This document shows positions 1 through 64,000 of a DNA stretch of 64,000 nt, piece by piece (the stretch's first letter is position 1; each line of letters begins with the position of its first letter). The notes beneath the pieces are model-generated. The model made no database searches. It saw only the letters and a list, made by a program, of their open reading frames with translations, and had not been told where the DNA came from. The translations under genes were made by a program, and so were the position numbers. The DNA is from Lawsonia intracellularis PHE/MN1-00. Its GTDB lineage: Bacteria > Desulfobacterota > Desulfovibrionia > Desulfovibrionales > Desulfovibrionaceae. The stretch spans positions 677,501 to 741,500 of the forward strand of contig NC_008011.1 of the NCBI RefSeq assembly GCF_000055945.1, in the 5' to 3' direction.

Positions 1-3000
1 TACTTGATTTAAGTAAACGTACTCCTACTCAGTTCCCTGAACCAACACAAGTATGGGTTGTGTCTATGGGCTCTGGGAAAGCAACACTAATTAATCCAAT
101 TAAAGATAATAGTTATCCAATCAAATACTCAGGAGCTGAAGTCCTTGAAGTATATATAAAGCTACCTGGTGCACCAGGAGTTGGTTTTACTCCTGTTCTC
201 TGGACAAAAAAAAGCTTTTCGACCTTTTATGCTTCTATGCATGTTGCTATATTATTTTTGCTTGCAATTACTATTGCTATCTGTCTTATTCGAGCATTTA
301 CAGAAAAACAAGAATGGAGAATTTGGGCTGCACTTTATTCAGGATCTATTCTAATAAGCACACTATGGGGACTTCCTCCTACCCCTAAGGGGATACTTAC
401 TATTTGGGATATACCTGGTTTACTAGCTCCAGGAATAGCACTATTTATTCTACCACACATAGGTAGACGCCTGATGAACACAAGGCAAGTATCACCTCAT
501 ATTGATATACAACTTTTACTTCTTACTCTTCCAGGATTAGTTTTATCAATTCTTCCTCTTATTCCTGGATATCTTTGGACTTTACCATATCTTTCTGTTT
601 GGCCACTTATAACTATTCTCTTTTTACCCACTTGTTTGTATGCAAGATTTTGTGATCTAAAACAATCAAAAACATTTTTTACTATATGTGCATTCCCATC
701 TATTGGGATATTGCCTCTTGCTATTTCTATCAACTCTATGCCTCAATATATTCCTATAGGTCTAATTAACCTCTTTCCTATAATAACACTTACTCTAAGT
801 GCTATGCTTGTTGCACTTGTACCTAATCCAAAACCTTCTTCTGGAGCTATACGACGGGAACACCCTTCTTCTAACATAAAAATACCATCTATACCTAATA
901 AACAAAATAAGATACAGATGAAGAAAGAAGAAGAACAAAGAACAACAACTACAAATTTAAATATAGAAAGTCTTGAACAACAGCTACGTGCACCTTTAGA
1001 GCGTATACGTAAAGAATTAAGTATACTTAATACATCGCTACAGTCGACACCCTTACAACAGCACATTGAATCTATTGAAAATACAGCCGAAGGTCTTTCT
1101 CATATTATTAATGATATACCTGAACTATTTATCTCCAAAACTCATACTGACAAAGAAATTTTTGACTTAAACCAAATAGTTCTGGGTATCCATGATGCTG
1201 TCAATAACGATGCAGAAAGTAAAAATCTTGCTTTTTCTTGGTTTATAGCACCGCATCTTTATCAAAAATATGAAGGTAACCCAACGCAGCTAACACAAGT
1301 CCTTTATATGCTTGTTGAAAGCTCCATACAAGCTACAGAAAAAGGACTTGTACAACTACGTATTCAACGGGTACCTAATAGTATAAACCCTGGAGAACTA
1401 CTTATTACAGTTTCTGACTCTGGGAAAGGATCACCACCAATTACACGTAGCCCGCTTGCTCTTATTCATGCTTGGGAATTAGCAACTAGCACTGGTGGCT
1501 CTGTGACAATGAAAAGTGAGCCAACAGGAACAACTATCTCATTTAGTATCTCCCTCACTGCTAAACAAACAACTACGTCTTTATCCCACCAACATGATGA
1601 GTCAATTACTACTACTGAACAGCCAACAACACAATTATCACAAATTATTATTGTTGATATTGTCCCTAGCAATAGACAACTTTTAACTTACTACTTAGAT
1701 GAACTTCCCTATAATATCTTTGAAGCACAAGATGTTACTACTGTCTATAATCTATATAAACAATCTCCAGGAGCAGTTATCATTTTTGGACCAGAACTGT
1801 CTGAAACTATTGCTATTGAAACAATAGGAGCTATTAGAGTATTTGAGGGAGAACACAACTTCCTTCCTGCACCAATATTAGCTATTTGCAAAACAGAAGC
1901 TCAAAAAGAAAGACTCCTAAGAATAGGCTGTACCCATGTAATTATCGAACCATTAACTCGTAAGACCTTTCGACAAACTATATTACAGTTATCGCCTATT
2001 TCTAGCCATACCCAAGCTATACCTAGTCCTCTTTTGGAATCAACATCTAAAAAAATCAAACAGACAGCACCTACTAGTTCTGTTAACTCAAAACTAATAG
2101 ACACAGTAAATGATTCACAAATACCATGCATGGAGACGCCTATACAGGATATACCCATATCTCCTCATGCCTCTCTCTATTCTGAAGATAATACTTCAGA
2201 GTATACTCATGAAAAAAAGGGGATAGCACTCCTAAAAACCCCAGATCAAATTAAAACAAAAAAACTTTCTATAATTAAAGGAGAACCTACACCTATTTCT
2301 TCTTCGACTCATCAACAAAGGAATGATACATCTCTAACCAATAATGTTAGCTACAAAGTAGAACAATATCCTCTTATGAGTTCATCAGAGTGGGTTGGTG
2401 AACCTACTCCTATTACTAAGCAAAAAACTTCTACTAATAAAACTTCAGCTAGATTATCGCAACATTCATCAGAATGGGTTGGTGAGCCTATTCCTATTAT
2501 AAAACGAAAAAAACCACCAATAACCCCACCTAAAAATGATCCTTTACATAATACTGTAGAGTGGGTTGGTGAACCTATGCCTATTACTATAGCACAGCAA
2601 AAATCATTAACAATTGAACAACAACCTATAGTTAATCTAACAATAGAAGATGAACAACTATCCTCAGAAAAAAGAAAAATTGTTGAGGAAAACTATACGA
2701 CAACTATAGAAAAAACACTGTCAGCAGAACCTAAACCACACGAGCAACTTGCAACTATTACTAAAGAAAAGATAGAACACATTGAACCTATAGTAACAAC
2801 AAATGATATACATAAAAATAACCTATTAGAGAATGGTACATCTTTTAATGAAAAATCAGTTATACTACAAAACTCTATAGAGATACCTGAAGATTTATCA
2901 ATTTATTCCCCAAGTTTACACATTCAAAATTCCCCTGAAAAATCTTTTTTATCATCACAAAGTGAACCTGATAACAACTCTCAATGCATTAATAACTCAT

Positions 3001-3764
3001 CAAAAGAAATAGATACAATTCAAGAAGTTCCCATAACATCATCTGACTCGGCTATTATCAATCAAAAAGATAATAAACATCATGATAACCTATTAACAGC
3101 TACTACAACTAGACAAAAGAAGCATAATAATTCTCGTCAAAAAAACTCTCGACATCAAAAATCATCACTATCATTATTAGATATGATAACAATACCAACA
3201 GAAGAGAACCAAGAAACAAACCATACACAAAAAGCTCTTAATACTGATAGCTACTTATCTATGGTTGGACACCCTGAGATACCAGAAGAACATATCATAA
3301 CATTAACAGAAACAGTAGATACATACAAAAAAGACACATTATCAGTAAAAAAAGACATACCAGACTTATTTAGTGTTCACCATCCAACAGAAGTCATAGA
3401 AGATTTTACTTATCCAAAGGAGCAGTCTGAACAACTAAGTATGATGCAACTTTTTAGCTCAACACTTAACATTGTCGAAGAAAACGACTTGGGAACTCAT
3501 TCTAAGGAACTTTTCCAAGAATTAGATATTACATTAGGATTATTACAACAAGCTATCCAAACAAAACAATCTGAAAATCTTGTATCCTTTTCACAGGTCA
3601 TTTTATCTCTCTCTGAACAACTAAAGTTAAAACATCTAAAAACACTTTCTTACTCTTTACTCGACGCTATCCAAACAAGTAAAGAAGATATAATAGAACA
3701 ACTTATTAAAGATATAAAAGCAGAAGTACAACATAACCAAGGGGATACTACAGACTTATTATAG
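1..3764 (+). CDS. Membrane-bound hybrid sensor-kinase-like protein with degenerate catalytic residues (5' end outside window)
   Basis: The frame is open to base 1, so the true start lies upstream; a GTG at 60 is only the first in-window start codon. Seen: about six or seven hydrophobic segments between 220 and 830, then a coiled linker, a DHp-like helix (about 960-1100), an ATPase-like region (about 1260-1560), a receiver-like domain (about 1640-1990), a long Thr/Ser/Lys-rich linker, and a helical C-terminus resembling an Hpt domain (about 3440-3750). The usual H-E-L-R-T-P-L box reads EQQLRAPL, so the phospho-acceptor His is Gln (978-980). The N-box reads ESSIQAT instead of NAIKFT-like. The receiver starts IIIVDIVPSN, and the strand that should carry the acceptor Asp reads AVIIFGPELS. 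The glycine boxes (SDSGKGS, TGGSVTM) are partly kept. Inference: a pseudo-kinase scaffold at the inner membrane. No partner is visible in the window. Confidence 0.7.
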   Translation, partial: LDLSKRTPTQFPEPTQVWVVSMGSGKATLINPIKDNSYPIKYSGAEVLEVYIKLPGAPGVGFTPVLWTKKSFSTFYASMHVAILFLLAITIAICLIRAFTEKQEWRIWAALYSGSILISTLWGLPPTPKGILTIWDIPGLLAPGIALFILPHIGRRLMNTRQVSPHIDIQLLLLTLPGLVLSILPLIPGYLWTLPYLSVWPLITILFLPTCLYARFCDLKQSKTFFTICAFPSIGILPLAISINSMPQYIPIGLINLFPIITLTLSAMLVALVPNPKPSSGAIRREHPSSNIKIPSIPNKQNKIQMKKEEEQRTTTTNLNIESLEQQLRAPLERIRKELSILNTSLQSTPLQQHIESIENTAEGLSHIINDIPELFISKTHTDKEIFDLNQIVLGIHDAVNNDAESKNLAFSWFIAPHLYQKYEGNPTQLTQVLYMLVESSIQATEKGLVQLRIQRVPNSINPGELLITVSDSGKGSPPITRSPLALIHAWELATSTGGSVTMKSEPTGTTISFSISLTAKQTTTSLSHQHDESITTTEQPTTQLSQIIIVDIVPSNRQLLTYYLDELPYNIFEAQDVTTVYNLYKQSPGAVIIFGPELSETIAIETIGAIRVFEGEHNFLPAPILAICKTEAQKERLLRIGCTHVIIEPLTRKTFRQTILQLSPISSHTQAIPSPLLESTSKKIKQTAPTSSVNSKLIDTVNDSQIPCMETPIQDIPISPHASLYSEDNTSEYTHEKKGIALLKTPDQIKTKKLSIIKGEPTPISSSTHQQRNDTSLTNNVSYKVEQYPLMSSSEWVGEPTPITKQKTSTNKTSARLSQHSSEWVGEPIPIIKRKKPPITPPKNDPLHNTVEWVGEPMPITIAQQKSLTIEQQPIVNLTIEDEQLSSEKRKIVEENYTTTIEKTLSAEPKPHEQLATITKEKIEHIEPIVTTNDIHKNNLLENGTSFNEKSVILQNSIEIPEDLSIYSPSLHIQNSPEKSFLSSQSEPDNNSQCINNSSKEIDTIQEVPITSSDSAIINQKDNKHHDNLLTATTTRQKKHNNSRQKNSRHQKSSLSLLDMITIPTEENQETNHTQKALNTDSYLSMVGHPEIPEEHIITLTETVDTYKKDTLSVKKDIPDLFSVHHPTEVIEDFTYPKEQSEQLSMMQLFSSTLNIVEENDLGTHSKELFQELDITLGLLQQAIQTKQSENLVSFSQVILSLSEQLKLKHLKTLSYSLLDAIQTSKEDIIEQLIKDIKAEVQHNQGDTTDLL
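2388..2585 (+). repeat. Three spaced copies of an EWVGEPxPI peptide repeat inside the sensor-like gene
   Basis: Copies at 2388-2414, 2472-2498 and 2559-2585 encode EWVGEPTPI, EWVGEPIPI and EWVGEPMPI. The spacing is 84 and 87 bases, and variable Lys/Thr/Pro-rich sequence separates them. A shorter related GEPTPI lies just before them near 2281. The core is conserved in protein while the linkers diverge, which suggests short linear binding motifs in a disordered linker. Confidence 0.8.
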
Positions 3765-4125
3765 TCTCAAAGGATGGTAGTATATTAACACTAACCTTTT
3801 CATGTCTCCCTTATAATCATAGCAAATTTTATTGATATATTTTTTATCTAATATAAGTTAAAAACTAATATGTTTAATTCATAATACTCTCAAAGACAAA
3901 AATGAAAAATTTAACTTAACGAAAATAATACTTAGGTTACCTTTTAGGCATACTCCACCATAAACTAACAAAAAATTCACCTGCCAACTTCAAAAAGAAT
4001 ATATAAAAAAATAAGGTACAATAAGTTGCCTTATAGTATTTCTTAGAGTTATACATCGTTATCAAAATAAAAAGAGCTGCTCTTATCAACAATCTTTCCC
4101 AGAATGACATAATAAAAGGTCTAAT
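3765..4125. other. Intergenic region between the sensor-like gene and lysA
   Basis: About 360 bases. No convincing terminator or consensus promoter is visible. The right half (3937-4110) is less AT-rich and contains a possible small membrane-protein gene on the minus strand, listed separately. The bases just before 4126 carry the AAAAGG ribosome binding site of lysA. Confidence 0.5.
3937..4110 (-). CDS. Possible small membrane protein, unknown function
   Basis: This is a 57-codon frame starting ATG TCA TTC TGG; a longer form would start at 4131 inside lysA. The peptide begins MSFWERLLIRAALFILI and has two hydrophobic stretches separated by a Lys/Tyr-rich turn, as in a two-helix membrane protein. 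It has Trp, Gly and Ala content unusual for random intergenic DNA here. Against it, no Shine-Dalgarno sequence precedes the start, and the gene would begin back to back with lysA. I do not recognise a family. It may be a chance frame. Confidence 0.35.
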   Translation of the reverse strand: MSFWERLLIRAALFILITMYNSKKYYKATYCTLFFYIFFLKLAGEFFVSLWWSMPKR

Positions 4126-5391
4126 ATGCAAAATATACGCTCTAGTTATACTGACTCTATTAATTTCTTTGGTAAGACATCACCTGAAGAACTAATAAAA
4201 ATTTATGGTTCACCTTTATATGTATATAATGAATCCATAATCCGACAACGATGTAAAGAAATAAAAAGTCTATCTTCCTATCCAAATTTTTTTGTATCTT
4301 ATTCTGCTAAAGCAAATACAAATCCTACATTACTCTCTATTATTAAAGATGAAGGATGTCTTGTAGATGCTATGTCTCCTGGAGAAGTATATCTCCATAA
4401 AAAAGTAGGATTTAAGTCTGATGAAATACTTTATGTATGTAACAACATTTCTGCAGAAGAAATTCAATATGCTATTGATAACAAAATCCTTCTTAGTATA
4501 GACTCACTTTCTCAACTTGAAACCTATGGGAAACTTAATCCTGGGGGGAAAATAATGGTCCGTATTAACCCTGGGATAGGTACAGGACATCATAAAAAAG
4601 TTATAACTGCTGGAAAAGAAACAAAATTTGGAATTAATACAGAACAGTTTAGTGATGTAAAAAAAATAGTAGATACGTATCAATTGATGCTAGTTGGAAT
4701 AAATCAACATATAGGTTCTCTTTTCTTAGATCCCCAAAATTATCTTGACTCTATTGCTTTTCTTCTTCAATTTATAGACAATAACCCTTGGATTTTTGAA
4801 CAGCTAGAAATTATAGATTTTGGTGGTGGTTTTGGTATTCCTTACAAAAAATATGAAGAACAACCACGACTTGATCTCAAAAAAATGTCAGAACAGTTCA
4901 ATACAAAAATTATGGACTGGGTAGCATCAACTGGTTATAAAGGACGTTTCTATATTGAGCCTGGCCGTTATATCATTGCAGAAAGTGGGATATTACTTGG
5001 TTCTGTACATGTTGTTAAATATAATGGTCCTATACGCTATATAGGAACAGATGTAGGATTCAATGTCCTTATGAGACCTGTATTATATGATGCTTATCAT
5101 GAGATTGAAGTCTATCGTAAAAATGGTACACCAGACTTACAGCTTATTCCACAGACTGTAGTAGGAAACATTTGTGAAAGCGGTGACATTATAGCAAATA
5201 AGCGTCCTCTACCTCTCATTCAAGAAGGAGATATAATTGGTATCTTAGATGTAGGCGCTTATGGATTTGTTATGTCATCAAACTATAATCAACGTCCAAG
5301 ACCAGCTGAAGTTCTCATTCAACAGAATGGTGAACCAAAGCTTATTCGTAAGCGTGAAACAATTGAAGATATGAATATTCAACTTCATTAA
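4126..5391 (+). CDS. lysA: Diaminopimelate decarboxylase
   Basis: A 421-residue PLP enzyme that converts meso-diaminopimelate to L-lysine and CO2, the last step of lysine synthesis, in the cytoplasm. The fold-III PLP barrel is visible: the Schiff-base lysine is K62 in SYSAKANTN, followed by the His of NQHIGSLF, the phosphate-binding glycines of FGGGFGIPY, EPGRYIIAESG, the catalytic Cys in CESGDI, and the C-terminal GAYGFVMSSNYN that contacts PLP and substrate. The length is normal. AAAAGG lies about 8 bases before the ATG. The next gene starts 25 bases after the stop and may be co-transcribed. Retained lysine and DAP processing fits a bacterium that still makes peptidoglycan. Confidence 0.96.
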   Translation: MQNIRSSYTDSINFFGKTSPEELIKIYGSPLYVYNESIIRQRCKEIKSLSSYPNFFVSYSAKANTNPTLLSIIKDEGCLVDAMSPGEVYLHKKVGFKSDEILYVCNNISAEEIQYAIDNKILLSIDSLSQLETYGKLNPGGKIMVRINPGIGTGHHKKVITAGKETKFGINTEQFSDVKKIVDTYQLMLVGINQHIGSLFLDPQNYLDSIAFLLQFIDNNPWIFEQLEIIDFGGGFGIPYKKYEEQPRLDLKKMSEQFNTKIMDWVASTGYKGRFYIEPGRYIIAESGILLGSVHVVKYNGPIRYIGTDVGFNVLMRPVLYDAYHEIEVYRKNGTPDLQLIPQTVVGNICESGDIIANKRPLPLIQEGDIIGILDVGAYGFVMSSNYNQRPRPAEVLIQQNGEPKLIRKRETIEDMNIQLH

Positions 5392-5416
5392 CATGTTATA
5401 AATCAGGACATACCTT

Positions 5417-6595
5417 ATGCCTTCTTTTTCTTTTGTATTAAGATGTTGCCTGCTCTTTTTAATGGTACTAACCTCACAAACCTTGTCTGTTTCACAGCCA
5501 CTAAGAGAAGAAGCTGAAGGGAATTTACCACAACATATTGAAGCTACCTTAACTAACCTTATTGAAGCAACTTCTTCAACAAAACAATACCCTTCTGTTT
5601 CACAGCTTGATACAATCCTTCAATTTGTAACATCGACTAATGAACAGGCTCATAAAATCCTTCCAGCCACACGTGATTATGGTAAAGGTATTTTTTATAA
5701 AACTACTATAAATATTCCACTGTCTACCTTAATTAAATATTTTCTTAACCCAGAAATTCCAGGAGAAGCACTTTATCCTACAAGTATCCGTCGTAATGTA
5801 TGGCAAGAAGGAAGTGAAATCCTCCAAAATAGTAATATATTCTTAGCAGCACCTCTTCCTCCCCAAAAACCTATTTTCTCTCGAGGAACAGAATATGAAG
5901 AAATAACTCCTGATATATCTAGCGGATGTTATTATAACTATATTTTAAAAAGACTATTTATTTTATATAAATTTAAGAGTGAAACAGCGTTTATTACTGT
6001 TTCATTTATGCCAAAAGAATCATCTGTTGGATTACGTGGCGGTGTTATTGGTAAAGATACTGAGTGGGATTATGTCTATGGTCCAGACATAGGCACAAAC
6101 CTGCCTATGCTAACATGGGCAAAAACATATCTTTATGGTTCAGCAACTATTAACATTTTCACCCAAAAACCTAATAGTCCTACTACAGATATTTATATAT
6201 TCAAATGGACAAGTGCTGGCTGGTCAGGGATGAATGTTGTAACACATAAACACATTAGAAATGGGGTTATTCGCTTTATTTCAGGTTTGAAACAAATTAT
6301 GGAATCCCCTTATCTCCCCTCAGAACAAGAAATTATTAAAAAACATAGCGAGCTTAACACAATGAGTCTTAATGAATTACAATCTGCTCTCAAACCATTT
6401 GCATCAAAACTTGCAGCAAAAAGTCTTAAAGATTCTACTCTATCAAAAGATAATTTTCAAAAAATTCTAAAAAATGACGTCTACCCTACAACACTAACAA
6501 AAGAAAATGCTGTTGCTGAACTTTTAAAACGTTATATGAAGCAAAAAATTAATCAAACTATGGAAGGAAAGACAACTATCACATCAAAAAAATAA
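5417..6595 (+). CDS. Predicted secreted protein, unknown function
   Basis: A 392-residue protein with a Sec-type signal peptide (hydrophobic core about residues 6-24, likely cut after SQTLSVSQ or nearby), so probably periplasmic or exported. The mature part has no membrane segment and no motif I recognise. It is mixed alpha/beta, with several Trp and Tyr residues mid-protein (AGWSGMNVVTHKH, GKDTEWDYVYG) and a Lys/Leu-rich helical tail of about 100 residues. It lies 25 bases downstream of lysA on the same strand and could be in the same transcript. No function is proposed. Confidence 0.8.
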   Translation: MPSFSFVLRCCLLFLMVLTSQTLSVSQPLREEAEGNLPQHIEATLTNLIEATSSTKQYPSVSQLDTILQFVTSTNEQAHKILPATRDYGKGIFYKTTINIPLSTLIKYFLNPEIPGEALYPTSIRRNVWQEGSEILQNSNIFLAAPLPPQKPIFSRGTEYEEITPDISSGCYYNYILKRLFILYKFKSETAFITVSFMPKESSVGLRGGVIGKDTEWDYVYGPDIGTNLPMLTWAKTYLYGSATINIFTQKPNSPTTDIYIFKWTSAGWSGMNVVTHKHIRNGVIRFISGLKQIMESPYLPSEQEIIKKHSELNTMSLNELQSALKPFASKLAAKSLKDSTLSKDNFQKILKNDVYPTTLTKENAVAELLKRYMKQKINQTMEGKTTITSKK

Positions 6596-6608
6596 CTTAT
6601 TGTAATAT

Positions 6609-6632
6609 AAAAAAGGTAAATAAACCTTTTCA
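6609..6632 (+). terminator. Weak stem-loop after the secreted-protein gene
   Basis: Seven-base stem AAAAGGT (6611-6617) pairs with ACCTTTT (6624-6630) around a 6-base A/T loop, just after the stop at 6595. The T run is short and the stem AT-rich, so termination would be weak at best. Confidence 0.35.
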
Positions 6633-6711
6633 TAAAAACATTAAAAAAAGTAACCATACTATAGTTAATACCTTTTATAATACTTTTAGTCTTGCAAGTA
6701 GGGTTGTTATT

Positions 6712-7545
6712 ATGAATGATGGATGTCTTCCTGAAGAATTTAGACAACATCAAATAGATGATATATATTTTGAAGAATCCTATGAGTCAATGGATCCTCA
6801 ACACAGGGTATGGATTAAAACAACTTTAGCTCTAACAGGAGCATTTTATAATATATTCCCTGGTAGAACAATATCTACTCAAGAAAATCTGTCTATTGGT
6901 TTTCAACTAAAAAAAACTTTTAAACCTTTTCATTGGACCATCTTACTCTTAGATGAACATTATATGTCTTCGCCAAGAATTGCAGCAGCAATTATGCCTG
7001 CACAGCTTGCTGGAGTTAAAAACATTATAGCTGTTTGGACCAGTAAAAATAACCGACTGACCGCTGAAAAAATCTCACCTGCTTTACTAACAACATTAGA
7101 ACTTTCAGGAGTTAACATAGCCCTAACACTTACCCACACTGAAACTGAACTTCTTATTCATCAATTAATGAAAATAGGTATTGGAAACCTGTTATATTTT
7201 TTAAAAGAAGAAGACATACTACATATATCTACTATACCTGTACTACCTTTCTGGAAAGAATATACTTCTCATCGACTTGTTATAGAAAAAGATGCTGGCA
7301 TTAATACAGAAATCCTCCAATGGGCACATCCTCATTCAATTATAGAACAAATAGCAACAGAACCATACTCTGAAGATATCCCAGATGCACTTTACTGTGC
7401 TAGCTCATCCAGTAAAAACTATACATCATACAGAATCCCAAGAATTTTTCATAATGGACTTGAAGCATATTGGATTCATCCAACACTTTCTCCAGCCTCC
7501 TTTCTCCATACAACATGGGATTTATCTTTGCTAGAACAAGACTAA
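6712..7545 (+). CDS. Uncharacterised protein, faintly histidinol-dehydrogenase-like
   Basis: 277 residues, soluble, no signal peptide. The stretch SSPRIAAAIMPAQLAGVKNI resembles the part of HisD that reads PSxxLMxxxPAxVAGVxxI. The order of the following segments, with an Ala-Gly-Ile/Asp-like patch near residue 200, is also loosely HisD-like. The gene is much shorter than HisD (about 430 residues) and I cannot see the zinc ligands or the catalytic Glu-His pair, so it is not an active histidinol dehydrogenase. It lies between a secreted protein and an MFS transporter, with no other his gene in the window. The family assignment is a weak inference. Confidence 0.6.
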   Translation: MNDGCLPEEFRQHQIDDIYFEESYESMDPQHRVWIKTTLALTGAFYNIFPGRTISTQENLSIGFQLKKTFKPFHWTILLLDEHYMSSPRIAAAIMPAQLAGVKNIIAVWTSKNNRLTAEKISPALLTTLELSGVNIALTLTHTETELLIHQLMKIGIGNLLYFLKEEDILHISTIPVLPFWKEYTSHRLVIEKDAGINTEILQWAHPHSIIEQIATEPYSEDIPDALYCASSSSKNYTSYRIPRIFHNGLEAYWIHPTLSPASFLHTTWDLSLLEQD

Positions 7546-7726
7546 CCTATACAATAAACATAATTAATATAAGATAGTTACTCTAACTAATAATAAAATA
7601 CATGAACTAAAATTATAATTCCCTAATAAGTTAATTATCTAACGACATAAAGTACATAGCAAGTAATCTAAGCAATGCATAGAAAAATTGATTGCCAGTT
7701 AGGCCTTTTCCTGTCACGATATCTTA

Positions 7727-8914
7727 ATGAAACCACTGCATAATATCATCCTTATTATGTCTATAGCTTTAATGGGAGTTATGGGCGTATCCATTATTCT
7801 TCCAGTCCTTCCTCTACTTGCCCATATATTTGAACTTACTCCTACTGAAGTAGGACTTATTATAACCTGTTTTTCATTGCCAAGTGCTTTATTTACTCCT
7901 GTTGCCGGAATTATTGCTGATCTTTATGGAAGAAAAAAAATTCTTTTATTAGGTCTGGCCCTTTTTGCACTTGGAGGAGTTGGATGTGCACTCTCTACCT
8001 CCTTTAAAGGACTTCTTTTTTGTAGAGCTATCCAAGGTCTTGGAGCAGCGCCTCTAGGAATACTCTACAGTACTATCATTGGAGACCTTTATAATGAAGA
8101 AGAGCGTCCTAAAATGATGGGCATAGCTGGTGCGACAATAAGTATTGGAACAGCAATATATCCGGCACTAGGTGGATTTGTTGGAGAAATTCACTGGACT
8201 CTTCCATTCTGGTTTTCCTTATTATCTCTCCCTGTAGCAATCATAGCCCTTATTTATCCCTATCCTTATAAAGGAACAAAAACATCTATCAAAGACTACA
8301 CAAAAATTTCTGGAAAACTTATTTTTCATTCACATTCAGTAGGCCTTTTAAGTATTACTTTTCTTTGTTTTAGCATTCTGTATGGCCCAATACTTACCTA
8401 TTTCCCTTTAATTGCAAATTTACTCTATCAAGCTTCACCTATCCAGATAGGTATAACCTTTAGTATTGCCTGCTTAGGTACTGCAATTATCGCTATTAAT
8501 CTTGCACAACTTAGTAGGACATATAGTCACAAAAAACTGCTTATTATAGCTGCTGGTTGTTACTTTATTTCCCAAGGACTTGTTATTATTCTCCCATTAC
8601 AAAGCCAAAATATTTGGCTACTTACATTACCTATTTTTGTTTTAGGAATAGCACAAGGTATATCATTTCCTTTAGTAAACAGCCACATTACATCACTTGC
8701 ACCAACATCCAACAGAGCTATTGTTATGGCTATAAACAGTACATTTATGAGGTTAAGTCAGAGTATTTCGCCAATTGTTTTTGGTATTGGATGGTCATTT
8801 TTTGGTTGGCCTGGTCCTTTTATATTTGGTCTTTTTACTTCTATTATATTAGCCCTCTTAATTATGAAAGTATTTTCAAGATGTAACCCAATATCACCTA
8901 TTTTTGATAACTAG
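7727..8914 (+). CDS. Major facilitator superfamily transporter, probable drug/H+ antiporter type
   Basis: 395 residues with twelve hydrophobic segments, the usual MFS size. The loop 2-3 motif A reads GIIADLYGRKKIL, with the conserved Asp, Gly, Arg and Lys residues. The helix 4 region reads RAIQGLGAAPLGI, and a Pro/Gly-rich segment in helix 5 (GGFVGEIHWTLPFW) is typical of the 12-helix drug:H+ antiporter (DHA1) group. The substrate cannot be told from sequence. No ribosome binding site is obvious before the ATG. The gene stands alone between AT-rich gaps. Confidence 0.85.
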   Translation: MKPLHNIILIMSIALMGVMGVSIILPVLPLLAHIFELTPTEVGLIITCFSLPSALFTPVAGIIADLYGRKKILLLGLALFALGGVGCALSTSFKGLLFCRAIQGLGAAPLGILYSTIIGDLYNEEERPKMMGIAGATISIGTAIYPALGGFVGEIHWTLPFWFSLLSLPVAIIALIYPYPYKGTKTSIKDYTKISGKLIFHSHSVGLLSITFLCFSILYGPILTYFPLIANLLYQASPIQIGITFSIACLGTAIIAINLAQLSRTYSHKKLLIIAAGCYFISQGLVIILPLQSQNIWLLTLPIFVLGIAQGISFPLVNSHITSLAPTSNRAIVMAINSTFMRLSQSISPIVFGIGWSFFGWPGPFIFGLFTSIILALLIMKVFSRCNPISPIFDN

Positions 8915-9042
8915 TAAATTTTATTATTAAAAAGCTTAGTTAGTTAAGATTACATATATTATATACAATTACTATAACATTAACTAATTACTAACTATTA
9001 CTTCCAATTGATTAATTGATGCTATTTAAAGAGGATATATTA

Positions 9043-9843
9043 ATGATGTCATGGCTCACAATAGGTGTTATCCTTGGATTAGTGCAAGGGATCACAGAAT
9101 TTCTTCCTGTTTCCTCAACAGGTCATTTGATTATTGTAGCTAAGTTTCTTCACTTTACAGGCTCTAAAGCAAGTGTGTTCGAAGTTGCTGTACAACTTGG
9201 ATCCATTATGGCTGTAGTTGTCATTTACTGGAATAGATTTATAGGACTAATAAGGCCAGAAAAGAATAAAAAATTTACAGGACTATATGGTATTTGGCTT
9301 TTATTTTTAACAACATTACCGCCAGGAATCATAGGATTTTTATTTCATAGCTATATAAAAACACTTTTCACCATACCAAGTGTTATAGCTGCATTAACAA
9401 CTGGCTCTATATTTATGTTGATTAGCGAACAGTTATGTAGAAATATTTCTCAACGTATAGTTACACTTGACGAATTAACGCCTAAGACTGCTCTTGGAAT
9501 TGGCTTTTTTGAATGTTTAGCTCTTTGGCCAGGATTTTCCCGTTCTGCAGCAACAATTATGGGAGGAATGCTTCTTGGGGCAAAGCGTCATCTTGCTGCT
9601 GAATATTCTTTTATTGCTGCTGTGCCTGTTATGTTTGCAGCTACAGGCTATGATCTCCTTAAAAATTGGGATCTTTTTACTGCCAATGATCTTCCTCTTT
9701 TTATTACAGGAATGATATGTGCCTTCTTAGCGGCTTGGATAACAATTAAAGTTTTTATCTTACTTATAAGTAAAATCTCATTGCGGCCATTTGCTTATTA
9801 TCGTCTTCTATTAGCATTTATTGTATATTTATGTATTAAATAA
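9043..9843 (+). CDS. uppP: Undecaprenyl-diphosphatase (BacA family)
   Basis: An integral membrane enzyme that dephosphorylates undecaprenyl pyrophosphate to recycle the lipid carrier for peptidoglycan and surface polysaccharide. Signatures seen: QGITEFLPVSSTGHL near the N-terminus (catalytic Glu-rich motif) and GFSRSAATIMGGM in the second half (the Ser/Arg phosphate-binding motif), with about eight hydrophobic helices. I place the start at ATG 9043 because AAAGAGGA at 9028-9035 is correctly spaced from it. A frame extension to 9016 would bury that site. The length of about 266 residues is normal. Confidence 0.95.
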   Translation: MMSWLTIGVILGLVQGITEFLPVSSTGHLIIVAKFLHFTGSKASVFEVAVQLGSIMAVVVIYWNRFIGLIRPEKNKKFTGLYGIWLLFLTTLPPGIIGFLFHSYIKTLFTIPSVIAALTTGSIFMLISEQLCRNISQRIVTLDELTPKTALGIGFFECLALWPGFSRSAATIMGGMLLGAKRHLAAEYSFIAAVPVMFAATGYDLLKNWDLFTANDLPLFITGMICAFLAAWITIKVFILLISKISLRPFAYYRLLLAFIVYLCIK

Positions 9844-9906
9844 TATACCCAGGTCGACTATACATACATCTAATTCATAACAATTGAAAACTATATAATA
9901 TAAATG

Positions 9907-11178
9907 TTAATCAAAGTCTGCTAATAACGTACCAAAAGAAAGTGTACCAAAAGTTAAATTATGAAAATCTGCATGGATGCGAGCAACTGCTGCATGCAAT
10001 ACAGGAGATGAAATACCTTTATATATTGAAGTATGTGCCTCTAAGAAAGCAGCAAGACTATCACATGCTTTTAATAGTTGACCGTCTTTTGGATCAAATT
10101 CATCTTTATTGTTAAACAATTGAAGCTCTTCAAAGTTCTTAATACGTTTTACCCCTGAGCTATCTTGTATTGTTTCTTGAAATTCGGATGTAACATCTTC
10201 ACCAAGTAGCCCTAAGTAGTATTGCAATCTATGTACAAGATCTATATAACCTGACTTCCGCAATGGTACAAAAATACGTCTCTCTAATTCTTGTAATTCA
10301 TACTCTTTTAACAATATTGAAAATTGATCCACAGAACGCTTTACAGGTGTTATAATATCACGAGTCAAAAGCTCTGGTAAATCATGAAATAACCCAGCAA
10401 AAAAATTGTTTACACATCTTGCTGGACAACAACCTATAACAAGACTACAAAAATATACATATCCAGCTACTAAAAACATATGACCTAAAACTGATGTTTC
10501 AGGAACACGAGGAGTATCCGACCAACGAATTTGAAAACGTAATTGCCCGCTTAACCTTGCAAAATGTCCAAGTGCTGTAGGATTCTCTATAAAAAAAGCC
10601 TCTCCTTGGATTAAGTCTTGTACCCCTGTAAGTTCTTTTAAGGCAAAAAGTTCAGAGATAAAAAAATGGGAAATATTTTTTGTCTCCTCATCAAAGGTAT
10701 TAAAAGGTTGAATAAGTGCAAATTCCCATCCTGATGCATACAACCTAGCTGCCTTAATAATTTTGTCTGCAAGTTCTGTTCGATCTGTTTGGTAATGATA
10801 TTTTACCATACGATCCCAAAAATCCCTACTCAATGGTTCTACAATTGGTTTTAATTTATTTAATACCCAATCAGTAAGTTGTCTTTTATGAATGTGATGT
10901 TCACAAATTCTATGAAAAATTTGTGGTGTAATATCTGTTACTATTAAACCAAATAAATAATCAAATAATCCTCTCTCAATAACAGTTTGTTGTAATGCTA
11001 TCTTTTCCGATTCAGAGGCATGACGACTATTTAATAAAGTAAGCATCCAAGCAATAATCATTTTATGACCTTGCTTATCTACTTCATAAAGTTCTATAGG
11101 ACGAAGCTTATCATTCCATCGACGCATAGATGCACCTAAAAACATAATTTGTAACAGACTCTTACGAATAGAAGACAT
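9907..11178 (-). CDS. HD-domain phosphohydrolase-like protein (YfbR/COG1896-like)
   Basis: 423 residues. An HD metal-binding set is visible: His in SVLGHMFLVAG (first half of the domain), the His-Asp pair in GLFHDLPELLTRD, and a distal Asp in KACDSLAAFLEAH. The FHDLPE form is typical of the YfbR-like branch, which includes 5'-deoxynucleotidases. The flanking N-terminal about 200 residues and the C-terminus are unassigned, making it about twice as long as YfbR. GGAGAAGG precedes the ATG. It converges with uppP and is divergent from rplM. Hydrolase activity is likely from the intact HD residues; the substrate is unknown. Confidence 0.8.
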   Translation of the reverse strand: MSSIRKSLLQIMFLGASMRRWNDKLRPIELYEVDKQGHKMIIAWMLTLLNSRHASESEKIALQQTVIERGLFDYLFGLIVTDITPQIFHRICEHHIHKRQLTDWVLNKLKPIVEPLSRDFWDRMVKYHYQTDRTELADKIIKAARLYASGWEFALIQPFNTFDEETKNISHFFISELFALKELTGVQDLIQGEAFFIENPTALGHFARLSGQLRFQIRWSDTPRVPETSVLGHMFLVAGYVYFCSLVIGCCPARCVNNFFAGLFHDLPELLTRDIITPVKRSVDQFSILLKEYELQELERRIFVPLRKSGYIDLVHRLQYYLGLLGEDVTSEFQETIQDSSGVKRIKNFEELQLFNNKDEFDPKDGQLLKACDSLAAFLEAHTSIYKGISSPVLHAAVARIHADFHNLTFGTLSFGTLLADFD

Positions 11179-11270
11179 ACCTTCTCCATATAACTATCTT
11201 ATTTTTATTGTAAACTTTGAAGCTATACCTGACAAGGTTTAACTAATTAACAAATCATCTTTTTTCCTGC

Positions 11271-11299
11271 TTGACAAGAAGTATCTAGTAATTTATGAA
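11271..11299 (+). promoter_or_regulatory. Sigma70-type promoter of rplM-rpsI
   Basis: A perfect -35 TTGACA (11271-11276), a 17-base spacer and -10 TATGAA (11294-11299), about 45 bases before the rplM start. It is the clearest sigma70 promoter in the window and is suitably placed for a ribosomal protein operon. Confidence 0.75.
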
Positions 11300-11343
11300 A
11301 TATGTAGTATTTTTATTCATAAAAAACAGGAGACGCTTCGCAA

Positions 11344-11778
11344 ATGAAGACGTTTAGCCCAAAGCCAGAACATATTAGCCACCAATGGTTTCTAGTTGAT
11401 GCACATAATAAAATTCTTGGTCGTCTTGCCGCTCAAATTGCCCATAGACTTCGTGGAAAGCATAAACCTGAATTTGCTCCACATATCGATAACGGAGACT
11501 ATATTGTTGTAGTCAATTGTGAACAGATTAAAGTTACTGGTAACAAGCAAGAACAAAAAAAATACTATCGTCATTCTGGATATGTAGGCGGACTAAAAGA
11601 AACAACATTAAAAACACTTCTTGAAAAAAAACCAGCAGAAGTACTTATACATGCTGTTCGTGGTATGCTTCCTAAAAATCGTCTTGGTCGTGCTATGTTA
11701 AAAAAACTTAAAGTCTATGCTGGACCGGAGCATCAACATATAGCTCAACAGCCTATTCCTTTAAGTCTTCCTTATTAA
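11344..11778 (+). CDS. rplM: 50S ribosomal protein L13
   Basis: 144 residues, normal length. Characteristic L13 sequence is seen: [19 protein letters not shown] near the start, then [30 protein letters not shown], and the C-terminal [21 protein letters not shown]. It is an early assembly protein of the large subunit. It is followed 18 bases later by rpsI, the conserved bacterial pairing, and transcribed from the TTGACA promoter upstream. Confidence 0.98.
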
Positions 11779-11796
11779 TGACATTAGGAGTTTATT

Positions 11797-12189
11797 ATGT
11801 CAACTGAATTTAATTATGCTACAGGTCGTCGTAAAACAGCTGTAGCACGTACAAGACTCTACCCTGGAAATGGAACTATTAAAATTAATGGTCGTCCTCT
11901 TGAAAATTATTTTCCTAGAAAATCATTACAGATGATTATCCGTCAACCACTAGTCCATACAAAACTATTAGATAAATATGATATAAAAATTAATGTAAGT
12001 GGTGGGGGAGTATCTGGTCAAGCTGAAGCTGTACGTCATGGAATTTCTCGTGCACTTCTTGAAGTTAATCCAGAACTTCGTTCCCTTTTAAAACCTGTAG
12101 GCTTTTTAACACGTGATGCACGACAAAAAGAAAGAAAAAAATATGGGTTACGTGCTGCTCGAGCAAAATATCAATATTCAAAGCGTTAA
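11797..12189 (+). CDS. rpsI: 30S ribosomal protein S9
   Basis: 130 residues. N-terminal [14 protein letters not shown], middle [20 protein letters not shown], and the C-terminal basic tail [16 protein letters not shown], whose last Lys-Arg reaches the P-site tRNA. AGGAG precedes the ATG. It is second gene of the rplM-rpsI operon and is followed by a strong hairpin terminator. Confidence 0.98.
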
Positions 12190-12230
12190 AATTTTATATT
12201 GTATTGTTACTATATTATCAACTTTTTTTA

Positions 12231-12268
12231 AAAAGCATCTGTACTCTTCTAAGAGCCAGATGCTTTTT
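12231..12268 (+). terminator. Rho-independent terminator of rplM-rpsI
   Basis: AAAAGCATCTG (12231-12241) pairs with CAGATGCTTTT (12257-12267), and an inner CTCTT/AAGAG stem extends the hairpin. The A-rich 5' side and T-rich 3' side could allow termination on either strand. Confidence 0.85.
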
Positions 12269-12367
12269 AACTAACTTACTTAAGAGTTATATAAAAAATC
12301 TCTGCCATAATGAGCAGATAATATATATATATATTAACTAATAACTCTTATAATTATGAGATACTGA

Positions 12368-14023
12368 ATGAAAGATGAATTTTTAACTATAACACCACTA
12401 GGAGGATTAGAGGAAATTGGGCTTAACTGCCAACTATGGGAAACATCCAAAGGAGTTGTTCTTATTGACTGTGGCATCATGTTTCCAAATGAACAACATC
12501 TTGGGATTGATGTTATTATTCCACCTATTGATCCTATTTTACATGTAAAAAATCGATTACTAGGAGTTGTTCTTACCCATGGACATGAAGATCATATAGG
12601 TGCTATCCCATGGCTTGTATGTTTTATTCCTGGTCTAAAAATCTATGGTTCTCCCTTTACTCTTGCGCTAGTTGAGCACAAACTCAAAGAACGTAACCTC
12701 CTCAGCTCAGCCCAACTTATTGCCGTTACTCCAAAAACTAAACTCAATCTTGGTAACCTTTACTTCCAATTTATTTCAGTAAGTCATTCTATTCCTCAAA
12801 GCTATGCGCTTGCAGTGACAACACCTGTTGGTAAAATTATTCATTCTGGGGATTTTAAGATAGATCCAACACCATCAGATGGTATTGGCACAGATTTGCA
12901 ATCTATTAAAGAATTTGCTGGTAATGATGGTATACGACTTTTCCTTTCAGACTCAACAAACGCAGATGAGCAAGGACATAACCTCTCTGAACAATATATA
13001 AAAAAAAATTTTTATGAAATTTTTAGTGAGGCAAAAGGAAGAATTATTGTTACCCTTTTTGCAAGTAATATAGAACGAATTCAAACCGTCTGTGATTTAG
13101 TCAAAGTTTTTAATAAAAAATTAGTGGTAACAGGAAGAAGCCTTATTAATAATATAGAAAAAGCTAAAGAGCTAGGTTTTCTCAATATCCCCTATAAATT
13201 TTTTACTGATCAAAATGTACCAGACCTGTCTCCTGAACAGACAGTTATTATCACTACTGGTTCACAAGGAGAACCCCTTTCAGCCTTAGTGAGAATTATT
13301 TCAGGGGAACATCGCTATCTCTCTATCCATGAAGGTGATACTGTTATTATGTCTTCAAGAGTTCTACCTAATAGTACTTTAGCAGTAAATCGCCTTATAA
13401 ATAGAATATACCGATTAGGAGCAACTGTTTGTCTTAATGGACAAAAAGCAATTCATGTTTCAGGACATGCACGTCAGGATGAATTAAAAATTTTGCTCAC
13501 AGTAGTTAATCCTCAATATTTTGTTCCTATCCACGGAGAATATAGACAACTATTTCGACACAAAGAACTTGCAATGCAACATGGAATTCCTTCTGAAAAC
13601 ATTTTTATCCTTGATGATGGAGAGCCCCTTACACTTCTCCCAACCAAGGTCCGTAAAGAAAAAAAAATACCCTTAAAATCTATTTTGATTGACGGAAAAG
13701 GTATTGGTGATGTTGATAGTAGTGTACTTAGGGACCGACAACTTCTTGGAGGTGATGGTGTAGTTGTTGTGTCTCTTACTAGAGATAAGGGAACTGGATC
13801 TGTTATGCAGGGGCCTTCTATTCTTTCTCGAGGCCTTATCTTTGAAAAAAAACTAAATTGTCTTATAGAAGAAGCAAAACAAGTTGTTATTGAAATATTA
13901 CAATCAGATTTAACTCTAACGACTCAAAAACTAGAAAAAAAAATTTGTACTTCACTACATAGTTTCTTCCGAAATGTTATTGGAAGAGAACCTATTATCA
14001 TTCCTATCATTACAGAAAACTAA
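12368..14023 (+). CDS. rnj: Ribonuclease J
   Basis: A 551-residue metallo-beta-lactamase/beta-CASP ribonuclease combining 5'-3' exonuclease and endonuclease activity in mRNA decay and rRNA maturation. The zinc motif HGHEDH is at residues 71-76, with later ligands in SVSHSIPQS and HSGDFKID. Beta-CASP motifs A-C are visible in LSDSTNAD, HVSGHARQDE and VPIHGEY. A C-terminal domain follows. The length of about 550 is typical. The window also encodes RNases III and R, so this organism has several RNA-processing systems. A (TA)n tract lies just upstream at about 12319-12335. Confidence 0.95.
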   Translation: MKDEFLTITPLGGLEEIGLNCQLWETSKGVVLIDCGIMFPNEQHLGIDVIIPPIDPILHVKNRLLGVVLTHGHEDHIGAIPWLVCFIPGLKIYGSPFTLALVEHKLKERNLLSSAQLIAVTPKTKLNLGNLYFQFISVSHSIPQSYALAVTTPVGKIIHSGDFKIDPTPSDGIGTDLQSIKEFAGNDGIRLFLSDSTNADEQGHNLSEQYIKKNFYEIFSEAKGRIIVTLFASNIERIQTVCDLVKVFNKKLVVTGRSLINNIEKAKELGFLNIPYKFFTDQNVPDLSPEQTVIITTGSQGEPLSALVRIISGEHRYLSIHEGDTVIMSSRVLPNSTLAVNRLINRIYRLGATVCLNGQKAIHVSGHARQDELKILLTVVNPQYFVPIHGEYRQLFRHKELAMQHGIPSENIFILDDGEPLTLLPTKVRKEKKIPLKSILIDGKGIGDVDSSVLRDRQLLGGDGVVVVSLTRDKGTGSVMQGPSILSRGLIFEKKLNCLIEEAKQVVIEILQSDLTLTTQKLEKKICTSLHSFFRNVIGREPIIIPIITEN

Positions 14024-14235
14024 TATTTCTTTTATTCTTATATTTTTTCTTCTACCCACTCTAATATACATATTATACTATAACTATAAATAAAATACAT
14101 TAAACTAATCTATTAGAATAATATAATATTTTATACTTAAACTGTAAAATATGTATATATATATATTTTAATATAGACACTATATTAGAATAACTGTTAT
14201 GTAACTTATTCATTAGTAGATGAAGCCATAACATA

Positions 14236-14255
14236 TTGTAGTGCTCATACTACAA
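14236..14255 (+). promoter_or_regulatory. Small inverted repeat touching the ribosome binding site of the chemoreceptor-like gene
   Basis: TTGTAGT (14236-14242) and ACTACAA (14249-14255) form a 7-base stem with a 6-base loop. The 3' arm runs into the AAGAGG Shine-Dalgarno at 14254-14259, 5 bases before the ATG at 14265. It could be an operator or a translation-limiting hairpin, or chance. Confidence 0.35.
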
Positions 14256-14264
14256 GAGGTAAAC

Positions 14265-15293
14265 ATGAGTAAAAATGTACATATTGACCTTAAAATCGGA
14301 ATAAGTTTTGCTATTTCTACAGGAACGTTTCTTATTTTAGGATTATATATTCTACTTTCAATACAACCAATTATTGATCAATTTAAAATCACAATCTTAG
14401 AAACATCTGATGCTATAAGCATCACTACACGGCTATTAATTACAATGAAAGAAGCTTCTATAAACTTTCGCAGTTATACTGTAAGAGCAGATCAATCTTT
14501 CTATGATAATTTTACTAAAAATATACATCTTTTTAATACAGCACTAGAGCATGCACAAAACCTTAATGATGATTCTATCTCATTAAAAATATTAAATAAA
14601 AACTTGCCACAAGTTATAGCTTTAAAAAAAGAATATAAAGAAGTTGGCCAAAAAGTATACGATCTTACTGAAATGTTTAAACAAAATACACCTAAATTAG
14701 CCTTTCTTTTAAGTGCATTTATCAATGACATAGAAGAGTTTTTAAAAACTCTTGAAGAGTTAGTTCGAAATACTGGTGGCAAAGATGCTGAAGCTTTCAA
14801 ACTAATAGTTGATCTTAACCAACTCATTGAAACATCCTTACTTGCTAGAGGAGATTTTTGGAGAGGAGTTAGTAATGCAAATAGCAATGCTTTTGAAACA
14901 TGCTTAAAAATACTCAAAGGCAGTATTAGCCATATGGAAGCTATCAAAGAAGCAAATTCTGTTAAAGAATTTACTGCTCCATTTGAATCGTTAATTTTTT
15001 CAATGAAAAATCTTGAAAATATCTTTGTAACTATAATTAATAACTATGAGTTAGCTCAAGAAAATATACAGAATCAAGATGCAATCGTACAGAGTATCTT
15101 AACACTCCTTAATGAAATCCTAGAAGAAAATATGGATAAGATAGGAATAGAATCAAAGTCAGCAGTTGAAAACTTAAAACTTATAAGAAATATTGTGCTT
15201 ATGCTTGTAGCAATAGGTGTAATTTTTACAAATACAGTAGGATTTATTGTTGCAAAAAAAATAGGAGAAAAAACATATACCCCATCAAAATAA
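14265..15293 (+). CDS. Chemoreceptor-like sensor protein lacking HAMP and signalling domains
   Basis: 342 residues from the ATG with AAGAGG 5 bases upstream. An N-terminal membrane segment (about residues 8-32) is followed by a long helical region of about 260 residues resembling the four-helix-bundle ligand domain of methyl-accepting chemotaxis proteins. A second membrane segment follows (NIVLMLVAIGVIFTNTVGFIVA). The protein then stops after only about 13 residues (KKIGEKTYTPSK). A normal MCP continues with HAMP and a signalling hairpin of about 300 residues; I see no such sequence in any frame downstream, where tRNA-Leu begins. It is either a decayed receptor or a receptor-less sensor stub. 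The reading frame itself is intact. Confidence 0.7.
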   Translation: MSKNVHIDLKIGISFAISTGTFLILGLYILLSIQPIIDQFKITILETSDAISITTRLLITMKEASINFRSYTVRADQSFYDNFTKNIHLFNTALEHAQNLNDDSISLKILNKNLPQVIALKKEYKEVGQKVYDLTEMFKQNTPKLAFLLSAFINDIEEFLKTLEELVRNTGGKDAEAFKLIVDLNQLIETSLLARGDFWRGVSNANSNAFETCLKILKGSISHMEAIKEANSVKEFTAPFESLIFSMKNLENIFVTIINNYELAQENIQNQDAIVQSILTLLNEILEENMDKIGIESKSAVENLKLIRNIVLMLVAIGVIFTNTVGFIVAKKIGEKTYTPSK

Positions 15294-15330
15294 AAGGCTA
15301 TTGTTTTAAATTTGTTTATAAAAAATGAAG

Positions 15331-15417
15331 TGGTGCCTGGAGCGGGAGTTGAACCCGCACAGTGAATTCACCGAGGGATTTTAAGTCCCTTGCGTCTACC
15401 AGTTCCGCCATCCAGGC
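15331..15417 (-). tRNA. tRNA-Leu (anticodon UAA)
   Basis: On the minus strand the acceptor GCCTGGA (from 15417) pairs with TCCAGGC. The anticodon loop is in GGGACTTAAAATCCC, giving UAA. There is a long class II variable arm (CGGTGAATTCACTG), a T-arm GCGGGTTCAACTCCCGC, discriminator A, and an encoded CCA (15331-15333). The length is 84 bases plus CCA, normal for leucine tRNA. Confidence 0.97.
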
Positions 15418-15448
15418 AATAAAACAAAAAAACAGTTAGAAGAGGTGA

Positions 15449-15477
15449 AAAATACAATGGTTAAGCTTTGTCGTCAA
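15449..15477 (-). promoter_or_regulatory. Probable promoter of tRNA-Leu
   Basis: Read on the minus strand: TTGACG (15477-15472), 17-base spacer, TATTTT (15454-15449), placing a start about 25-30 bases before the mature tRNA. No gene lies between it and the tRNA. Confidence 0.55.
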
Positions 15478-15584
15478 GCTGAACATAACAATCTTACAGT
15501 TCAAACCAATTAACGAAATTACAAATATACATAACTTACTAAGTATTAAGTATTTTTTCTATTTATTGCTTTTTAAAATTATAT

Positions 15585-15944
15585 CTAATTCCAAGGAGGA
15601 ATAGTAAAAGTATATTTTTGAAACGTCTTATCTGAAGCTACAACTCCTTGTAACTGATTCAAGTCTCTACTAATAAGTAAAAACTTTCCATTTATACCAT
15701 CACAAGTGTAGTTACTTAAGGCTTCACATAATTCATTATATTTTCTATCATTCATGTCTTCAAACGAACATTGAACCTGTAACCCATCTCCTACTGGTGT
15801 AAAATCAAGATGTATTGCATCAAAACTATTAAGTATCTGTTGAACAAAAAAGGTAAGCCTCTCTTCTTTACTCATTATTTCTTCATAACTAAGTTCTATA
15901 TCATAAACAAAATAACAAAAATACTCATAAGGCAAATATGCCAT
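15585..15944 (-). CDS. Hypothetical protein, unknown function
   Basis: 119 residues from the ATG at 15944, chosen because GGAG sits 5 bases upstream; the frame is also open to a TTG at 16010. The peptide starts MAYLPYEYFCYFVYDIEL and is acidic in the middle (FEDMNDRKYNELCEAL). No signal peptide or membrane span is evident and I recognise no family. It is divergent from pgpA, with 116 bases between the starts. Confidence 0.6.
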   Translation of the reverse strand: MAYLPYEYFCYFVYDIELSYEEIMSKEERLTFFVQQILNSFDAIHLDFTPVGDGLQVQCSFEDMNDRKYNELCEALSNYTCDGINGKFLLISRDLNQLQGVVASDKTFQKYTFTIPPWN

Positions 15945-16060
15945 AAATGCTCCAAAACTTTTGTTGAGTCTTTCTAACTCCTGAATTATATTAAGAAAAT
16001 ATATTAACAAAAATCAGAAAAACTTTCTATATCTTGTTTTTACATTAATTAAGGTTAGAT

Positions 16061-16552
16061 ATGGGAATAAATGAACTCAAAAGGCTATGTATAATAAGCT
16101 ATGCAAGACTTGGAATAGCAGGATTATCTCCTATTATGCCAGGTAGTTGTGGTTCACTCATAGCAGCAATATTAGCCCCCTGGCTATTCATTCCATTCTC
16201 AACATTCACAAGAATATTAATTCTTATTTTTATTTTTTGGACAGGTAGCCTTGTTGGAACAATAATTGAACAATTACTACAAAAAAAAGACCCCAAAGAA
16301 GTTGTGATTGATGAATTACTGGGTCTTTGGATAGTATTACTTCCATTCAAAAATCCTGGATGGATTTTTATTGGATTAGCATTTATTCTTTTTCGTATTT
16401 TTGATATTATTAAAATATGGCCTGTTAATGCATCAGAGAATTGGTTACCTGGTGGATATGGAATTATGATTGATGATGTATTTGCAGGACTACAAGCATT
16501 ACTCATTATAAGTATACTATACTGGACAGGTTATCTCAACCAATGGCTTTAA
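16061..16552 (+). CDS. pgpA: Phosphatidylglycerophosphatase A
   Basis: 163 residues. A membrane enzyme that removes phosphate from phosphatidylglycerophosphate to give phosphatidylglycerol, upstream of cardiolipin synthase (a cls gene lies at 50439). Family motifs are seen: GLSPIMPGSCGSL near the N-terminus, the catalytic VVIDELLGLW, FRIFDIIKIWP, and GGYGIMIDDVFAG near the C-terminus. Four hydrophobic segments and normal length. AAGG lies just before the ATG. Confidence 0.93.
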   Translation: MGINELKRLCIISYARLGIAGLSPIMPGSCGSLIAAILAPWLFIPFSTFTRILILIFIFWTGSLVGTIIEQLLQKKDPKEVVIDELLGLWIVLLPFKNPGWIFIGLAFILFRIFDIIKIWPVNASENWLPGGYGIMIDDVFAGLQALLIISILYWTGYLNQWL

Positions 16553-16665
16553 TATTCATATCATTCTCCTCTATGATAAGTAACACTTATGATCCAGCCT
16601 ATCCTTATACATCCCTTTTTTTGATTTATTTATAATGTTAATAATCTTTACTATAAGGAGCACTC

Positions 16666-17142
16666 ATGGCATTACTTCGCTACTACCTCACTATAGGAAT
16701 TATATTTATAACTTTGTTAAGTTCAGCTACTGCAACACAACCCAAAACAGAATCTCCTGAATCTATTCTTAATAAACCTGAAAAATCTACAAAACGTAAT
16801 ACAACTATTTCAATCGAATTTGAAGGTACTGATAGTATTGGTTCTAAACTTTCCACCCGCATCAAAGAATTAATGAATGCAAGTAATCTTTTCACACTTA
16901 CAGAAAAAGATTCCCCTAAAATTCGTATTCTGCTTGCTACAATGTCAGAGTTTTCTCAACGTCCAAGTATTGGCTCAGTATATTCTGTTGTGTGGCTTTT
17001 TTCACAATCAGAAACAACACTAAAACATTTTCTTGCAAAAAAAATAGGTGTACTTACTGCTGATGAAGTAGACCAAGTTGCAGCAATGATTGTAGAGCAA
17101 ACAGATACACTTGCTGTACGCTATGGTTATCTACTCCCATAA
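16666..17142 (+). CDS. Small exported protein, unknown function
   Basis: 158 residues with a clear Sec signal peptide (hydrophobic residues about 7-22, cut near SATATQ). The mature protein of about 135 residues has no Cys lipobox. A beta-rich start (TTISIEFEGTDSIGSKLSTR) is followed by ILLATMSEF and VYSVVWLFSQ, reminiscent of small periplasmic proteins that bind or monitor envelope components, but no family is certain. AAGGAG precedes the ATG. A strong terminator follows at 17178. Confidence 0.75.
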   Translation: MALLRYYLTIGIIFITLLSSATATQPKTESPESILNKPEKSTKRNTTISIEFEGTDSIGSKLSTRIKELMNASNLFTLTEKDSPKIRILLATMSEFSQRPSIGSVYSVVWLFSQSETTLKHFLAKKIGVLTADEVDQVAAMIVEQTDTLAVRYGYLLP

Positions 17143-17177
17143 GATTGTGTATAATATATTCCATTCCCCCCTCCACA

Positions 17178-17211
17178 TAAAAAATACCGGTAGGCAAACC
17201 GGTATTTTTTC
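17178..17211. terminator. Bidirectional terminator between the exported-protein gene and flgE
   Basis: AAAATACCGGT (17181-17191) pairs perfectly with ACCGGTATTTT (17198-17208) around a 6-base loop. A run of T follows on the plus strand and, because of the A run on the other side, also on the minus strand. It serves the convergent genes at 17142 and 17275. Confidence 0.88.
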
Positions 17212-17274
17212 GGAGGTAGACTCTAAATAAATTTGAGCTCTCCTGCTCCTGACTACTATCAGGAGAGAGTACCA

Positions 17275-19347
17275 CTAACGCTTCATATTTACAACTGTCT
17301 CTAACATTTGGTCAATAGTAGTTACAATTTTACTATTTGACTGGAATCCACGTTGTGTTGCAATCATTGAGACAAACTCTGTAGATATATCTACGTTTGA
17401 TCCTTCTAAAGTATTAGCGTTAATTGAACCAAACCCAGAAGTGTTTGCAGCACCTGAAGATGGGTCCCCTGATTCTCTTGTTTGACTAAATAAGTTACCA
17501 CCTTCACGACGTAACCCCTGTTTAGAGTTAAAATCATAAAGAGCTACTTGATATAATGGAAGTTGTACTCCATTTGAATATACTCCAAATAACACTCCCT
17601 CAGCATTTACACTATAGTTCATTAAATCACCAAAACCATAACCATTTTGACTTGCAGATTTTGTAGAGCTACCACCTGCATAGTTAGTAAACGCATTTGA
17701 TAAGCGGTTTGGTGTTCCATTCATATTAGCTAAGTCTTTAACATTTGGTGGATCATTAGCTTCTAATATACCTGATGCAGCATTATGAGGCCAATGTTCC
17801 TTTTTAATGTCAGCTGCGGTACCACCTGCGGCAGTTAATGCAGTCTTATATGCAGCCTGATAAGAAGCTTCATTTTTATATACATATGGTGGACTCTGTG
17901 GAACTGTGTTATCATAGTTAGGGTTACCAAAATAATATTGTGGCATTACCCCAGCAGGATTTTCCAATATCTGAGCCATACCAAGTTCAGTTACTGATGG
18001 AGCTGGAGTTTTATACCCACCAACTGTCCAACCACCTGCGACATCCATAGGATTATGTGTTTTTTTATAGCTTAAAGAAGAAAGAGGTTCATTTGCATTC
18101 TTCCATGTATTATCAAGATCAGTAGCTTTTAAACCAAAGTCAATTTCTGTAAAAAAGGTGGTAGCATCACCAACAGATCCAGCTGTATTTTTACCTGGGA
18201 CACCAGTAAAATTAGCTACAATCATAGGAAATCCATTATTAGAAACTTCTGCTGGATAGAAGTTTTCAGCTGGATTATCTATATTAAGAATAGGAATTGC
18301 ATTTCCATCTCTATCAATAGTAAAACCATTACCATTAATAAGAGCTCCGGTTGCAGGATCAACTGCAGGCTTACGTGAACCATTCAGCGAATATGCACTT
18401 TGGTTTGCAAGTTTTCCTGAGCTATCAAAACTCAATGTTCCTGACATTAACATTCCTGCAGCTTTAGTATCTTTGATGTCCACAATGTTACCACCAACAG
18501 AAACTTGGCGATTATCTTCAGAAGGATCCATAGTAACAACGTATTCCCATACACTTTCTCCACTTCCACCACCTTTGTAGTCTTTAGGAGAAACTTGGTC
18601 AAAATAGACTGTTAATGTATGTGTTCCACCAGCTTCATCATATACCTTAATAGATGTCTGATAACTATATGCACTTTCAGGCATAGGTGGATTGTTAGGT
18701 TCACTTGGTTGTTTACCATTCCATATATTAAATAATGAGGTAAATGGACTATTAACGTTTTGAGATTTATCTCCAGATTTATCAGAAGAAAGGTTTACGT
18801 TAAAACTTACATTTGTTGTCTGTAAAGGTGCAACTGTCCAAGTATCAAGACGGATATCTGTTGGTTCACCTGTACCCATAATCTGCGAAGTATTTGTACC
18901 TGGATTAACACCACCTGAGATACGTTGTGGCCCTTCAGTATTATCAATTTTCCAACCCTGAAGAGCATATCCATGAGGATCAACTAAGTATCCATCATTA
19001 TTAAAACGAAAATTACCTGCACGGGTATAATATGAAGTCTCTGATCCTTGTGGTTTAACTTTGAAAAATCCACGACCACCAATAGCAAGGTCTGTTGCTT
19101 CAGTTGTGGTTTCAAAACTACCCTGACCAAAGTTCCCCATGACAGCTCCAATGCCTACACCACGTCCAATTTGTGTAATCCCTGCAGTACTAAAGCCATC
19201 TTGATAAATAAAGTCTGCGAAATCCATACGTTGGCCTTTAAAGCCTACTGTATTTACGTTAGCTATGTTATTACCAATAACATTCATCTTTTCGCCATGA
19301 CTTAAAAGTCCTGAAACACCTGTCCACATTCCTGCTGTAAGACTCAT
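17275..19347 (-). CDS. flgE: Flagellar hook protein
   Basis: 690 residues from the ATG at 19347 (GGAGG 9 bases upstream; an in-frame TTG at 19356 abuts that site and is unlikely). It builds the extracellular universal joint between basal body and filament. The N-terminal rod/hook signature is GLLSHGEKMNVIGNNIANVNT, then VGFKGQRMDFADF; the C-terminal signature is NVDISTEFVSMIATQRGFQSNSKIV. The protein is much longer than the about 400-residue enterobacterial FlgE because of a large middle region (about residues 150-550), the surface-exposed variable part, with Gly/Asn/Pro-rich sequence. It is third in the fliK-flgD-flgE order. Confidence 0.96.
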   Translation of the reverse strand: MSLTAGMWTGVSGLLSHGEKMNVIGNNIANVNTVGFKGQRMDFADFIYQDGFSTAGITQIGRGVGIGAVMGNFGQGSFETTTEATDLAIGGRGFFKVKPQGSETSYYTRAGNFRFNNDGYLVDPHGYALQGWKIDNTEGPQRISGGVNPGTNTSQIMGTGEPTDIRLDTWTVAPLQTTNVSFNVNLSSDKSGDKSQNVNSPFTSLFNIWNGKQPSEPNNPPMPESAYSYQTSIKVYDEAGGTHTLTVYFDQVSPKDYKGGGSGESVWEYVVTMDPSEDNRQVSVGGNIVDIKDTKAAGMLMSGTLSFDSSGKLANQSAYSLNGSRKPAVDPATGALINGNGFTIDRDGNAIPILNIDNPAENFYPAEVSNNGFPMIVANFTGVPGKNTAGSVGDATTFFTEIDFGLKATDLDNTWKNANEPLSSLSYKKTHNPMDVAGGWTVGGYKTPAPSVTELGMAQILENPAGVMPQYYFGNPNYDNTVPQSPPYVYKNEASYQAAYKTALTAAGGTAADIKKEHWPHNAASGILEANDPPNVKDLANMNGTPNRLSNAFTNYAGGSSTKSASQNGYGFGDLMNYSVNAEGVLFGVYSNGVQLPLYQVALYDFNSKQGLRREGGNLFSQTRESGDPSSGAANTSGFGSINANTLEGSNVDISTEFVSMIATQRGFQSNSKIVTTIDQMLETVVNMKR

Positions 19348-19430
19348 AGTAATCAACCTCCGAATGTATTTTACTCTGCCTGTTGCCTCAGGTTTTTCCA
19401 GAGTTTAGTTTTAATTATATATAATCTACC

Positions 19431-20270
19431 TTACCTAGATAACTTCTCTTTTATAGTGGGTAATAGCTGATACAAATCCTGCATCCCAGAACCTTCAGAT
19501 CCCTCTGTACCATTAGTTTCACCAGGATCTGAATTATCCCCACCACCTGACTCACCGTCTTCTGAATCACCACTGTCTGTGTCATCACCGGGCTCAACTG
19601 TTTTTGGCTGAACCACTTCACGAACATTTGAAAGAGCTACTAGACGTCCATCAGAAAGACGTAATAATTGATCCCCTTGATACATTGTAACAGCTTCTAC
19701 TTTTCCACTTACAGATGTGTCTACTAAAACTGGAGCACCTGCTGAATTTTGACCTGCGATATTAACTGTATAAACTCCATCAGAAACTTTACTTCCATTA
19801 GGAAGCAGCCCATCCCAATCAAAATCATGAATACCAGGTGCCTTTGAGTCCAATTGAACTGTTGTAATTAGTTGATTAGAAGCATCAAAAATATTTACAT
19901 AACCTTTAACCATTTCTTCATTAATTGCATATTGAATATTAGAAATAGTATCACCTTTAACGGATACACCATAACCACGAGCAGCAACTTCTTTACCAAT
20001 AAAACTTGCAGCACTAATCATTTGTTGTTGTGTCTGTAAATTTAATAAAGACTCCATCTTTTCATTTGTACTCATCTGCTGCTCAAGAGCAGAGAACTGT
20101 GCTAATTGAGCAATAAATTCTTTATCTTCCATAGGGTTCAGGGGGTCTTGATATTTAAACTGGGTTACAAGTAATTTAAGAAAATCTTCCTTACCCAGTT
20201 CACTTTTACCAGCCTGCTGAGAAAAAATCCCAGTTGCTGAGCTAACTCCTGAAGCACCATTAGTTGGCAT
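19431..20270 (-). CDS. flgD: Flagellar hook assembly (hook cap) protein with acidic tail
   Basis: 279 residues. FlgD caps the growing hook and is lost when the hook is finished. Seen: N-terminal LGKEDFLKLLVTQFKYQDPLNPMEDKEF, with the highly conserved DPLNPM, then AQFSALEQQMS, and the C-terminal FLN-like/tudor part (DFDWDGLLPNGSKVSDGVY). Unusual: after about residue 225 there is an Asp/Glu/Ser/Gly-rich tail of about 40 residues before a short helical end. AAGGAG is well placed before the ATG. It lies 12 bases downstream of fliK and about 80 bases upstream of flgE. Confidence 0.95.
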   Translation of the reverse strand: MPTNGASGVSSATGIFSQQAGKSELGKEDFLKLLVTQFKYQDPLNPMEDKEFIAQLAQFSALEQQMSTNEKMESLLNLQTQQQMISAASFIGKEVAARGYGVSVKGDTISNIQYAINEEMVKGYVNIFDASNQLITTVQLDSKAPGIHDFDWDGLLPNGSKVSDGVYTVNIAGQNSAGAPVLVDTSVSGKVEAVTMYQGDQLLRLSDGRLVALSNVREVVQPKTVEPGDDTDSGDSEDGESGGGDNSDPGETNGTEGSEGSGMQDLYQLLPTIKEKLSR

Positions 20271-20282
20271 GATAAAACTCCT

Positions 20283-22109
20283 TTATGCAATGATATCTAC
20301 TCGGCTGGTATTTCCTGCCGTCATACTGTTATTATGCATGTTATGTGCCAAGGAAATTTCTACCCCATTATCTTCTTGTCCTACTCTTCCAAGCATGCGT
20401 AATCTCTCAAGATCCCTTACTCTTTCAGATTGTTCTTGAGAGCTATTATGCTGATCCATACCTTGCCAATGCATATTTTGTTCGTCTTTCAACTGTGTTT
20501 GTACTTCTACTTTAGCTACCTTAAGACCTTGTTGTTCTAGCTCCGCACGTAAGCTATCCATCTGTTGCAGTAATGCAGCTGTTGTTTCAGCACGTTCAGG
20601 GCGCAATAGTGCACTCACCTCCCCATTCTTTGTTGTAAGCAAAACATTCACTGTTCCAAGTTCAAGAGGGTTAAGTGTCAACTCTAATTTACTGGTTCCA
20701 TTACGAAGTGCAGAAAATGCCCCTTGCTCTATTTGAGAAAACATTCTAGCTGCTAAACGATCTATTGCAGTTAGTTGAGCATTTTGTTGTATAGGTTGTT
20801 GAAGAGGAATAACTGTCCCCACAGATTGATTTACCCCTAAACGTTGTGCAAGAGATTCCCATGGGTTAGAACTAGTTGTAGTAACACCTTTTCCCTTATT
20901 ATCAGACAATAAACCCTTACTATCTTGTCCATTATTTTTTTCAAATAATCCATCACCACTATTCTTACCTTGAAATAAATTTTCTTTATCACCAGTTTGA
21001 GGTTGAAATTGCCCGGCAAATTTTGCCGAATCTGTATTTTGTCTTGCACCCTGTATTTTATTAAGAGTTTCACTAGCTACGTCTTGTTGTTGAGTATTAG
21101 CTATTCCATTTTTTGTAACTGTATCCTGAGTTTGTTCTGCACCCTGTATTTTATTAAGAGTTTCACTAGCTACGTCTTGTTGTTGGATATTAGCTATTCC
21201 ATTCTTTGTAACTGTATCCTGAATAAGAATTTTACTCTGCTCTGATCGTCTTGACTCAATAGTCCCAGCTGAAATCTCCTCATCCATACGCTTTTTAGCT
21301 TCTTTAATTACAGGCATTAATGCACCTTCAAGTTGGCTTGCCAACTTACTCTGTGCATCAATTTTATTTGTCATTTGTTGTTGAAGTGGTACAAGTAAAT
21401 TTCTTAACTGATCAGGAGTAAGGGATAACTCTTTACTTCCCTTAAAACTTTTTGATAATGCATCCAATGTTGCAGAGTTTGCCCCTAACGCCTTTCCAAG
21501 AGAAACAATTTCTTTATGACTAATTGAAAGTTTTACATTTGGATCATAACTTGATAATGCTTTACTTAAACGATCCCATGCTTGAACAGAACGTCCTTGT
21601 CTGAAATCACTAAGAACTCTCTCTCCTAACTGACCTGAACTATCCAGTTTATTTGCTAGTGATCTAATATTTATCATATCGCTTTCACTAAGACGCACAG
21701 GAGCTTCATAAGCTACTGCTTGTATGACATCACCAATAGCTGTTCCATTAGGTGAACCAAGAAGATTCTGAACAGTTTCAGTTGCAGCACCTTGGGCTGC
21801 TAATGAATCAATAACCTTTTGCAACTCGCTATCTGTAAAACGTATATCATCAATAGAAGAAGAGGATGGATATAATGTACTTACATCTACTCTAAGCTCT
21901 GCACTATTATCATAAGGAGCTTCTGTACTAAAAAATGATGTATTTTTATCTACAGAATCATAAAATAAATTTGGCGTAATTTCAGCTGGAGTATTTTTAA
22001 AAAACTTAGTAAAGAGCTGATTAAAAGCAAAGCTATCTCTACCATTACCTCTAGATAATGATGAAGCTTCTTTATAAAGCATATCGGAAGAAATAGGAAA
22101 AATCTGCAT
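20283..22109 (-). CDS. fliK: Flagellar hook-length control protein
   Basis: 608 residues from the ATG at 22109, with AAGGAG at the right distance. An in-frame TTG at 22130 would leave the site inside the gene. FliK measures hook length and switches export from hook to filament proteins. The N-terminal two thirds are Ser/Gln-rich and low in complexity, as usual. The conserved C-terminal Flg_hook domain shows LELTLNPLELGTVNVLLTTK and LRAELEQQGLKVAKVEV. A 93-base tandem duplication lies at 21045-21222. It is first gene of the minus-strand fliK-flgD-flgE cluster; FliK is normally needed with FlgD and FlgE. Confidence 0.93.
   Translation of the reverse strand: MQIFPISSDMLYKEASSLSRGNGRDSFAFNQLFTKFFKNTPAEITPNLFYDSVDKNTSFFSTEAPYDNSAELRVDVSTLYPSSSSIDDIRFTDSELQKVIDSLAAQGAATETVQNLLGSPNGTAIGDVIQAVAYEAPVRLSESDMINIRSLANKLDSSGQLGERVLSDFRQGRSVQAWDRLSKALSSYDPNVKLSISHKEIVSLGKALGANSATLDALSKSFKGSKELSLTPDQLRNLLVPLQQQMTNKIDAQSKLASQLEGALMPVIKEAKKRMDEEISAGTIESRRSEQSKILIQDTVTKNGIANIQQQDVASETLNKIQGAEQTQDTVTKNGIANTQQQDVASETLNKIQGARQNTDSAKFAGQFQPQTGDKENLFQGKNSGDGLFEKNNGQDSKGLLSDNKGKGVTTTSSNPWESLAQRLGVNQSVGTVIPLQQPIQQNAQLTAIDRLAARMFSQIEQGAFSALRNGTSKLELTLNPLELGTVNVLLTTKNGEVSALLRPERAETTAALLQQMDSLRAELEQQGLKVAKVEVQTQLKDEQNMHWQGMDQHNSSQEQSERVRDLERLRMLGRVGQEDNGVEISLAHNMHNNSMTAGNTSRVDIIA
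21045..21222 (-). repeat. 93-base tandem duplication within fliK
   Basis: Two head-to-tail copies with period 93 bases (31 codons), beginning at 21045 and 21138. They differ at only a few positions, and both encode a peptide containing DTVTKNGIAN and QQQDVASETLNKIQGA. Period divisible by three keeps the frame. Near-identity at DNA level points to a recent duplication. Confidence 0.92.
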
Positions 22110-22134
22110 GGCTATACTCCTTGTAGGCAAAATA

Positions 22135-22152
22135 GTACAAGGAGTGTTCCAA
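22135..22152 (-). promoter_or_regulatory. Sigma54-like promoter candidate for fliK-flgD-flgE
   Basis: On the minus strand TTGGAACACTCCTTGTAC contains GG, 10 bases, then GT: -24 TGGAAC and -12 TTGTA, versus consensus TGGCAC and TTGCA. The -12 has T in place of the usual C. The predicted start near 22125 leaves a short leader containing the AAGGAG site. The match to the fliC promoter type makes it plausible. Confidence 0.4.
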
Positions 22153-22319
22153 AAATTTTAATGTGTGTATTCCCAAGAAGATACGATTATTAGATTAAGA
22201 TTCTAGGTAACTTTTACCTATTAATTAATACTCCATACTAATTCTAGCCTACTACTAAAATACAAAAAATATCTAATAAAAAATATAGTTATGATGAAAA
22301 GTTGATAGTAGATAGCTTA

Positions 22320-23729
22320 CTAACATTGAGAAGCAAAACTAAAAGTTTCTATTAACGAAGAAAGCAATGTACCTGTTTTTTTCCATGCTTTATTACTAAA
22401 TTTATTATTTTGTAATAACAAATCAATATAACCTGTAGCTGGCCTTAATGCAGGCATAACGCTGAACCAATATTTACTTGGAACAATATCACTTCCTTTT
22501 TTAAGAACTTTTGCAACATTCTTACTAAGACTTAATAATGTTTTTTGCATAGGGTTACACATATGAGGAGCATTCTCAAAAAATAACTTAGAAACAGGTA
22601 TAAGTTTGTCTGACATTCCACCAAGCATTGCAATAAACCACTCTTTCCAAAATAAACCTAATAAATGTCTCTGATGCTCAATATTGGGAAGCAATGGAAC
22701 CAAAGTAAATAATCCTCGTTCATCTCTACTTGTTTTATATATATGTAACCCAGAAAATATTGATTTCTCTAAAGAACTATTCTCTATTAAATGAACAATA
22801 AGTCTACCTATTTTCCCTGGGGTAAATAAACTCCGGCAACTAAAATCTCTCCCCTCACAATTCCAACAACCTACACAACTCATAGCTGGCCTAACTACAA
22901 TATGTCCAGGAGATGCAGGAGCTGTCTCCCATGGATTTACATTTCCCATAGACAAATTCAAAACAGGAGTTCCTGTCCATGCAGCCAAATGCATTGGACC
23001 TGTATCTGGAGTAACAAATAAGTCTAGCTTTTGGGAAAAAAGTACTAACTCAGAAAGATTAAATTTCCCAGCAAAATTATTAGACGAATTTAACTGAGCT
23101 ATGTCTATACACTCTTGAGCTAAGCTCCTATCATTAGGACCTCCAAGAAAAATTGGGTATAAGTTATGCCTTATTAGATAACGTGCTAGTAAACCCCAAA
23201 ACTGTGCGTTAGGACGCTTTCCAGCCTCGCTTGCACCAACAAAAAGTCCAATATGTCCTGAACTTCCAATATTACGTAAAGGTGGCCATATAACCTCTTT
23301 AAATGACTGCTCTGGAATCAGCCCTAATGCTTCCAAATCTGACCAATGGAAAAGATTATGCCTATTATTATTAACTATAGAACTACGGTATAATCTCCAA
23401 TCACCTGCTATATATAAAAAATCTTCTTGATTAAAAATACCTATTTTCTCTTCAGTAGTTAATACACCAGTAAGTTGAGCAGCTATGTCTCTATGGCTTA
23501 AATTAATAACCCGCCTATAGTTCCTTAATTTAAGATTAGGTATCATAGAGTGATCAAAAAAAACCACTTGAGGAGCAACTGTAATTAATTCTTTAAAAAA
23601 ATGAGGTTCTGCAAGAACCCATAAAGGATGATTTGGCTCTAACATCAATAATCTTTTACACAAATGAAATGATAGTATTAAATCACCCATTCGTTGTAAT
23701 TGAATAATCAATGTTGGACTTTGAGTCAT
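22320..23729 (-). CDS. Glycosyltransferase family 9 (heptosyltransferase-like)
   Basis: 469 residues. The GT9 pattern is visible: an N-terminal LIIQLQRMGDLILSFHLCKR, GLFVGASEAGKRPNAQFW, PIFLGGPND, and the sugar-nucleotide site VTPDTGPMHLAAWTGTPVL. Such enzymes transfer ADP-heptose or related sugars, usually to LPS core. The protein continues about 130 residues beyond a normal GT9, with a Cys-rich patch CVGCWNCEGRDFSC. It sits between the hook genes and fliC, so flagellar or other surface glycosylation is possible; that is inference from position only. Confidence 0.85.
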   Translation of the reverse strand: MTQSPTLIIQLQRMGDLILSFHLCKRLLMLEPNHPLWVLAEPHFFKELITVAPQVVFFDHSMIPNLKLRNYRRVINLSHRDIAAQLTGVLTTEEKIGIFNQEDFLYIAGDWRLYRSSIVNNNRHNLFHWSDLEALGLIPEQSFKEVIWPPLRNIGSSGHIGLFVGASEAGKRPNAQFWGLLARYLIRHNLYPIFLGGPNDRSLAQECIDIAQLNSSNNFAGKFNLSELVLFSQKLDLFVTPDTGPMHLAAWTGTPVLNLSMGNVNPWETAPASPGHIVVRPAMSCVGCWNCEGRDFSCRSLFTPGKIGRLIVHLIENSSLEKSIFSGLHIYKTSRDERGLFTLVPLLPNIEHQRHLLGLFWKEWFIAMLGGMSDKLIPVSKLFFENAPHMCNPMQKTLLSLSKNVAKVLKKGSDIVPSKYWFSVMPALRPATGYIDLLLQNNKFSNKAWKKTGTLLSSLIETFSFASQC

Positions 23730-23867
23730 ATCTTCATATTATCCTTTATATCTCATGGAAATAAATAAGATAGTTTATTATATTTCTTTATAATTACAAT
23801 CTTATTAGTACAAAAAGATTATATCTTCCATAATATATTTAAAATTATACACTAAAAAACTATAAAA

Positions 23868-23903
23868 AATGCCCCAGAAGGAATATATCCTTTTGGGGCA
23901 TCA
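23868..23903 (-). terminator. Rho-independent terminator on the minus strand with no gene in front of it
   Basis: ATGCCCC (left arm) pairs with GGGGCAT (right arm), extended by AGGA/TCCT around a 4-6-base A/T loop. On the minus strand the hairpin is followed by a T run (ATTTTTTATAG), while the plus-strand side continues CAACAC. It is therefore oriented to stop leftward transcription arising between here and fliC. Confidence 0.7.
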
Positions 23904-24403
23904 ACACTATACATTAAAAGGAGAAAGGAATTATTAAATATATAGCAAATTATATGCCAAATAATACTATTCATTATCTCTTATAATAAAGAGGAGTTAG
24001 ATACTGCTTACTTGTAATAAGAAGTACAAAAATTTATACTACTTAATAGTTATCTTAAAATTTATATATAAAAACAAAAAATTTTTTACTACTATTTAAA
24101 ATAATGATATATACAAAAAAAACTATGTTTAACTAAATAAAAAAATAAAAATTTACTATTATAATTTATAAAAACTACTTATTTATAATATAATATAAAA
24201 TTAAAATATTCATTTTTTTATAATTAATATAGTAATAAAAACATTACTACGATATATTTGTAGTATAAAATTTTTACATAATATATTATAATATTATAAC
24301 AATGCCGGTTATTTGTCATTAGTATTAAGATTGGATTGATATAACAGTTAATAGAGTAAAAATATGATATGTAACATTTCTATATTTATTACTTTTTTAA
24401 GAT

Positions 24404-24419
24404 TGGTATATCCATTGCA
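24404..24419 (+). promoter_or_regulatory. Sigma54 (RpoN) promoter of fliC
   Basis: TGGTATATCCATTGCA: -24 GG at 24405-24406, exactly 10 bases, -12 GC at 24417-24418, matching TGGCAC-N5-TTGCW except in the -24 YAC part. A start near 24430 gives a leader of about 28 bases containing the AGGAGGT site. RpoN control of flagellin is common in polar flagellates. Confidence 0.72.
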
Positions 24420-24457
24420 TGATTTATGGTAACCAACCATTTCAGGAGGTTTGCCAT

Positions 24458-25342
24458 ATGTCTTTGGTCATTAACAACAACATGATGGCTGCAAATGCAG
24501 CCCGTAACCTCAATGAAAGTTATTCACGACTTAGCCAATCAACAAGACGTCTATCTTCTGGACTTCGTGTTGGGACAGCAGCTGATGATTCAGCAGGGCT
24601 TGCTATTAGAGAACTTATGCGAGCCGATATTAAAACATTTCAACAAGGTGCAAGAAATGCAAATGATGCTATTTCATTAGTACAAGTTGCAGATGGGGCA
24701 CTAGGTGTTATAGATGAAAAGCTTATCCGAATGAAAGAGCTTGCTGAACAAGCTGCTACAGGTACTTATAATTCAACACAACGCTTGATTATTGAATCTG
24801 AATATCAAGCAATGGCTTCAGAAATTACACGTATTTCTGTTGCAACAGAATTTAATGGTATAAAATTATTAGATGGTTCTCTATCTGGACCTCATAAAGG
24901 AACTAATCTACAACAAACAGGAGCTCTAAGAGTACATTTTGGTCCAGGGAATAGTTCAGCAGAAGACTATTATGAAATTAGCATACATTCCGCTACAGCT
25001 TCTGCACTAGGCCTTGGAAATGGAACTACTGGTCCTGGTGCTACAATCTCTACTCAAGCTGCAGCACAAGCAGCGTTAGACGCCATCAATGATGCTATCG
25101 TTTCTAAAGATAATATTCGTGCTAGCCTTGGTACGCTACAAAATAGGTTAGAAGCAACAATTACAAACTTAAATACCCAAGCTGAAAACCTCCAGGCTGC
25201 AGAATCACGAATTTCTGATATAGACGTTTCAACAGAAATGACTGAATTTGTAAGAAATCAAATTTTAACACAATCTGGAGTAGCAATGCTTTCACAGGCA
25301 AACTCACTGCCAAAGATGGCAAGCCAACTCATTAGTGGCTAA
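24458..25342 (+). CDS. fliC: Flagellin
   Basis: 294 residues from the ATG at 24458, which has AGGAGGT about 8 bases upstream; an in-frame ATG at 24419 overlaps the promoter. The N-terminal D0/D1 signature is SLVINNNMMAANAARNLNES and SSGLRVGTAADDSAGLAIRE. The C-terminal D1/D0 signature is NLQAAESRISDIDVSTEMTEF and MLSQANSLPKMASQLISG. The central variable region is short (about 70 residues), so this is a compact flagellin. It is secreted by the flagellar type III system and polymerises into the filament. It is the only flagellin in the window. Confidence 0.97.
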   Translation: MSLVINNNMMAANAARNLNESYSRLSQSTRRLSSGLRVGTAADDSAGLAIRELMRADIKTFQQGARNANDAISLVQVADGALGVIDEKLIRMKELAEQAATGTYNSTQRLIIESEYQAMASEITRISVATEFNGIKLLDGSLSGPHKGTNLQQTGALRVHFGPGNSSAEDYYEISIHSATASALGLGNGTTGPGATISTQAAAQAALDAINDAIVSKDNIRASLGTLQNRLEATITNLNTQAENLQAAESRISDIDVSTEMTEFVRNQILTQSGVAMLSQANSLPKMASQLISG

Positions 25343-25381
25343 TCCATCACTACATAATATGGTTAAGGCAGACCAAAGACA

Positions 25382-25428
25382 CATGGCTTGGAGGAAAGAA
25401 GTTGTTGTATTCTTTTCTTCAAGCCATG
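25382..25428 (+). terminator. Long stem-loop after fliC
   Basis: CATGGCTTG (25382-25390) pairs with CAAGCCATG (25420-25428), and the inner AAAGAA/TTCTTT stretches can extend the stem. It is placed 40 bases after the fliC stop. The T tract behind it is interrupted, so it may work as a terminator, an mRNA-stabilising end, or both. Confidence 0.55.
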
Positions 25429-25545
25429 ATACTTATTGATTTATTGTACCGTTATGATAATATTGTCTATTTATAATCTTTTCCTGCTCTACTTACTTTA
25501 TATATTAACTATTTTTATAACTAATAAAAAGAATCATATAAGCTT

Positions 25546-26247
25546 TTACTTATCATTAACTGATTGACAATGCATCAAAGACTCTAAAGCAATACGTGCA
25601 GCTTCTTGTTCTGCCCTTTTTAAACCTGTACCACTGGCTCTAAAAACTTGGCCATCTGGAAGTTCGACACAAACTTCAAAAATTTTTTCATGTTCAGGTC
25701 CATGCATTCCTTCAAGGATATATTTTGGTAATCCCTTAATATGTCTTTGTGTCTCTTCCTGTAATCTTGTTTTAAAATCTTTAACTAATGCGGCACTTTT
25801 TTTAGGCCAAAAATTATCATAACTCTTGCTAATTACTTTTCTTGCATAAAACAAATCTCCATCAACAAAAACTGCTCCAAAGACAGCCTCCATTGTATCA
25901 GCAAGTAAAGTATTTCTTTGTCTGCCTCCCTGATTTTCTTCTCCTCGTGCTAATAAAAGATATTGATTAAGTTTAAGTTCTCTAGCAAGAAGGACTAACA
26001 TTTTTGTATTAACAAGATTAGATCTCATCCGAGTTAATTCTCCCTCTCTTGCCTCAGGATGACGTTTAAATAACTCCTCAGAGATACAAATTTCTAATAC
26101 AGCATCTCCTAAAAACTCTAACCTTTCATTATGTTCTGCTGTTACATCATTTTCATTTACCCATGAACTATGTGTCAATGCTGTTATAAGTAACTGTTCA
26201 TCTTTAAAATAATATCCTAAATCTTCTTGTAATTCTTTTAAATCCAT
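25546..26247 (-). CDS. rnc: Ribonuclease III
   Basis: 233 residues. A double-strand-specific endoribonuclease for rRNA precursor and mRNA processing. The catalytic signature ERLEFLGDAVLE is at residues 41-52, and the second acidic site is in LLADTMEAVFGAVFVDG. A C-terminal double-stranded RNA-binding domain (about residues 160-228) includes GLPKYILEGMHGPEH and GTGLKRAEQEAARIALE. The length is normal. It stands alone here, about 890 bases to the left of the rimM end. Confidence 0.97.
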   Translation of the reverse strand: MDLKELQEDLGYYFKDEQLLITALTHSSWVNENDVTAEHNERLEFLGDAVLEICISEELFKRHPEAREGELTRMRSNLVNTKMLVLLARELKLNQYLLLARGEENQGGRQRNTLLADTMEAVFGAVFVDGDLFYARKVISKSYDNFWPKKSAALVKDFKTRLQEETQRHIKGLPKYILEGMHGPEHEKIFEVCVELPDGQVFRASGTGLKRAEQEAARIALESLMHCQSVNDK

Positions 26248-26319
26248 CTTAGCCTTCTTTTATCTTTTCACATTTAGTATATAATAGTATCTATGATTAA
26301 TAATTATTGTAGTCTAAAC

Positions 26320-26348
26320 TTGACATAACAATTAGGACTCCCTAACTA
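26320..26348 (+). promoter_or_regulatory. Possible promoter with overlapping inverted repeat before the 26381 gene
   Basis: A perfect -35 TTGACA (26320-26325) is followed after 17 bases by a poor -10 TAACTA (26343-26348). TTAGG-ACTC-CCTAA (26332-26345) is an inverted repeat inside the spacer and -10. It could be an operator. The poor -10 lowers confidence. Confidence 0.4.
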
Positions 26349-26380
26349 TGCCAATAGAACTTCACTAAGGAGATTATACT

Positions 26381-26716
26381 ATGTCTTATACTATCCGTAT
26401 GGTAAAACTTTTTACAGGTGAACTTGTACTAGGAAAATTTGATCCTGAAAAAAATATACTTAAGGATGTTGCTTTACTACAAGTTATCCCCACACAACAA
26501 GGTGCTCAAATGATGATGTTACCTTATGGATACCCATTTGAACAAGAATTTTCAGGAACAATAGAAGCTAAATTCTTTATTTATGAATATAAAAAAGTTC
26601 CTGAAGATCTTGAAACAAAATACCTTGAAGCCTGCACAAATCTTACACTTTCAACAGCTGGGGTAACTCTTACAGGAGCAACTCCTAGTGGAAACCCCAC
26701 AGGATTAATTAAATAA
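26381..26716 (+). CDS. Small conserved-looking protein, unknown function (possible Sm-like fold)
   Basis: 111 residues with AAGGAG upstream. No signal peptide, no membrane span. The N-terminal half (VKLFTGELVLGKF, then NILKDVALLQVIP) resembles the beta-strand pattern of Sm/LSm-type barrels, where a short Gly-Glu turn is followed by a 'dPl.i' strand. The C-terminal 20 residues are Thr/Gly/Pro-rich and probably disordered. The fold suggestion is weak inference from the strand pattern; there is no functional evidence. Confidence 0.7.
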   Translation: MSYTIRMVKLFTGELVLGKFDPEKNILKDVALLQVIPTQQGAQMMMLPYGYPFEQEFSGTIEAKFFIYEYKKVPEDLETKYLEACTNLTLSTAGVTLTGATPSGNPTGLIK

Positions 26717-27138
26717 CGATCTAGTATTTATCAACTTACTGGATGAAAACCATATTCTCTTTAAGTTAATCTAGTTCTAATAATATAACTAGATTAACAA
26801 AGAGTTTTATACTAATCTTACTGCATTAATAGTTATTACTATTAAATCAATTGTTACTATAGATAATAATAGTTATGGTTATGTTATTTTTCTTTTTAAT
26901 TAATTATGGTATAAAAAAATAAGATACACTACTAGCTAAAAAATAAAAGTAGACGAATTATAATAGTTATAGGTAAAAAGAATATAACTAATAAAAATTC
27001 TTATAATATTAAGAACTAACCTAAGTTATAGAGCATATTTATCACTATAAAAAATTTTTATCTTACTTTTCCTAACAAACTAGTAAAATAATATAATCCT
27101 ATGATATAAATTACACTGATATCTCATTAACAAGGTAT
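26717..27138. other. Intergenic region between the 26381 gene and rimM
   Basis: About 420 AT-rich bases between two convergent genes. It contains one perfect inverted repeat (26765-26798) and otherwise nothing I can assign. There is no trace of trmD or rplS, which often follow rimM. Confidence 0.6.
26765..26798. terminator. Perfect 12-base inverted repeat, possible terminator
   Basis: GTTAATCTAGTT (26765-26776) and AACTAGATTAAC (26787-26798) with a 10-base A/T loop, 48 bases after the stop of the small gene. No clean T run follows, so termination is uncertain. Confidence 0.45.
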
Positions 27139-27660
27139 TTACTTATATAGCTCTAGCAGTCCTTTCGGAGGATTTATCCTAATAAGTTGAGCATTAGTGT
27201 CAACCTCTAATACAAATTCTGGTATAGCTGGTAAAAGAACTTCTTTCCCTTCTGGAGTAATGATCGACCACAATTCCTGTCCCCCAGGAAACGATACATA
27301 TTCCAACTTACCTATAACTTCATCTGTATTATCTAATACTACAGAAAACCCTAATAGATCACATAGATAAGACTCATTACTTTCTATCTCAGGTAAAAAA
27401 CTTCTTGAAACAAGTAATGTTTGACCACGTAAGACTTCTACAGCACTTCTATCAGAAAAACCTTTAAAACATACTAGAGCTACTCCTTGATGAATACGAG
27501 AGGATATAATTTCTGCCTTTTTAGGTAATGAGTTACTTTTTTGAAGAAAGACTTCACCTAAAAAAACATCAATAGAATCCGTATAACGTATTAAACGGAT
27601 CTCACCCTTAATACCATGAGGACGAGATAATACTCCGACAGCTACAAGCTGCTCTGACAT
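27139..27660 (-). CDS. rimM: 16S rRNA maturation factor RimM
   Basis: 173 residues. RimM binds S19 and helps assemble the 30S head domain. Seen: N-terminal VAVGVLSRPHGIKGEIRLI (the typical GxhGhkGexrv start), then the PRC-barrel half with LPAIPEFVLEVD and a C-terminal RINPPKGLLELY. It is the last gene of the ffh-rpsP-khpA-rimM cluster, 9 bases after the KH gene. In many bacteria trmD and rplS follow; here they do not. Confidence 0.94.
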   Translation of the reverse strand: MSEQLVAVGVLSRPHGIKGEIRLIRYTDSIDVFLGEVFLQKSNSLPKKAEIISSRIHQGVALVCFKGFSDRSAVEVLRGQTLLVSRSFLPEIESNESYLCDLLGFSVVLDNTDEVIGKLEYVSFPGGQELWSIITPEGKEVLLPAIPEFVLEVDTNAQLIRINPPKGLLELYK

Positions 27661-27669
27661 ATATGTAGA

Positions 27670-27903
27670 TTATTCCAAGATTTCAAGCATTGTGCGTTTT
27701 TGTGCTTTAGATGATGCGGCACCTAGAAGGGTACGAATAGCCCTTGCTGTACGACCTTGTCTACCAATAACCTTTCCAAGGTCTTCTTTTGCAACACGTA
27801 ATTCAAGAACTGAAGTTTGTTCACCTTCCACTTCACACACCTGCACTTCTTCAGGATTATCTACAAGGGATTTGGCAACAAATTCTACAAAACTTTTTAA
27901 CAT
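27670..27903 (-). CDS. khpA: KH-domain RNA-binding protein
   Basis: 77 residues from ATG 27903; the open frame extends to 27969, but [20 protein letters not shown] is the usual family start. A single KH domain with the GxxG loop in [18 protein letters not shown]. KhpA is a small RNA chaperone, often dimerising with KhpB, encoded between rpsP and rimM in many bacteria, as here. The Shine-Dalgarno is weak (AGAG). Confidence 0.92.
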
Positions 27904-27978
27904 ACTAACTCTGTTATTTCTCAAAAGAGAGGTTAAGGAATGAAAACCATGTGTAACTACACAAGGCAAAACTAGATA

Positions 27979-28227
27979 TTATACATTAACTTTACTATAT
28001 GCTTTAATAATAGAGCGTACAGTATCTGAAGGTTGTGCACCAATTGACAGCCATTTTTCTACTTTTTCGACATCAACCTTGATAGCTGATGGATTTGTTT
28101 GAGGATTATAGTATCCCAAATAGTCTAATGGACGACCATCACGACGAGTATGACTGTTGATTGCTACAATACGATAAAATGGACGTTTTTTATTACCCAT
28201 ACGGGTAAGCCTTAACTTTACAGACAT
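27979..28227 (-). CDS. rpsP: 30S ribosomal protein S16
   Basis: 82 residues. Characteristic start [19 protein letters not shown] and middle [18 protein letters not shown]. An early-binding 30S assembly protein. GGAG lies 9 bases before the ATG. It lies between ffh (132 bases upstream) and khpA, the conserved SRP/S16 gene order. Confidence 0.97.
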
Positions 28228-28359
28228 ATTAAATTCTCCTAACTTTTATGATATATAACTCTCAAAAAAAGAACAAGAAAAAATACATTAAGAATTAATA
28301 AAAAAATTAATAGGTTACTATTCATAATAAAAGCAGCACTTCATAATAATATAAAAGAG

Positions 28360-29874
28360 CTATTTTCTTTTTTTATTCTTATGTTTCTTTTTTTCCTTTT
28401 TCTTTTTTGTTGCAGATTTTCCACTACCATTCACTCCACCAATTGAAGTTGAACGCAGGACAGGTCTTCCAAACAGTCCAGGGATACCTGGTAATGCACT
28501 AAAACCTATTCCTCCCTCACCAAAAAATGATCCTAATCCAAAACCACCTTCTCCTGATTCTGCATTCTTCATAAGAGAATTATCTGAGACAACTCTCTGC
28601 ATCATTTGCTTCATTTGATCAAATTTCTGAATTGTTTGATTAACTTTATTAAGAGTAACACCAGCGCCTCTAGCAATCCTTTGTCGTCTACTTGTATTTA
28701 ACAAATCTGGATTTCGACGCTCTTTAATTGTCATAGAGTTGATAATAGCTTCTGTATAAGAAAATTCATCTTCTGGAATTGCAACACGAAATTTACTAAC
28801 AGCAGAACCAAATCCAGGGATAAGTTTCATTAAAGAACTTAATGAACCTAATTGTTTCATTCGGCGTATTTGACTAAAAAAATCTTCAAAATTAAATGTT
28901 GCTTTCTGAATTTTTTCAGTAATAGCTTTAAGCTCATCATCTTCAAACGTTGACTGGGCTTTTTCTATAAGTGTAAGCATATCTCCCATGCCAAGAATAC
29001 GTCCTGCTATACGATCTGGATGAAAGACTTCAAAGTCAGAAAGTTTCTCACCGGTTCCCACATACTTAACTGGCACACCAGTAGATGAACAAATAGATAG
29101 TGCTGCACCTCCACGTGCATCTCCATCCATCTTTGTAAGAATGGCACCTGTTAATGAAAGCTTTTTATTAAACTCCTCTGCAACAGTTACAACATCTTGA
29201 CCTGTCATAGCATCTGCAACAAAAAGAATTTCTTGTGGATGTGCAACAAGTTTTATATCTGTAAGTTCTTGCATTAATGGTTCATCTATATGTAATCTCC
29301 CGGCTGTATCTAACAAAACAACTGTATACTCTTTTTCTTTTGCTTCATGCAGCGCAGCATTAATAATATCTAATGGCTTCATTGCCGCATTAGATGCAAA
29401 ACATGGGATATTCAGTTGCGTTGCCAAAGTTTGTAATTGTTCAATAGCAGCAGGTCGATATATATCAACAGGAACTAAGTATGGACGTAATCCTTGACTC
29501 TGTAGTAAAGAAGCAAGCTTTCCTGTAGATGTCGTTTTTCCTGAACCTTGTAACCCAACAAGCATAATAACACTTAGGGGAAAATGCGTTACATCTAATT
29601 TGGTCGACTTTCCTCCTAATAGGTTAACAAGTTCTTCATGAAAAACCTTTATAAACTGTTGTGCAGGAGTAAGATGTTTTTCTATAGCTTGTCCAACAAC
29701 TTTCTCTTTTACATGCTCAATAAACTTTTTAACAACGTTAAAATTAACATCAGCTTCTAATAACGCTAAACGTACCTCACGTAATCCGTCACGAATATTA
29801 TCTTCCGTAAGTTGACCACGTTTACCAATCGCATGCAATACACTGGATAATCTTTCAGATAAACTTTCAAACAT
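28360..29874 (-). CDS. ffh: Signal recognition particle protein Ffh
   Basis: 504 residues from the ATG at 29874, with GGAG 7 bases upstream; a TTG at 29886 would absorb that site. The N domain is helical. The G domain has P-loop GLQGSGKTTSTGKLA, DTAGRLHID and TKMDGDARGGAAL. A Met-rich M domain (QMKQMMQRVV) binds 4.5S RNA and signal peptides. It targets membrane proteins to SecYEG with FtsY. Odd: the C-terminus carries an extra Gly/Phe-rich stretch (residues about 440-475) and ends in a Lys-rich tail, about 50 residues beyond E. coli Ffh. Confidence 0.96.
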   Translation of the reverse strand: MFESLSERLSSVLHAIGKRGQLTEDNIRDGLREVRLALLEADVNFNVVKKFIEHVKEKVVGQAIEKHLTPAQQFIKVFHEELVNLLGGKSTKLDVTHFPLSVIMLVGLQGSGKTTSTGKLASLLQSQGLRPYLVPVDIYRPAAIEQLQTLATQLNIPCFASNAAMKPLDIINAALHEAKEKEYTVVLLDTAGRLHIDEPLMQELTDIKLVAHPQEILFVADAMTGQDVVTVAEEFNKKLSLTGAILTKMDGDARGGAALSICSSTGVPVKYVGTGEKLSDFEVFHPDRIAGRILGMGDMLTLIEKAQSTFEDDELKAITEKIQKATFNFEDFFSQIRRMKQLGSLSSLMKLIPGFGSAVSKFRVAIPEDEFSYTEAIINSMTIKERRNPDLLNTSRRQRIARGAGVTLNKVNQTIQKFDQMKQMMQRVVSDNSLMKNAESGEGGFGLGSFFGEGGIGFSALPGIPGLFGRPVLRSTSIGGVNGSGKSATKKKKEKKKHKNKKRK

Positions 29875-30010
29875 AGATATCTCCAATCTTGAACTGCAGG
29901 ATCATAGATAAAAAGCGTTACTTTTTGTTGCCTTAAAAGTCAATAGAATGCTATTTTTTCTATTACAATATAAAAAATTAATAATAATTTCATATGGTTA
30001 ACTAACATTG

Positions 30011-31402
30011 TTAAGAGAATGCATTATTATACAACAAATATGAAACAGTTTCTACATGTGGTGTATGAGGAAATAAATCTACAGGTTGAGTCTGCTGTAT
30101 GACAAAATGAGGACTTAGCATAGCAATGTCTCGTGCAAAGGTCCCAGGATTGCAAGACACATAAATACAGCGTCGAGGAGCAAGGCGGATAAGCAATTCT
30201 ATAACTTTTTTATCTAAACCAGCACGTGGAGGATCTACAATAACTATATCAGGAGTAATACCTTTTTGTATCTGTGAACGAATAAAACTAAATGCATCAT
30301 CTTGTATAAAAGAACAATTAGTATAGCCTAAAGATAAACGATTTTTATTAGCTAAATTAATAGATGCAGCAATTGACTCTACTCCTATCACCTTTAAAGA
30401 AAAAGGAGCTAAAAAAAGAGCAATAGAACCTACTCCAGTGTATAAATCCCAAACAAGTTCTTTTCCTGTAAGTTGAGCCATGGAAAGAATTTTTGAGTAA
30501 AGAATTTCAGTTGCTTTTGTATTTATTTGAAAAAAATTATCATTCCCCCTAGATAATACAATATCCCCTACTTGTTCCTCTAAAAATCGTTCTCCCTCAT
30601 GCCAGATTATATATTCACTATAGGCTATATCTGAAACCTGAGTCCTCCGAGACAATATAATACCTTTTATAGCTTCTACTCCTTTTAGACACTGAGCTAA
30701 CCTTTTACCTAATGCCTGTTCATCAAATTTATTCTCAATCAATGTATTTTTTTTATTTACAATAAGCTCGACAAGGATATCACCAGTTATTGTCTCTCGA
30801 ATAATAAGAAAACGAAAATATTTTAATGTAAGTATCTTTTTTTCTAATGATGTCTGTTCGTGTCTAACCCAATGTCTTACTATCTCTACTATTTTCATAG
30901 TATTTTTGGACTGAAGCAAACAATCTGTAACTGGAATGACTTCATGAGAATCAACTCTTTTTAAACCTAATAATACTGTACTTAGACAAGGAGATGGAGC
31001 AAACGCAAAGACCATCTTATTACGATATCTCCACTCACATGGAGAAGGTATAACATCTAATATTACTGGATTGTTCACTTTACCTATACGTTCAAGAGCA
31101 TCTTGTATTATTTGTTTCTTCCAAATAATTTGATGTTTATATTGAATATGCTGCCATGTACAACCTCCACATTGTATTGCATGTATACATATAGGTTCTC
31201 TTTCATACTTCGAAGGTTTTATTATCTGTTTAACTTCTCCTTCTAAAAACTTTGAGTGTACAGATGTGATATTAACAAGAACTTTTTGACCAGGAACTGT
31301 ATGAGGAACAAAAACAACCTTATTTTCAAAACGTCCAAGCCCTCGACCATCTGAAACAATAGATGTAATATCTAAAACAAGTTGATGTTGAAGATAATTC
31401 AT
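30011..31402 (-). CDS. rlmD: 23S rRNA (uracil-5-)-methyltransferase, RlmD/TrmA family
   Basis: About 463 residues from ATG 31402; an in-frame GTG at 31423 is an alternative, and neither has an ideal ribosome binding site. An N-terminal TRAM domain is followed by an iron-sulfur Cys set (CIHAIQCGGCTWQH plus a distal Cys), an SAM-binding Rossmann domain (LVWDLYTGVGSIALFL), and catalytic VDPPRAGLD and YVSCNPGTFARD with the nucleophilic Cys. It methylates U in rRNA or tRNA; RlmD versus RlmCD or TrmA cannot be separated here. It lies 56 bases downstream of rfbA on the same strand. Confidence 0.88.
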   Translation of the reverse strand: MNYLQHQLVLDITSIVSDGRGLGRFENKVVFVPHTVPGQKVLVNITSVHSKFLEGEVKQIIKPSKYEREPICIHAIQCGGCTWQHIQYKHQIIWKKQIIQDALERIGKVNNPVILDVIPSPCEWRYRNKMVFAFAPSPCLSTVLLGLKRVDSHEVIPVTDCLLQSKNTMKIVEIVRHWVRHEQTSLEKKILTLKYFRFLIIRETITGDILVELIVNKKNTLIENKFDEQALGKRLAQCLKGVEAIKGIILSRRTQVSDIAYSEYIIWHEGERFLEEQVGDIVLSRGNDNFFQINTKATEILYSKILSMAQLTGKELVWDLYTGVGSIALFLAPFSLKVIGVESIAASINLANKNRLSLGYTNCSFIQDDAFSFIRSQIQKGITPDIVIVDPPRAGLDKKVIELLIRLAPRRCIYVSCNPGTFARDIAMLSPHFVIQQTQPVDLFPHTPHVETVSYLLYNNAFS

Positions 31403-31458
31403 ATCCTTTTTATTATTGTTCACTATAAAACTTAACCTACTTTTTAATATACCAAGTT

Positions 31459-32337
31459 TTATCGTTCATTATTCTGTTCTAGTAAACTAAATAAATATTC
31501 ACCATATTCATTCTTATGCATGGGCTCTGCAAGTTTTTTTAATTGAACATCATCAATATACCCTTTACGCCATGCAATTTCCTCAATACAACCAACTTTT
31601 GCACCTTGTCTCTCTTGAACGGCTTGAACAAAGGCTGCTGCTTGATGCATTGACTCAAATGTTCCTGTATCCAACCAAGCAACTCCACGCCCAAAAATTT
31701 CAACAGAAAGTCCACTGTCTTGAAGATATATATTATTTAAATCCGTAATTTCAAGTTCCCCTCTTGCAGAAGGTTTCAATGATGCTGCTTTATTTGATAC
31801 GTCACCATCATAAAAATATAATCCTGTGACTGCATAATGTGATTTTGGATTTTGAGGCTTTTCTTCAATAGTTAATACTTTATTATTTTCATCAAAAGAA
31901 ACAATACCATATCGTTCAGGATCTTTTACTCTATAAGCAAAAACTTTCCCTCCATACTCAAGGCCTGTACAATCTTCAAGCATACAATATAACTTGTCTC
32001 CATGAAACAAATTATCTCCAAGGACAAGGCAACAAGGTTCTCCAGCAATAAAATTTCTTGCTAATATAAATGCCTCAGCCAGACCATTAGGAAATGATTG
32101 CTTTATATACGTTAACTGAAGCCCTAACTGTGAACCATCGCCAAAAAGATTTATAAAGTCCTGTTGATGATGAGGCGTTGTGATAAAACAAATTTCACGT
32201 ATTCCTGCTTGCATAAGGATAGATAAAGGATAATAAACCATTGGTTTATCAAAAATAGGTATTAACTGCTTGCAAACTCCCCTAGTAATAGGGTAAAGAC
32301 GTGTTCCTGAGCCACCTGCTAATATAATTCCCTTCAT
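31459..32337 (-). CDS. rfbA: Glucose-1-phosphate thymidylyltransferase
   Basis: 292 residues from ATG 32337, preceded by a near-perfect GGAGGTGAT. It makes dTDP-glucose from glucose-1-phosphate and dTTP, the first step to dTDP-rhamnose-type sugars. Motifs: MKGIILAGGSGTRLYP with the catalytic signature, KQLIPIFDKPMVYYPLS, GDNLFHGD, and WLDTGTFESMHQA. The length is normal (E. coli RmlA 293). No rfbB, rfbC or rfbD is in the window. It is divergent from the IMP cyclohydrolase gene. Confidence 0.95.
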   Translation of the reverse strand: MKGIILAGGSGTRLYPITRGVCKQLIPIFDKPMVYYPLSILMQAGIREICFITTPHHQQDFINLFGDGSQLGLQLTYIKQSFPNGLAEAFILARNFIAGEPCCLVLGDNLFHGDKLYCMLEDCTGLEYGGKVFAYRVKDPERYGIVSFDENNKVLTIEEKPQNPKSHYAVTGLYFYDGDVSNKAASLKPSARGELEITDLNNIYLQDSGLSVEIFGRGVAWLDTGTFESMHQAAAFVQAVQERQGAKVGCIEEIAWRKGYIDDVQLKKLAEPMHKNEYGEYLFSLLEQNNER

Positions 32338-32427
32338 ATCACCTCCAACAACTACATGAAAAACATAATCTAATACTAAAATCAAATACTAAAAACATAT
32401 TTTGACTCACATATGATGCATATTTTT

Positions 32428-32457
32428 TTTACATAAAGTACTAATTGTATATATAGT
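32428..32457 (+). promoter_or_regulatory. Possible promoter of the IMP cyclohydrolase gene
   Basis: TTTACA (32428-32433), then TATATA at 16 bases or TATAGT at 18 bases (32452-32457). About 30 bases before the ATG, with TGGAG as ribosome binding site. Confidence 0.4.
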
Positions 32458-32484
32458 ATTAATCACTTTACTGGAGTAAACGTT

Positions 32485-33078
32485 ATGGATCTTATTTTAA
32501 TTAAAAGAGCAATCTTAAGTGTCACTCAAAAAGATGGCCTTATAGAATTAGCTACCTTTCTTCATAAACATAATGTAGAGCTTGTTTCTACAGGAGGAAC
32601 ATTAGCTACATTACATTCAGCAGGGTTACCTATAACTGCTGTTAGTTCTGTAACAGGATTCCCTGAAATTTTAGGAGGACGTGTAAAGACTATTCACCCT
32701 AATATTCATGCAGGAATTCTTGCAGATAAAAACAATTCTGAGCATACCAACACATTACAACAGTTAGGTATTCAACCATTTGACTTAGTTTGTGTAAACT
32801 TATACGAATTTGAAAAAGCTTTAATGAAAAAATTTAATCCATATGAAATGGTCGAGAACATTGATATTGGTGGTCCATGCATGTTAAGAGCAGCAGCAAA
32901 AAATTTTCATAGTGTACTAGTATTACCTAGCCCAACCTTTTACTCTGAAGCAATAAAAGAATTATCTATAAACTCTATGTATAGCTCTCTAACCTTCCGT
33001 AAAAAAATGGCAGCTGAATCTTTTAAAATAACTTCACAATATGATACTATTATTGCAACATATTTAGAAAATAATTAG
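32485..33078 (+). CDS. purH: Stand-alone IMP cyclohydrolase (PurH N-terminal domain only)
   Basis: 197 residues. It corresponds to the MGS-like cyclohydrolase half of PurH, which closes FAICAR to IMP. Seen: AILSVTQKDGLIELA, ELVSTGGTLATL, GRVKTIHPNIHAGIL, DLVCVNLYEF, and NIDIGGPCMLRAAAKN, all in PurH order. It ends at about residue 197, where normal PurH (about 520) continues with the AICAR formyltransferase. No transformylase sequence follows in any frame, and the stop is clean, so it is not a frameshifted gene. The formyl transfer must be done elsewhere (another gene or PurP-type enzyme) or salvaged. guaA and guaB, further along, take IMP to GMP. Confidence 0.9.
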   Translation: MDLILIKRAILSVTQKDGLIELATFLHKHNVELVSTGGTLATLHSAGLPITAVSSVTGFPEILGGRVKTIHPNIHAGILADKNNSEHTNTLQQLGIQPFDLVCVNLYEFEKALMKKFNPYEMVENIDIGGPCMLRAAAKNFHSVLVLPSPTFYSEAIKELSINSMYSSLTFRKKMAAESFKITSQYDTIIATYLENN

Positions 33079-33293
33079 TTCAAAAAGCTTGTTATCTATC
33101 TTAGATAATTATATTAAACCGTTATAAATTTTTTTGACTGTAACTTAATAATATCTAACTGCAAGACTACAACCAGAATTTTTATACCTAAAGAACAAAA
33201 GGTTAACTAACCATTGGTAGCCTATATTTAAATTATAATAATAAAGAAAGATTAAACTATCTAAAACTATAATACACAACAAGGCATAGTTAT

Positions 33294-33701
33294 ATGCTCC
33301 ACCATAATGAATACACGAATCCTCTCAATGTAGTATGTGGGATTTTATGGCGTAATGAACGATTTTTAGCTACTCAACGACCAGTAAATCAAAGCCATGC
33401 AGGATATTGGGAATTCCCTGGGGGAAAAGTAGAATTAGGAGAGACACTACACATAGCTCTTAAAAGAGAACTTAAAGAAGAATTAGGAACTACTATCTTT
33501 TCACCTACTTTCTATTGCAAAATAAATCATAATTATGGAGTAACACCACTTCTTATCCACTTTTTTCAAATTACAGTATTTGAAGGTGAACCTACTCCAC
33601 TTGAAGGACAAACATTAAGCTGGATTACACCAAAAGAAGCCAACAACCTTCAATTCTTAGAAGCAGACAAATTTTTACTCCAACAGTTACAACAACGGTA
33701 G
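33294..33701 (+). CDS. mutT: Nudix hydrolase, MutT-like
   Basis: 135 residues. The Nudix box GGKVELGETLHIALKRELKE, with Glu-Leu-Gly following, fits GX5EX7REUXEEXGU. The front part PLNVVCGILWRNERFLATQR is that of MutT, as is HYWEFPGGK-like spacing (AGYWEFPGGKVE). It likely hydrolyses 8-oxo-dGTP or a similar nucleotide to sanitise the pool. Only a weak AAGG precedes the ATG. The gene is isolated between AT-rich gaps. Confidence 0.85.
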   Translation: MLHHNEYTNPLNVVCGILWRNERFLATQRPVNQSHAGYWEFPGGKVELGETLHIALKRELKEELGTTIFSPTFYCKINHNYGVTPLLIHFFQITVFEGEPTPLEGQTLSWITPKEANNLQFLEADKFLLQQLQQR

Positions 33702-33801
33702 AGTGAAATACTATAGTACTCTTATAACATAGTGTTATAATCAACACTATGTTATAAATTTTTTGTAGATAATAAAAGAATTATCTACCCTCTTATATAA
33801 G

Positions 33802-34812
33802 CTATGCTATGAGGTAATACGACTTATACCACTCTACAAACTTCTTAATTCCATATTCTATAGGAGTATTCGGAGAAAAATCTACATCATGTTTAAGATC
33901 ATCTATATCTGCCCATGTTGCTTCAACATCACCAGGTTGCATAGGTAAGTATTCCTTTATAGCTTTCTTACCTAACTCTACTTCAAGTACTTCTATAAAC
34001 TCACTCAACTGGACAGTATTATTATTACCGATATTGTATATCTTCCAAGGAGCCTTACTTGAAGAAGGATCTGGAGAATGACTATTCCAATTCTCATTTA
34101 TCTTAGGAGTTTTTTTCATCACTCGAATAACTCCCTCAATAATGTCATCAATATATGTAAAATCTCTCCTCATTCTTCCTTCATTAAATACACTAATAGG
34201 TTCACCAGAAAGAATTGCCTTTGTAAAAAGGAACAAAGCCATATCTGGTCTTCCCCATGGACCGTATACAGTAAAAAAGCGTAATCCTGTTGATGGTAGA
34301 TTATATAAATGACTATAAGCATGAGCCATAAGTTCATTAGCTTTTTTTGAGGCTCCGTATAAACTTATAGGATGATTAGTACCCTGATGTACTGAAAATG
34401 GCATTAACGTGTTGAGTCCATAAACAGAACTTGAAGAAGCAAAAACTAAATGTTCCACTTCAGTATGACGACAACATTCAAGAATATTCCCAAATCCTAC
34501 AAGATTAGATTGGATATAAGATGAAGGGTTTTCAATACTATATCGTACACCTGCCTGTGCAGCTAAGTTGACAACATGACTAAATCGGTATTGTAAAAAA
34601 AGCTCTTGAAGGTTAGGTAGATTTACTATGTCTATAGAGGAAAATGTAAAATTAGGCTCATCCATTAAAAGTGCCAATCTATCTTTTTTCAAAGTAACTG
34701 AATAATAGTCATTGAGATTATCAATACCTACAACTGAATGCCCTTCATCAAGTAATCGACGACATAAATGGAAACCAATAAAACCAGCAGCACCAGTGAC
34801 AAGCACATTCAT
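33802..34812 (-). CDS. NAD-dependent sugar epimerase, UDP-glucuronate 4-epimerase type
   Basis: 336 residues. Extended short-chain dehydrogenase with NAD motif GAAGFIG (residues 7-13), catalytic Ser in ASSSSVYG, and Tyr-x-x-x-Lys in YGASKKANE. The run PSTGLRFFTVYGPWGRPDMA with FLFTKAIL and RRDFTYIDDI is characteristic of the CapI/UDP-glucuronate epimerase branch rather than GalE. It likely supplies UDP-galacturonate or a related sugar for capsule or LPS. GGAG precedes the ATG. It is the last gene of the lipoprotein-coaBC-hypothetical operon, 12 bases after the hypothetical gene. Confidence 0.88.
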   Translation of the reverse strand: MNVLVTGAAGFIGFHLCRRLLDEGHSVVGIDNLNDYYSVTLKKDRLALLMDEPNFTFSSIDIVNLPNLQELFLQYRFSHVVNLAAQAGVRYSIENPSSYIQSNLVGFGNILECCRHTEVEHLVFASSSSVYGLNTLMPFSVHQGTNHPISLYGASKKANELMAHAYSHLYNLPSTGLRFFTVYGPWGRPDMALFLFTKAILSGEPISVFNEGRMRRDFTYIDDIIEGVIRVMKKTPKINENWNSHSPDPSSSKAPWKIYNIGNNNTVQLSEFIEVLEVELGKKAIKEYLPMQPGDVEATWADIDDLKHDVDFSPNTPIEYGIKKFVEWYKSYYLIA

Positions 34813-34824
34813 ACTATAAATCTC

Positions 34825-35556
34825 CTATAGAGTATGTAAACTTTGAATATGTTTTTTTAAAAAACTTAGAAGTTGACTGTAATACATTTCATTCCCTATT
34901 AACTCATCTATATGTTGTGTAGTTACCATATATCTACCCCAGCATATTTGAGGAACAAAAAGAGAAAAGTTAGGTAATCCTAGTTGATTTGGAGTAATAC
35001 CTGTCATAAAAATAACCCAATTTGGCTTAAGATGCTGTACACCACTCATAAACATTTGCATATTTTCAAAGGAGGTTGCATGATCAGGGAATAAACATAA
35101 AGGCCAAAATGCATGGCTTCCTTTAGCTAAAGACAAATCTTTAATGAGTCGATGTAATAATCTTCGACGATCTGGATTTGCCTCTCCCCCCAAGTCATAC
35201 CCTAACTCTTCATATGTCCAAAGTATAAATGGATTCTTTGGAGTCCTACTCAAAATATCTTTCCAAGCAAACGGCCACTTATCTAACGGGAGTAATGGTA
35301 CACTATTTTTTGTATGTGTAACTTGATGATGCCTTACTTTCACTGCATCAGATGAGTTGGGCTGAAATGATGGGATAGTATTACTATTATCTTTTAATTT
35401 TTCTTTCTCAAAAGAAGGTGATTGAAATTTATTATTATAATTCTGGTCACTCTTTAATAAAGAAATTAATGCTTCATTTTCTATTAATAAATGTGTAATA
35501 CCCGCCTGTCTCCATGGACGAAATATCCCTATTACACCTAAAGAGACTTGATCCAT
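34825..35556 (-). CDS. Hypothetical protein in the coaBC operon
   Basis: 243 residues from ATG 35556, which has GGAG 9 bases upstream; an ATG at 35571 is also in frame. The gene overlaps the coaBC end. No signal peptide. The N-terminal 90 residues are low in complexity; the rest has a conserved look, with WPFAWKDIL, FILWTYEELGYDLGG, NPDRRRLLHRLI and LKPNWVIFMTG. I do not recognise the family. Tight overlap with coaBC and the epimerase shows co-transcription, which does not by itself show shared function. Confidence 0.75.
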   Translation of the reverse strand: MDQVSLGVIGIFRPWRQAGITHLLIENEALISLLKSDQNYNNKFQSPSFEKEKLKDNSNTIPSFQPNSSDAVKVRHHQVTHTKNSVPLLPLDKWPFAWKDILSRTPKNPFILWTYEELGYDLGGEANPDRRRLLHRLIKDLSLAKGSHAFWPLCLFPDHATSFENMQMFMSGVQHLKPNWVIFMTGITPNQLGLPNFSLFVPQICWGRYMVTTQHIDELIGNEMYYSQLLSFLKKHIQSLHTL

Positions 35557-36746
35557 GAAAGAATTCTCCATGCAATATCTGTTTTAGTCATAGCTTCCCA
35601 ACGAGCTTCATGCCCATTCCTATCTAAGATAAAGACACTGCCAGATAGAGATGCAACACTATCTTTAATATAATTTCCAACAATCATATCTGCCTTTTTA
35701 ACATATAATTTATTCTGTACAGCTTGTTCTAACCCTTCAGATTCAAGTGCAAAACCAACAACTTTTTGGTTACGAGCTTTATTATTAGAAAGTTTTTGTA
35801 ATATATCTGTATTTCTAATAAATCGTAGTGTAAATCCATCACCAGCTTCATCTTTTTTAAATTTACCTTCAGGACCTTTTTCTGGCGAAAAGTCTGCTAC
35901 TGCAGCAACAAAAATTCCTATATCAGAAGTTGGCCAAATACTTTCTGCAACTTCAAACATTTGTAAAGCTGTAGTAACAGAATAACGGTGAATTCCTAAA
36001 GGTAACCATGGAGAGCCTGGCCCACAAACAGCATGAACTTCTGCACCTCTCATCCAGGCAGCAACAGCTATTGATGCACCCATAATACCTGTTGCAGGAT
36101 TACTCCAAAATCTCAATCCATCCCAGGGTTCTCGTGTAGGACCTAGTGTAATAAGTATACGTAATCCTGCAAAATCTTGTGGTGTTATAGACTTAAGGCC
36201 TATAAGATAAATATCTCTAAGATCTGCCAGGCGACCTTGACCTTCATCTCCACATGCAACACGCCCTTGCTCTGGTTCAATAACAATACACCCTCGATCT
36301 TGAAGAATTTTTATATTTTGCTGTGTTGAAGGATGGTTCCACATATTTGGATTCATTGCAGGAGCAATAATAGGCTGACCAGAAAATGCTAAAGCTTGAC
36401 ATGCAAGTAATTCATCTGCCTGTCCATATGCCAACCTTGATATAGTTGAAGCTGAAGCAGGAGCAATAATAAAAGCTTGTGCTGTTTTCCCAGGTTCAAG
36501 ATGTGAGTATGGATGACGAATATCATCAAACATCGTTGTGTAAACAGGATCTGCTCCAACAGAAGAAAAAGCTAATGGATTTAAAAAGTTACAGGCTGCA
36601 GGTGTTAGTGTGACACTAACAGAAAGACCTACATCTTTCCAAGCTCGTACTAAATCGATTGCTCGATATGCAGCAATTGACCCACAAACACCTAAATGTA
36701 TCTGTAATAATTCCTGACAATGAAATAAAAGGTACTTGTCTATCAT
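35538..36746 (-). CDS. coaBC: Bifunctional phosphopantothenoylcysteine decarboxylase/synthetase
   Basis: 402 residues. The CoaC half (about 1-185) has GVCGSIAAYRAIDLVRAW, APASASTISRLAYGQADELL and the substrate-recognition PAMNPNMWNHPSTQQN. The CoaB half has ITLGPTREPWDGLRFWSNPATG and VVGFALESEG. It converts 4'-phosphopantothenate plus Cys to 4'-phosphopantetheine in CoA synthesis. Pantothenate uptake by PanF, also in this window, would supply the pathway. It overlaps the upstream lipoprotein by 4 bases (ATGA) and the next gene by 19 or more, so the genes are translationally coupled. Confidence 0.96.
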   Translation of the reverse strand: MIDKYLLFHCQELLQIHLGVCGSIAAYRAIDLVRAWKDVGLSVSVTLTPAACNFLNPLAFSSVGADPVYTTMFDDIRHPYSHLEPGKTAQAFIIAPASASTISRLAYGQADELLACQALAFSGQPIIAPAMNPNMWNHPSTQQNIKILQDRGCIVIEPEQGRVACGDEGQGRLADLRDIYLIGLKSITPQDFAGLRILITLGPTREPWDGLRFWSNPATGIMGASIAVAAWMRGAEVHAVCGPGSPWLPLGIHRYSVTTALQMFEVAESIWPTSDIGIFVAAVADFSPEKGPEGKFKKDEAGDGFTLRFIRNTDILQKLSNNKARNQKVVGFALESEGLEQAVQNKLYVKKADMIVGNYIKDSVASLSGSVFILDRNGHEARWEAMTKTDIAWRILSWIKSL

Positions 36747-37291
36747 TCGTTAAGTCCTTTCTCTCCTAACTCTGTCTCAAAGTCACCTATAACTCCATGT
36801 GAAGAATAAGGTGAATCTTGACTTATTATTGTTTCTCTCGATAGATTTAATTGATATGCACCATCATCTAATCGAGCTAATACCCAAACCTCTATAGCAG
36901 TAGTCAACTGCTGATTATAAATATATAATATAGCATAACGACCACTCTTTTCATAGAGCTGAATTGTTCGTTTCCCGTCTATAACACCTCTAAGAGTCCA
37001 TCCCTGACGAGACATATTATGTATCATAGCAGAACAAAGAGAAGACCTATCAACCCTTCCTTCAAACGTAAGTAGTCCTATTTTTTCTCCATCTGGCCCT
37101 ACAGAAACAAGTGTTCGGTTATGATCTATACTCATACTCTTTGGAATACAAATATCTGGGAAGCTTCCATAATACACATCGTCTACATGTGCAGTTGAAC
37201 TAGAAAAAGGATTGCTAAAACTAGAAAAGTCAAACTTAGAACAACCAACTGTTATTATGCATAAACAAACACAAAAATATATTCTCAACAT
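36743..37291 (-). CDS. Predicted lipoprotein, unknown function
   Basis: 182 residues with a lipoprotein signal: hydrophobic LRIYFCVCLCIITVGCSK, lipobox V-G-C, so the mature N-terminal Cys is residue 17. It would be membrane-anchored in the periplasm or outer membrane. The mature part has Ser/Phe-rich linker sequence, then IPKSMSIDHNRTLVSVGPDGEKIGLLTFEG and VDRSSLCSAMIHNMSRQGWT, which looks like a small periplasmic domain of DUF type seen in related bacteria. It is first gene of the operon that contains coaBC (4-base overlap). Confidence 0.8.
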   Translation of the reverse strand: MLRIYFCVCLCIITVGCSKFDFSSFSNPFSSSTAHVDDVYYGSFPDICIPKSMSIDHNRTLVSVGPDGEKIGLLTFEGRVDRSSLCSAMIHNMSRQGWTLRGVIDGKRTIQLYEKSGRYAILYIYNQQLTTAIEVWVLARLDDGAYQLNLSRETIISQDSPYSSHGVIGDFETELGEKGLNE

Positions 37292-37833
37292 TAAGATATC
37301 TCCTCAATAACTATTTAGAAATATAGTAGAGTAAAATATAGTAGAATAAATTAAATTGGAATAACATAAATACATATCATAACAATTGCTTTATTTCTAT
37401 GAAATAGGGATATCAGTTACTCTTAATAAAATTGAGGATTACTAAAATATCCTTAAAAGTAATTCTTTACATAAAATATTAATAAGAAGATTTAATAAGA
37501 AATACCTGAGGACATTATTTGTATTTAGTATACTTAAATTGGATTTAACTAACTCTTAAAAAATAACTTCAGAGTATGTGTCATATATATCAAAAAAAGT
37601 AAAAGTTAAACTTACTAATTAATATATAAAAATTTTTCATTTATCTTATAACTAAATGTTATCCTTAACTAAAAAATATAGCTTATTTTACTATATATAT
37701 ATATATCTGAACACCATGCTACTAAAAAAACATATCTTTAGTTTTGAAGATCTTCTTGCATATCCTAAAAATTTACGGCAAATACATTGTAAGACAACTC
37801 TATTGGCACTCCTTTAACAATAGGTATTAGCTT
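37292..37833. other. AT-rich intergenic region between a lipoprotein and a TPR protein
   Basis: About 540 bases between divergent starts. It contains a (TA)n tract at about 37695-37708 and no gene I can support. The promoters of both operons must lie here, but I find no consensus pair. TTGGCAC near 37803 resembles half of a sigma54 site. Confidence 0.5.
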
Positions 37834-38445
37834 ATGGATGTTCAAAAGATAAAAGAACAACTTAGTCGTATCAAGCTCTACTACTCACGTAACGAAACAA
37901 TTAGAGCTCTTGGTGTAGCTGTAGCAGGTCTCAAAGGTATCGTAAAGTCTAGCACGCCACCACCTACAGAATTACGCAGCCTTTTAAGGGAAGGTTCTCA
38001 ACTACTATTACATGATGCATTAATACAGAAATATTTGCCAGCCCCTATAACTTACCAACCTGGCCAGGAAAAACAACTCTTTACTGTTTTATCAGAAACA
38101 TACAAAAAAATTATTGAAGATCAAGAAAAAGAAACATACTTAAAAACTAGAGAAAGAAAGCAATCTTTAGATCAAGCTTTTAACCTTGGGATAAAATTAC
38201 TAGAACAAAAAAAAATATCTGAAGCTGATAAAGCTTTCACAGAAGCATTAACATACTATAAGGACGAAGAAAGACTCTTTTATCTTATTGCTAAAGCGCT
38301 TATTAAATCTCATGAACCTACACGTGCATTTGACTATATAAAAAAAGGGCTTACTTTTCATCCAACTAATAATGATCTTAGCAAACTATATGATATCGCA
38401 ACACGCCTAAAAGCTGGTGAAACATCTGCACTAGATGAACTATAA
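37834..38445 (+). CDS. TPR-containing protein, unknown function
   Basis: 203 residues, no signal peptide. The C-terminal half holds two or three tetratricopeptide-like repeats: FNLGIKLLEQKKISEADKAFTEAL, then LFYLIAKALIKSHEPTRAFDYIKKGLTFHP. The N-terminal half is helical and Lys/Glu-rich. It lies 55 bases upstream of the YhaO/YhaN pair on the same strand and may be co-transcribed. Partner-binding role is inferred from TPR; no enzymatic motif. Confidence 0.75.
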   Translation: MDVQKIKEQLSRIKLYYSRNETIRALGVAVAGLKGIVKSSTPPPTELRSLLREGSQLLLHDALIQKYLPAPITYQPGQEKQLFTVLSETYKKIIEDQEKETYLKTRERKQSLDQAFNLGIKLLEQKKISEADKAFTEALTYYKDEERLFYLIAKALIKSHEPTRAFDYIKKGLTFHPTNNDLSKLYDIATRLKAGETSALDEL

Positions 38446-38500
38446 AATAAATATTCTACCATGAACTAATCTCACCTAGCTATATATTATACAAAAAACC

Positions 38501-39814
38501 ATGCAAAATTATCCATTATGTTTTATACATGCATCTGATCTCCATCTAGATACTGTATTTTCAGGTCTGTCAAAAGATATTCCTTCAAACTTAGCTACAA
38601 TACTTCATAACTCCACTTTTGTAGCTTTTAACCGTCTTATACAATTATGTATTACACACCGTCCTGACTTTCTATTACTTTCTGGTGATATCTATAACGA
38701 AGAAGATTATAGTATCCGTGCTATCCTTACATTAAGAGATGGCTGTTACACCTTAGAAAAAGAAGGAATACAAGTCTTTATTGTTCATGGGAATCATGAT
38801 CCTTACTCCTCAAGAATGAAGTCTATCACTTGGCCTAAAAATGTCACTATTTTTGATACAGAGGTAACAAATGTACCCTATACAGCCAAAGATGGTACAC
38901 TCCTTGCTCGAATATATGGTATAAGTCATGCTTCAAATAAAGAAAGTAAGAATCTTGCTCTACAATTCCATCGAACAGAAGATACATGTTTACACATAGC
39001 TATGCTTCATTGCACTGTAGGAAGTCCACAACACTATGATAGATATGCTCCTTGCTCAACAAAAAATCTTATAGATGCAGGCATGGATTACTGGGCACTT
39101 GGACATGTTCATGAATATCAAGAAATTTCACAAGATCCCCTTATAGTGTACCCTGGATGTACACAAGGCCTTCATATCCATGAGCAAGGAGAAAAAGGAT
39201 GTGTCCTTGTCACAACTAAACAACAAGGCTCAAAACTTACTCTATACAAAAAATTTTATACACTTGGGCCAGTATTATGGCACACACTTACTATTCAACT
39301 TGGAGATACTAACCAACCTACTCTTCAAGAAGATATCTCTAACACACTATCCCTTGATTATATAGAAGATACTTTTCATAATGCTCTTAATGAGCTTATA
39401 GCTACATTTACTCCTGGCTGGCAGATGCTCATTCTTCGCCTTTCTTTTACAGGTTGTACATCACTTGATCCTCTGTTAAGATATGGGAATAATCTGAATG
39501 ACCTTCTTGAAAGGCTAAGGGATGTAGCTAGTAGCTCCCAACCAGTTTGGATTAAAGACATTCAACTGTTAACCACATCTCCAAAGTATTATCATGAACT
39601 TTTAGAAAGAGAAGACTTACTAGGTGAAGTTGTACGACTTTCAAAATCAATTAATGAATTAGAAAATATAGAACAAATACATACAACAGCTCTTGCTCCA
39701 CTGTTTTCACATCATAAACTTCGGAAAATTCTTAACTATCCTAACCAGCTAGAATTTAAACAACTTTTAACAGAAGCTGAGCGTCTTTGTGTCGAACTTT
39801 TAGAGAATAATTAA
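38501..39814 (+). CDS. Metallophosphoesterase, YhaO/SbcD-like DNA exonuclease
   Basis: 437 residues. Calcineurin-like phosphoesterase motifs in order: FIHASDLHLDTVF (Asp-x-His), LSGDIYNEED, VHGNHDPYSS (Gly-Asn-His-Asp), then HCTVG and GHVHEYQ. These bind the two metals of Mre11/SbcD-type nucleases. The last base of its stop is the first base of the next gene's ATG. Such pairs process DNA ends and hairpins in repair. The B. subtilis YhaO/YhaN pair is the closest type because of the partner's structure. Confidence 0.87.
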   Translation: MQNYPLCFIHASDLHLDTVFSGLSKDIPSNLATILHNSTFVAFNRLIQLCITHRPDFLLLSGDIYNEEDYSIRAILTLRDGCYTLEKEGIQVFIVHGNHDPYSSRMKSITWPKNVTIFDTEVTNVPYTAKDGTLLARIYGISHASNKESKNLALQFHRTEDTCLHIAMLHCTVGSPQHYDRYAPCSTKNLIDAGMDYWALGHVHEYQEISQDPLIVYPGCTQGLHIHEQGEKGCVLVTTKQQGSKLTLYKKFYTLGPVLWHTLTIQLGDTNQPTLQEDISNTLSLDYIEDTFHNALNELIATFTPGWQMLILRLSFTGCTSLDPLLRYGNNLNDLLERLRDVASSSQPVWIKDIQLLTTSPKYYHELLEREDLLGEVVRLSKSINELENIEQIHTTALAPLFSHHKLRKILNYPNQLEFKQLLTEAERLCVELLENN

Positions 39815-42800
39815 TGCGTATCCACTCCTTCCATATAGATTCGTTTGGATTCTTTCATAACCAAACAATTTCAAATCTTTCACCGAAATTTTCTATTTTT
39901 CTTGGAAACAATGAAGCAGGAAAATCAACGCTTTTGGACTTTTTTCGTCTTACACTTATGGGCTATCCACAAAGAAAAAACAATCGTATCAAAAACTATC
40001 TAAATGGACATGGACTTCAAGGAGGAAGTTTAGTTCTTGATACTAACTATGGTAATATCCATATCACTCGACGTCCTAATAAAGGACCAGTAATTATAGA
40101 TCAACATGGAACCCCCATAGATATTACACTATGGGAACGCTTATTAAGTGGTATTACCCCTGAAGTTTATACAAATATCTATGGATTTAGCCTCTCAGAA
40201 CTTCAATCATTTGAAACGCTTAGTACTGATAATATCCGGAATGCACTCTATGGAGCAAGTTTTGGTACTGGTTTACAGTCCCCAAGTGAAGTTATCAAGT
40301 CACTTGATAATACTATGAATGAACTCTTCAAACCTAAAGGTTCAACACAACCTATAGCTGAACACTTACATGACTGGGAAGAGATTAACAAACAACTTAT
40401 AGAAGCCGAAAAAGAAGCTGCAAACTACGATAATTATGCACTTGAATTAAAAAAAATTACATTAAACCTTGAAAGTCTCCATTCTAAATCCAAAGAATTA
40501 GAACAACAACAATACCATTTAAAAAAACGTCTTGATATTTGGCATCAATGGGAAGAATGGCGCCTTATACAGACACGCCTTGAACACCTTCCTCCCATAT
40601 CTGCATCATTTCCACAAGATGGTGCAGCTAGAATGGAACGTGCACTGGAAAAAAAAGAACATGCCGCACGTGAAGTTACCCTTGCTAGAACCCGTCTTAA
40701 CAATACACTGAATAAAATTCAACAATGTCATATAAATCATGACATATTGTGTATTCATAAAGAACTTCAAACTATTGCTGAACATAAATCAACCTATAAA
40801 ACAGCCCTTATAGATATTCCTGCCTTAGAAGCAAAACTACAACAAACAAAAGAATCTCTTAACCAAGAATTATTAATACTTGGTAAAAATTGGTCTATTG
40901 AAAAAATAAACAAAATTGATCGCTCTATATCTGTACGTGAAAAACTTGAACGCCTTTCTGTTGAAATAGAGCTAACTAAAGAAGCATATGATGCTGCAGC
41001 CACAGCATATAATAATATATGTGAAGAATTGGAAGTTGCAAAACAAGAAGAAATAGAAAAACAAAAAATCTATGAATCTCTTCCTTCATTACAGACTGTC
41101 CTTAGTGATACAAACAAAGACATCCTTAGTCGTATGCTTATACAGATAGAAGAAGCTGAACGTTATTTACCAGAGAAAAAAAGTCGCTATAATTCTCTTT
41201 ATGAAGATTTCAAAAATCTTTTAACCCAATTTCATTTACATCCTAAATATAATAAAATAGAGACACTTCTAAAGCTGTTAAATGAACAAAACTCTGCTAT
41301 AGAAATGGTTAACACCATCCAAGAAAAAGCATTAGAAGAAATACAAGCTAATAATTTATTAACTCAAACTAAACAAAAGGTGGACCAACTAAAACTCCAC
41401 TCAAAACAAATAGAAGAACAGATCCAACAGTTAGGGGATGTTGATACAAAAGATATTGTTTCAATCTATTCTCAAATAAATACCTTACGGACATTACTAC
41501 ACATCTTTTCTACAGAAAAAATACGTGCTGAAGAAATAGAAGATTATTATCAACTACAAGTTGCAAATAATAACTTCAATAACAAAAGCTCACGGTCTAT
41601 TGTAATAGGAATTCTTTCTAGTCTTATTGGTTGTGGAATATTTAGTATTCAACACTTAATGAATAGTAATATATTGCCTATTTCTCAAAACATAATAATC
41701 CTGCTACCTCTATGGTCTGGCTACTTCTTTTTAAGTTCAGGAATTGTCATTATCTTAAAAAAACTATTCTATAATTACCTTCCACTAACTAAAAATTCTA
41801 CTATTACAAAACAATTACATACACGACATGAAAAGGCTCTATCCAAATGTACTGAACTTCAAAATAAAATTTATACTATTTGTAATGAGCTGCGTATAGA
41901 AACACCCTCTTTAGAAAATATTGAGAAGTTAAATTACCAAATAGAACAAAAAAAAGAATTATATGATAAGAAAGAACATTTAAAGCAAGAACATAATAAA
42001 TATCAAAAAGAGATTGAATCACTTTATCAACAAATAGATGTGGCTAAAAAAGAACATGAGCAAAAACTAGCAGATGTTATTTTAGCTAAAAATACTTGGT
42101 ATGAATATGTTTTGGAGTTTGGAATACAGTTTGTTCCTAAACCAGAACAAGTTACTGCATTCTTTGCACGTGTAGAAACAGCATGTAATTTATGGTCTAC
42201 TATAGAACTATTGAATAATGATATTGCTGAACTTGAATCTTATTACAAAAATTTTAAAAACTTTGTAAATCAAACCTTAGGGGAGTATCTTTCTTCTATT
42301 GACTGTGATTCTATACCGGCTTTGATTAATGCAGTAAAAGATATCTTAACTTCTCATCAAGACGATGAATTAAATAATAGCTATACACAAGCTTTAGAAG
42401 ATTTACAGTTAGCACAAGCACACACTAAATACCTTATAGATTACTTACAAAAACTAAAAATACAGTATGAACATTCCAAGACTAAATACGATAAGACTTG
42501 TTCAGCCTGGAGCAACAATCTAAGTAATCTTATGTTGGATCCTAACTTGGCGCCTGATGCAATAAAAAATATGTTCAAACAAATGGATCATATTGCATTG
42601 TTAAACCAAGAGATGATAAAAATCCAAAATAAACTTGAACATCAACAAAACGAAAAAAATGCTTTTGTTCTCCCACTAAAACACCTTTGTCAACAGTTAG
42701 GCTATACTCCAAACAGTGATGACTGGATTACAGTTCTTGATCAACTCCTTAAAGATGCAACCAATGCCACATTAATATCTAATGAAAAGAAAACACTTGA

Positions 42801-43776
42801 AGAACAAAAAAGCGAATATGAAAATGAAGTAAAATATACTCAACTCATCCTCGATGACGCAAACCAATCTGTCTATAGACTACTCCAACTTGCCAATGTA
42901 GATGATACAGAGACTTTCTTTCAACACGATATCATTAAACAAAAACAAGAAGAGCTTTATAAGCAGCAAGAAGAAATTGAAGCTATTCTAAGATTAGCTG
43001 CTAAAGATATTTCTTCCTACAAATCCTATCCTGATTTCAATATGTTTTTACAATCATTTTCTGAAATAGAAAAAAAAGATTTAGAAGTAGAACTGAATGA
43101 AGTTTCATCACGACTTATTGATAATAAAAAAAGTATAGATAATTTTTCTAATCAAGCACGCACACTTGAAATACGTTTAGAAAATCTTATTTCATCTGAT
43201 ACTCTATATCAAATGAAAGTAAAACAAGCTTCTATAGTACATTCTATGCAAAACATTGCAAAAAAATGGAGTTGTTATGCGCTAGCAAAACAGCTTTTAA
43301 TTGAAGCAAAGTCTCACTTTGAACAGGAACGTCAGCCTGAAATTATACGTATTGCATCCCATATTTTTAGTACTATTACTGGAGGGAAATGGATAGGCAT
43401 CAACTCTTCATTAGAAGAAATGTCACTTAGTATATTACCACCTCATGGAGAACCTATAAAGCCAGAGCTTCTTAGTAGGGGAACCCAAGAACAACTTTAC
43501 TTGGCACTACGTCTTGCACATATCCATAATCATGCCATCCAAGCAAGTCCATTACCTATTATTATGGATGATATTCTAGTCAACTTTGATCCTGAAAGAG
43601 CAAAACATACAATTAGTACCTTTGTAGAATTAACAAACTCTTCTCAAGAACTTCATATGGGGCATCAGCTTCTTTTTTTTACATGTCACCCTCATATTGC
43701 AAAACAACTTCTTGAAACAATCCCTGAAAGTAACTTATACTATATAGAAAACAAAAAAATTACTCTTGCATCTTGA
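39814..43776 (+). CDS. YhaN/SbcC-like AAA ATPase with a central membrane hairpin
   Basis: 1320 residues. Rad50/SMC-like ends: Walker A FLGNNEAGKSTLLDFFRL at the N-terminus, ABC signature LLSRGTQEQLYLALRLA and Walker B LPIIMDDILVNFD at the C-terminus. Between them are about 1000 residues of Lys/Glu/Gln-rich coiled coil. At the exact centre (about residues 593-660), where Rad50 and SbcC have a CxxC zinc hook, there are two long hydrophobic segments (IVIGILSSLIGCGIF and IIILLPLWSGYFFLSSG). I see no CxxC there. Inference: the coiled-coil apex is embedded in the membrane, placing end processing at the membrane. It is translationally coupled to the nuclease gene. Confidence 0.85.
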   Translation: MRIHSFHIDSFGFFHNQTISNLSPKFSIFLGNNEAGKSTLLDFFRLTLMGYPQRKNNRIKNYLNGHGLQGGSLVLDTNYGNIHITRRPNKGPVIIDQHGTPIDITLWERLLSGITPEVYTNIYGFSLSELQSFETLSTDNIRNALYGASFGTGLQSPSEVIKSLDNTMNELFKPKGSTQPIAEHLHDWEEINKQLIEAEKEAANYDNYALELKKITLNLESLHSKSKELEQQQYHLKKRLDIWHQWEEWRLIQTRLEHLPPISASFPQDGAARMERALEKKEHAAREVTLARTRLNNTLNKIQQCHINHDILCIHKELQTIAEHKSTYKTALIDIPALEAKLQQTKESLNQELLILGKNWSIEKINKIDRSISVREKLERLSVEIELTKEAYDAAATAYNNICEELEVAKQEEIEKQKIYESLPSLQTVLSDTNKDILSRMLIQIEEAERYLPEKKSRYNSLYEDFKNLLTQFHLHPKYNKIETLLKLLNEQNSAIEMVNTIQEKALEEIQANNLLTQTKQKVDQLKLHSKQIEEQIQQLGDVDTKDIVSIYSQINTLRTLLHIFSTEKIRAEEIEDYYQLQVANNNFNNKSSRSIVIGILSSLIGCGIFSIQHLMNSNILPISQNIIILLPLWSGYFFLSSGIVIILKKLFYNYLPLTKNSTITKQLHTRHEKALSKCTELQNKIYTICNELRIETPSLENIEKLNYQIEQKKELYDKKEHLKQEHNKYQKEIESLYQQIDVAKKEHEQKLADVILAKNTWYEYVLEFGIQFVPKPEQVTAFFARVETACNLWSTIELLNNDIAELESYYKNFKNFVNQTLGEYLSSIDCDSIPALINAVKDILTSHQDDELNNSYTQALEDLQLAQAHTKYLIDYLQKLKIQYEHSKTKYDKTCSAWSNNLSNLMLDPNLAPDAIKNMFKQMDHIALLNQEMIKIQNKLEHQQNEKNAFVLPLKHLCQQLGYTPNSDDWITVLDQLLKDATNATLISNEKKTLEEQKSEYENEVKYTQLILDDANQSVYRLLQLANVDDTETFFQHDIIKQKQEELYKQQEEIEAILRLAAKDISSYKSYPDFNMFLQSFSEIEKKDLEVELNEVSSRLIDNKKSIDNFSNQARTLEIRLENLISSDTLYQMKVKQASIVHSMQNIAKKWSCYALAKQLLIEAKSHFEQERQPEIIRIASHIFSTITGGKWIGINSSLEEMSLSILPPHGEPIKPELLSRGTQEQLYLALRLAHIHNHAIQASPLPIIMDDILVNFDPERAKHTISTFVELTNSSQELHMGHQLLFFTCHPHIAKQLLETIPESNLYYIENKKITLAS

Positions 43777-43813
43777 CTCTAATTCTATTTACTTAAAAAA
43801 TTTACTAAAACTC

Positions 43814-44458
43814 CTATAGCCTAAACTCTTTAATCATTTTTTCAATAGCTTCTTTTGCAAGCTCCTCTGTAGTAACCCACTTACCACCACGTTTGATAAA
43901 TTTATTAAGTGTTAAAAGATTACTTGCAAGTCCTACTTGCTTCTCGCTATAGTGAGATCTTCCTAGTAATGCTCCTTCTCCTTTTGTATCTATAAGAAAA
44001 AAATCTATAGTCAACTCAGCAGAAGATGTCACACCTGCACTACTTCCCTCTCTAGGATGCCAACTTAAAACATAAGGTATAATCAAAAACTCTACACCTA
44101 GTTGTTTTCCTACAGCAACCCAATATTCTAGTGCACTATTAACTCCAGCCATACGTGTAATTGTAGGATCTGCACCATCAGCTGCTGGAATAAATTCATA
44201 TTCACGTTTAGTTTGTGCTCTTAGCGTATCTATAATCAAAGAGCGAAGTTCTATAAGGTTTTCCTCTGTAGCAAAACCACGATCTTCTGGTATATAACCA
44301 GCTAAAAGATCTGTTGTTCCCATAGGCTGTATAGGTCCTACAACACCAATTGTTACCTTAGGTAATACTTCAGGAATTTCTACAAGTTGTTGCCCACAAG
44401 CCCCAAGTAAACTACTTGTTATCATTAGGATAAATCCTAACTGTATCACTTTATTCAT
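43814..44458 (-). CDS. Predicted lipoprotein, unknown function (weakly CsgG/LpoB-like)
   Basis: 214 residues from ATG 44458, with GGAG upstream. A TTG at 44476 is too close to that site. Lipobox SSLLGAC gives a lipidated Cys at about residue 21. The mature part has PKVTIGVVGPI, LGVEFLIIPYVLSWHP and AELTIDFFLIDTKGEGALLG, a strand pattern loosely like CsgG/LpoB-type periplasmic lipoproteins. The comparison is inference from pattern only. It lies on the same strand as tatBC, 120 bases downstream of tatC. Confidence 0.75.
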   Translation of the reverse strand: MNKVIQLGFILMITSSLLGACGQQLVEIPEVLPKVTIGVVGPIQPMGTTDLLAGYIPEDRGFATEENLIELRSLIIDTLRAQTKREYEFIPAADGADPTITRMAGVNSALEYWVAVGKQLGVEFLIIPYVLSWHPREGSSAGVTSSAELTIDFFLIDTKGEGALLGRSHYSEKQVGLASNLLTLNKFIKRGGKWVTTEELAKEAIEKMIKEFRL

Positions 44459-44578
44459 AAATTTAACACTCCTCAATTATACCCCATAATTTTGATAATC
44501 TAAATTCTATCCTGCTTACTATCTATCTATTGTTAGATAAGGCTTGGTTCAATATAATTCTCTAAAGTAATTTATTGA

Positions 44579-45559
44579 CTATTTTCTTTTTTCTTTGTGT
44601 CCTGCTGACAATGCAACAACCCATATACTCAACTCGTATAATATCAACATAGGAATAGCCATAAGTATTTGAGAAAAAACGTCAGGAGGTGTAAGTATAG
44701 CTGCTACAATAAATACTACAAGAATAGCATACTTACGTATAGAACGCATTTTTTCAGCATTAATAAGGTTCATTTTACCAAGAAAAAATGCAAATAAAGG
44801 CATTTCAAAAATAAGACCAAAAGCAACTAACATCTTGAGAGAAAAAGACAAATAATTACTAAGAGATGGCATTGCTACAATAGTATCTGTAGAATAGCTC
44901 ATAAAAAAAACAAAAACAAAAGGAAAGACAAAAAAATAACAAAATGCCGCACCTCCTAAAAAAAATGCAGCTGAACATATAGATAGTGGCAAAATATACT
45001 TTTTCTCTTCATCATAAAGCCCTGGGGATATAAATAACCATATTTGGTAAAAAATATAAGGACTAGTAATAAACAGTGCTGCAACAAAAGCTATCTTAAG
45101 ATATACAAAAAAACCCTCAGGGACACTAGTAAAAATCAATTTTGTGTCTGCTGGCATTACAGTTATTAATGGGAGAGCAAGATAATGAAATAGTATATCT
45201 GATATACTATAACATGTGATAAATACTACTCCAATAACAATAATACACTTAGTAAGCCTTTTCCTTAATTCTGATAAATGCTCTAACAAAGGCATTCCAT
45301 ATGGTTTCTCATCATCATCAGACATTGTTGGAGGTATCCCTCCACCATTATTGTTTCCTCCATTTCCACTTGCAGTTATTATGAGCGATGTATTATTTAC
45401 TGGAGGTGTTATACCTGGAAGATATGCCTGCTCTTGTTCTCCATGCATACTTTCTACAAATTTTTCTTGTGAGCTATCTAATAACATATTGCTATCAGTA
45501 TCTTTTATTGCTCCAGAGTCACTCATCATATTATCTTGTATTGAAGACTCTTTTTTCAT
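44579..45559 (-). CDS. tatC: Sec-independent translocase TatC with unusual N-terminal extension
   Basis: 326 residues from an ATG that overlaps the tatB stop by 4 bases. The core begins about residue 89 with MPLLEHLSELRKRLTKC, the binding site for twin-arginine signal peptides, and has six hydrophobic helices with PEGFFVYLKIAF and FGLIFEMPLFAFFLG. From ATG 45325 (M79) the protein would be about 248 residues, the normal TatC length. The first about 88 residues are Ser/Asp/Asn/Gly-rich and unlike TatC. Whether translation starts at 45559 or 45325 is open; a GGAGG sits 12 bases before 45325. Confidence 0.92.
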   Translation of the reverse strand: MKKESSIQDNMMSDSGAIKDTDSNMLLDSSQEKFVESMHGEQEQAYLPGITPPVNNTSLIITASGNGGNNNGGGIPPTMSDDDEKPYGMPLLEHLSELRKRLTKCIIVIGVVFITCYSISDILFHYLALPLITVMPADTKLIFTSVPEGFFVYLKIAFVAALFITSPYIFYQIWLFISPGLYDEEKKYILPLSICSAAFFLGGAAFCYFFVFPFVFVFFMSYSTDTIVAMPSLSNYLSFSLKMLVAFGLIFEMPLFAFFLGKMNLINAEKMRSIRKYAILVVFIVAAILTPPDVFSQILMAIPMLILYELSIWVVALSAGHKEKRK

Positions 45560-45921
45560 ATAGATGCCTTCTCAGCCTGCTCTTTATTAAGAGAATGTTT
45601 GCCATCATCCTTATCATTAGAAGACACAAATGAAGTAGATAGTGTGTCGCTTGTAGATAAAGGACTTTCAGATATTGTTGTCTCATTATTATCTACATTA
45701 TTTTTTACACTACTTACGGTGTTACCTGCTTTAACTTTCTTTTCATGCTCTTCAAATGTTATCTCAGTATTAAGAGTATGTTGAAATTCTGAAGAAACTT
45801 GCCTAAATTCTCTTAAAGCTTTTCCTAATGTCCTTGCAATTTGGGGAATACTTTTTGGTCCAAGGACTAGTAATGCTACAAGTAAAATTAAAAGAAGTTC
45901 TGTACCACCAATACCAAACAT
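45556..45921 (-). CDS. tatB: Sec-independent translocase TatB (or TatA/B) component
   Basis: 121 residues. One N-terminal membrane helix, FGIGGTELLLILLVALLVLGP, with the hinge GPKSIPQIARTLGKALREF typical of TatA/TatB, then an amphipathic helix and a long Ser/Asn-rich disordered tail. The GxxEL of TatB and the long tail favour TatB over TatA. It forms the substrate receptor with TatC, directly downstream with 4-base overlap. It exports folded proteins such as cofactor-containing periplasmic enzymes. Confidence 0.88.
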   Translation of the reverse strand: MFGIGGTELLLILLVALLVLGPKSIPQIARTLGKALREFRQVSSEFQHTLNTEITFEEHEKKVKAGNTVSSVKNNVDNNETTISESPLSTSDTLSTSFVSSNDKDDGKHSLNKEQAEKASI

Positions 45922-46203
45922 ACAATTTTCCTAATATAAAAAAATTGTTACCCTATTTAAACTTTTTGAATTACCTTCCTTTTCCTATAACTCTCTTTAT
46001 ACTAAAGGAAAAGATAGAAAATCTATAACTCATAACTAAAAAGTTTCACTTTAATTAAAGGTACTCCAGTAAAATATAACTATACTAAACAGCTAACTAC
46101 TATAAAAAGATATAATAAAAAGACCTACATTGTAATACATATCAAGTCAACAAAGTAAGTCTTTCTATAAGGTATCAAGAACTATCTGTAGTTATCTAAT
46201 ATA

Positions 46204-47745
46204 TTACTCCCACTCAATTGTACTAGGAGGTTTAGACGAAATATCGTATACAACCCTATTAATACCTTTTACTTCATTTATAATCCGTTTAGAGATAGTT
46301 TCCAAAAGTTGTGAAGGTAAACGAACCCAATCAGCTGTCATAGCATCTCTACTATCAACACAACGTAATGCTATGACATTTTCGTATGTTCTTCCATCCC
46401 CCATAACACCAACAGTCTTTAGAGGTAAAAGAATTGCAAAACCTTGCCAAATTCTTTTATACCAACCAAAACTTTTGAGTTCTTCCTCAACAATTTTATC
46501 TGCTTTACGCAATATAGTTAAACGCTCTTGAGTAACTTCACCTATAATACGGATGGCAAGGCCTGGACCAGGAAAGGGATGTCTCCAAATAATGGAATCT
46601 GGTAATCCAAGCTCTACAGCAACTTTACGGACTTCATCTTTAAATAGTTCTTTTAAAGGTTCTATAAGTTTCAAAGACATTTTTTCTGGAAGTCCACCAA
46701 CATTATGATGACTCTTTATAACAACACTTGAACCTCTATGAGGGATAGATTCTATTATATCTGAATATAATGTTCCTTGTGCCAAAAAGTCTACTTTTCC
46801 AATTGCTCTTGCCTCTTCATCAAAGACATCAATAAAAGTATGACCAATAATTTTTCTTTTTTCTTCAGGATCTTGAATACCTTCTAGTTGTTTAAGGAAA
46901 CGGTCTTGTGCTTGGACAAAAATAAGATTTAAATCAAAGTGTTCACGTAAGTAAGAAATAACTTCATCCTTTTCTCCTTCACGCAACAAACCATTATCAA
47001 CAAAAATACAATGAAGTCTTTTACCAATTGCTTGGTTTAATATAAGAGCTACAACTGTAGAGTCTACACCACCAGATAATGCACAAACAACGTTTCCATC
47101 CCCTATCGTTTTCTGTGCTTGTGTGATAATCTTTTCTATAAATGAAGACATAGTCCAATCAGGAGCAATACCTACTATCTTAAAAAGAAAGTTACGGATA
47201 ATTTGTTCTCCATCTTCTGAATGAGAAACTTCCGGATGAAACTGTACAGCATATACCTTTTTCTCTTCATTTGCGATTGCACCCACGTTAAGTGTGTTTG
47301 TTCTCCCAATAACTGTAAAGTTTGGAGGTGGAAACTCTACAGTATCACCATGAGACATCCAGACACGAGAGAAAGGTTTATGGCTAATACCATCCCAAAG
47401 AATAGAGTTTCCTTCTAGTATAAACTCAGCAGGACCATATTCACGTGTTTGTGAATATGCAAGAATTCCTCCAAAGCATTGAGCAATAAGTTGCATTCCA
47501 TAACAAATACCAAGAATAGGTACATTAAAATCAAAGATAATATCATCTAACTGTGGGGCATCAGATGCTCCTACACTTGCGGGTCCCCCAGACAAAATAA
47601 TCGCTGATGGTTGTAAAGAAGCTAAAACTTCTTTACTAACAGTACAAGGATACACTTCAGAATATACACCTAACTCACGTATCCGACGTGCTATAAGCTG
47701 AGTAAATTGTGAACCATAATCTATCACAATAACTTTATTCTGCAT
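46204..47745 (-). CDS. guaA: GMP synthase (glutamine-hydrolysing)
   Basis: 513 residues, normal length. The class I glutamine amidotransferase half has catalytic Cys in GICYGMQ (C81) and the His/Glu in [11 protein letters not shown]. The ATP pyrophosphatase half has [12 protein letters not shown] and [11 protein letters not shown]. The C-terminal dimer domain ends with [17 protein letters not shown]. It converts XMP to GMP with glutamine and ATP. It is 112 bases downstream of guaB on the same strand. Confidence 0.98.
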
Positions 47746-47857
47746 TTGTTACCTTTAACTATATTAAGTCATATTGTTGTATTAAAAATGAGTAGATAAA
47801 GACAAATTTAATAGTAAATTTAACGATATAAAATAACTAGTTATATCTATTAAGTAA

Positions 47858-49650
<1,793 letters not shown>

Positions 49651-50238
49651 ATGACAGAATTACAAAAAATGCTATCTGGCTATGAATTTGAATCTGAAGA
49701 TAACGAAATTTATGAAAGGTCTTTAAAAGCTCAACGATATATAAAAACTTTAAACGCTCTTGAGCCAGAAAGACCTGAGCAACAACTTTCGATTTTAAAA
49801 CAACTTTTTAATTATGTTAGTCCAACAGTACGTCTCCAAACACCATTTTTTTGTTCTTTTGGTTTTAATATTAACATTGGAAACAACACATTTATTGATA
49901 TGAATTGTGTTTTTCTTGACTATAACAATATCACTATTGGCGAAGGAGTTCTTATTGGCCCTTGTGTAAATATTTATACTATAACCCATCCAATATCTGT
50001 ACAAGAGAGAAAACGACTTGCTCCTAATAAAAATGATGCACCACTCTATAATGCTACTGCTAATCCTGTAAAGATTGGAGATAATGTATGGATAGGAGGT
50101 GGCTCTATTATTTTACCAGGAGTTGTTATAGGTAATAATACAACCATTGGTGCAGGTTCTATTGTTACTAAAAGTATCCCATCTGATGTACTTGCTGTAG
50201 GAAATCCATGTCGTGTTCTTCGTAATCTTCATCCATAA
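49651..50238 (+). CDS. Sugar O-acetyltransferase, left-handed beta-helix (maltose/galactoside type)
   Basis: 195 residues. An N-terminal cap with MTELQKMLSGYEFE is followed by hexapeptide repeats (IGNNTFIDMNCVF, ITIGEGVLIGPCVNIY, KIGDNVWIGGGSIILPGVVIG, TIGAGSIVTKSIPSDV), and ends VLAVGNPCRVLRNLHP. The catalytic His is likely the one in YTITHPIS. This is the Maa/LacA arrangement: acetyl-CoA-dependent acetylation of a sugar. The physiological acceptor is not evident. AAAGAG precedes the ATG. Confidence 0.88.
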   Translation: MTELQKMLSGYEFESEDNEIYERSLKAQRYIKTLNALEPERPEQQLSILKQLFNYVSPTVRLQTPFFCSFGFNINIGNNTFIDMNCVFLDYNNITIGEGVLIGPCVNIYTITHPISVQERKRLAPNKNDAPLYNATANPVKIGDNVWIGGGSIILPGVVIGNNTTIGAGSIVTKSIPSDVLAVGNPCRVLRNLHP

Positions 50239-50300
50239 TATTATATATTAAAAAATTATTCAAAAAAGAAAATTTCTATTCATTTTTCTCAATGTAATTT

Positions 50301-50324
50301 ATTATTATTATTATTATTATTATT
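50301..50324 (+). repeat. (ATT)8 trinucleotide microsatellite upstream of cls
   Basis: Eight uninterrupted ATT units, in the 200-base gap between the acetyltransferase stop and the cls start, about 115 bases before cls. It is non-coding. Confidence 0.95.
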
Positions 50325-50438
50325 TAAAATTATGGTATGATGTATTTCTATCTTGATATAATGTATCCTAACTATAATATATAAATATAATTATATTATT
50401 CTTATAGTTAACCTACATTATTGTACTCTAATATTACT

Positions 50439-51878
50439 ATGAATTTTATCTTTTTTTCTTCTATTATTGTTATTTATTGTTTAGCTATTTTTACTGCCGC
50501 ACAGGCATTACTCCATAAAAAAGACTCAAAATCTGCATTTGGATGGATTGCTATAATTTTTATGCTCCCAATTCCAGGAATAATCTTTTACTGGCTATTT
50601 GGTATTGCTCGTGTTGATAGTCGAGCAAGTCTTTTGATGGGAAAAGCAGCTTATAAGGTCTTAGGTGGGAAAAAAGATCTCCATACTGGCTTTTTTGTTA
50701 AGGATCCTCAAGGATTCATTGATAGCAAAACTCTTCCTGTAAATATAGCAAAGCTATCTATGCCAGGACAAAAAATTTCTGATCATTATGTTGTAGGAGG
50801 AAATAATGTCTATCCACTTTATAATGGAGAAGAAGTATACCCCAAAATGCTTGAAGCTATTTCAAAAGCTACCCATCGAGTATATCTTTCTACATTTATT
50901 TTTGGGAACGACTTTGTTGGAACACTCTTTATAAAAACTATAAATGAAGCTGCGATTAGGGGATGTGAGGTAAAAATATTACTTGATGGTATTGGCTCGT
51001 TCTTCCCTATAAAAAGTTGGAGGGAAAAATTACATCCAGCAATTAAGCTAGCCTATTTCCTATCACCAAGCTTACTACCTCCCAAATTATCTATAAACTT
51101 GCGTAATCACAGAAAAATTCTTGTATGTGATAGCAATATTGCATTCACTGGGGGAATGAATATCTCACAACATCACTTAGTAACTCTTAAAAAGTCTAAC
51201 CGTGTCCAAGACATACATTTTTATTGTGCAGGCCCAATTGCTAAACAACTCGAGATTGCATTTCTATTAGACTGGAGTTTCACTACAGGTGAAACTGCTC
51301 GTATCCCTTTTGATCCAATAAAAAAACAAGGATCAACACTATGTCGTTTAATTATTGATGGTCCAGGCTCTCCTCATGAAACAATCCATGATTTATTCTG
51401 TGCTATGAGTTCATCTGCACAAAAAAATATCCGTATTATGAGCCCTTATTTTTTGCCAACACCTCAACTAAGCGAAGCTTTAGCAAGTGCAGTATTACGA
51501 GGAGTAACTGTTGATATTATCATTCCATTAAAAAATAATCATTACTTACTACAGTGGGCAATGGCCCATCAGGCTCCTCAACTTGTAGATAAAAATATAC
51601 ATCTCTTTTTACAACCACCACCCTTTGCACACACAAAACTCTTACTTATTGATAATGATTATACATTAATGGGATCCGCCAACCTTGATCCACGAAGTTT
51701 AAATCTTAACTTTGAACTTGTAGTAGAAAATTTTAGTACAACACTTACTAACAATTTAATTGAATTCTTTGATAAAAAAAAATCTCAATCCTACCAACTG
51801 ACTGAACATACAAAACTACCGTCTCTCCCCATACGATTACGTAATGCTGCCAGCTGGCTCTTTTCACCCTATCTATAA
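50439..51878 (+). CDS. cls: Cardiolipin synthase
   Basis: About 479 residues from ATG 50439; an in-frame TTG at 50421 is possible, and no good ribosome binding site precedes either. Two N-terminal membrane helices (IIVIYCLAIFTAA and IIFMLPIPGIIFYWLFG) are followed by two phospholipase-D HxK motifs: NHRKILVCDSNIAFTGGMN and HTKLLLIDNDYTLMGSANLD. It condenses two phosphatidylglycerols into cardiolipin plus glycerol. The pgpA product at 16061 provides phosphatidylglycerol. Length typical of ClsA. An (ATT)8 tract lies in its upstream region. Confidence 0.95.
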   Translation: MNFIFFSSIIVIYCLAIFTAAQALLHKKDSKSAFGWIAIIFMLPIPGIIFYWLFGIARVDSRASLLMGKAAYKVLGGKKDLHTGFFVKDPQGFIDSKTLPVNIAKLSMPGQKISDHYVVGGNNVYPLYNGEEVYPKMLEAISKATHRVYLSTFIFGNDFVGTLFIKTINEAAIRGCEVKILLDGIGSFFPIKSWREKLHPAIKLAYFLSPSLLPPKLSINLRNHRKILVCDSNIAFTGGMNISQHHLVTLKKSNRVQDIHFYCAGPIAKQLEIAFLLDWSFTTGETARIPFDPIKKQGSTLCRLIIDGPGSPHETIHDLFCAMSSSAQKNIRIMSPYFLPTPQLSEALASAVLRGVTVDIIIPLKNNHYLLQWAMAHQAPQLVDKNIHLFLQPPPFAHTKLLLIDNDYTLMGSANLDPRSLNLNFELVVENFSTTLTNNLIEFFDKKKSQSYQLTEHTKLPSLPIRLRNAASWLFSPYL

Positions 51879-51900
51879 CATTACCTATTATTCTTTAACA

Positions 51901-54342
51901 CTATTGTCCTTTCTGATGTAAAGAAGAACTTTTTTTCTTTCTCTTTCTAAAAGAACTATTGCTACTTCTTACCTTTTCTTTTTGCCTATAATAGTTCCTT
52001 GCCTTAGTCCTACCTTTTTTAATATTTTCTCCACTAGTAGGTTGCATCATATGTAACTCAAACTCTATTTCTAACCTTAATATATTCACAGAACTTACTT
52101 TAACAGTTAGACGTTGTCCTAAATAAAAACGTTTTCCTGTCCTTACACCAAGAAGTTCTTGTCTATCCTGATTATACTCAAACCAATCATCCTTTAGCGA
52201 TGCAAGCCTTACCATACCTTCTATAGGCATAGATATTAATTCCACAAAAAAAGCAAAATCTGTTATTCCTGTGACAATAGCTTCAAAAATTTTACCCTCA
52301 TCTCCTTGTAGGACAAGACAACTTAACCGCTTAGTAATTTCTCTCTCTGCCTCTTGAGCTACACGTTCATGTGAATTACACTGTTCTGCAATACTAAAAA
52401 GCTGTTGCCCAAAGGGTATATGTTTCTGAGTATCTCCTAAAGCAAACTTAACAGCTCGATGCACAAGTAAATCTGCATAACGACGGATAGGAGATGTAAA
52501 ATGACAATATAAAGGAGATGCTAAGCCAAAATGCTCTCCAGGTTCAGGAGAATATTTTGCCTGCATCATTGAACGTAATACCATACGACTAATCAAAAAT
52601 GTCTGAGGAGTATTTTCTGCTTCTTCCAAAATACCCCCCAACTTCTTTGCATCAGGACTACCTGACAATTGGCAAGCTAAGTCTGTAGTCGCTAATATCC
52701 GAAAAAGTTTTTCTAGACGCTCAATATCTGGCTCTGGGTGTATACGGTATAAAAAAGGAATTTGTTTATCATGAAGAAATGTAGCAACAGCTTCATTTAC
52801 AGCTAACATAAGCTCTTCTATTAATTGATGAGAAAAAAAACGTTCTTGACGTATAACTCCTATGACTCGACGGGTTGCTTTATTAATTAAAAAACGTGTC
52901 TCTGGAAGATCAAACTCTAAACTTCCCCTTTTTATACGATTAGCTTGTAATACTTTAGCTAACTCACTTGCATTATTAAGCATTGACAGGGTATCTATTC
53001 CCCCAGGGAGTCGACTTATTTCTTTAACTTCCAAAGCTAAATGTACTTGCTCATATGTAAGACGTGCCCGAGAAGATATCACTCCAGGAAAAAATATTAC
53101 ATTCTTAGTTTTCCCATCATTATCAAAAGAAATTTTTGTAGCCATTACTAAACGTTCTTCTTTTGGCTTTAAACTACAAAAATCATTAGATAAAAACTCT
53201 GGCAACATGGATTCTACAGAGCATGGGAAATAATATGAATTCCCTCGTGCTAATGCTTCACTATCTAATAATGAACCTGCTCTGACAAAATGACTCACAT
53301 CAGCAATGGCAACCCATAAATCCCACCCAATATCTGTTGGATAAACACAAATAGCATCATCAAAATCTTTAGCGTCTTCACCATCAATTGTTACAAAGTC
53401 TATTACTCTTAAATCTTGCCTTATAGCTGTAGAACATTGTGAAATATCATCATATTTCTGATAGGGAACATTATAGAATACTGCTTTACTCTTAATAAAA
53501 AGGTCTTTTGCAACATTTTCCTCTTTTAATACATGTAAAGGAAATTCACATGGAATATTATAGTTAAGTTTCACAACTTTTTCTTGTACTCGAACATCCT
53601 CTTCAACCCCCAGTGAGTATTGAGCAATACCCATCAATAACTCACCATTTGTATTTGGAGTTGGTATAATAACTAATAGCTCATTTTCAATGGGTTTTTC
53701 AGGTAACTTTGATGTGTCTACAATGAATAGTACATTAAGCTTAGAGTCTACAGGATAGCAAACAACCCCTCCTTTCTCATGCTTCTGGCTAACACGAACA
53801 ATAACTTCTTTACGAGGTCTTTCAAGGATCTGTACAACCTGGCCTTCAAAGTTTTTACCATGCTTAGTAGGATAGACAATAACTTGAACTTTATCTCCAT
53901 CCCATGCACCATTTTGAAGTTCTGGACGGATAAAAATATCTGAATATGGCTTTTGTGTATTCTGTTGATCAACAATAACAAACGCTGCTCCAGAGCGCTG
54001 TACTACAAACGTCCCTATAACTTTTTGCATAGGTGATGCTATTGCCCACTTCTCACCTTTTGTACAAACTATCTGACCTTGTTTCTGTAACACGTTTAAT
54101 ACTAATTCTAAAGCTTGTTTTTTTTGCTTAGTAATTTTTAAACGTGTAATGATTTCATTACTACTTAAAGGATGATCAGAATTATATAGTAAGCTTAGTA
54201 TGTGTAATCCATTTATTTTACTACCTGGCTGAACACTTTGACGAGTAATATAGCTTTTAGGTTTATGTTTTTGTATCTTACTTGTCTTTTGTCCCAATGT
54301 ATTATCTTTTGTTTTTTGAGAGCGATGTTGACTTCTTTTCAT
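51901..54342 (-). CDS. rnr: Ribonuclease R
   Basis: 813 residues. RNB-family 3'-5' exoribonuclease. N-terminal helix-turn-helix-like and cold-shock domains are followed by the RNB catalytic centre (IDGEDAKDFDDAICVY with the Asp cluster), the SPLYCHFTSPIRRYADLLVHR signature, and an S1 domain near the C-terminus (EAIVTGITDFAFFVELIS). The tail of about 60 residues is very basic, as in E. coli RNase R, and probably binds RNA or ribosomes. It is downstream of lpxK on the same strand, 24 bases apart. Both ends are Lys-rich. Confidence 0.96.
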   Translation of the reverse strand: MKRSQHRSQKTKDNTLGQKTSKIQKHKPKSYITRQSVQPGSKINGLHILSLLYNSDHPLSSNEIITRLKITKQKKQALELVLNVLQKQGQIVCTKGEKWAIASPMQKVIGTFVVQRSGAAFVIVDQQNTQKPYSDIFIRPELQNGAWDGDKVQVIVYPTKHGKNFEGQVVQILERPRKEVIVRVSQKHEKGGVVCYPVDSKLNVLFIVDTSKLPEKPIENELLVIIPTPNTNGELLMGIAQYSLGVEEDVRVQEKVVKLNYNIPCEFPLHVLKEENVAKDLFIKSKAVFYNVPYQKYDDISQCSTAIRQDLRVIDFVTIDGEDAKDFDDAICVYPTDIGWDLWVAIADVSHFVRAGSLLDSEALARGNSYYFPCSVESMLPEFLSNDFCSLKPKEERLVMATKISFDNDGKTKNVIFFPGVISSRARLTYEQVHLALEVKEISRLPGGIDTLSMLNNASELAKVLQANRIKRGSLEFDLPETRFLINKATRRVIGVIRQERFFSHQLIEELMLAVNEAVATFLHDKQIPFLYRIHPEPDIERLEKLFRILATTDLACQLSGSPDAKKLGGILEEAENTPQTFLISRMVLRSMMQAKYSPEPGEHFGLASPLYCHFTSPIRRYADLLVHRAVKFALGDTQKHIPFGQQLFSIAEQCNSHERVAQEAEREITKRLSCLVLQGDEGKIFEAIVTGITDFAFFVELISMPIEGMVRLASLKDDWFEYNQDRQELLGVRTGKRFYLGQRLTVKVSSVNILRLEIEFELHMMQPTSGENIKKGRTKARNYYRQKEKVRSSNSSFRKRKKKSSSLHQKGQ

Positions 54343-54365
54343 CTATTACCTTCCACCACTCTATG

Positions 54366-55820
54366 TCAGGTGGCTCTTTCACTGTTATTATCATTACTAT
54401 CATTACGTAGTATATCTCTTTCTCTTTTATTAGAAAAAGTAGCTTCATCCATAACATGACTACCATGATAAAGGTTTTGGGGAGATTCTGGAAGTATAAC
54501 AGTAGTCCTCATGTTATCTATCTCTTCATGATCATCAGTATGTTGTACTTCTACATTGTTATTGTTCTGTATAACACTAACTTCATCAACGTCACTACGT
54601 TCATCATCAAAAATAATTAAATCATTAGAGACAGCCTTATCTTGAATAGATTGCTCATACTCTGGAGGGATACTTTCCTCTCCCTGCTCTTCAAAAAATA
54701 GTGTTACCGAACTATTAAATCCTTTGTAATCCTCTATATCTTCCCCTAACGAATCTACAATATTATGATGCTTTTCATCCCACAATGCAGCTAACCATTG
54801 TGGGAAACTATACTTTGACCACAAATATCCTTCAAATACTGTTTTTACTTGTAATCCCCAAAGTTCACTAACAGGTAACCACTGCAGTTTTACAAAGTCT
54901 TTCATTGTACAAATAATAGGAAGATTAAAAGAAAGAAGTCGATTAATATCTTGAAAAGTATATCTATGATGATCAGAAAAAATGATATGAGTTTCTGGAG
55001 AATAACCTAAATATGACTCAACTGTATGTAATACCTGATTTGGATTCCCCACACCTGTAACTAAAATATATGAGCGGCCAGCAAACTCTTTAGCTGTTAC
55101 TGCCTCTGACAAACCTGCTCCTTTTAATAAAACTGGTTTTAAATAAAAACTAAAGACTGGTTTACCAAAATGAAATAATCTATTTTGAATAATAGGCAAA
55201 AGTGATTGCATTTTTTCCTTATCTGCCTTGATAAGAAAAGCACTTGCATCCTCAAGTGCTTGGCTACCTTCTCTCCATGAGCCTGCTGGAATAACTCTAT
55301 TCCATTGTTTTGTTAAATCTTCCTCACTTAATAATACAAAGTCTAGAGTTTTTTTTACACCAACCTGCTGAAATCCATCATCTAAAAGTAATAAATCTGG
55401 CTTTAATACTTGTACAGCATATCTTCCTGAACGAATTCTATTTGGATCTACTAAAATAGATGCATTTGGATGCTCTAAAGCTAACATAAGAGGTTCATCA
55501 CCAACTTCTTTGGGCTTATGGTGAGGCTTTACATATAAAGGTAATATAGTAGAACTATTATCCGACTTATATCCTCTTGTTAAAACAGATACTGATAACT
55601 GTTTTTGTTCTGCCCAATCGAGTAACCAGTCGATCACTGGAGTTTTTCCTGTACCTCCCCAAGAAATATTACCTACAGAAATACATGGACAATATGGATC
55701 TAGTCGACCCAATAAACCTATCTTTCCAATAGCTCTACGTATTCTCATAACTAGAGTATAAAGATACGACAATGGTAATAGAATAAATCCTAAATTTTTT
55801 TGTAATTCAATGAAATCCAT
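54366..55820 (-). CDS. lpxK: Tetraacyldisaccharide 4'-kinase with long acidic C-terminal extension
   Basis: 484 residues; LpxK is usually about 330. The kinase part has SVGNISWGGTGKTPVIDWLL (P-loop), LTRGYKSDN, LLLDDGFQQ and FSDHHRYT. It phosphorylates the lipid A disaccharide at the 4' position at the inner membrane, so the organism makes lipid A. After about residue 345 there is an extension of about 135 residues, rich in Asp, Glu, Asn and Ser (EQGEESIPPEYEQS, IIFDDERSDVDEVS), which looks disordered. It shares an operon with rnr. Confidence 0.93.
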   Translation of the reverse strand: MDFIELQKNLGFILLPLSYLYTLVMRIRRAIGKIGLLGRLDPYCPCISVGNISWGGTGKTPVIDWLLDWAEQKQLSVSVLTRGYKSDNSSTILPLYVKPHHKPKEVGDEPLMLALEHPNASILVDPNRIRSGRYAVQVLKPDLLLLDDGFQQVGVKKTLDFVLLSEEDLTKQWNRVIPAGSWREGSQALEDASAFLIKADKEKMQSLLPIIQNRLFHFGKPVFSFYLKPVLLKGAGLSEAVTAKEFAGRSYILVTGVGNPNQVLHTVESYLGYSPETHIIFSDHHRYTFQDINRLLSFNLPIICTMKDFVKLQWLPVSELWGLQVKTVFEGYLWSKYSFPQWLAALWDEKHHNIVDSLGEDIEDYKGFNSSVTLFFEEQGEESIPPEYEQSIQDKAVSNDLIIFDDERSDVDEVSVIQNNNNVEVQHTDDHEEIDNMRTTVILPESPQNLYHGSHVMDEATFSNKRERDILRNDSNDNNSERAT

Positions 55821-55926
55821 TTATGATTTACTCCATTAACATACTGCTATCTAATCATTGCTTATAATAAAAAATCTGACTTATTAGTTATATGTTTTCT
55901 TACAAATTCCTTTATAAATATAGGCA

Positions 55927-55963
55927 ATTGCCCAGTTTAAAGATATCCTGAAAACTGGGCAAT
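55927..55963 (-). terminator. Probable terminator of tpx
   Basis: ATTGCCCAGTTT (55927-55938) pairs with AAACTGGGCAAT (55952-55963) around a 13-base loop, 28 bases after the tpx stop. The T-rich stretch behind it is broken, so efficiency is uncertain; it would also meet readthrough from either direction toward lpxK. Confidence 0.55.
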
Positions 55964-55990
55964 AATTATGTTAATTAATAGACTAGTTAG

Positions 55991-56509
55991 TTAACTCGCA
56001 GTATTAACTGCTTCAAAGATAGCAGTATAGTTAGGCTCGTGTGTCATCTCAGGAACAATTTCTTGATAGGTAATCATCCCGTTTGTATCAACAACAAAGA
56101 CAGCCCGTGCTAACAAGCGCAACTCTTTAATAGCTATACCATATGCATAACCAAAGGAAAGTTCTCTATGGTCAGAAAGTGTTTCTACTGCACTCACACC
56201 AGTAGCTCCACACCAACGTGCTTGTGCAAAAGGTAAATCACAACTAATAGTTAAGATACGAACTTTTTCACCAAGTTTTGCTGCCTCACTATTAAAACGT
56301 TGTGTTTCTATATCACATACTCCTGTATCTAATGAGGGGACAGCACTTAATATTAATATATTATTAGCATAGTCACTTAAAGTCCGAGGAGAGAGATCAT
56401 TTGCAAGAACTGTAAAGTCTGGTGCCTTTTCCCCTATAGAAACAGGATTACCCATAAGAGTTAATGGATTCCCTAGAAAAGTTATTATATCCTTACGTTC
56501 CTTAACCAT
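55991..56509 (-). CDS. tpx: Thiol peroxidase
   Basis: 172 residues from ATG 56509, with GGAG 8 bases upstream. A peroxiredoxin that reduces H2O2 and organic peroxides with thioredoxin. The peroxidatic Cys is C65 in PSLDTGVCDIETQRF, and the resolving Cys is C100 in FAQARWCG, matching the Tpx pair. An extra Cys (ISCDLPF) sits at C90. N-terminal NPLTLMGNP is the Tpx signature. Relevant for oxidative stress. A promoter is identified directly upstream. Confidence 0.95.
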   Translation of the reverse strand: MVKERKDIITFLGNPLTLMGNPVSIGEKAPDFTVLANDLSPRTLSDYANNILILSAVPSLDTGVCDIETQRFNSEAAKLGEKVRILTISCDLPFAQARWCGATGVSAVETLSDHRELSFGYAYGIAIKELRLLARAVFVVDTNGMITYQEIVPEMTHEPNYTAIFEAVNTAS

Positions 56510-56570
56510 GTAAATTCTCCTAAAGACGAAGCTATCGTCAATCAATAGGTTATATATATATATATTACTA

Positions 56571-56598
56571 ATTATATCATAAAAATAGCAAAGGTAAA
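56571..56598 (-). promoter_or_regulatory. Promoter of tpx
   Basis: On the minus strand TTTACC (56598-56593), 16-base spacer, perfect -10 TATAAT (56576-56571). A (TA)7 tract (56551-56564) lies at the expected transcription start. It is about 62 bases before the tpx ATG. Confidence 0.6.
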
Positions 56599-57349
56599 CA
56601 AATTAATCTCTATATATTACCATCACGGTATGATATACTAATTAACATACTATAAAAATCTTGTATACCTTTCAGTTATACATACCACATCTTGAGCTTG
56701 ATAAAGAATAACATATGTGAAACATAAAATCATAAAAGGACTATTATAACAAATAATAAGTAAAAACTAGTTGCTACATTAAAACATTAGAATATTTCTA
56801 AAATGACTTCCCATCAATATTATGATAATAAAATAATACAAAATGGATAGATAATATTAAAGTATTATTCTAACCCATTAACCTGTATAATATACTGCTT
56901 CTTCTTGCTATATATCAAAATATAAAAAATACAAAAGATGAGCGTGTTATTAGTCCAATATAGGTAGTTATCTTAATATGTATTAAAGTACTCTCTGTGG
57001 AACTTACTTAACTCACATATAAAAATTATTTTAACCTTAATATTAATTAATCAAAATTTGTTATAACTTCTACAACTAAAAAAGATTCTTAAAATTTTTT
57101 GTAATAACCAAAAACTAAGGATAATAACAATAATGTCATAATATCAATATGATATAACTTAGTATTATTTACTATACAAAAATTATACTATATTAGTTAG
57201 TAACTACCTATAAGTAAACCGTATAACTAAGTTTAGTTATTAAAATTAATACATAGTCTTCATATCAGACTTACCAAGTTAAGATTATTTTTATATTATA
57301 CTATATCTATAATCTTTAGCTATAACCTGTTACTTTATTTAAAATCTTC
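56599..57349. other. AT-rich intergenic region between tpx and the GGDEF-TPR gene
   Basis: About 750 bases between two divergent genes, one of the two longest gene-free stretches here. An inverted repeat TACC-ATCAC-GGTA (56618-56630) lies about 20 bases upstream of the tpx -35. The remainder is strongly A/T-rich with many stops in all frames; I see no RNA gene, no repeat family and no insertion-sequence remnant. Confidence 0.5.
56618..56630. promoter_or_regulatory. Inverted repeat upstream of the tpx promoter
   Basis: TACC and GGTA arms around ATCAC, within a broader partly symmetric ATAT...ATAT context. Its position just upstream of the -35 would suit an activator site. It is not a recognisable Fur or PerR box. 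Confidence 0.3.
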
Positions 57350-59761
57350 ATGAGCAAAAATAATAAGATATCTATTCCTCTCAATAATACTTATTCTTTA
57401 GTACGTTGGGACTTACTAAAGTTTGAACAACAACTATGTAATAGTATTAAATTAATCCTTCCTTTTAAAAATTATGCTATTTACTTTCCACAGCATCATC
57501 TCCCCAAAAATCCTGAATGGCTTCCCGAAGAACAAAAACTATTTCTTCCATTCTGGTACAAAGACGAATTATTAGGCGTTGTCATGATTCGTAATCCTGA
57601 TCCTACCTTAACAGAGATGTTACTCCCTGTTCTGCCAGGGTTAACTACTTTATTTTTAGCACAACTTGAACTTCATAAAAAAGCACAACTTGATTTTCTT
57701 ACTGGCCTAATGACACGCCAAAATTTTATCCAATTGCTTACAGAAGAAATAGAGCTTATCCAGTCCTCACTCAATAATAACAGATATGGTGGAGTAGAAG
57801 AAACAACTCATTATAAAAGCAGTATAGCTGTTATAATCATTCGTTTTAATGGACTATCTAAATTAACCCACGAAATAAGCTATAACTTTGTAGAAAATAT
57901 TATTGCTGATCTTGCTGATATTTTTATACAATCCATACCTAACCATACAATTCCTGCAAGAACTGGTGAGTATGAATTTGCATTACTAATACCAGAAACA
58001 AATAGATCTCAATGTGATACTATCGCAAGCAAAATCCTTTTTTGTTTAAATCAATATAAAAAACCTTCTCCCCTAACTGACCGTTATATCAGTATTAGCC
58101 CTCATGCAGGCTATGCTATTTATCCACAAGACATGGATAGAACAAAAAAAGTTACTATGGATACCCATGTTAACCTCATCCTACATAAAGCAGGACTTGC
58201 TGCTGAAACAGCTTACTCCAGACTTTTTCATGGTGGGAAAAATATTATGGGATATGGAAGCCTTCTTTATGAAGGAGGAGAAATTTGTCAAATTCTACCA
58301 TTAGCACAAGTCGCTATAAATTTAGGAAGAGAAATTGGAGCCTATGAAGGACAACATTTTTCTGTTTGGACAACACATTATCATAATCCTAAAAAGCTAA
58401 AAGAAAATCATATTCCCATCTATAAAGGAGAAATTGTACTGCTTGAAGTAAAAGAAACCAGTAGTATAGCAGAAATAGTTTACCTTGGAGATCCTACACA
58501 ACCTTTCGAAATTGGAGATATGCTCCTACTCCTTGATGAAGAACATAGTTTATTACAAGAAAAATCTTATGAAAGGCAACAAAAAATAAAAACACATAAA
58601 CTAGATCCCACAACAGGTCTCCTTCAACATTTTGACTTTGTAACAAAATTTTCAGAATCTTATAGAAAATATACTCAATTTTCTTTAGCCATTATTCATA
58701 CAGCTAATAAAACTTTAAATAGTACATCTCAAGAACAAATAAACCACTATATCAAAGAGATAGCAGTAAAATGTCATTTATTAAATAATAACCTCAATGA
58801 TAGCGAATTATTTGGTGGACGATTTGCACTTAATAGTCTTATCTTCTTCCATACTAATACTCAACCTGAATCACTTTATGCACATTACACAGCATTATCT
58901 ACAAAAATTTCTCAAGAATTAAATATAACTTTAAGCGTAGGTATTGCCTATTGGCCTTTTCTAACATTACAACCACTAGACATTTTAGAATGTTGTCGCA
59001 AAGCATTGGAATATGCTCTTCTTCTACCACCCCCTCATGTAGGGATATTTAACTCACTAGCTATAAATATCAGTGCTGACAAAAAACACTGTAGGGGAGA
59101 TTTATTCAGTGCTATTGAAGAATATAAACTTGCTCTACTTGCAGATAAAAATAATGCTTTAGCACGGAATTCACTAGGTGTTTGTATTGCAAGCCTTGGA
59201 CACTACAATGAAGCCCAAAAACATTTTAAGGAAGCACTCCAACTCTTACCAACAGAACCAATGATCTCCTATAATCTTGGTATGACATACCAGAACTTAG
59301 GAGATATTACATCTGCGACTCAATACTTCCATAACTGTCTTACACTATGTCCAACACATCTATATGCAGCTATTAGACTTGGGGCTCTTGCAGAGTCTAC
59401 AAATAATACTCAAGAAGCAATAAAATATTATAACCAGGCATTATCTATAAATAAAAAACATGCATTACCATATAGGCATCTTGCAATGCTTGCTTTTAAA
59501 GAGGGGAAAAAAGAAAAAGCAAGAGAATATCTTCATCAGGCACTATTATATAATCCACATGATACAACTACACTTATGCTTATGGCAAAAATGTATTTAG
59601 ATAGTGGTGAAGATCCCGAAATTGCTGAAACTCTTTCTCGTCAATGTGTTGCTCAACGGCCAGATATTAAATCAAACTGGATTGAATTTGCTAGAGCTCT
59701 TGAGGCACAAGGGAAAAAAAAAGAAGCAAACAAAGCTTGGCTAAAAGCAAATGAATTATAA
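57350..59761 (+). CDS. Tandem degenerate GGDEF-domain protein with C-terminal TPR repeats
   Basis: 803 residues, soluble. A first GGDEF-like domain (about residues 115-265) starts LDFLTGLMTRQNF, but the signature that should read GGDEF is GEYEF (ARTGEYEFALLIP). A second (about 425-580) starts LDPTTGLLQHFDF, and its signature is lost (LFGGRFALNSLIFF). No EAL or HD-GYP domain. From about residue 590 to the end there are six or so TPR units (GVCIASLGHYNEAQKHFKEAL, LGMTYQNLGDITSATQYFHN, and more). Diguanylate cyclase activity is unlikely; a c-di-GMP or protein-binding scaffold is an inference. No ribosome binding site is visible before the ATG. Confidence 0.82.
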   Translation: MSKNNKISIPLNNTYSLVRWDLLKFEQQLCNSIKLILPFKNYAIYFPQHHLPKNPEWLPEEQKLFLPFWYKDELLGVVMIRNPDPTLTEMLLPVLPGLTTLFLAQLELHKKAQLDFLTGLMTRQNFIQLLTEEIELIQSSLNNNRYGGVEETTHYKSSIAVIIIRFNGLSKLTHEISYNFVENIIADLADIFIQSIPNHTIPARTGEYEFALLIPETNRSQCDTIASKILFCLNQYKKPSPLTDRYISISPHAGYAIYPQDMDRTKKVTMDTHVNLILHKAGLAAETAYSRLFHGGKNIMGYGSLLYEGGEICQILPLAQVAINLGREIGAYEGQHFSVWTTHYHNPKKLKENHIPIYKGEIVLLEVKETSSIAEIVYLGDPTQPFEIGDMLLLLDEEHSLLQEKSYERQQKIKTHKLDPTTGLLQHFDFVTKFSESYRKYTQFSLAIIHTANKTLNSTSQEQINHYIKEIAVKCHLLNNNLNDSELFGGRFALNSLIFFHTNTQPESLYAHYTALSTKISQELNITLSVGIAYWPFLTLQPLDILECCRKALEYALLLPPPHVGIFNSLAINISADKKHCRGDLFSAIEEYKLALLADKNNALARNSLGVCIASLGHYNEAQKHFKEALQLLPTEPMISYNLGMTYQNLGDITSATQYFHNCLTLCPTHLYAAIRLGALAESTNNTQEAIKYYNQALSINKKHALPYRHLAMLAFKEGKKEKAREYLHQALLYNPHDTTTLMLMAKMYLDSGEDPEIAETLSRQCVAQRPDIKSNWIEFARALEAQGKKKEANKAWLKANEL

Positions 59762-59801
59762 TAGTTACATATCTTCTGTAAACCAACACTTTTTTTATTA
59801 T

Positions 59802-61868
59802 TTAAAAGTTTTTTAATTTACCAGCTCGAGTTGAATTAAAAACAGCTAATAATGCTACACCTACATCAGCAAATACAGCTTCCCATAATGTAGAAAGGCC
59901 TGCTATACCAAACCCCATAATAACAGTTTTTATCCCTAACGCTAGTATAATATTTTGTAAAACAATAATGTATGTTTTTCGTGCAATACGTATAAGATCT
60001 ACTACACGTACTGGTGAATCATCTAAAATTACTGCATCAGCTACTTCAATAGCTGATTCTGCTCCTAATTTACCCATAGCTACACCAACACCTGAATAAG
60101 CTAAAACTGGAGCATCGTTAATACCATCTCCTACAAATAATGTTTGCTCAATAGGCCCAAATGACTCTATCACAGCAACCTTATCTTCAGGTAATAACCC
60201 TGCCCTATACTCATCTACCTGTATAATTTTTGCTATACCTTCAGCAGAGTCAGGGCGATCTCCTGTTAACATAACCACTTTATTAACATATTTTTTTAAA
60301 CATCTTATAGCTTCTACCGCATCCGACTTTAATGTATCAGTAACAACAATAACACCAAGGTAGTTAGCATCCCTAGCAACATGTATGATACTGCCAGGCC
60401 TATCTACGATAATAGGCTCAAAACCATGTTCCCTTAACAAGGTTTCATTGCCAACAACAAGAGATGTCTCTTTATATGTTGCAACAATACCTTTCCCCGG
60501 GATTTCTTTTAATGCTATACCACTTACCTGAGGTTTTTGATTAACAATATCTAAAATAGGACGAACAATAGGGTGAGAAGAGTATGTTACAGCCATTGCT
60601 GCCGACTGTAGTAAATATTCACGAGAGACTCCTTTATTAAGAAGTATCCCTGTAACTTCAAATCTTGCCTTAGTTAATGTTCCTGTTTTATCAAAAGCTA
60701 CAATTTTAATTTTTTGAAGAGCATCAAATACACTTCCACCTTTAACAAGAATACCTTGACGTGAAGCAGCACCTATTCCACCTAAATACCCCAGTGGAAT
60801 AGAAATAAGGAGTGCACAAGGACAAGAAATGACAATTAAAATTAATCCTCTATATATCCACTCCTGTAAAGTTCCTAGTCCAAACAATGGAGGTAATATT
60901 GCTACTAAAATAGCAGATAAAACAACTAATGGAGTATAATACCTTGCAAAGCGTGTTATAAACCTCTCTGTAGGTGCTTTCCGTGCTACTGCATTTTCAA
61001 CCAACTCTAACATTCTGGATATAGAAGAATCCTTATAAGTTGCTGTAGCTTTTATAATTAATGAACCCATGATATTAATAGTTCCACCAAAGACTTGGCT
61101 CCCAACATGTACAACAGTCGGTACTGACTCTCCAGTGAGAGGAGAAGTATCAACTTGTGAAGTACCTGATTCTACAATGCCATCCAAAGGTATCTTTTCT
61201 CCTGGTCTTACAAGCAAATTAGCTCCAGGCTGCAGAGATTCAGGAGAAACATCTTGTATATGATTTTTTTGCACTAAATGTGCAATAGAAGGTTTTGTTG
61301 CCAGTAAAGCCCTAATGGACTTTTTAGATTTTATTAATGTTCTTTCTTGAATGTATTCACCAATACGATAAAAAAACATCACTCCCACAGCTTCCGAGAA
61401 ATCTCCAAGAGCAATAGCTATAAGCGTAGCTCCACCCATTAAGGTAAATTCATTAAAAAAATCTTTGCGTAATACACACTTCAAACCTTGTAGTAAAACA
61501 CTCCATCCACATAAAACATATGGTATACCAAAAAAAATTGCATCTGTGACAACTGAAAGGGAAAATTTATATAATTTTTCTTGAAAAAGAATACCAATAA
61601 TAAAGAAAAGGCTAGCTATCCATAGTGAAGGAGGCCACGAAACCTCTTCATCTATTGCATTAGTAGAATAAGGTTCAAAATAAACTCCAGGTAAAATCTC
61701 ACCTGCTATCTTATTAAGTTCTATTAAGTCTGGGGCACTACCTTCTATAACAAGATGATGTGTTAATTCATCAATAGAAGCAAATGATATTCCTGGTAAA
61801 GACTGTATTTGCTCTTCTATGCGAATAGCGCAACCTCTACAGTGCAAATTATGGATAGTATATGTCAT
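59802..61868 (-). CDS. zntA: Heavy-metal P-type ATPase, Zn/Cd/Pb exporter type
   Basis: 688 residues from ATG 61868; a GTG at 61877 is in frame. An N-terminal heavy-metal domain has HCRGCAIRIE, with C10 and C13 as metal ligands. The P-ATPase core shows the TGES loop (LTGESVPTV), membrane CPC in SCPCALLIS, DKTGTLTKARF with the phosphorylated Asp, HPIVRPIL-type HP locus and GDGINDAPVL. The last membrane region reads ADVGVALLAVFNSTR, matching the Asp of ZntA-type (Zn/Cd/Pb) pumps, not copper pumps. It exports divalent metals from the cytoplasm. It converges on the TPR gene. Confidence 0.9.
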   Translation of the reverse strand: MTYTIHNLHCRGCAIRIEEQIQSLPGISFASIDELTHHLVIEGSAPDLIELNKIAGEILPGVYFEPYSTNAIDEEVSWPPSLWIASLFFIIGILFQEKLYKFSLSVVTDAIFFGIPYVLCGWSVLLQGLKCVLRKDFFNEFTLMGGATLIAIALGDFSEAVGVMFFYRIGEYIQERTLIKSKKSIRALLATKPSIAHLVQKNHIQDVSPESLQPGANLLVRPGEKIPLDGIVESGTSQVDTSPLTGESVPTVVHVGSQVFGGTINIMGSLIIKATATYKDSSISRMLELVENAVARKAPTERFITRFARYYTPLVVLSAILVAILPPLFGLGTLQEWIYRGLILIVISCPCALLISIPLGYLGGIGAASRQGILVKGGSVFDALQKIKIVAFDKTGTLTKARFEVTGILLNKGVSREYLLQSAAMAVTYSSHPIVRPILDIVNQKPQVSGIALKEIPGKGIVATYKETSLVVGNETLLREHGFEPIIVDRPGSIIHVARDANYLGVIVVTDTLKSDAVEAIRCLKKYVNKVVMLTGDRPDSAEGIAKIIQVDEYRAGLLPEDKVAVIESFGPIEQTLFVGDGINDAPVLAYSGVGVAMGKLGAESAIEVADAVILDDSPVRVVDLIRIARKTYIIVLQNIILALGIKTVIMGFGIAGLSTLWEAVFADVGVALLAVFNSTRAGKLKNF

Positions 61869-62156
61869 AGTTGCCACAACATATTGCTTTTATTACATTA
61901 TAATTAATAATTAAATATGAAATTAGTGTTAAAAATCTACTTAATGTTATTTCTTCCAGTAAGGATAACTATATCTCATGATATTTTATATTAAAAAATA
62001 TGTTATACTATAAATATAAGATAAGTTATATCTATAATGAATAATTTCAATCAGTAAGTGCCATATAAAAAAGTAGTCCTACGAATATTAATTAATATGT
62101 AATAATAAAATAAAAAATACTGTTGTTATAACAAAATAATATATAACTAGTAGTAA

Positions 62157-63638
62157 TTACTCCTTTTCACCCCAAAATAACCAAAGGATTTCTTTTGATG
62201 TAGGCTGTCCCTGATAGCTACCAATAATGAAAGCTATACCAGATAACAGTAAAGAAGGAACAATAGAATAAACATTTCCAAAAGAAAAATTAAAAATACT
62301 TATACTCCAAAAAGTAATCATTCCTGTAATAATAGCACAAATTGCTCCTGTAGCATTTGCTTTTTTCCAATATATTCCAAAAAGAATTGGCCAAAGAAAT
62401 ACAACTTCAAGGCCGCCAAAAGCAAAAAGATTAATCCATACCAATAGCATTGGAGGATCTAACGCTAGAACAAAAACAAGTAAACCTAATAACAATGTAC
62501 ATCCAGTACTTATTTGCTTAATATGTTTTTGAGAAACAGACGAAATATCACCTTTCCATTTATAGTGAATGTAGACGTCTTTAACGATAACTGCTGATGC
62601 TAACAAAAGCATTGTATCTACAGTTGACATAATAGCTGCTAATGGACCTGCTATGAATAATCCTGCCCAAAATTCTGGAAGTAATTTTACTATAAGAGAT
62701 GGCATAACAAAATCTCCTATAGATAAATCAGGTATAATAACACGCCCGAATACTCCTGCTAAGTGTATATTTAATAGCATAAATCCAATAACAACTGTAC
62801 CTATGATCATAGCTTTATGCATTGAATATGAATTCTTATAACCCATACATTTTTGAGCAGTTTGTGGGAGACCAAGAACACCAAAACCAATAAGTATCCA
62901 AAAAGAAAACATAAGAGTAGGAGATAGAAGTCCATCTGGCCCTGTTGGAGTAATAAGTCCAGGATCTATATTCTTTAGGGTAAGAATACAGTTTTCTATC
63001 CCACCACCATTATAAATAACAACACATAAAATAAGTATAGAAGAAATAGCCATAACTATACCTTGTAACGCGTCTGTCGTTACTACCGCCCTGAACCCAC
63101 CAACAACAGTATAAAATGTCACTGTAAGAACAAAAATGACAAGACCATACTCATAAGAGAAACCAGTTATGGTTTGAAAAAGCCTAGCTCCACCAATAAA
63201 CTGTGCAAGCATTGCTGCCATAAAAAATGTAAGTAGCCCTATACAACAAAATACAACAAGAATATCACTTTGATAGCGAACACGAAGAAAATCTACTAAT
63301 GTTACTGCATTTACCTTTCGTGCCATAATAGCAAACCGCTTCCCAAGGATTCCAAGAGTTAAAAAAGCAACAGGAGCTTGAATCATTGCAAGTAAAACCC
63401 AACTTAATCCATACTCATAAGCAGCTCCAGGACCACCAATAAAACTACTTGCACTTGTATAACTTGCTATAATAGACATTGCTAAAATAAAACCACCCAT
63501 AGAGCGGCTTCCAATAAAGTACTCTTTAATAAATGTATCTGAATTTGTTATAGTAAGATGTTTATTTGTCAGTAGTGCAATAAAAAAAGTAAGTCCCAAA
63601 TATATGATAATGGGAATAAAAATAATATACTGCTGCAT
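62157..63638 (-). CDS. panF: Sodium/pantothenate symporter
   Basis: 493 residues, about 13 membrane helices, sodium:solute symporter family. PanF features are EYFIGSRSMGGFILAMSIIASYTSASSFIGGPGAAYEYGLSW near the N-terminus and the VGGFRAVVTTDALQG segment, both typical. It imports the CoA precursor pantothenate with Na+. This fits coaBC being kept in this window while no panB or panC is seen. The preceding gene resembles yhdT; yhdT-panF is the order in E. coli, supporting the call. Only 2 bases separate the two genes. Confidence 0.92.
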   Translation of the reverse strand: MQQYIIFIPIIIYLGLTFFIALLTNKHLTITNSDTFIKEYFIGSRSMGGFILAMSIIASYTSASSFIGGPGAAYEYGLSWVLLAMIQAPVAFLTLGILGKRFAIMARKVNAVTLVDFLRVRYQSDILVVFCCIGLLTFFMAAMLAQFIGGARLFQTITGFSYEYGLVIFVLTVTFYTVVGGFRAVVTTDALQGIVMAISSILILCVVIYNGGGIENCILTLKNIDPGLITPTGPDGLLSPTLMFSFWILIGFGVLGLPQTAQKCMGYKNSYSMHKAMIIGTVVIGFMLLNIHLAGVFGRVIIPDLSIGDFVMPSLIVKLLPEFWAGLFIAGPLAAIMSTVDTMLLLASAVIVKDVYIHYKWKGDISSVSQKHIKQISTGCTLLLGLLVFVLALDPPMLLVWINLFAFGGLEVVFLWPILFGIYWKKANATGAICAIITGMITFWSISIFNFSFGNVYSIVPSLLLSGIAFIIGSYQGQPTSKEILWLFWGEKE

Positions 63639-63640
63639 AA

Positions 63641-64000
63641 TTATAATAATTCTGGATGATGTTCACTCTGTATTTGGGAGTTTATATCATTTGGGTCATA
63701 ATTTTGAATTGGTGTATCTAATGGAACTTCTTTAAAAAAGTAATGAATAATAAACCATAATATACAACAAAGTAGGGGAAACCCTATAAGACAACTGAAA
63801 AAAAACCAACAAGGGAATCCTAATATATAACTATACGTTAGGACATTCCCATTACAAATAACATAGGCAAAAAGCCACCACCATATACTATAAAAAATAT
63901 ATATACATGATGTTAACCATGCCTCATAATTTGATTGTTTATATTGTTTATATGTATGATTCTTATCATTTCTTGAAAAAATTTCTTTACTTAATCTATG
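63641..64000 (-). CDS. YhdT-like membrane protein (DUF997 family), 5' end outside window
   Basis: The frame is open to the window end (119 residues to a TAA at 63641). Two membrane spans include WWWLFAYVICNGNVLTY and GFPCWFFFSCLIGFPLLCC, followed by FKEVPLDTP. The GFPxWFxxSCxxG and FFKxxPLD patterns are those of the YhdT/DUF997 family, which accompanies PanF. Its function is not established, presumably small helper or regulatory membrane protein. The true start lies outside the window. Confidence 0.85.
   Translation of the reverse strand, partial: HRLSKEIFSRNDKNHTYKQYKQSNYEAWLTSCIYIFYSIWWWLFAYVICNGNVLTYSYILGFPCWFFFSCLIGFPLLCCILWFIIHYFFKEVPLDTPIQNYDPNDINSQIQSEHHPELL

Follow-up and report, generated by a model that had tools for sequence, protein, structure and literature searches.

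We lean towards the view that the gene at the left edge of the window (the whole stretch of Lawsonia intracellularis DNA that was analysed, 64,000 nucleotides) encodes a pseudo-hybrid histidine kinase, conserved among Desulfovibrionaceae, that retains phosphorelay folds while the chemistry is gone at each step, and that would act as a phosphate-independent docking adaptor in the manner of RetS. The gene lies at positions 3-3764 of the plus strand, with 1253 open codons and the stop visible, and the left window edge cuts its 5' end. A frame of 2962 aa for this gene was discarded as an artefact of N-masking upstream. The following features were assigned:

3..3764, + strand: pseudo-hybrid histidine kinase gene, visible part (open frame; Pfam; ortholog family)
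123..857, + strand: last stretch of the extracytoplasmic part, followed by the membrane region with its several helices (7TMR-DISM-like in relatives); its profile defines the family
963..1124, + strand: DHp-like two-helix segment, aa 321-374, LRxPL kept after the lost His (profile E 1e-4; two helices predicted, pLDDT 60-83)
978..980, + strand: DHp His replaced by Gln326 (profile and family alignment)
1149..1562, + strand: pseudo-ATPase (CA), aa 383-520, without ATP lid or G2 box, closest of the domains to its counterpart in G001 (Pfam, profile, alignment, fold)
1320..1322, + strand: N-box Asn replaced by Ser440 (profile and family alignment)
1416..1418, + strand: G1-box Asp472 kept, DSGKG for DxGxG (profile and family alignment)
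1635..1988, + strand: pseudo-receiver, aa 545-662, receiver fold predicted (profile, fold)
1788..1790, + strand: receiver acceptor Asp replaced by Gly596 (profile and family alignment)
1947..1949, + strand: receiver Lys replaced by Glu649, in IEP (family alignment)
1995..3482, + strand: long linker spanning aa 665-1160, which evolves fast in relatives (dN/dS)
2271..2297, + strand: degenerate motif copy IIKGEPTPI (motif search)
2388..2414, + strand: motif copy 1, EWVGEPTPI (motif search)
2472..2498, + strand: motif copy 2, EWVGEPIPI (motif search)
2559..2585, + strand: motif copy 3, EWVGEPMPI (motif search)
3495..3758, + strand: C-terminal four-helix bundle, Hpt-like (family alignment, predicted fold, structural search)
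3594..3596, + strand: Hpt His column, Gln1198 (family alignment; structures of the Hpt domains of RcsD and HptB aligned without gaps)

The first-pass annotation had proposed the order membrane part, DHp, ATPase, receiver, long linker and Hpt-like bundle. The same order was recovered with Pfam, which matched HisKA (E 0.012) and Response_reg (E 0.067) below cut-off and HATPase_c (E 4.9e-6) just past it, each at its expected place, and the membrane part, the linker and the helix bundle were also present. No PAS domain was detected by Pfam in the visible part of the protein, and its best NCBIfam match, BarA (E 9.5e-15), scored 53.7 bits where the cut-off is 890. Among the 13 family members scanned, the Pfam 7TMR-DISM_7TM model matched weakly in five (E up to 0.5, the best below cut-off) and DISMED2 in seven (E up to 0.5, past cut-off in G006), the N-terminus of the Lawsonia protein lying outside the window. 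The predicted ATPase and receiver folds mostly reached 92-97 in confidence and the bundle exceeded 90, while the kinase-receiver model had a pTM of 0.48, so that the relative arrangement of the domains is not fixed by it. For the C-terminal bundle the best Foldseek match was an Hpt domain (E 0.045), with generic bundles equal in Z, and Pfam Hpt matched three of the 13 members scanned (best E 5.5e-4, below cut-off). In the structural list of the bundle, the rows for receptors seem to reflect helical bundles that are generic or fused, and were rejected. Haemoglobin matches to the C-terminal bundle of G023, reaching E 3.7e-5 over the whole sequence and 0.53 in the best single stretch shown, were also set aside, as a chance likeness over a short helix. 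Fold alignment A6 was made without L219 and L227, and A7 without L203, L205, L217, L227 and L228.

The acceptor columns were set by profiles from 15 hybrid kinases of related genomes with canonical residues; L034, L001, L004 and G023 were excluded from these catalytic profiles. The losses read at first from the letters alone (Gln for the DHp His, no N-box Asn, no receiver acceptor Asp, IEP at the receiver Lys and an Hpt-like region lacking its His) all withstood the alignment, and no His or Asp was found at the DHp, receiver or Hpt acceptor columns of the Lawsonia protein. In addition, the second N-box Asn column holds Met436 and the Thr/Ser column of the receiver Cys629, and in the alignment the stretch from the G1 box to the following helix holds neither a GxGxG (G2) box nor an ATP lid. 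Gln1198 falls opposite His842 of RcsD and His57 of HptB, which we take to be the acceptor positions of these Hpt domains. The earlier statement that every expected residue is altered holds for the acceptor sites and goes too far for Asp472 of the G1 box and for Asp552, the first receiver acid, both of which are canonical. Judged from these residues, the protein would fail as a catalytic hybrid or unorthodox histidine kinase at the DHp His, at the N-box, lid and G2 box, at the receiver Asp and Lys, and at the Hpt His. By its residues and predicted folds it would fit the class of pseudo-histidine kinases, as used in PMC12632262 for a histidine kinase fold without catalytic functions, and its receiver that of pseudo-receivers, with a receiver fold lacking the key catalytic residues.

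The membrane-part profile identified the gene in 150 of 288 Desulfovibrionaceae genomes, belonging to 18 of 44 genera. The same number was counted among 348 order-level genomes (the 288 of the family and, by subtraction, 60 others), and the matches listed were all Desulfovibrionaceae. The family sample consisted of 112 members, namely Lawsonia and 111 of the other 149 matching genomes. In a separate set of 33 loci, four (L231-L234), outside the Desulfovibrionaceae and with 33-42% identity, were left aside. Among the 112 members a single genus, g21, still looks catalytic. Outside g21, the family profile found no DHp His in the 59 members aligned at that column, and 41 of the 100 matched members have no residue there, so that the DHp itself is not evidenced in them. 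With the catalytic DHp profile, a His appeared at the acceptor column in G028, G003, G163, G302, G087 and G096; these hits were rejected, all having E of about 2 or worse and, in all except G096, a matched stretch that is not between the membrane part and the ATPase domain. The N-box Asn is missing in 86 of 94 aligned members outside g21. A GxGLG-like string occurs in eight of ten g21 members and, outside that genus, in one of 102 members, G006, in which the aligned G2 columns hold no residue. The distance from the G1 box to the last strand, taken with regular expressions in 56 of 95 members outside g21, was too noisy for use, and the loss of the lid rests on profile columns and alignment. At the receiver Lys column, 26 of 97 aligned members outside g21 carry Glu, Lawsonia included.

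All five sites are lost in 34 of the 52 members outside g21 that could be aligned at the five, all three phosphate acceptors among them, as in the Lawsonia protein. For comparison, the part of a domain survey that bears on this point puts the share of domains having no phosphorylation site at 0.9% for HisKA, 0.9% for Hpt and 2.0% for receivers (PMC12632262). Since the family joins a genus with intact residues to intermediates, the loss of phosphorelay chemistry with the domains kept can be followed within it. In a family tree with midpoint rooting, made without G163 because of its coverage, g21 (support 1.0) was nested inside the family and several deep nodes had support of 0.15-0.5; with no outgroup and such nodes, the tree is compatible with one loss or with several.

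Comparison of dN/dS among related genomes, suggested by the first-pass annotation as a check, was done on 26 pairs retained from 84 candidates once near-identical pairs and reused members had been dropped; in 16 of them the receiver and the linker could be located. Over ten pairs in which both members are fully dead, with each member used once and some pairs sharing branches, the pooled dN/dS was 0.092 for the pseudo-ATPase, 0.052 for the C-terminal bundle and 0.149 for the membrane part, and in six of the ten it was 0.098 for the pseudo-receiver and 0.365 for the linker. Single dead pairs gave higher values (0.31 for the ATPase of G099-G142, 0.23 for the bundle of G160-G131). In these relatives, then, dN/dS of the dead domains does not exceed that of the membrane part, and the dead domains are under purifying selection.

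These data bear on the idea that the Lawsonia copy is simply decaying in a reduced genome and stays in frame by chance, which we regard as quite improbable. The genome is small (1,719,014 bases), and distances to outgroups in Lawsonia relative to G001 are raised for the DHp (1.17-1.65), the receiver (1.29-1.62) and, in a single comparison, the C-terminal bundle (5.3). The same losses, however, are found in relatives under purifying selection, 1253 open codons would be expected from base composition with a probability of about e^-88, three EWVGEP copies are retained in the linker, and the pseudo-ATPase is little accelerated (1.03-1.26). This last domain is 60% identical between Lawsonia and G001, close to the 63% found for the neighbouring decarboxylase, against 42% for the membrane part. 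Canonical relatives together with relaxation only in Lawsonia had been named beforehand as the pattern that would speak against a maintained pseudokinase. It was observed in part: genus g21 is canonical, G001 and G002, of the same genus as Lawsonia, keep the receiver Asp and Lys, and the receiver and chiefly the bundle evolve faster in Lawsonia than in G001. On the other hand, the losses of the DHp His, the N-box Asn and the ATP lid are common to G001 and G002. The proposal of a pseudokinase and not of simple decay is supported, and extends beyond Lawsonia to a dead state common to the family.

A ligand-responsive pseudokinase, in which the pseudo-ATPase would still bind a nucleotide or something similar through the kept G1 box and this binding would be the signal, seems unlikely to us. 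Outside g21, 90 of 94 aligned members retain the G1-box Asp and 85 of 93 the first Gly of this box, and the low dN/dS of the domain agrees with such a role. However, with the N-box Asn, the lid and the G2 box lost, the sequence makes the usual binding of Mg-ATP unlikely. Part of the family could persist as a phosphate sink or phosphatase with Lawsonia as a derived exception, since the receiver Asp is kept in 46 and the Lys in 31 of the 97 aligned members outside g21, so that some relatives may still accept phosphate, and RetS takes phosphate on a receiver, as stated in part of PMC5992135. We give very little credence to this reading: a sink cannot apply to Lawsonia, with Gly596 and Glu649, and is equally barred in the 34 members that have lost the five sites, where the receivers that were measured show low dN/dS.

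The docking adaptor that we favour is modelled on RetS, a hybrid sensor of Pseudomonas without autokinase activity. Among solved sequences the RetS kinase core is the closest to that of the Lawsonia protein (E 5.7e-9), and the nearest folds include ShkA (the top Foldseek match), RetS, GacS and DivL. ETR1 comes first by Z in the kinase-receiver structural list (20.2, for its ATPase domain only) and RetS reaches 19.4, so this list does not single out RetS. A 7TMR-DISMED2-type input, present in RetS (passages of PMC11330419), was matched in some of the scanned relatives of the Lawsonia protein. The ATPase domain is degenerate in both proteins; according to the relevant passages of PMC5992135 that of RetS lacks the G-boxes and RetS nevertheless inhibits the autophosphorylation of GacS, whereas in Lawsonia the G2 box is missing but the G1 box is kept. 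Furthermore, RetS is described in parts of PMC11330419 with two receivers and no Hpt, in contrast to the single pseudo-receiver, the long motif-bearing linker and the His-less Hpt-like bundle found here, and phosphate chemistry enters two of its three mechanisms in the sections of PMC5992135 and PMC11330419 dealing with them.

Other known systems resemble the Lawsonia protein in part. According to the passages of PMC4211667, the Caulobacter pseudo-histidine kinase DivL has DHp and ATPase folds without the His and works by binding; it differs in its PAS sensors, in a Tyr at the His position (Gln326 in Lawsonia) and in keeping the H, N, G1, F and G2 boxes, and these passages mention no receiver or Hpt. 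According to the part of PMC12632262 devoted to them, ShkA and CikA carry a receiver fold without the key residues inside a hybrid kinase. Their kinase autophosphorylates, whereas the residues of the Lawsonia kinase part are lost too. The unorthodox kinases GacS and BarA share the order DHp-ATPase-receiver-Hpt, in Lawsonia without any phosphate step.

In the favoured reading, the extracytoplasmic and membrane part would sense a signal and shift the arrangement of the cytoplasmic domains, which would act through binding. The pseudo-kinase core may dock on another signalling protein, by analogy with RetS, whose core keeps GacS from autophosphorylating with no phosphate being transferred, and the flexible linker could recruit a further partner through its EWVGEPxP motifs. 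We infer dimerisation, a kinase as partner, the direction in which the protein acts and the binding target of the motif.

The linker motif, [DE]WVG[DE]PxP, is new here, and text searches of the open-licence literature brought up no paper about it or about the pseudo-kinase family. It occurs in 76 copies in 47 of the 112 members, three of them in the Lawsonia gene, against none in 200 shuffles, and its DNA pattern is confined to this gene in a search of the whole Lawsonia genome. It was not found in the catalytic genus g21, and its strict form is missing in 65 of the 112 members, including all those of g19, g56, g8, g11, g17, g18, g2, g54 and g55. The word scaffold, offered in the first-pass annotation as one reading, gains support from this conserved motif. 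A wider claim is plausible, if short of an even chance: a whole phosphorelay protein would have been turned into a phosphate-free scaffold, its His, Asp and His steps retired and its domains kept as binding surfaces, with EWVGEPxP[ILMV] recruiting a dedicated partner across much of the Desulfovibrionaceae. The motif provides a handle for fishing out this partner and could show how phosphate-free signalling looks.

The neighbouring genes suggested another role, to which we assign a small probability, namely that the protein forms a pair with the product of the gene just upstream, a membrane-anchored TPR protein (in some species beside genes for cytochrome c maturation), and works in envelope or cytochrome assembly and not in two-component signalling. 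In 88 of 112 loci a gene for a TPR protein is found upstream in the same orientation. Of three such proteins scanned, one passed the cut-off of the CcmH/CycH TPR model, and gene clusters whose single scanned member is CcmC or CcmB come before the pseudo-kinase gene in 18 and 11 loci (g52, g4). Nevertheless, generic TPR models outscore CcmH/CycH, G003 showed no TPR gene adjoining the pseudo-kinase gene, and no close TPR copy was seen in four genomes of genus g1, a search lying outside the Lawsonia stretch just upstream of the gene. The cytochrome link is limited to a small part of the loci, and in Lawsonia the cytochrome assembly genes are located elsewhere.

The open reading frame of the pseudo-hybrid histidine kinase extends from base 3 of the window (G000:C1:677501-741500, in a genome of 1,719,014 bases and four contigs, the first of 1,457,619 bases) to a stop at 3764, comprising 1253 codons, and runs on leftwards past the window edge. 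The gene start and most of the sensor lie in the masked 5 kb to the left, outside the data analysed. On the visible protein, the Pfam match to HATPase_c just passed its cut-off, those to HisKA and Response_reg fell short, and the three lay in the domain order that the first-pass annotation had proposed. Profiles of the DHp, ATPase and receiver domains were built from 15 hybrid kinases of related genomes with canonical residues, and the acceptor columns were read from the alignment as follows:

978-980, + strand, Gln326 at the DHp His (profile column)
1320-1322 (Ser440), + strand, Met436 and Ser440 at the two N-box Asn (profile columns)
1788-1790, + strand, Gly596 at the receiver Asp (profile column)
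Cys629 at the receiver Thr/Ser (profile column)
1947-1949, + strand, Glu649 at the receiver Lys (profile column)
3594-3596, + strand, Gln1198 at the Hpt His (family alignment and two ungapped structural alignments)

The structural alignments placed residues 806-890 of RcsD on 24-108 of the model and 16-112 of HptB on 19-115, the phosphorylation sites being His842 (RcsD) and His57 (HptB). The alignments put no His or Asp at the three acceptor columns (Gln326, Gly596, Gln1198). The ATP lid and G2 box were also absent by profile columns and alignment. The claim that every expected residue was altered was correct for the DHp His, N-box Asn, receiver Asp and Lys and Hpt His, but it overlooked two canonical elements: Asp472, within an intact G1 box (DSGKG), and Asp552, the receiver's first acid.

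The family was defined by a membrane-region profile built from 13 sequences, which matched 150 of 288 Desulfovibrionaceae genomes in 18 of 44 genera, once per genome save for G123 (two pieces). An order-level search of 348 genomes, 60 of them beyond this bacterial family, again gave 150, and all the matches listed belonged to Desulfovibrionaceae. In a second collection, the named records with the gene included Candidatus Bilophila faecipullorum, a Mailhella and many Desulfovibrio. Apart from the window's own genome, 149 genomes matched; loci were fetched from 111 of these, which brings the set analysed to 112 members with the window. As input domain, 7TMR-DISMED2 was found in seven of 13 scanned members (above cut-off in G006), and 7TMR-DISM_7TM was weakly matched N-terminal to the kinase part in five of the 13.

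In the family alignment the DHp His was confined to one genus, g21, where nine of ten members had it and the same nine held the N-box Asn; four of these (genomes G023, G184, G186 and G191) also had the canonical receiver residues (acid pair, acceptor Asp, Lys). The Hpt column was devoid of His in nine aligned g21 members too. Among the 102 remaining members, counting aligned columns only, the DHp His was present in 0/59, the N-box Asn in 8/94, the receiver Asp in 46/97, the receiver Lys in 31/97 and the Hpt His in 1/85. All five sites were lost in 34 of the 52 with five columns aligned, Lawsonia being one and genus g52 contributing 31. The same-genus relatives G001 and G002 had neither DHp His nor N-box Asn and retained the receiver Asp and Lys, while in a third, G003, the N-box Asn and both receiver residues were gone. 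These counts and residues indicate, at the level of sequence, that the early relay steps have disappeared almost throughout the members outside g21, and the receiver sites in some lineages, including Lawsonia. The family tree has no outgroup and does not settle whether the first loss was single. Five g21 members (G183, G185, G187, G188 and G189) kept the DHp His and ATPase boxes, with a receiver that was unrecognised or had lost its canonical residues, the reverse of the order of loss in G001 and G002.

The dN/dS comparison among relatives, put forward by the first-pass annotation as a check, gave low values in the dead domains of within-genus pairs (67 pairs, one from g21). In a pooled set of 26 non-g21 pairs, in which each member was used once, dN/dS was 0.139 for the membrane part (26 pairs), 0.078 for the ATPase (24), 0.104 for the C-terminal bundle (21), 0.109 for the receiver (16) and 0.404 for the linker (16). 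For the ten pairs with both members fully dead, some of which share branches, the dead domains ranged from 0.052 to 0.098 (bundle 0.052, ATPase 0.092 and, in six of the ten, receiver 0.098), with 0.149 for the membrane part and, in the same six, 0.365 for the linker; the highest single values were 0.31 for the ATPase (G099-G142) and 0.23 for the bundle (G160-G131). Pooled values this low mean that these domains are not in free decay. Lawsonia is too distant from its relatives for dN/dS, so identities and outgroup distances were used instead. Its identity to G001 was 60% (pseudo-ATPase), 44% (receiver), 42% (membrane part), 27% (bundle) and 24% (DHp), compared with 63% for the neighbouring decarboxylase. 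Lawsonia/G001 ratios of outgroup distance were 1.03-1.26 (ATPase), 1.09-1.20 (membrane part), 1.29-1.62 (receiver), 1.17-1.65 (DHp) and 5.3 (bundle, one comparison). Both measures indicate that the ATPase is held in Lawsonia and that the receiver and bundle are looser there than in G001.

AlphaFold, run with the window's own sequence and 27 relatives, predicted the DHp helix pair (pLDDT 60-83), the ATPase domain and receiver (blocks mostly 92-97) and a C-terminal four-helix bundle (>90); since pTM was 0.48, the model leaves the domain arrangement open. The closest solved sequence was the RetS kinase core (E 5.7e-9), with GacS behind. Foldseek ranked ShkA, the RetS-GacS complex, GacS and RetS on top and DivL 23rd, and by Z-score the ETR1 ATPase domain came first and RetS second. 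The best Foldseek match of the bundle was the RcsD Hpt domain (E 0.045), generic bundles being equal in Z.

Proteins of the pseudo-histidine kinase and pseudo-receiver type are already known, and ChrS and RocA are reportedly the subjects of papers on the topic. The DHp His of RetS is His424, and we take the position four residues after the DHp His to be that of Thr428. In place of the receiver Asp and of this Thr, the Lawsonia protein has Gly and Ala. The input domain of RetS homologs is 7TMR-DISMED2 (PMC11330419). RetS itself, with a degenerate ATPase domain and no autophosphorylation, restrains GacS in three ways (PMC5992135, PMC7695008). For blocking GacS autophosphorylation the kinase core suffices, without phosphate transfer (PMC5992135, PMC7695008), and the other two mechanisms are abolished when a receiver Asp and Thr428 are lost (PMC5992135). 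Because the residues for those two are replaced here, contact would be the one remaining mechanism, and the protein probably acts as a phosphate-free adaptor; DivL follows the same principle with Tyr instead of His (PMC4211667). The replaced residues, the family, selection among relatives, the predicted folds and the linker motif are observed, and the partner, direction and signal of this putative adaptor are what we infer. A kinase partner in Lawsonia is possible, since the genome encodes three further HisKA and nine receiver domains (E 0.001). Text searches of the open-licence literature found no paper on the family; a Lawsonia survey includes PhoQ- and BvrS-like kinases, and the present gene is not recognisable in the portion available (PMC11355991).

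The linker is fast-evolving, yet it holds copies of a short motif that may be a docking site. [DE]WVG[DE]PxP (consensus EWVGEPMP[IMVL]) occurred 76 times in 47 of 112 members and 0 times in 200 shuffles. All four members of Lawsonia's genus, g1, had it, and Lawsonia carried three full copies and one degenerate, with no match to the motif's DNA pattern elsewhere in its whole genome. Among the 112 members scanned, the strict form had zero copies in genera g21, g19, g56, g17, g18, g8, g11, g2, g54 and g55; the looser VG[DE]PxP occurred in 4/5 g55 and 1/2 g54 members. A text search of the open-licence literature found no paper on EWVGEP. Six EWVGEP copies were spaced 41-42 residues apart in the linker of locus L229 and three were spaced 39 aa apart in that of L228. 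The most widely distributed six-letter string C-terminal to the ATPase domain was CVERAA (39 members of nine genera, and present in the catalytic genus as well; for example, in the bundle of L042:4650-4955), absent from the Lawsonia bundle.

In 88 of the 112 loci, all ten of g21 among them, a gene for a membrane-anchored TPR protein lay upstream in the same orientation; some of the other 24 loci are truncated, either because the contig stops or because of masking. No close copy was found in four g1 genomes, the upstream stretch of Lawsonia being masked. Gene clusters with CcmC or CcmB as scanned example preceded the gene in 18 and 11 loci (genera g52 and g4), and the cytochrome assembly genes of Lawsonia were located elsewhere in its genome. 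Downstream, as in G001, is:

4126-5391, decarboxylase

The two window ORFs after it, 5417-6595 (392 aa) and 6712-7545 (277 aa), had no Pfam match at E 1e-4. The name RetS refers to exopolysaccharide and type III secretion. Export genes of the YscJ/FliF, FHIPEP, Bac_export_1 and FlhB types were observed further upstream, beyond the masked sequence and some 6.5 to 14.4 kb to the left of the window (L007:572-8548).
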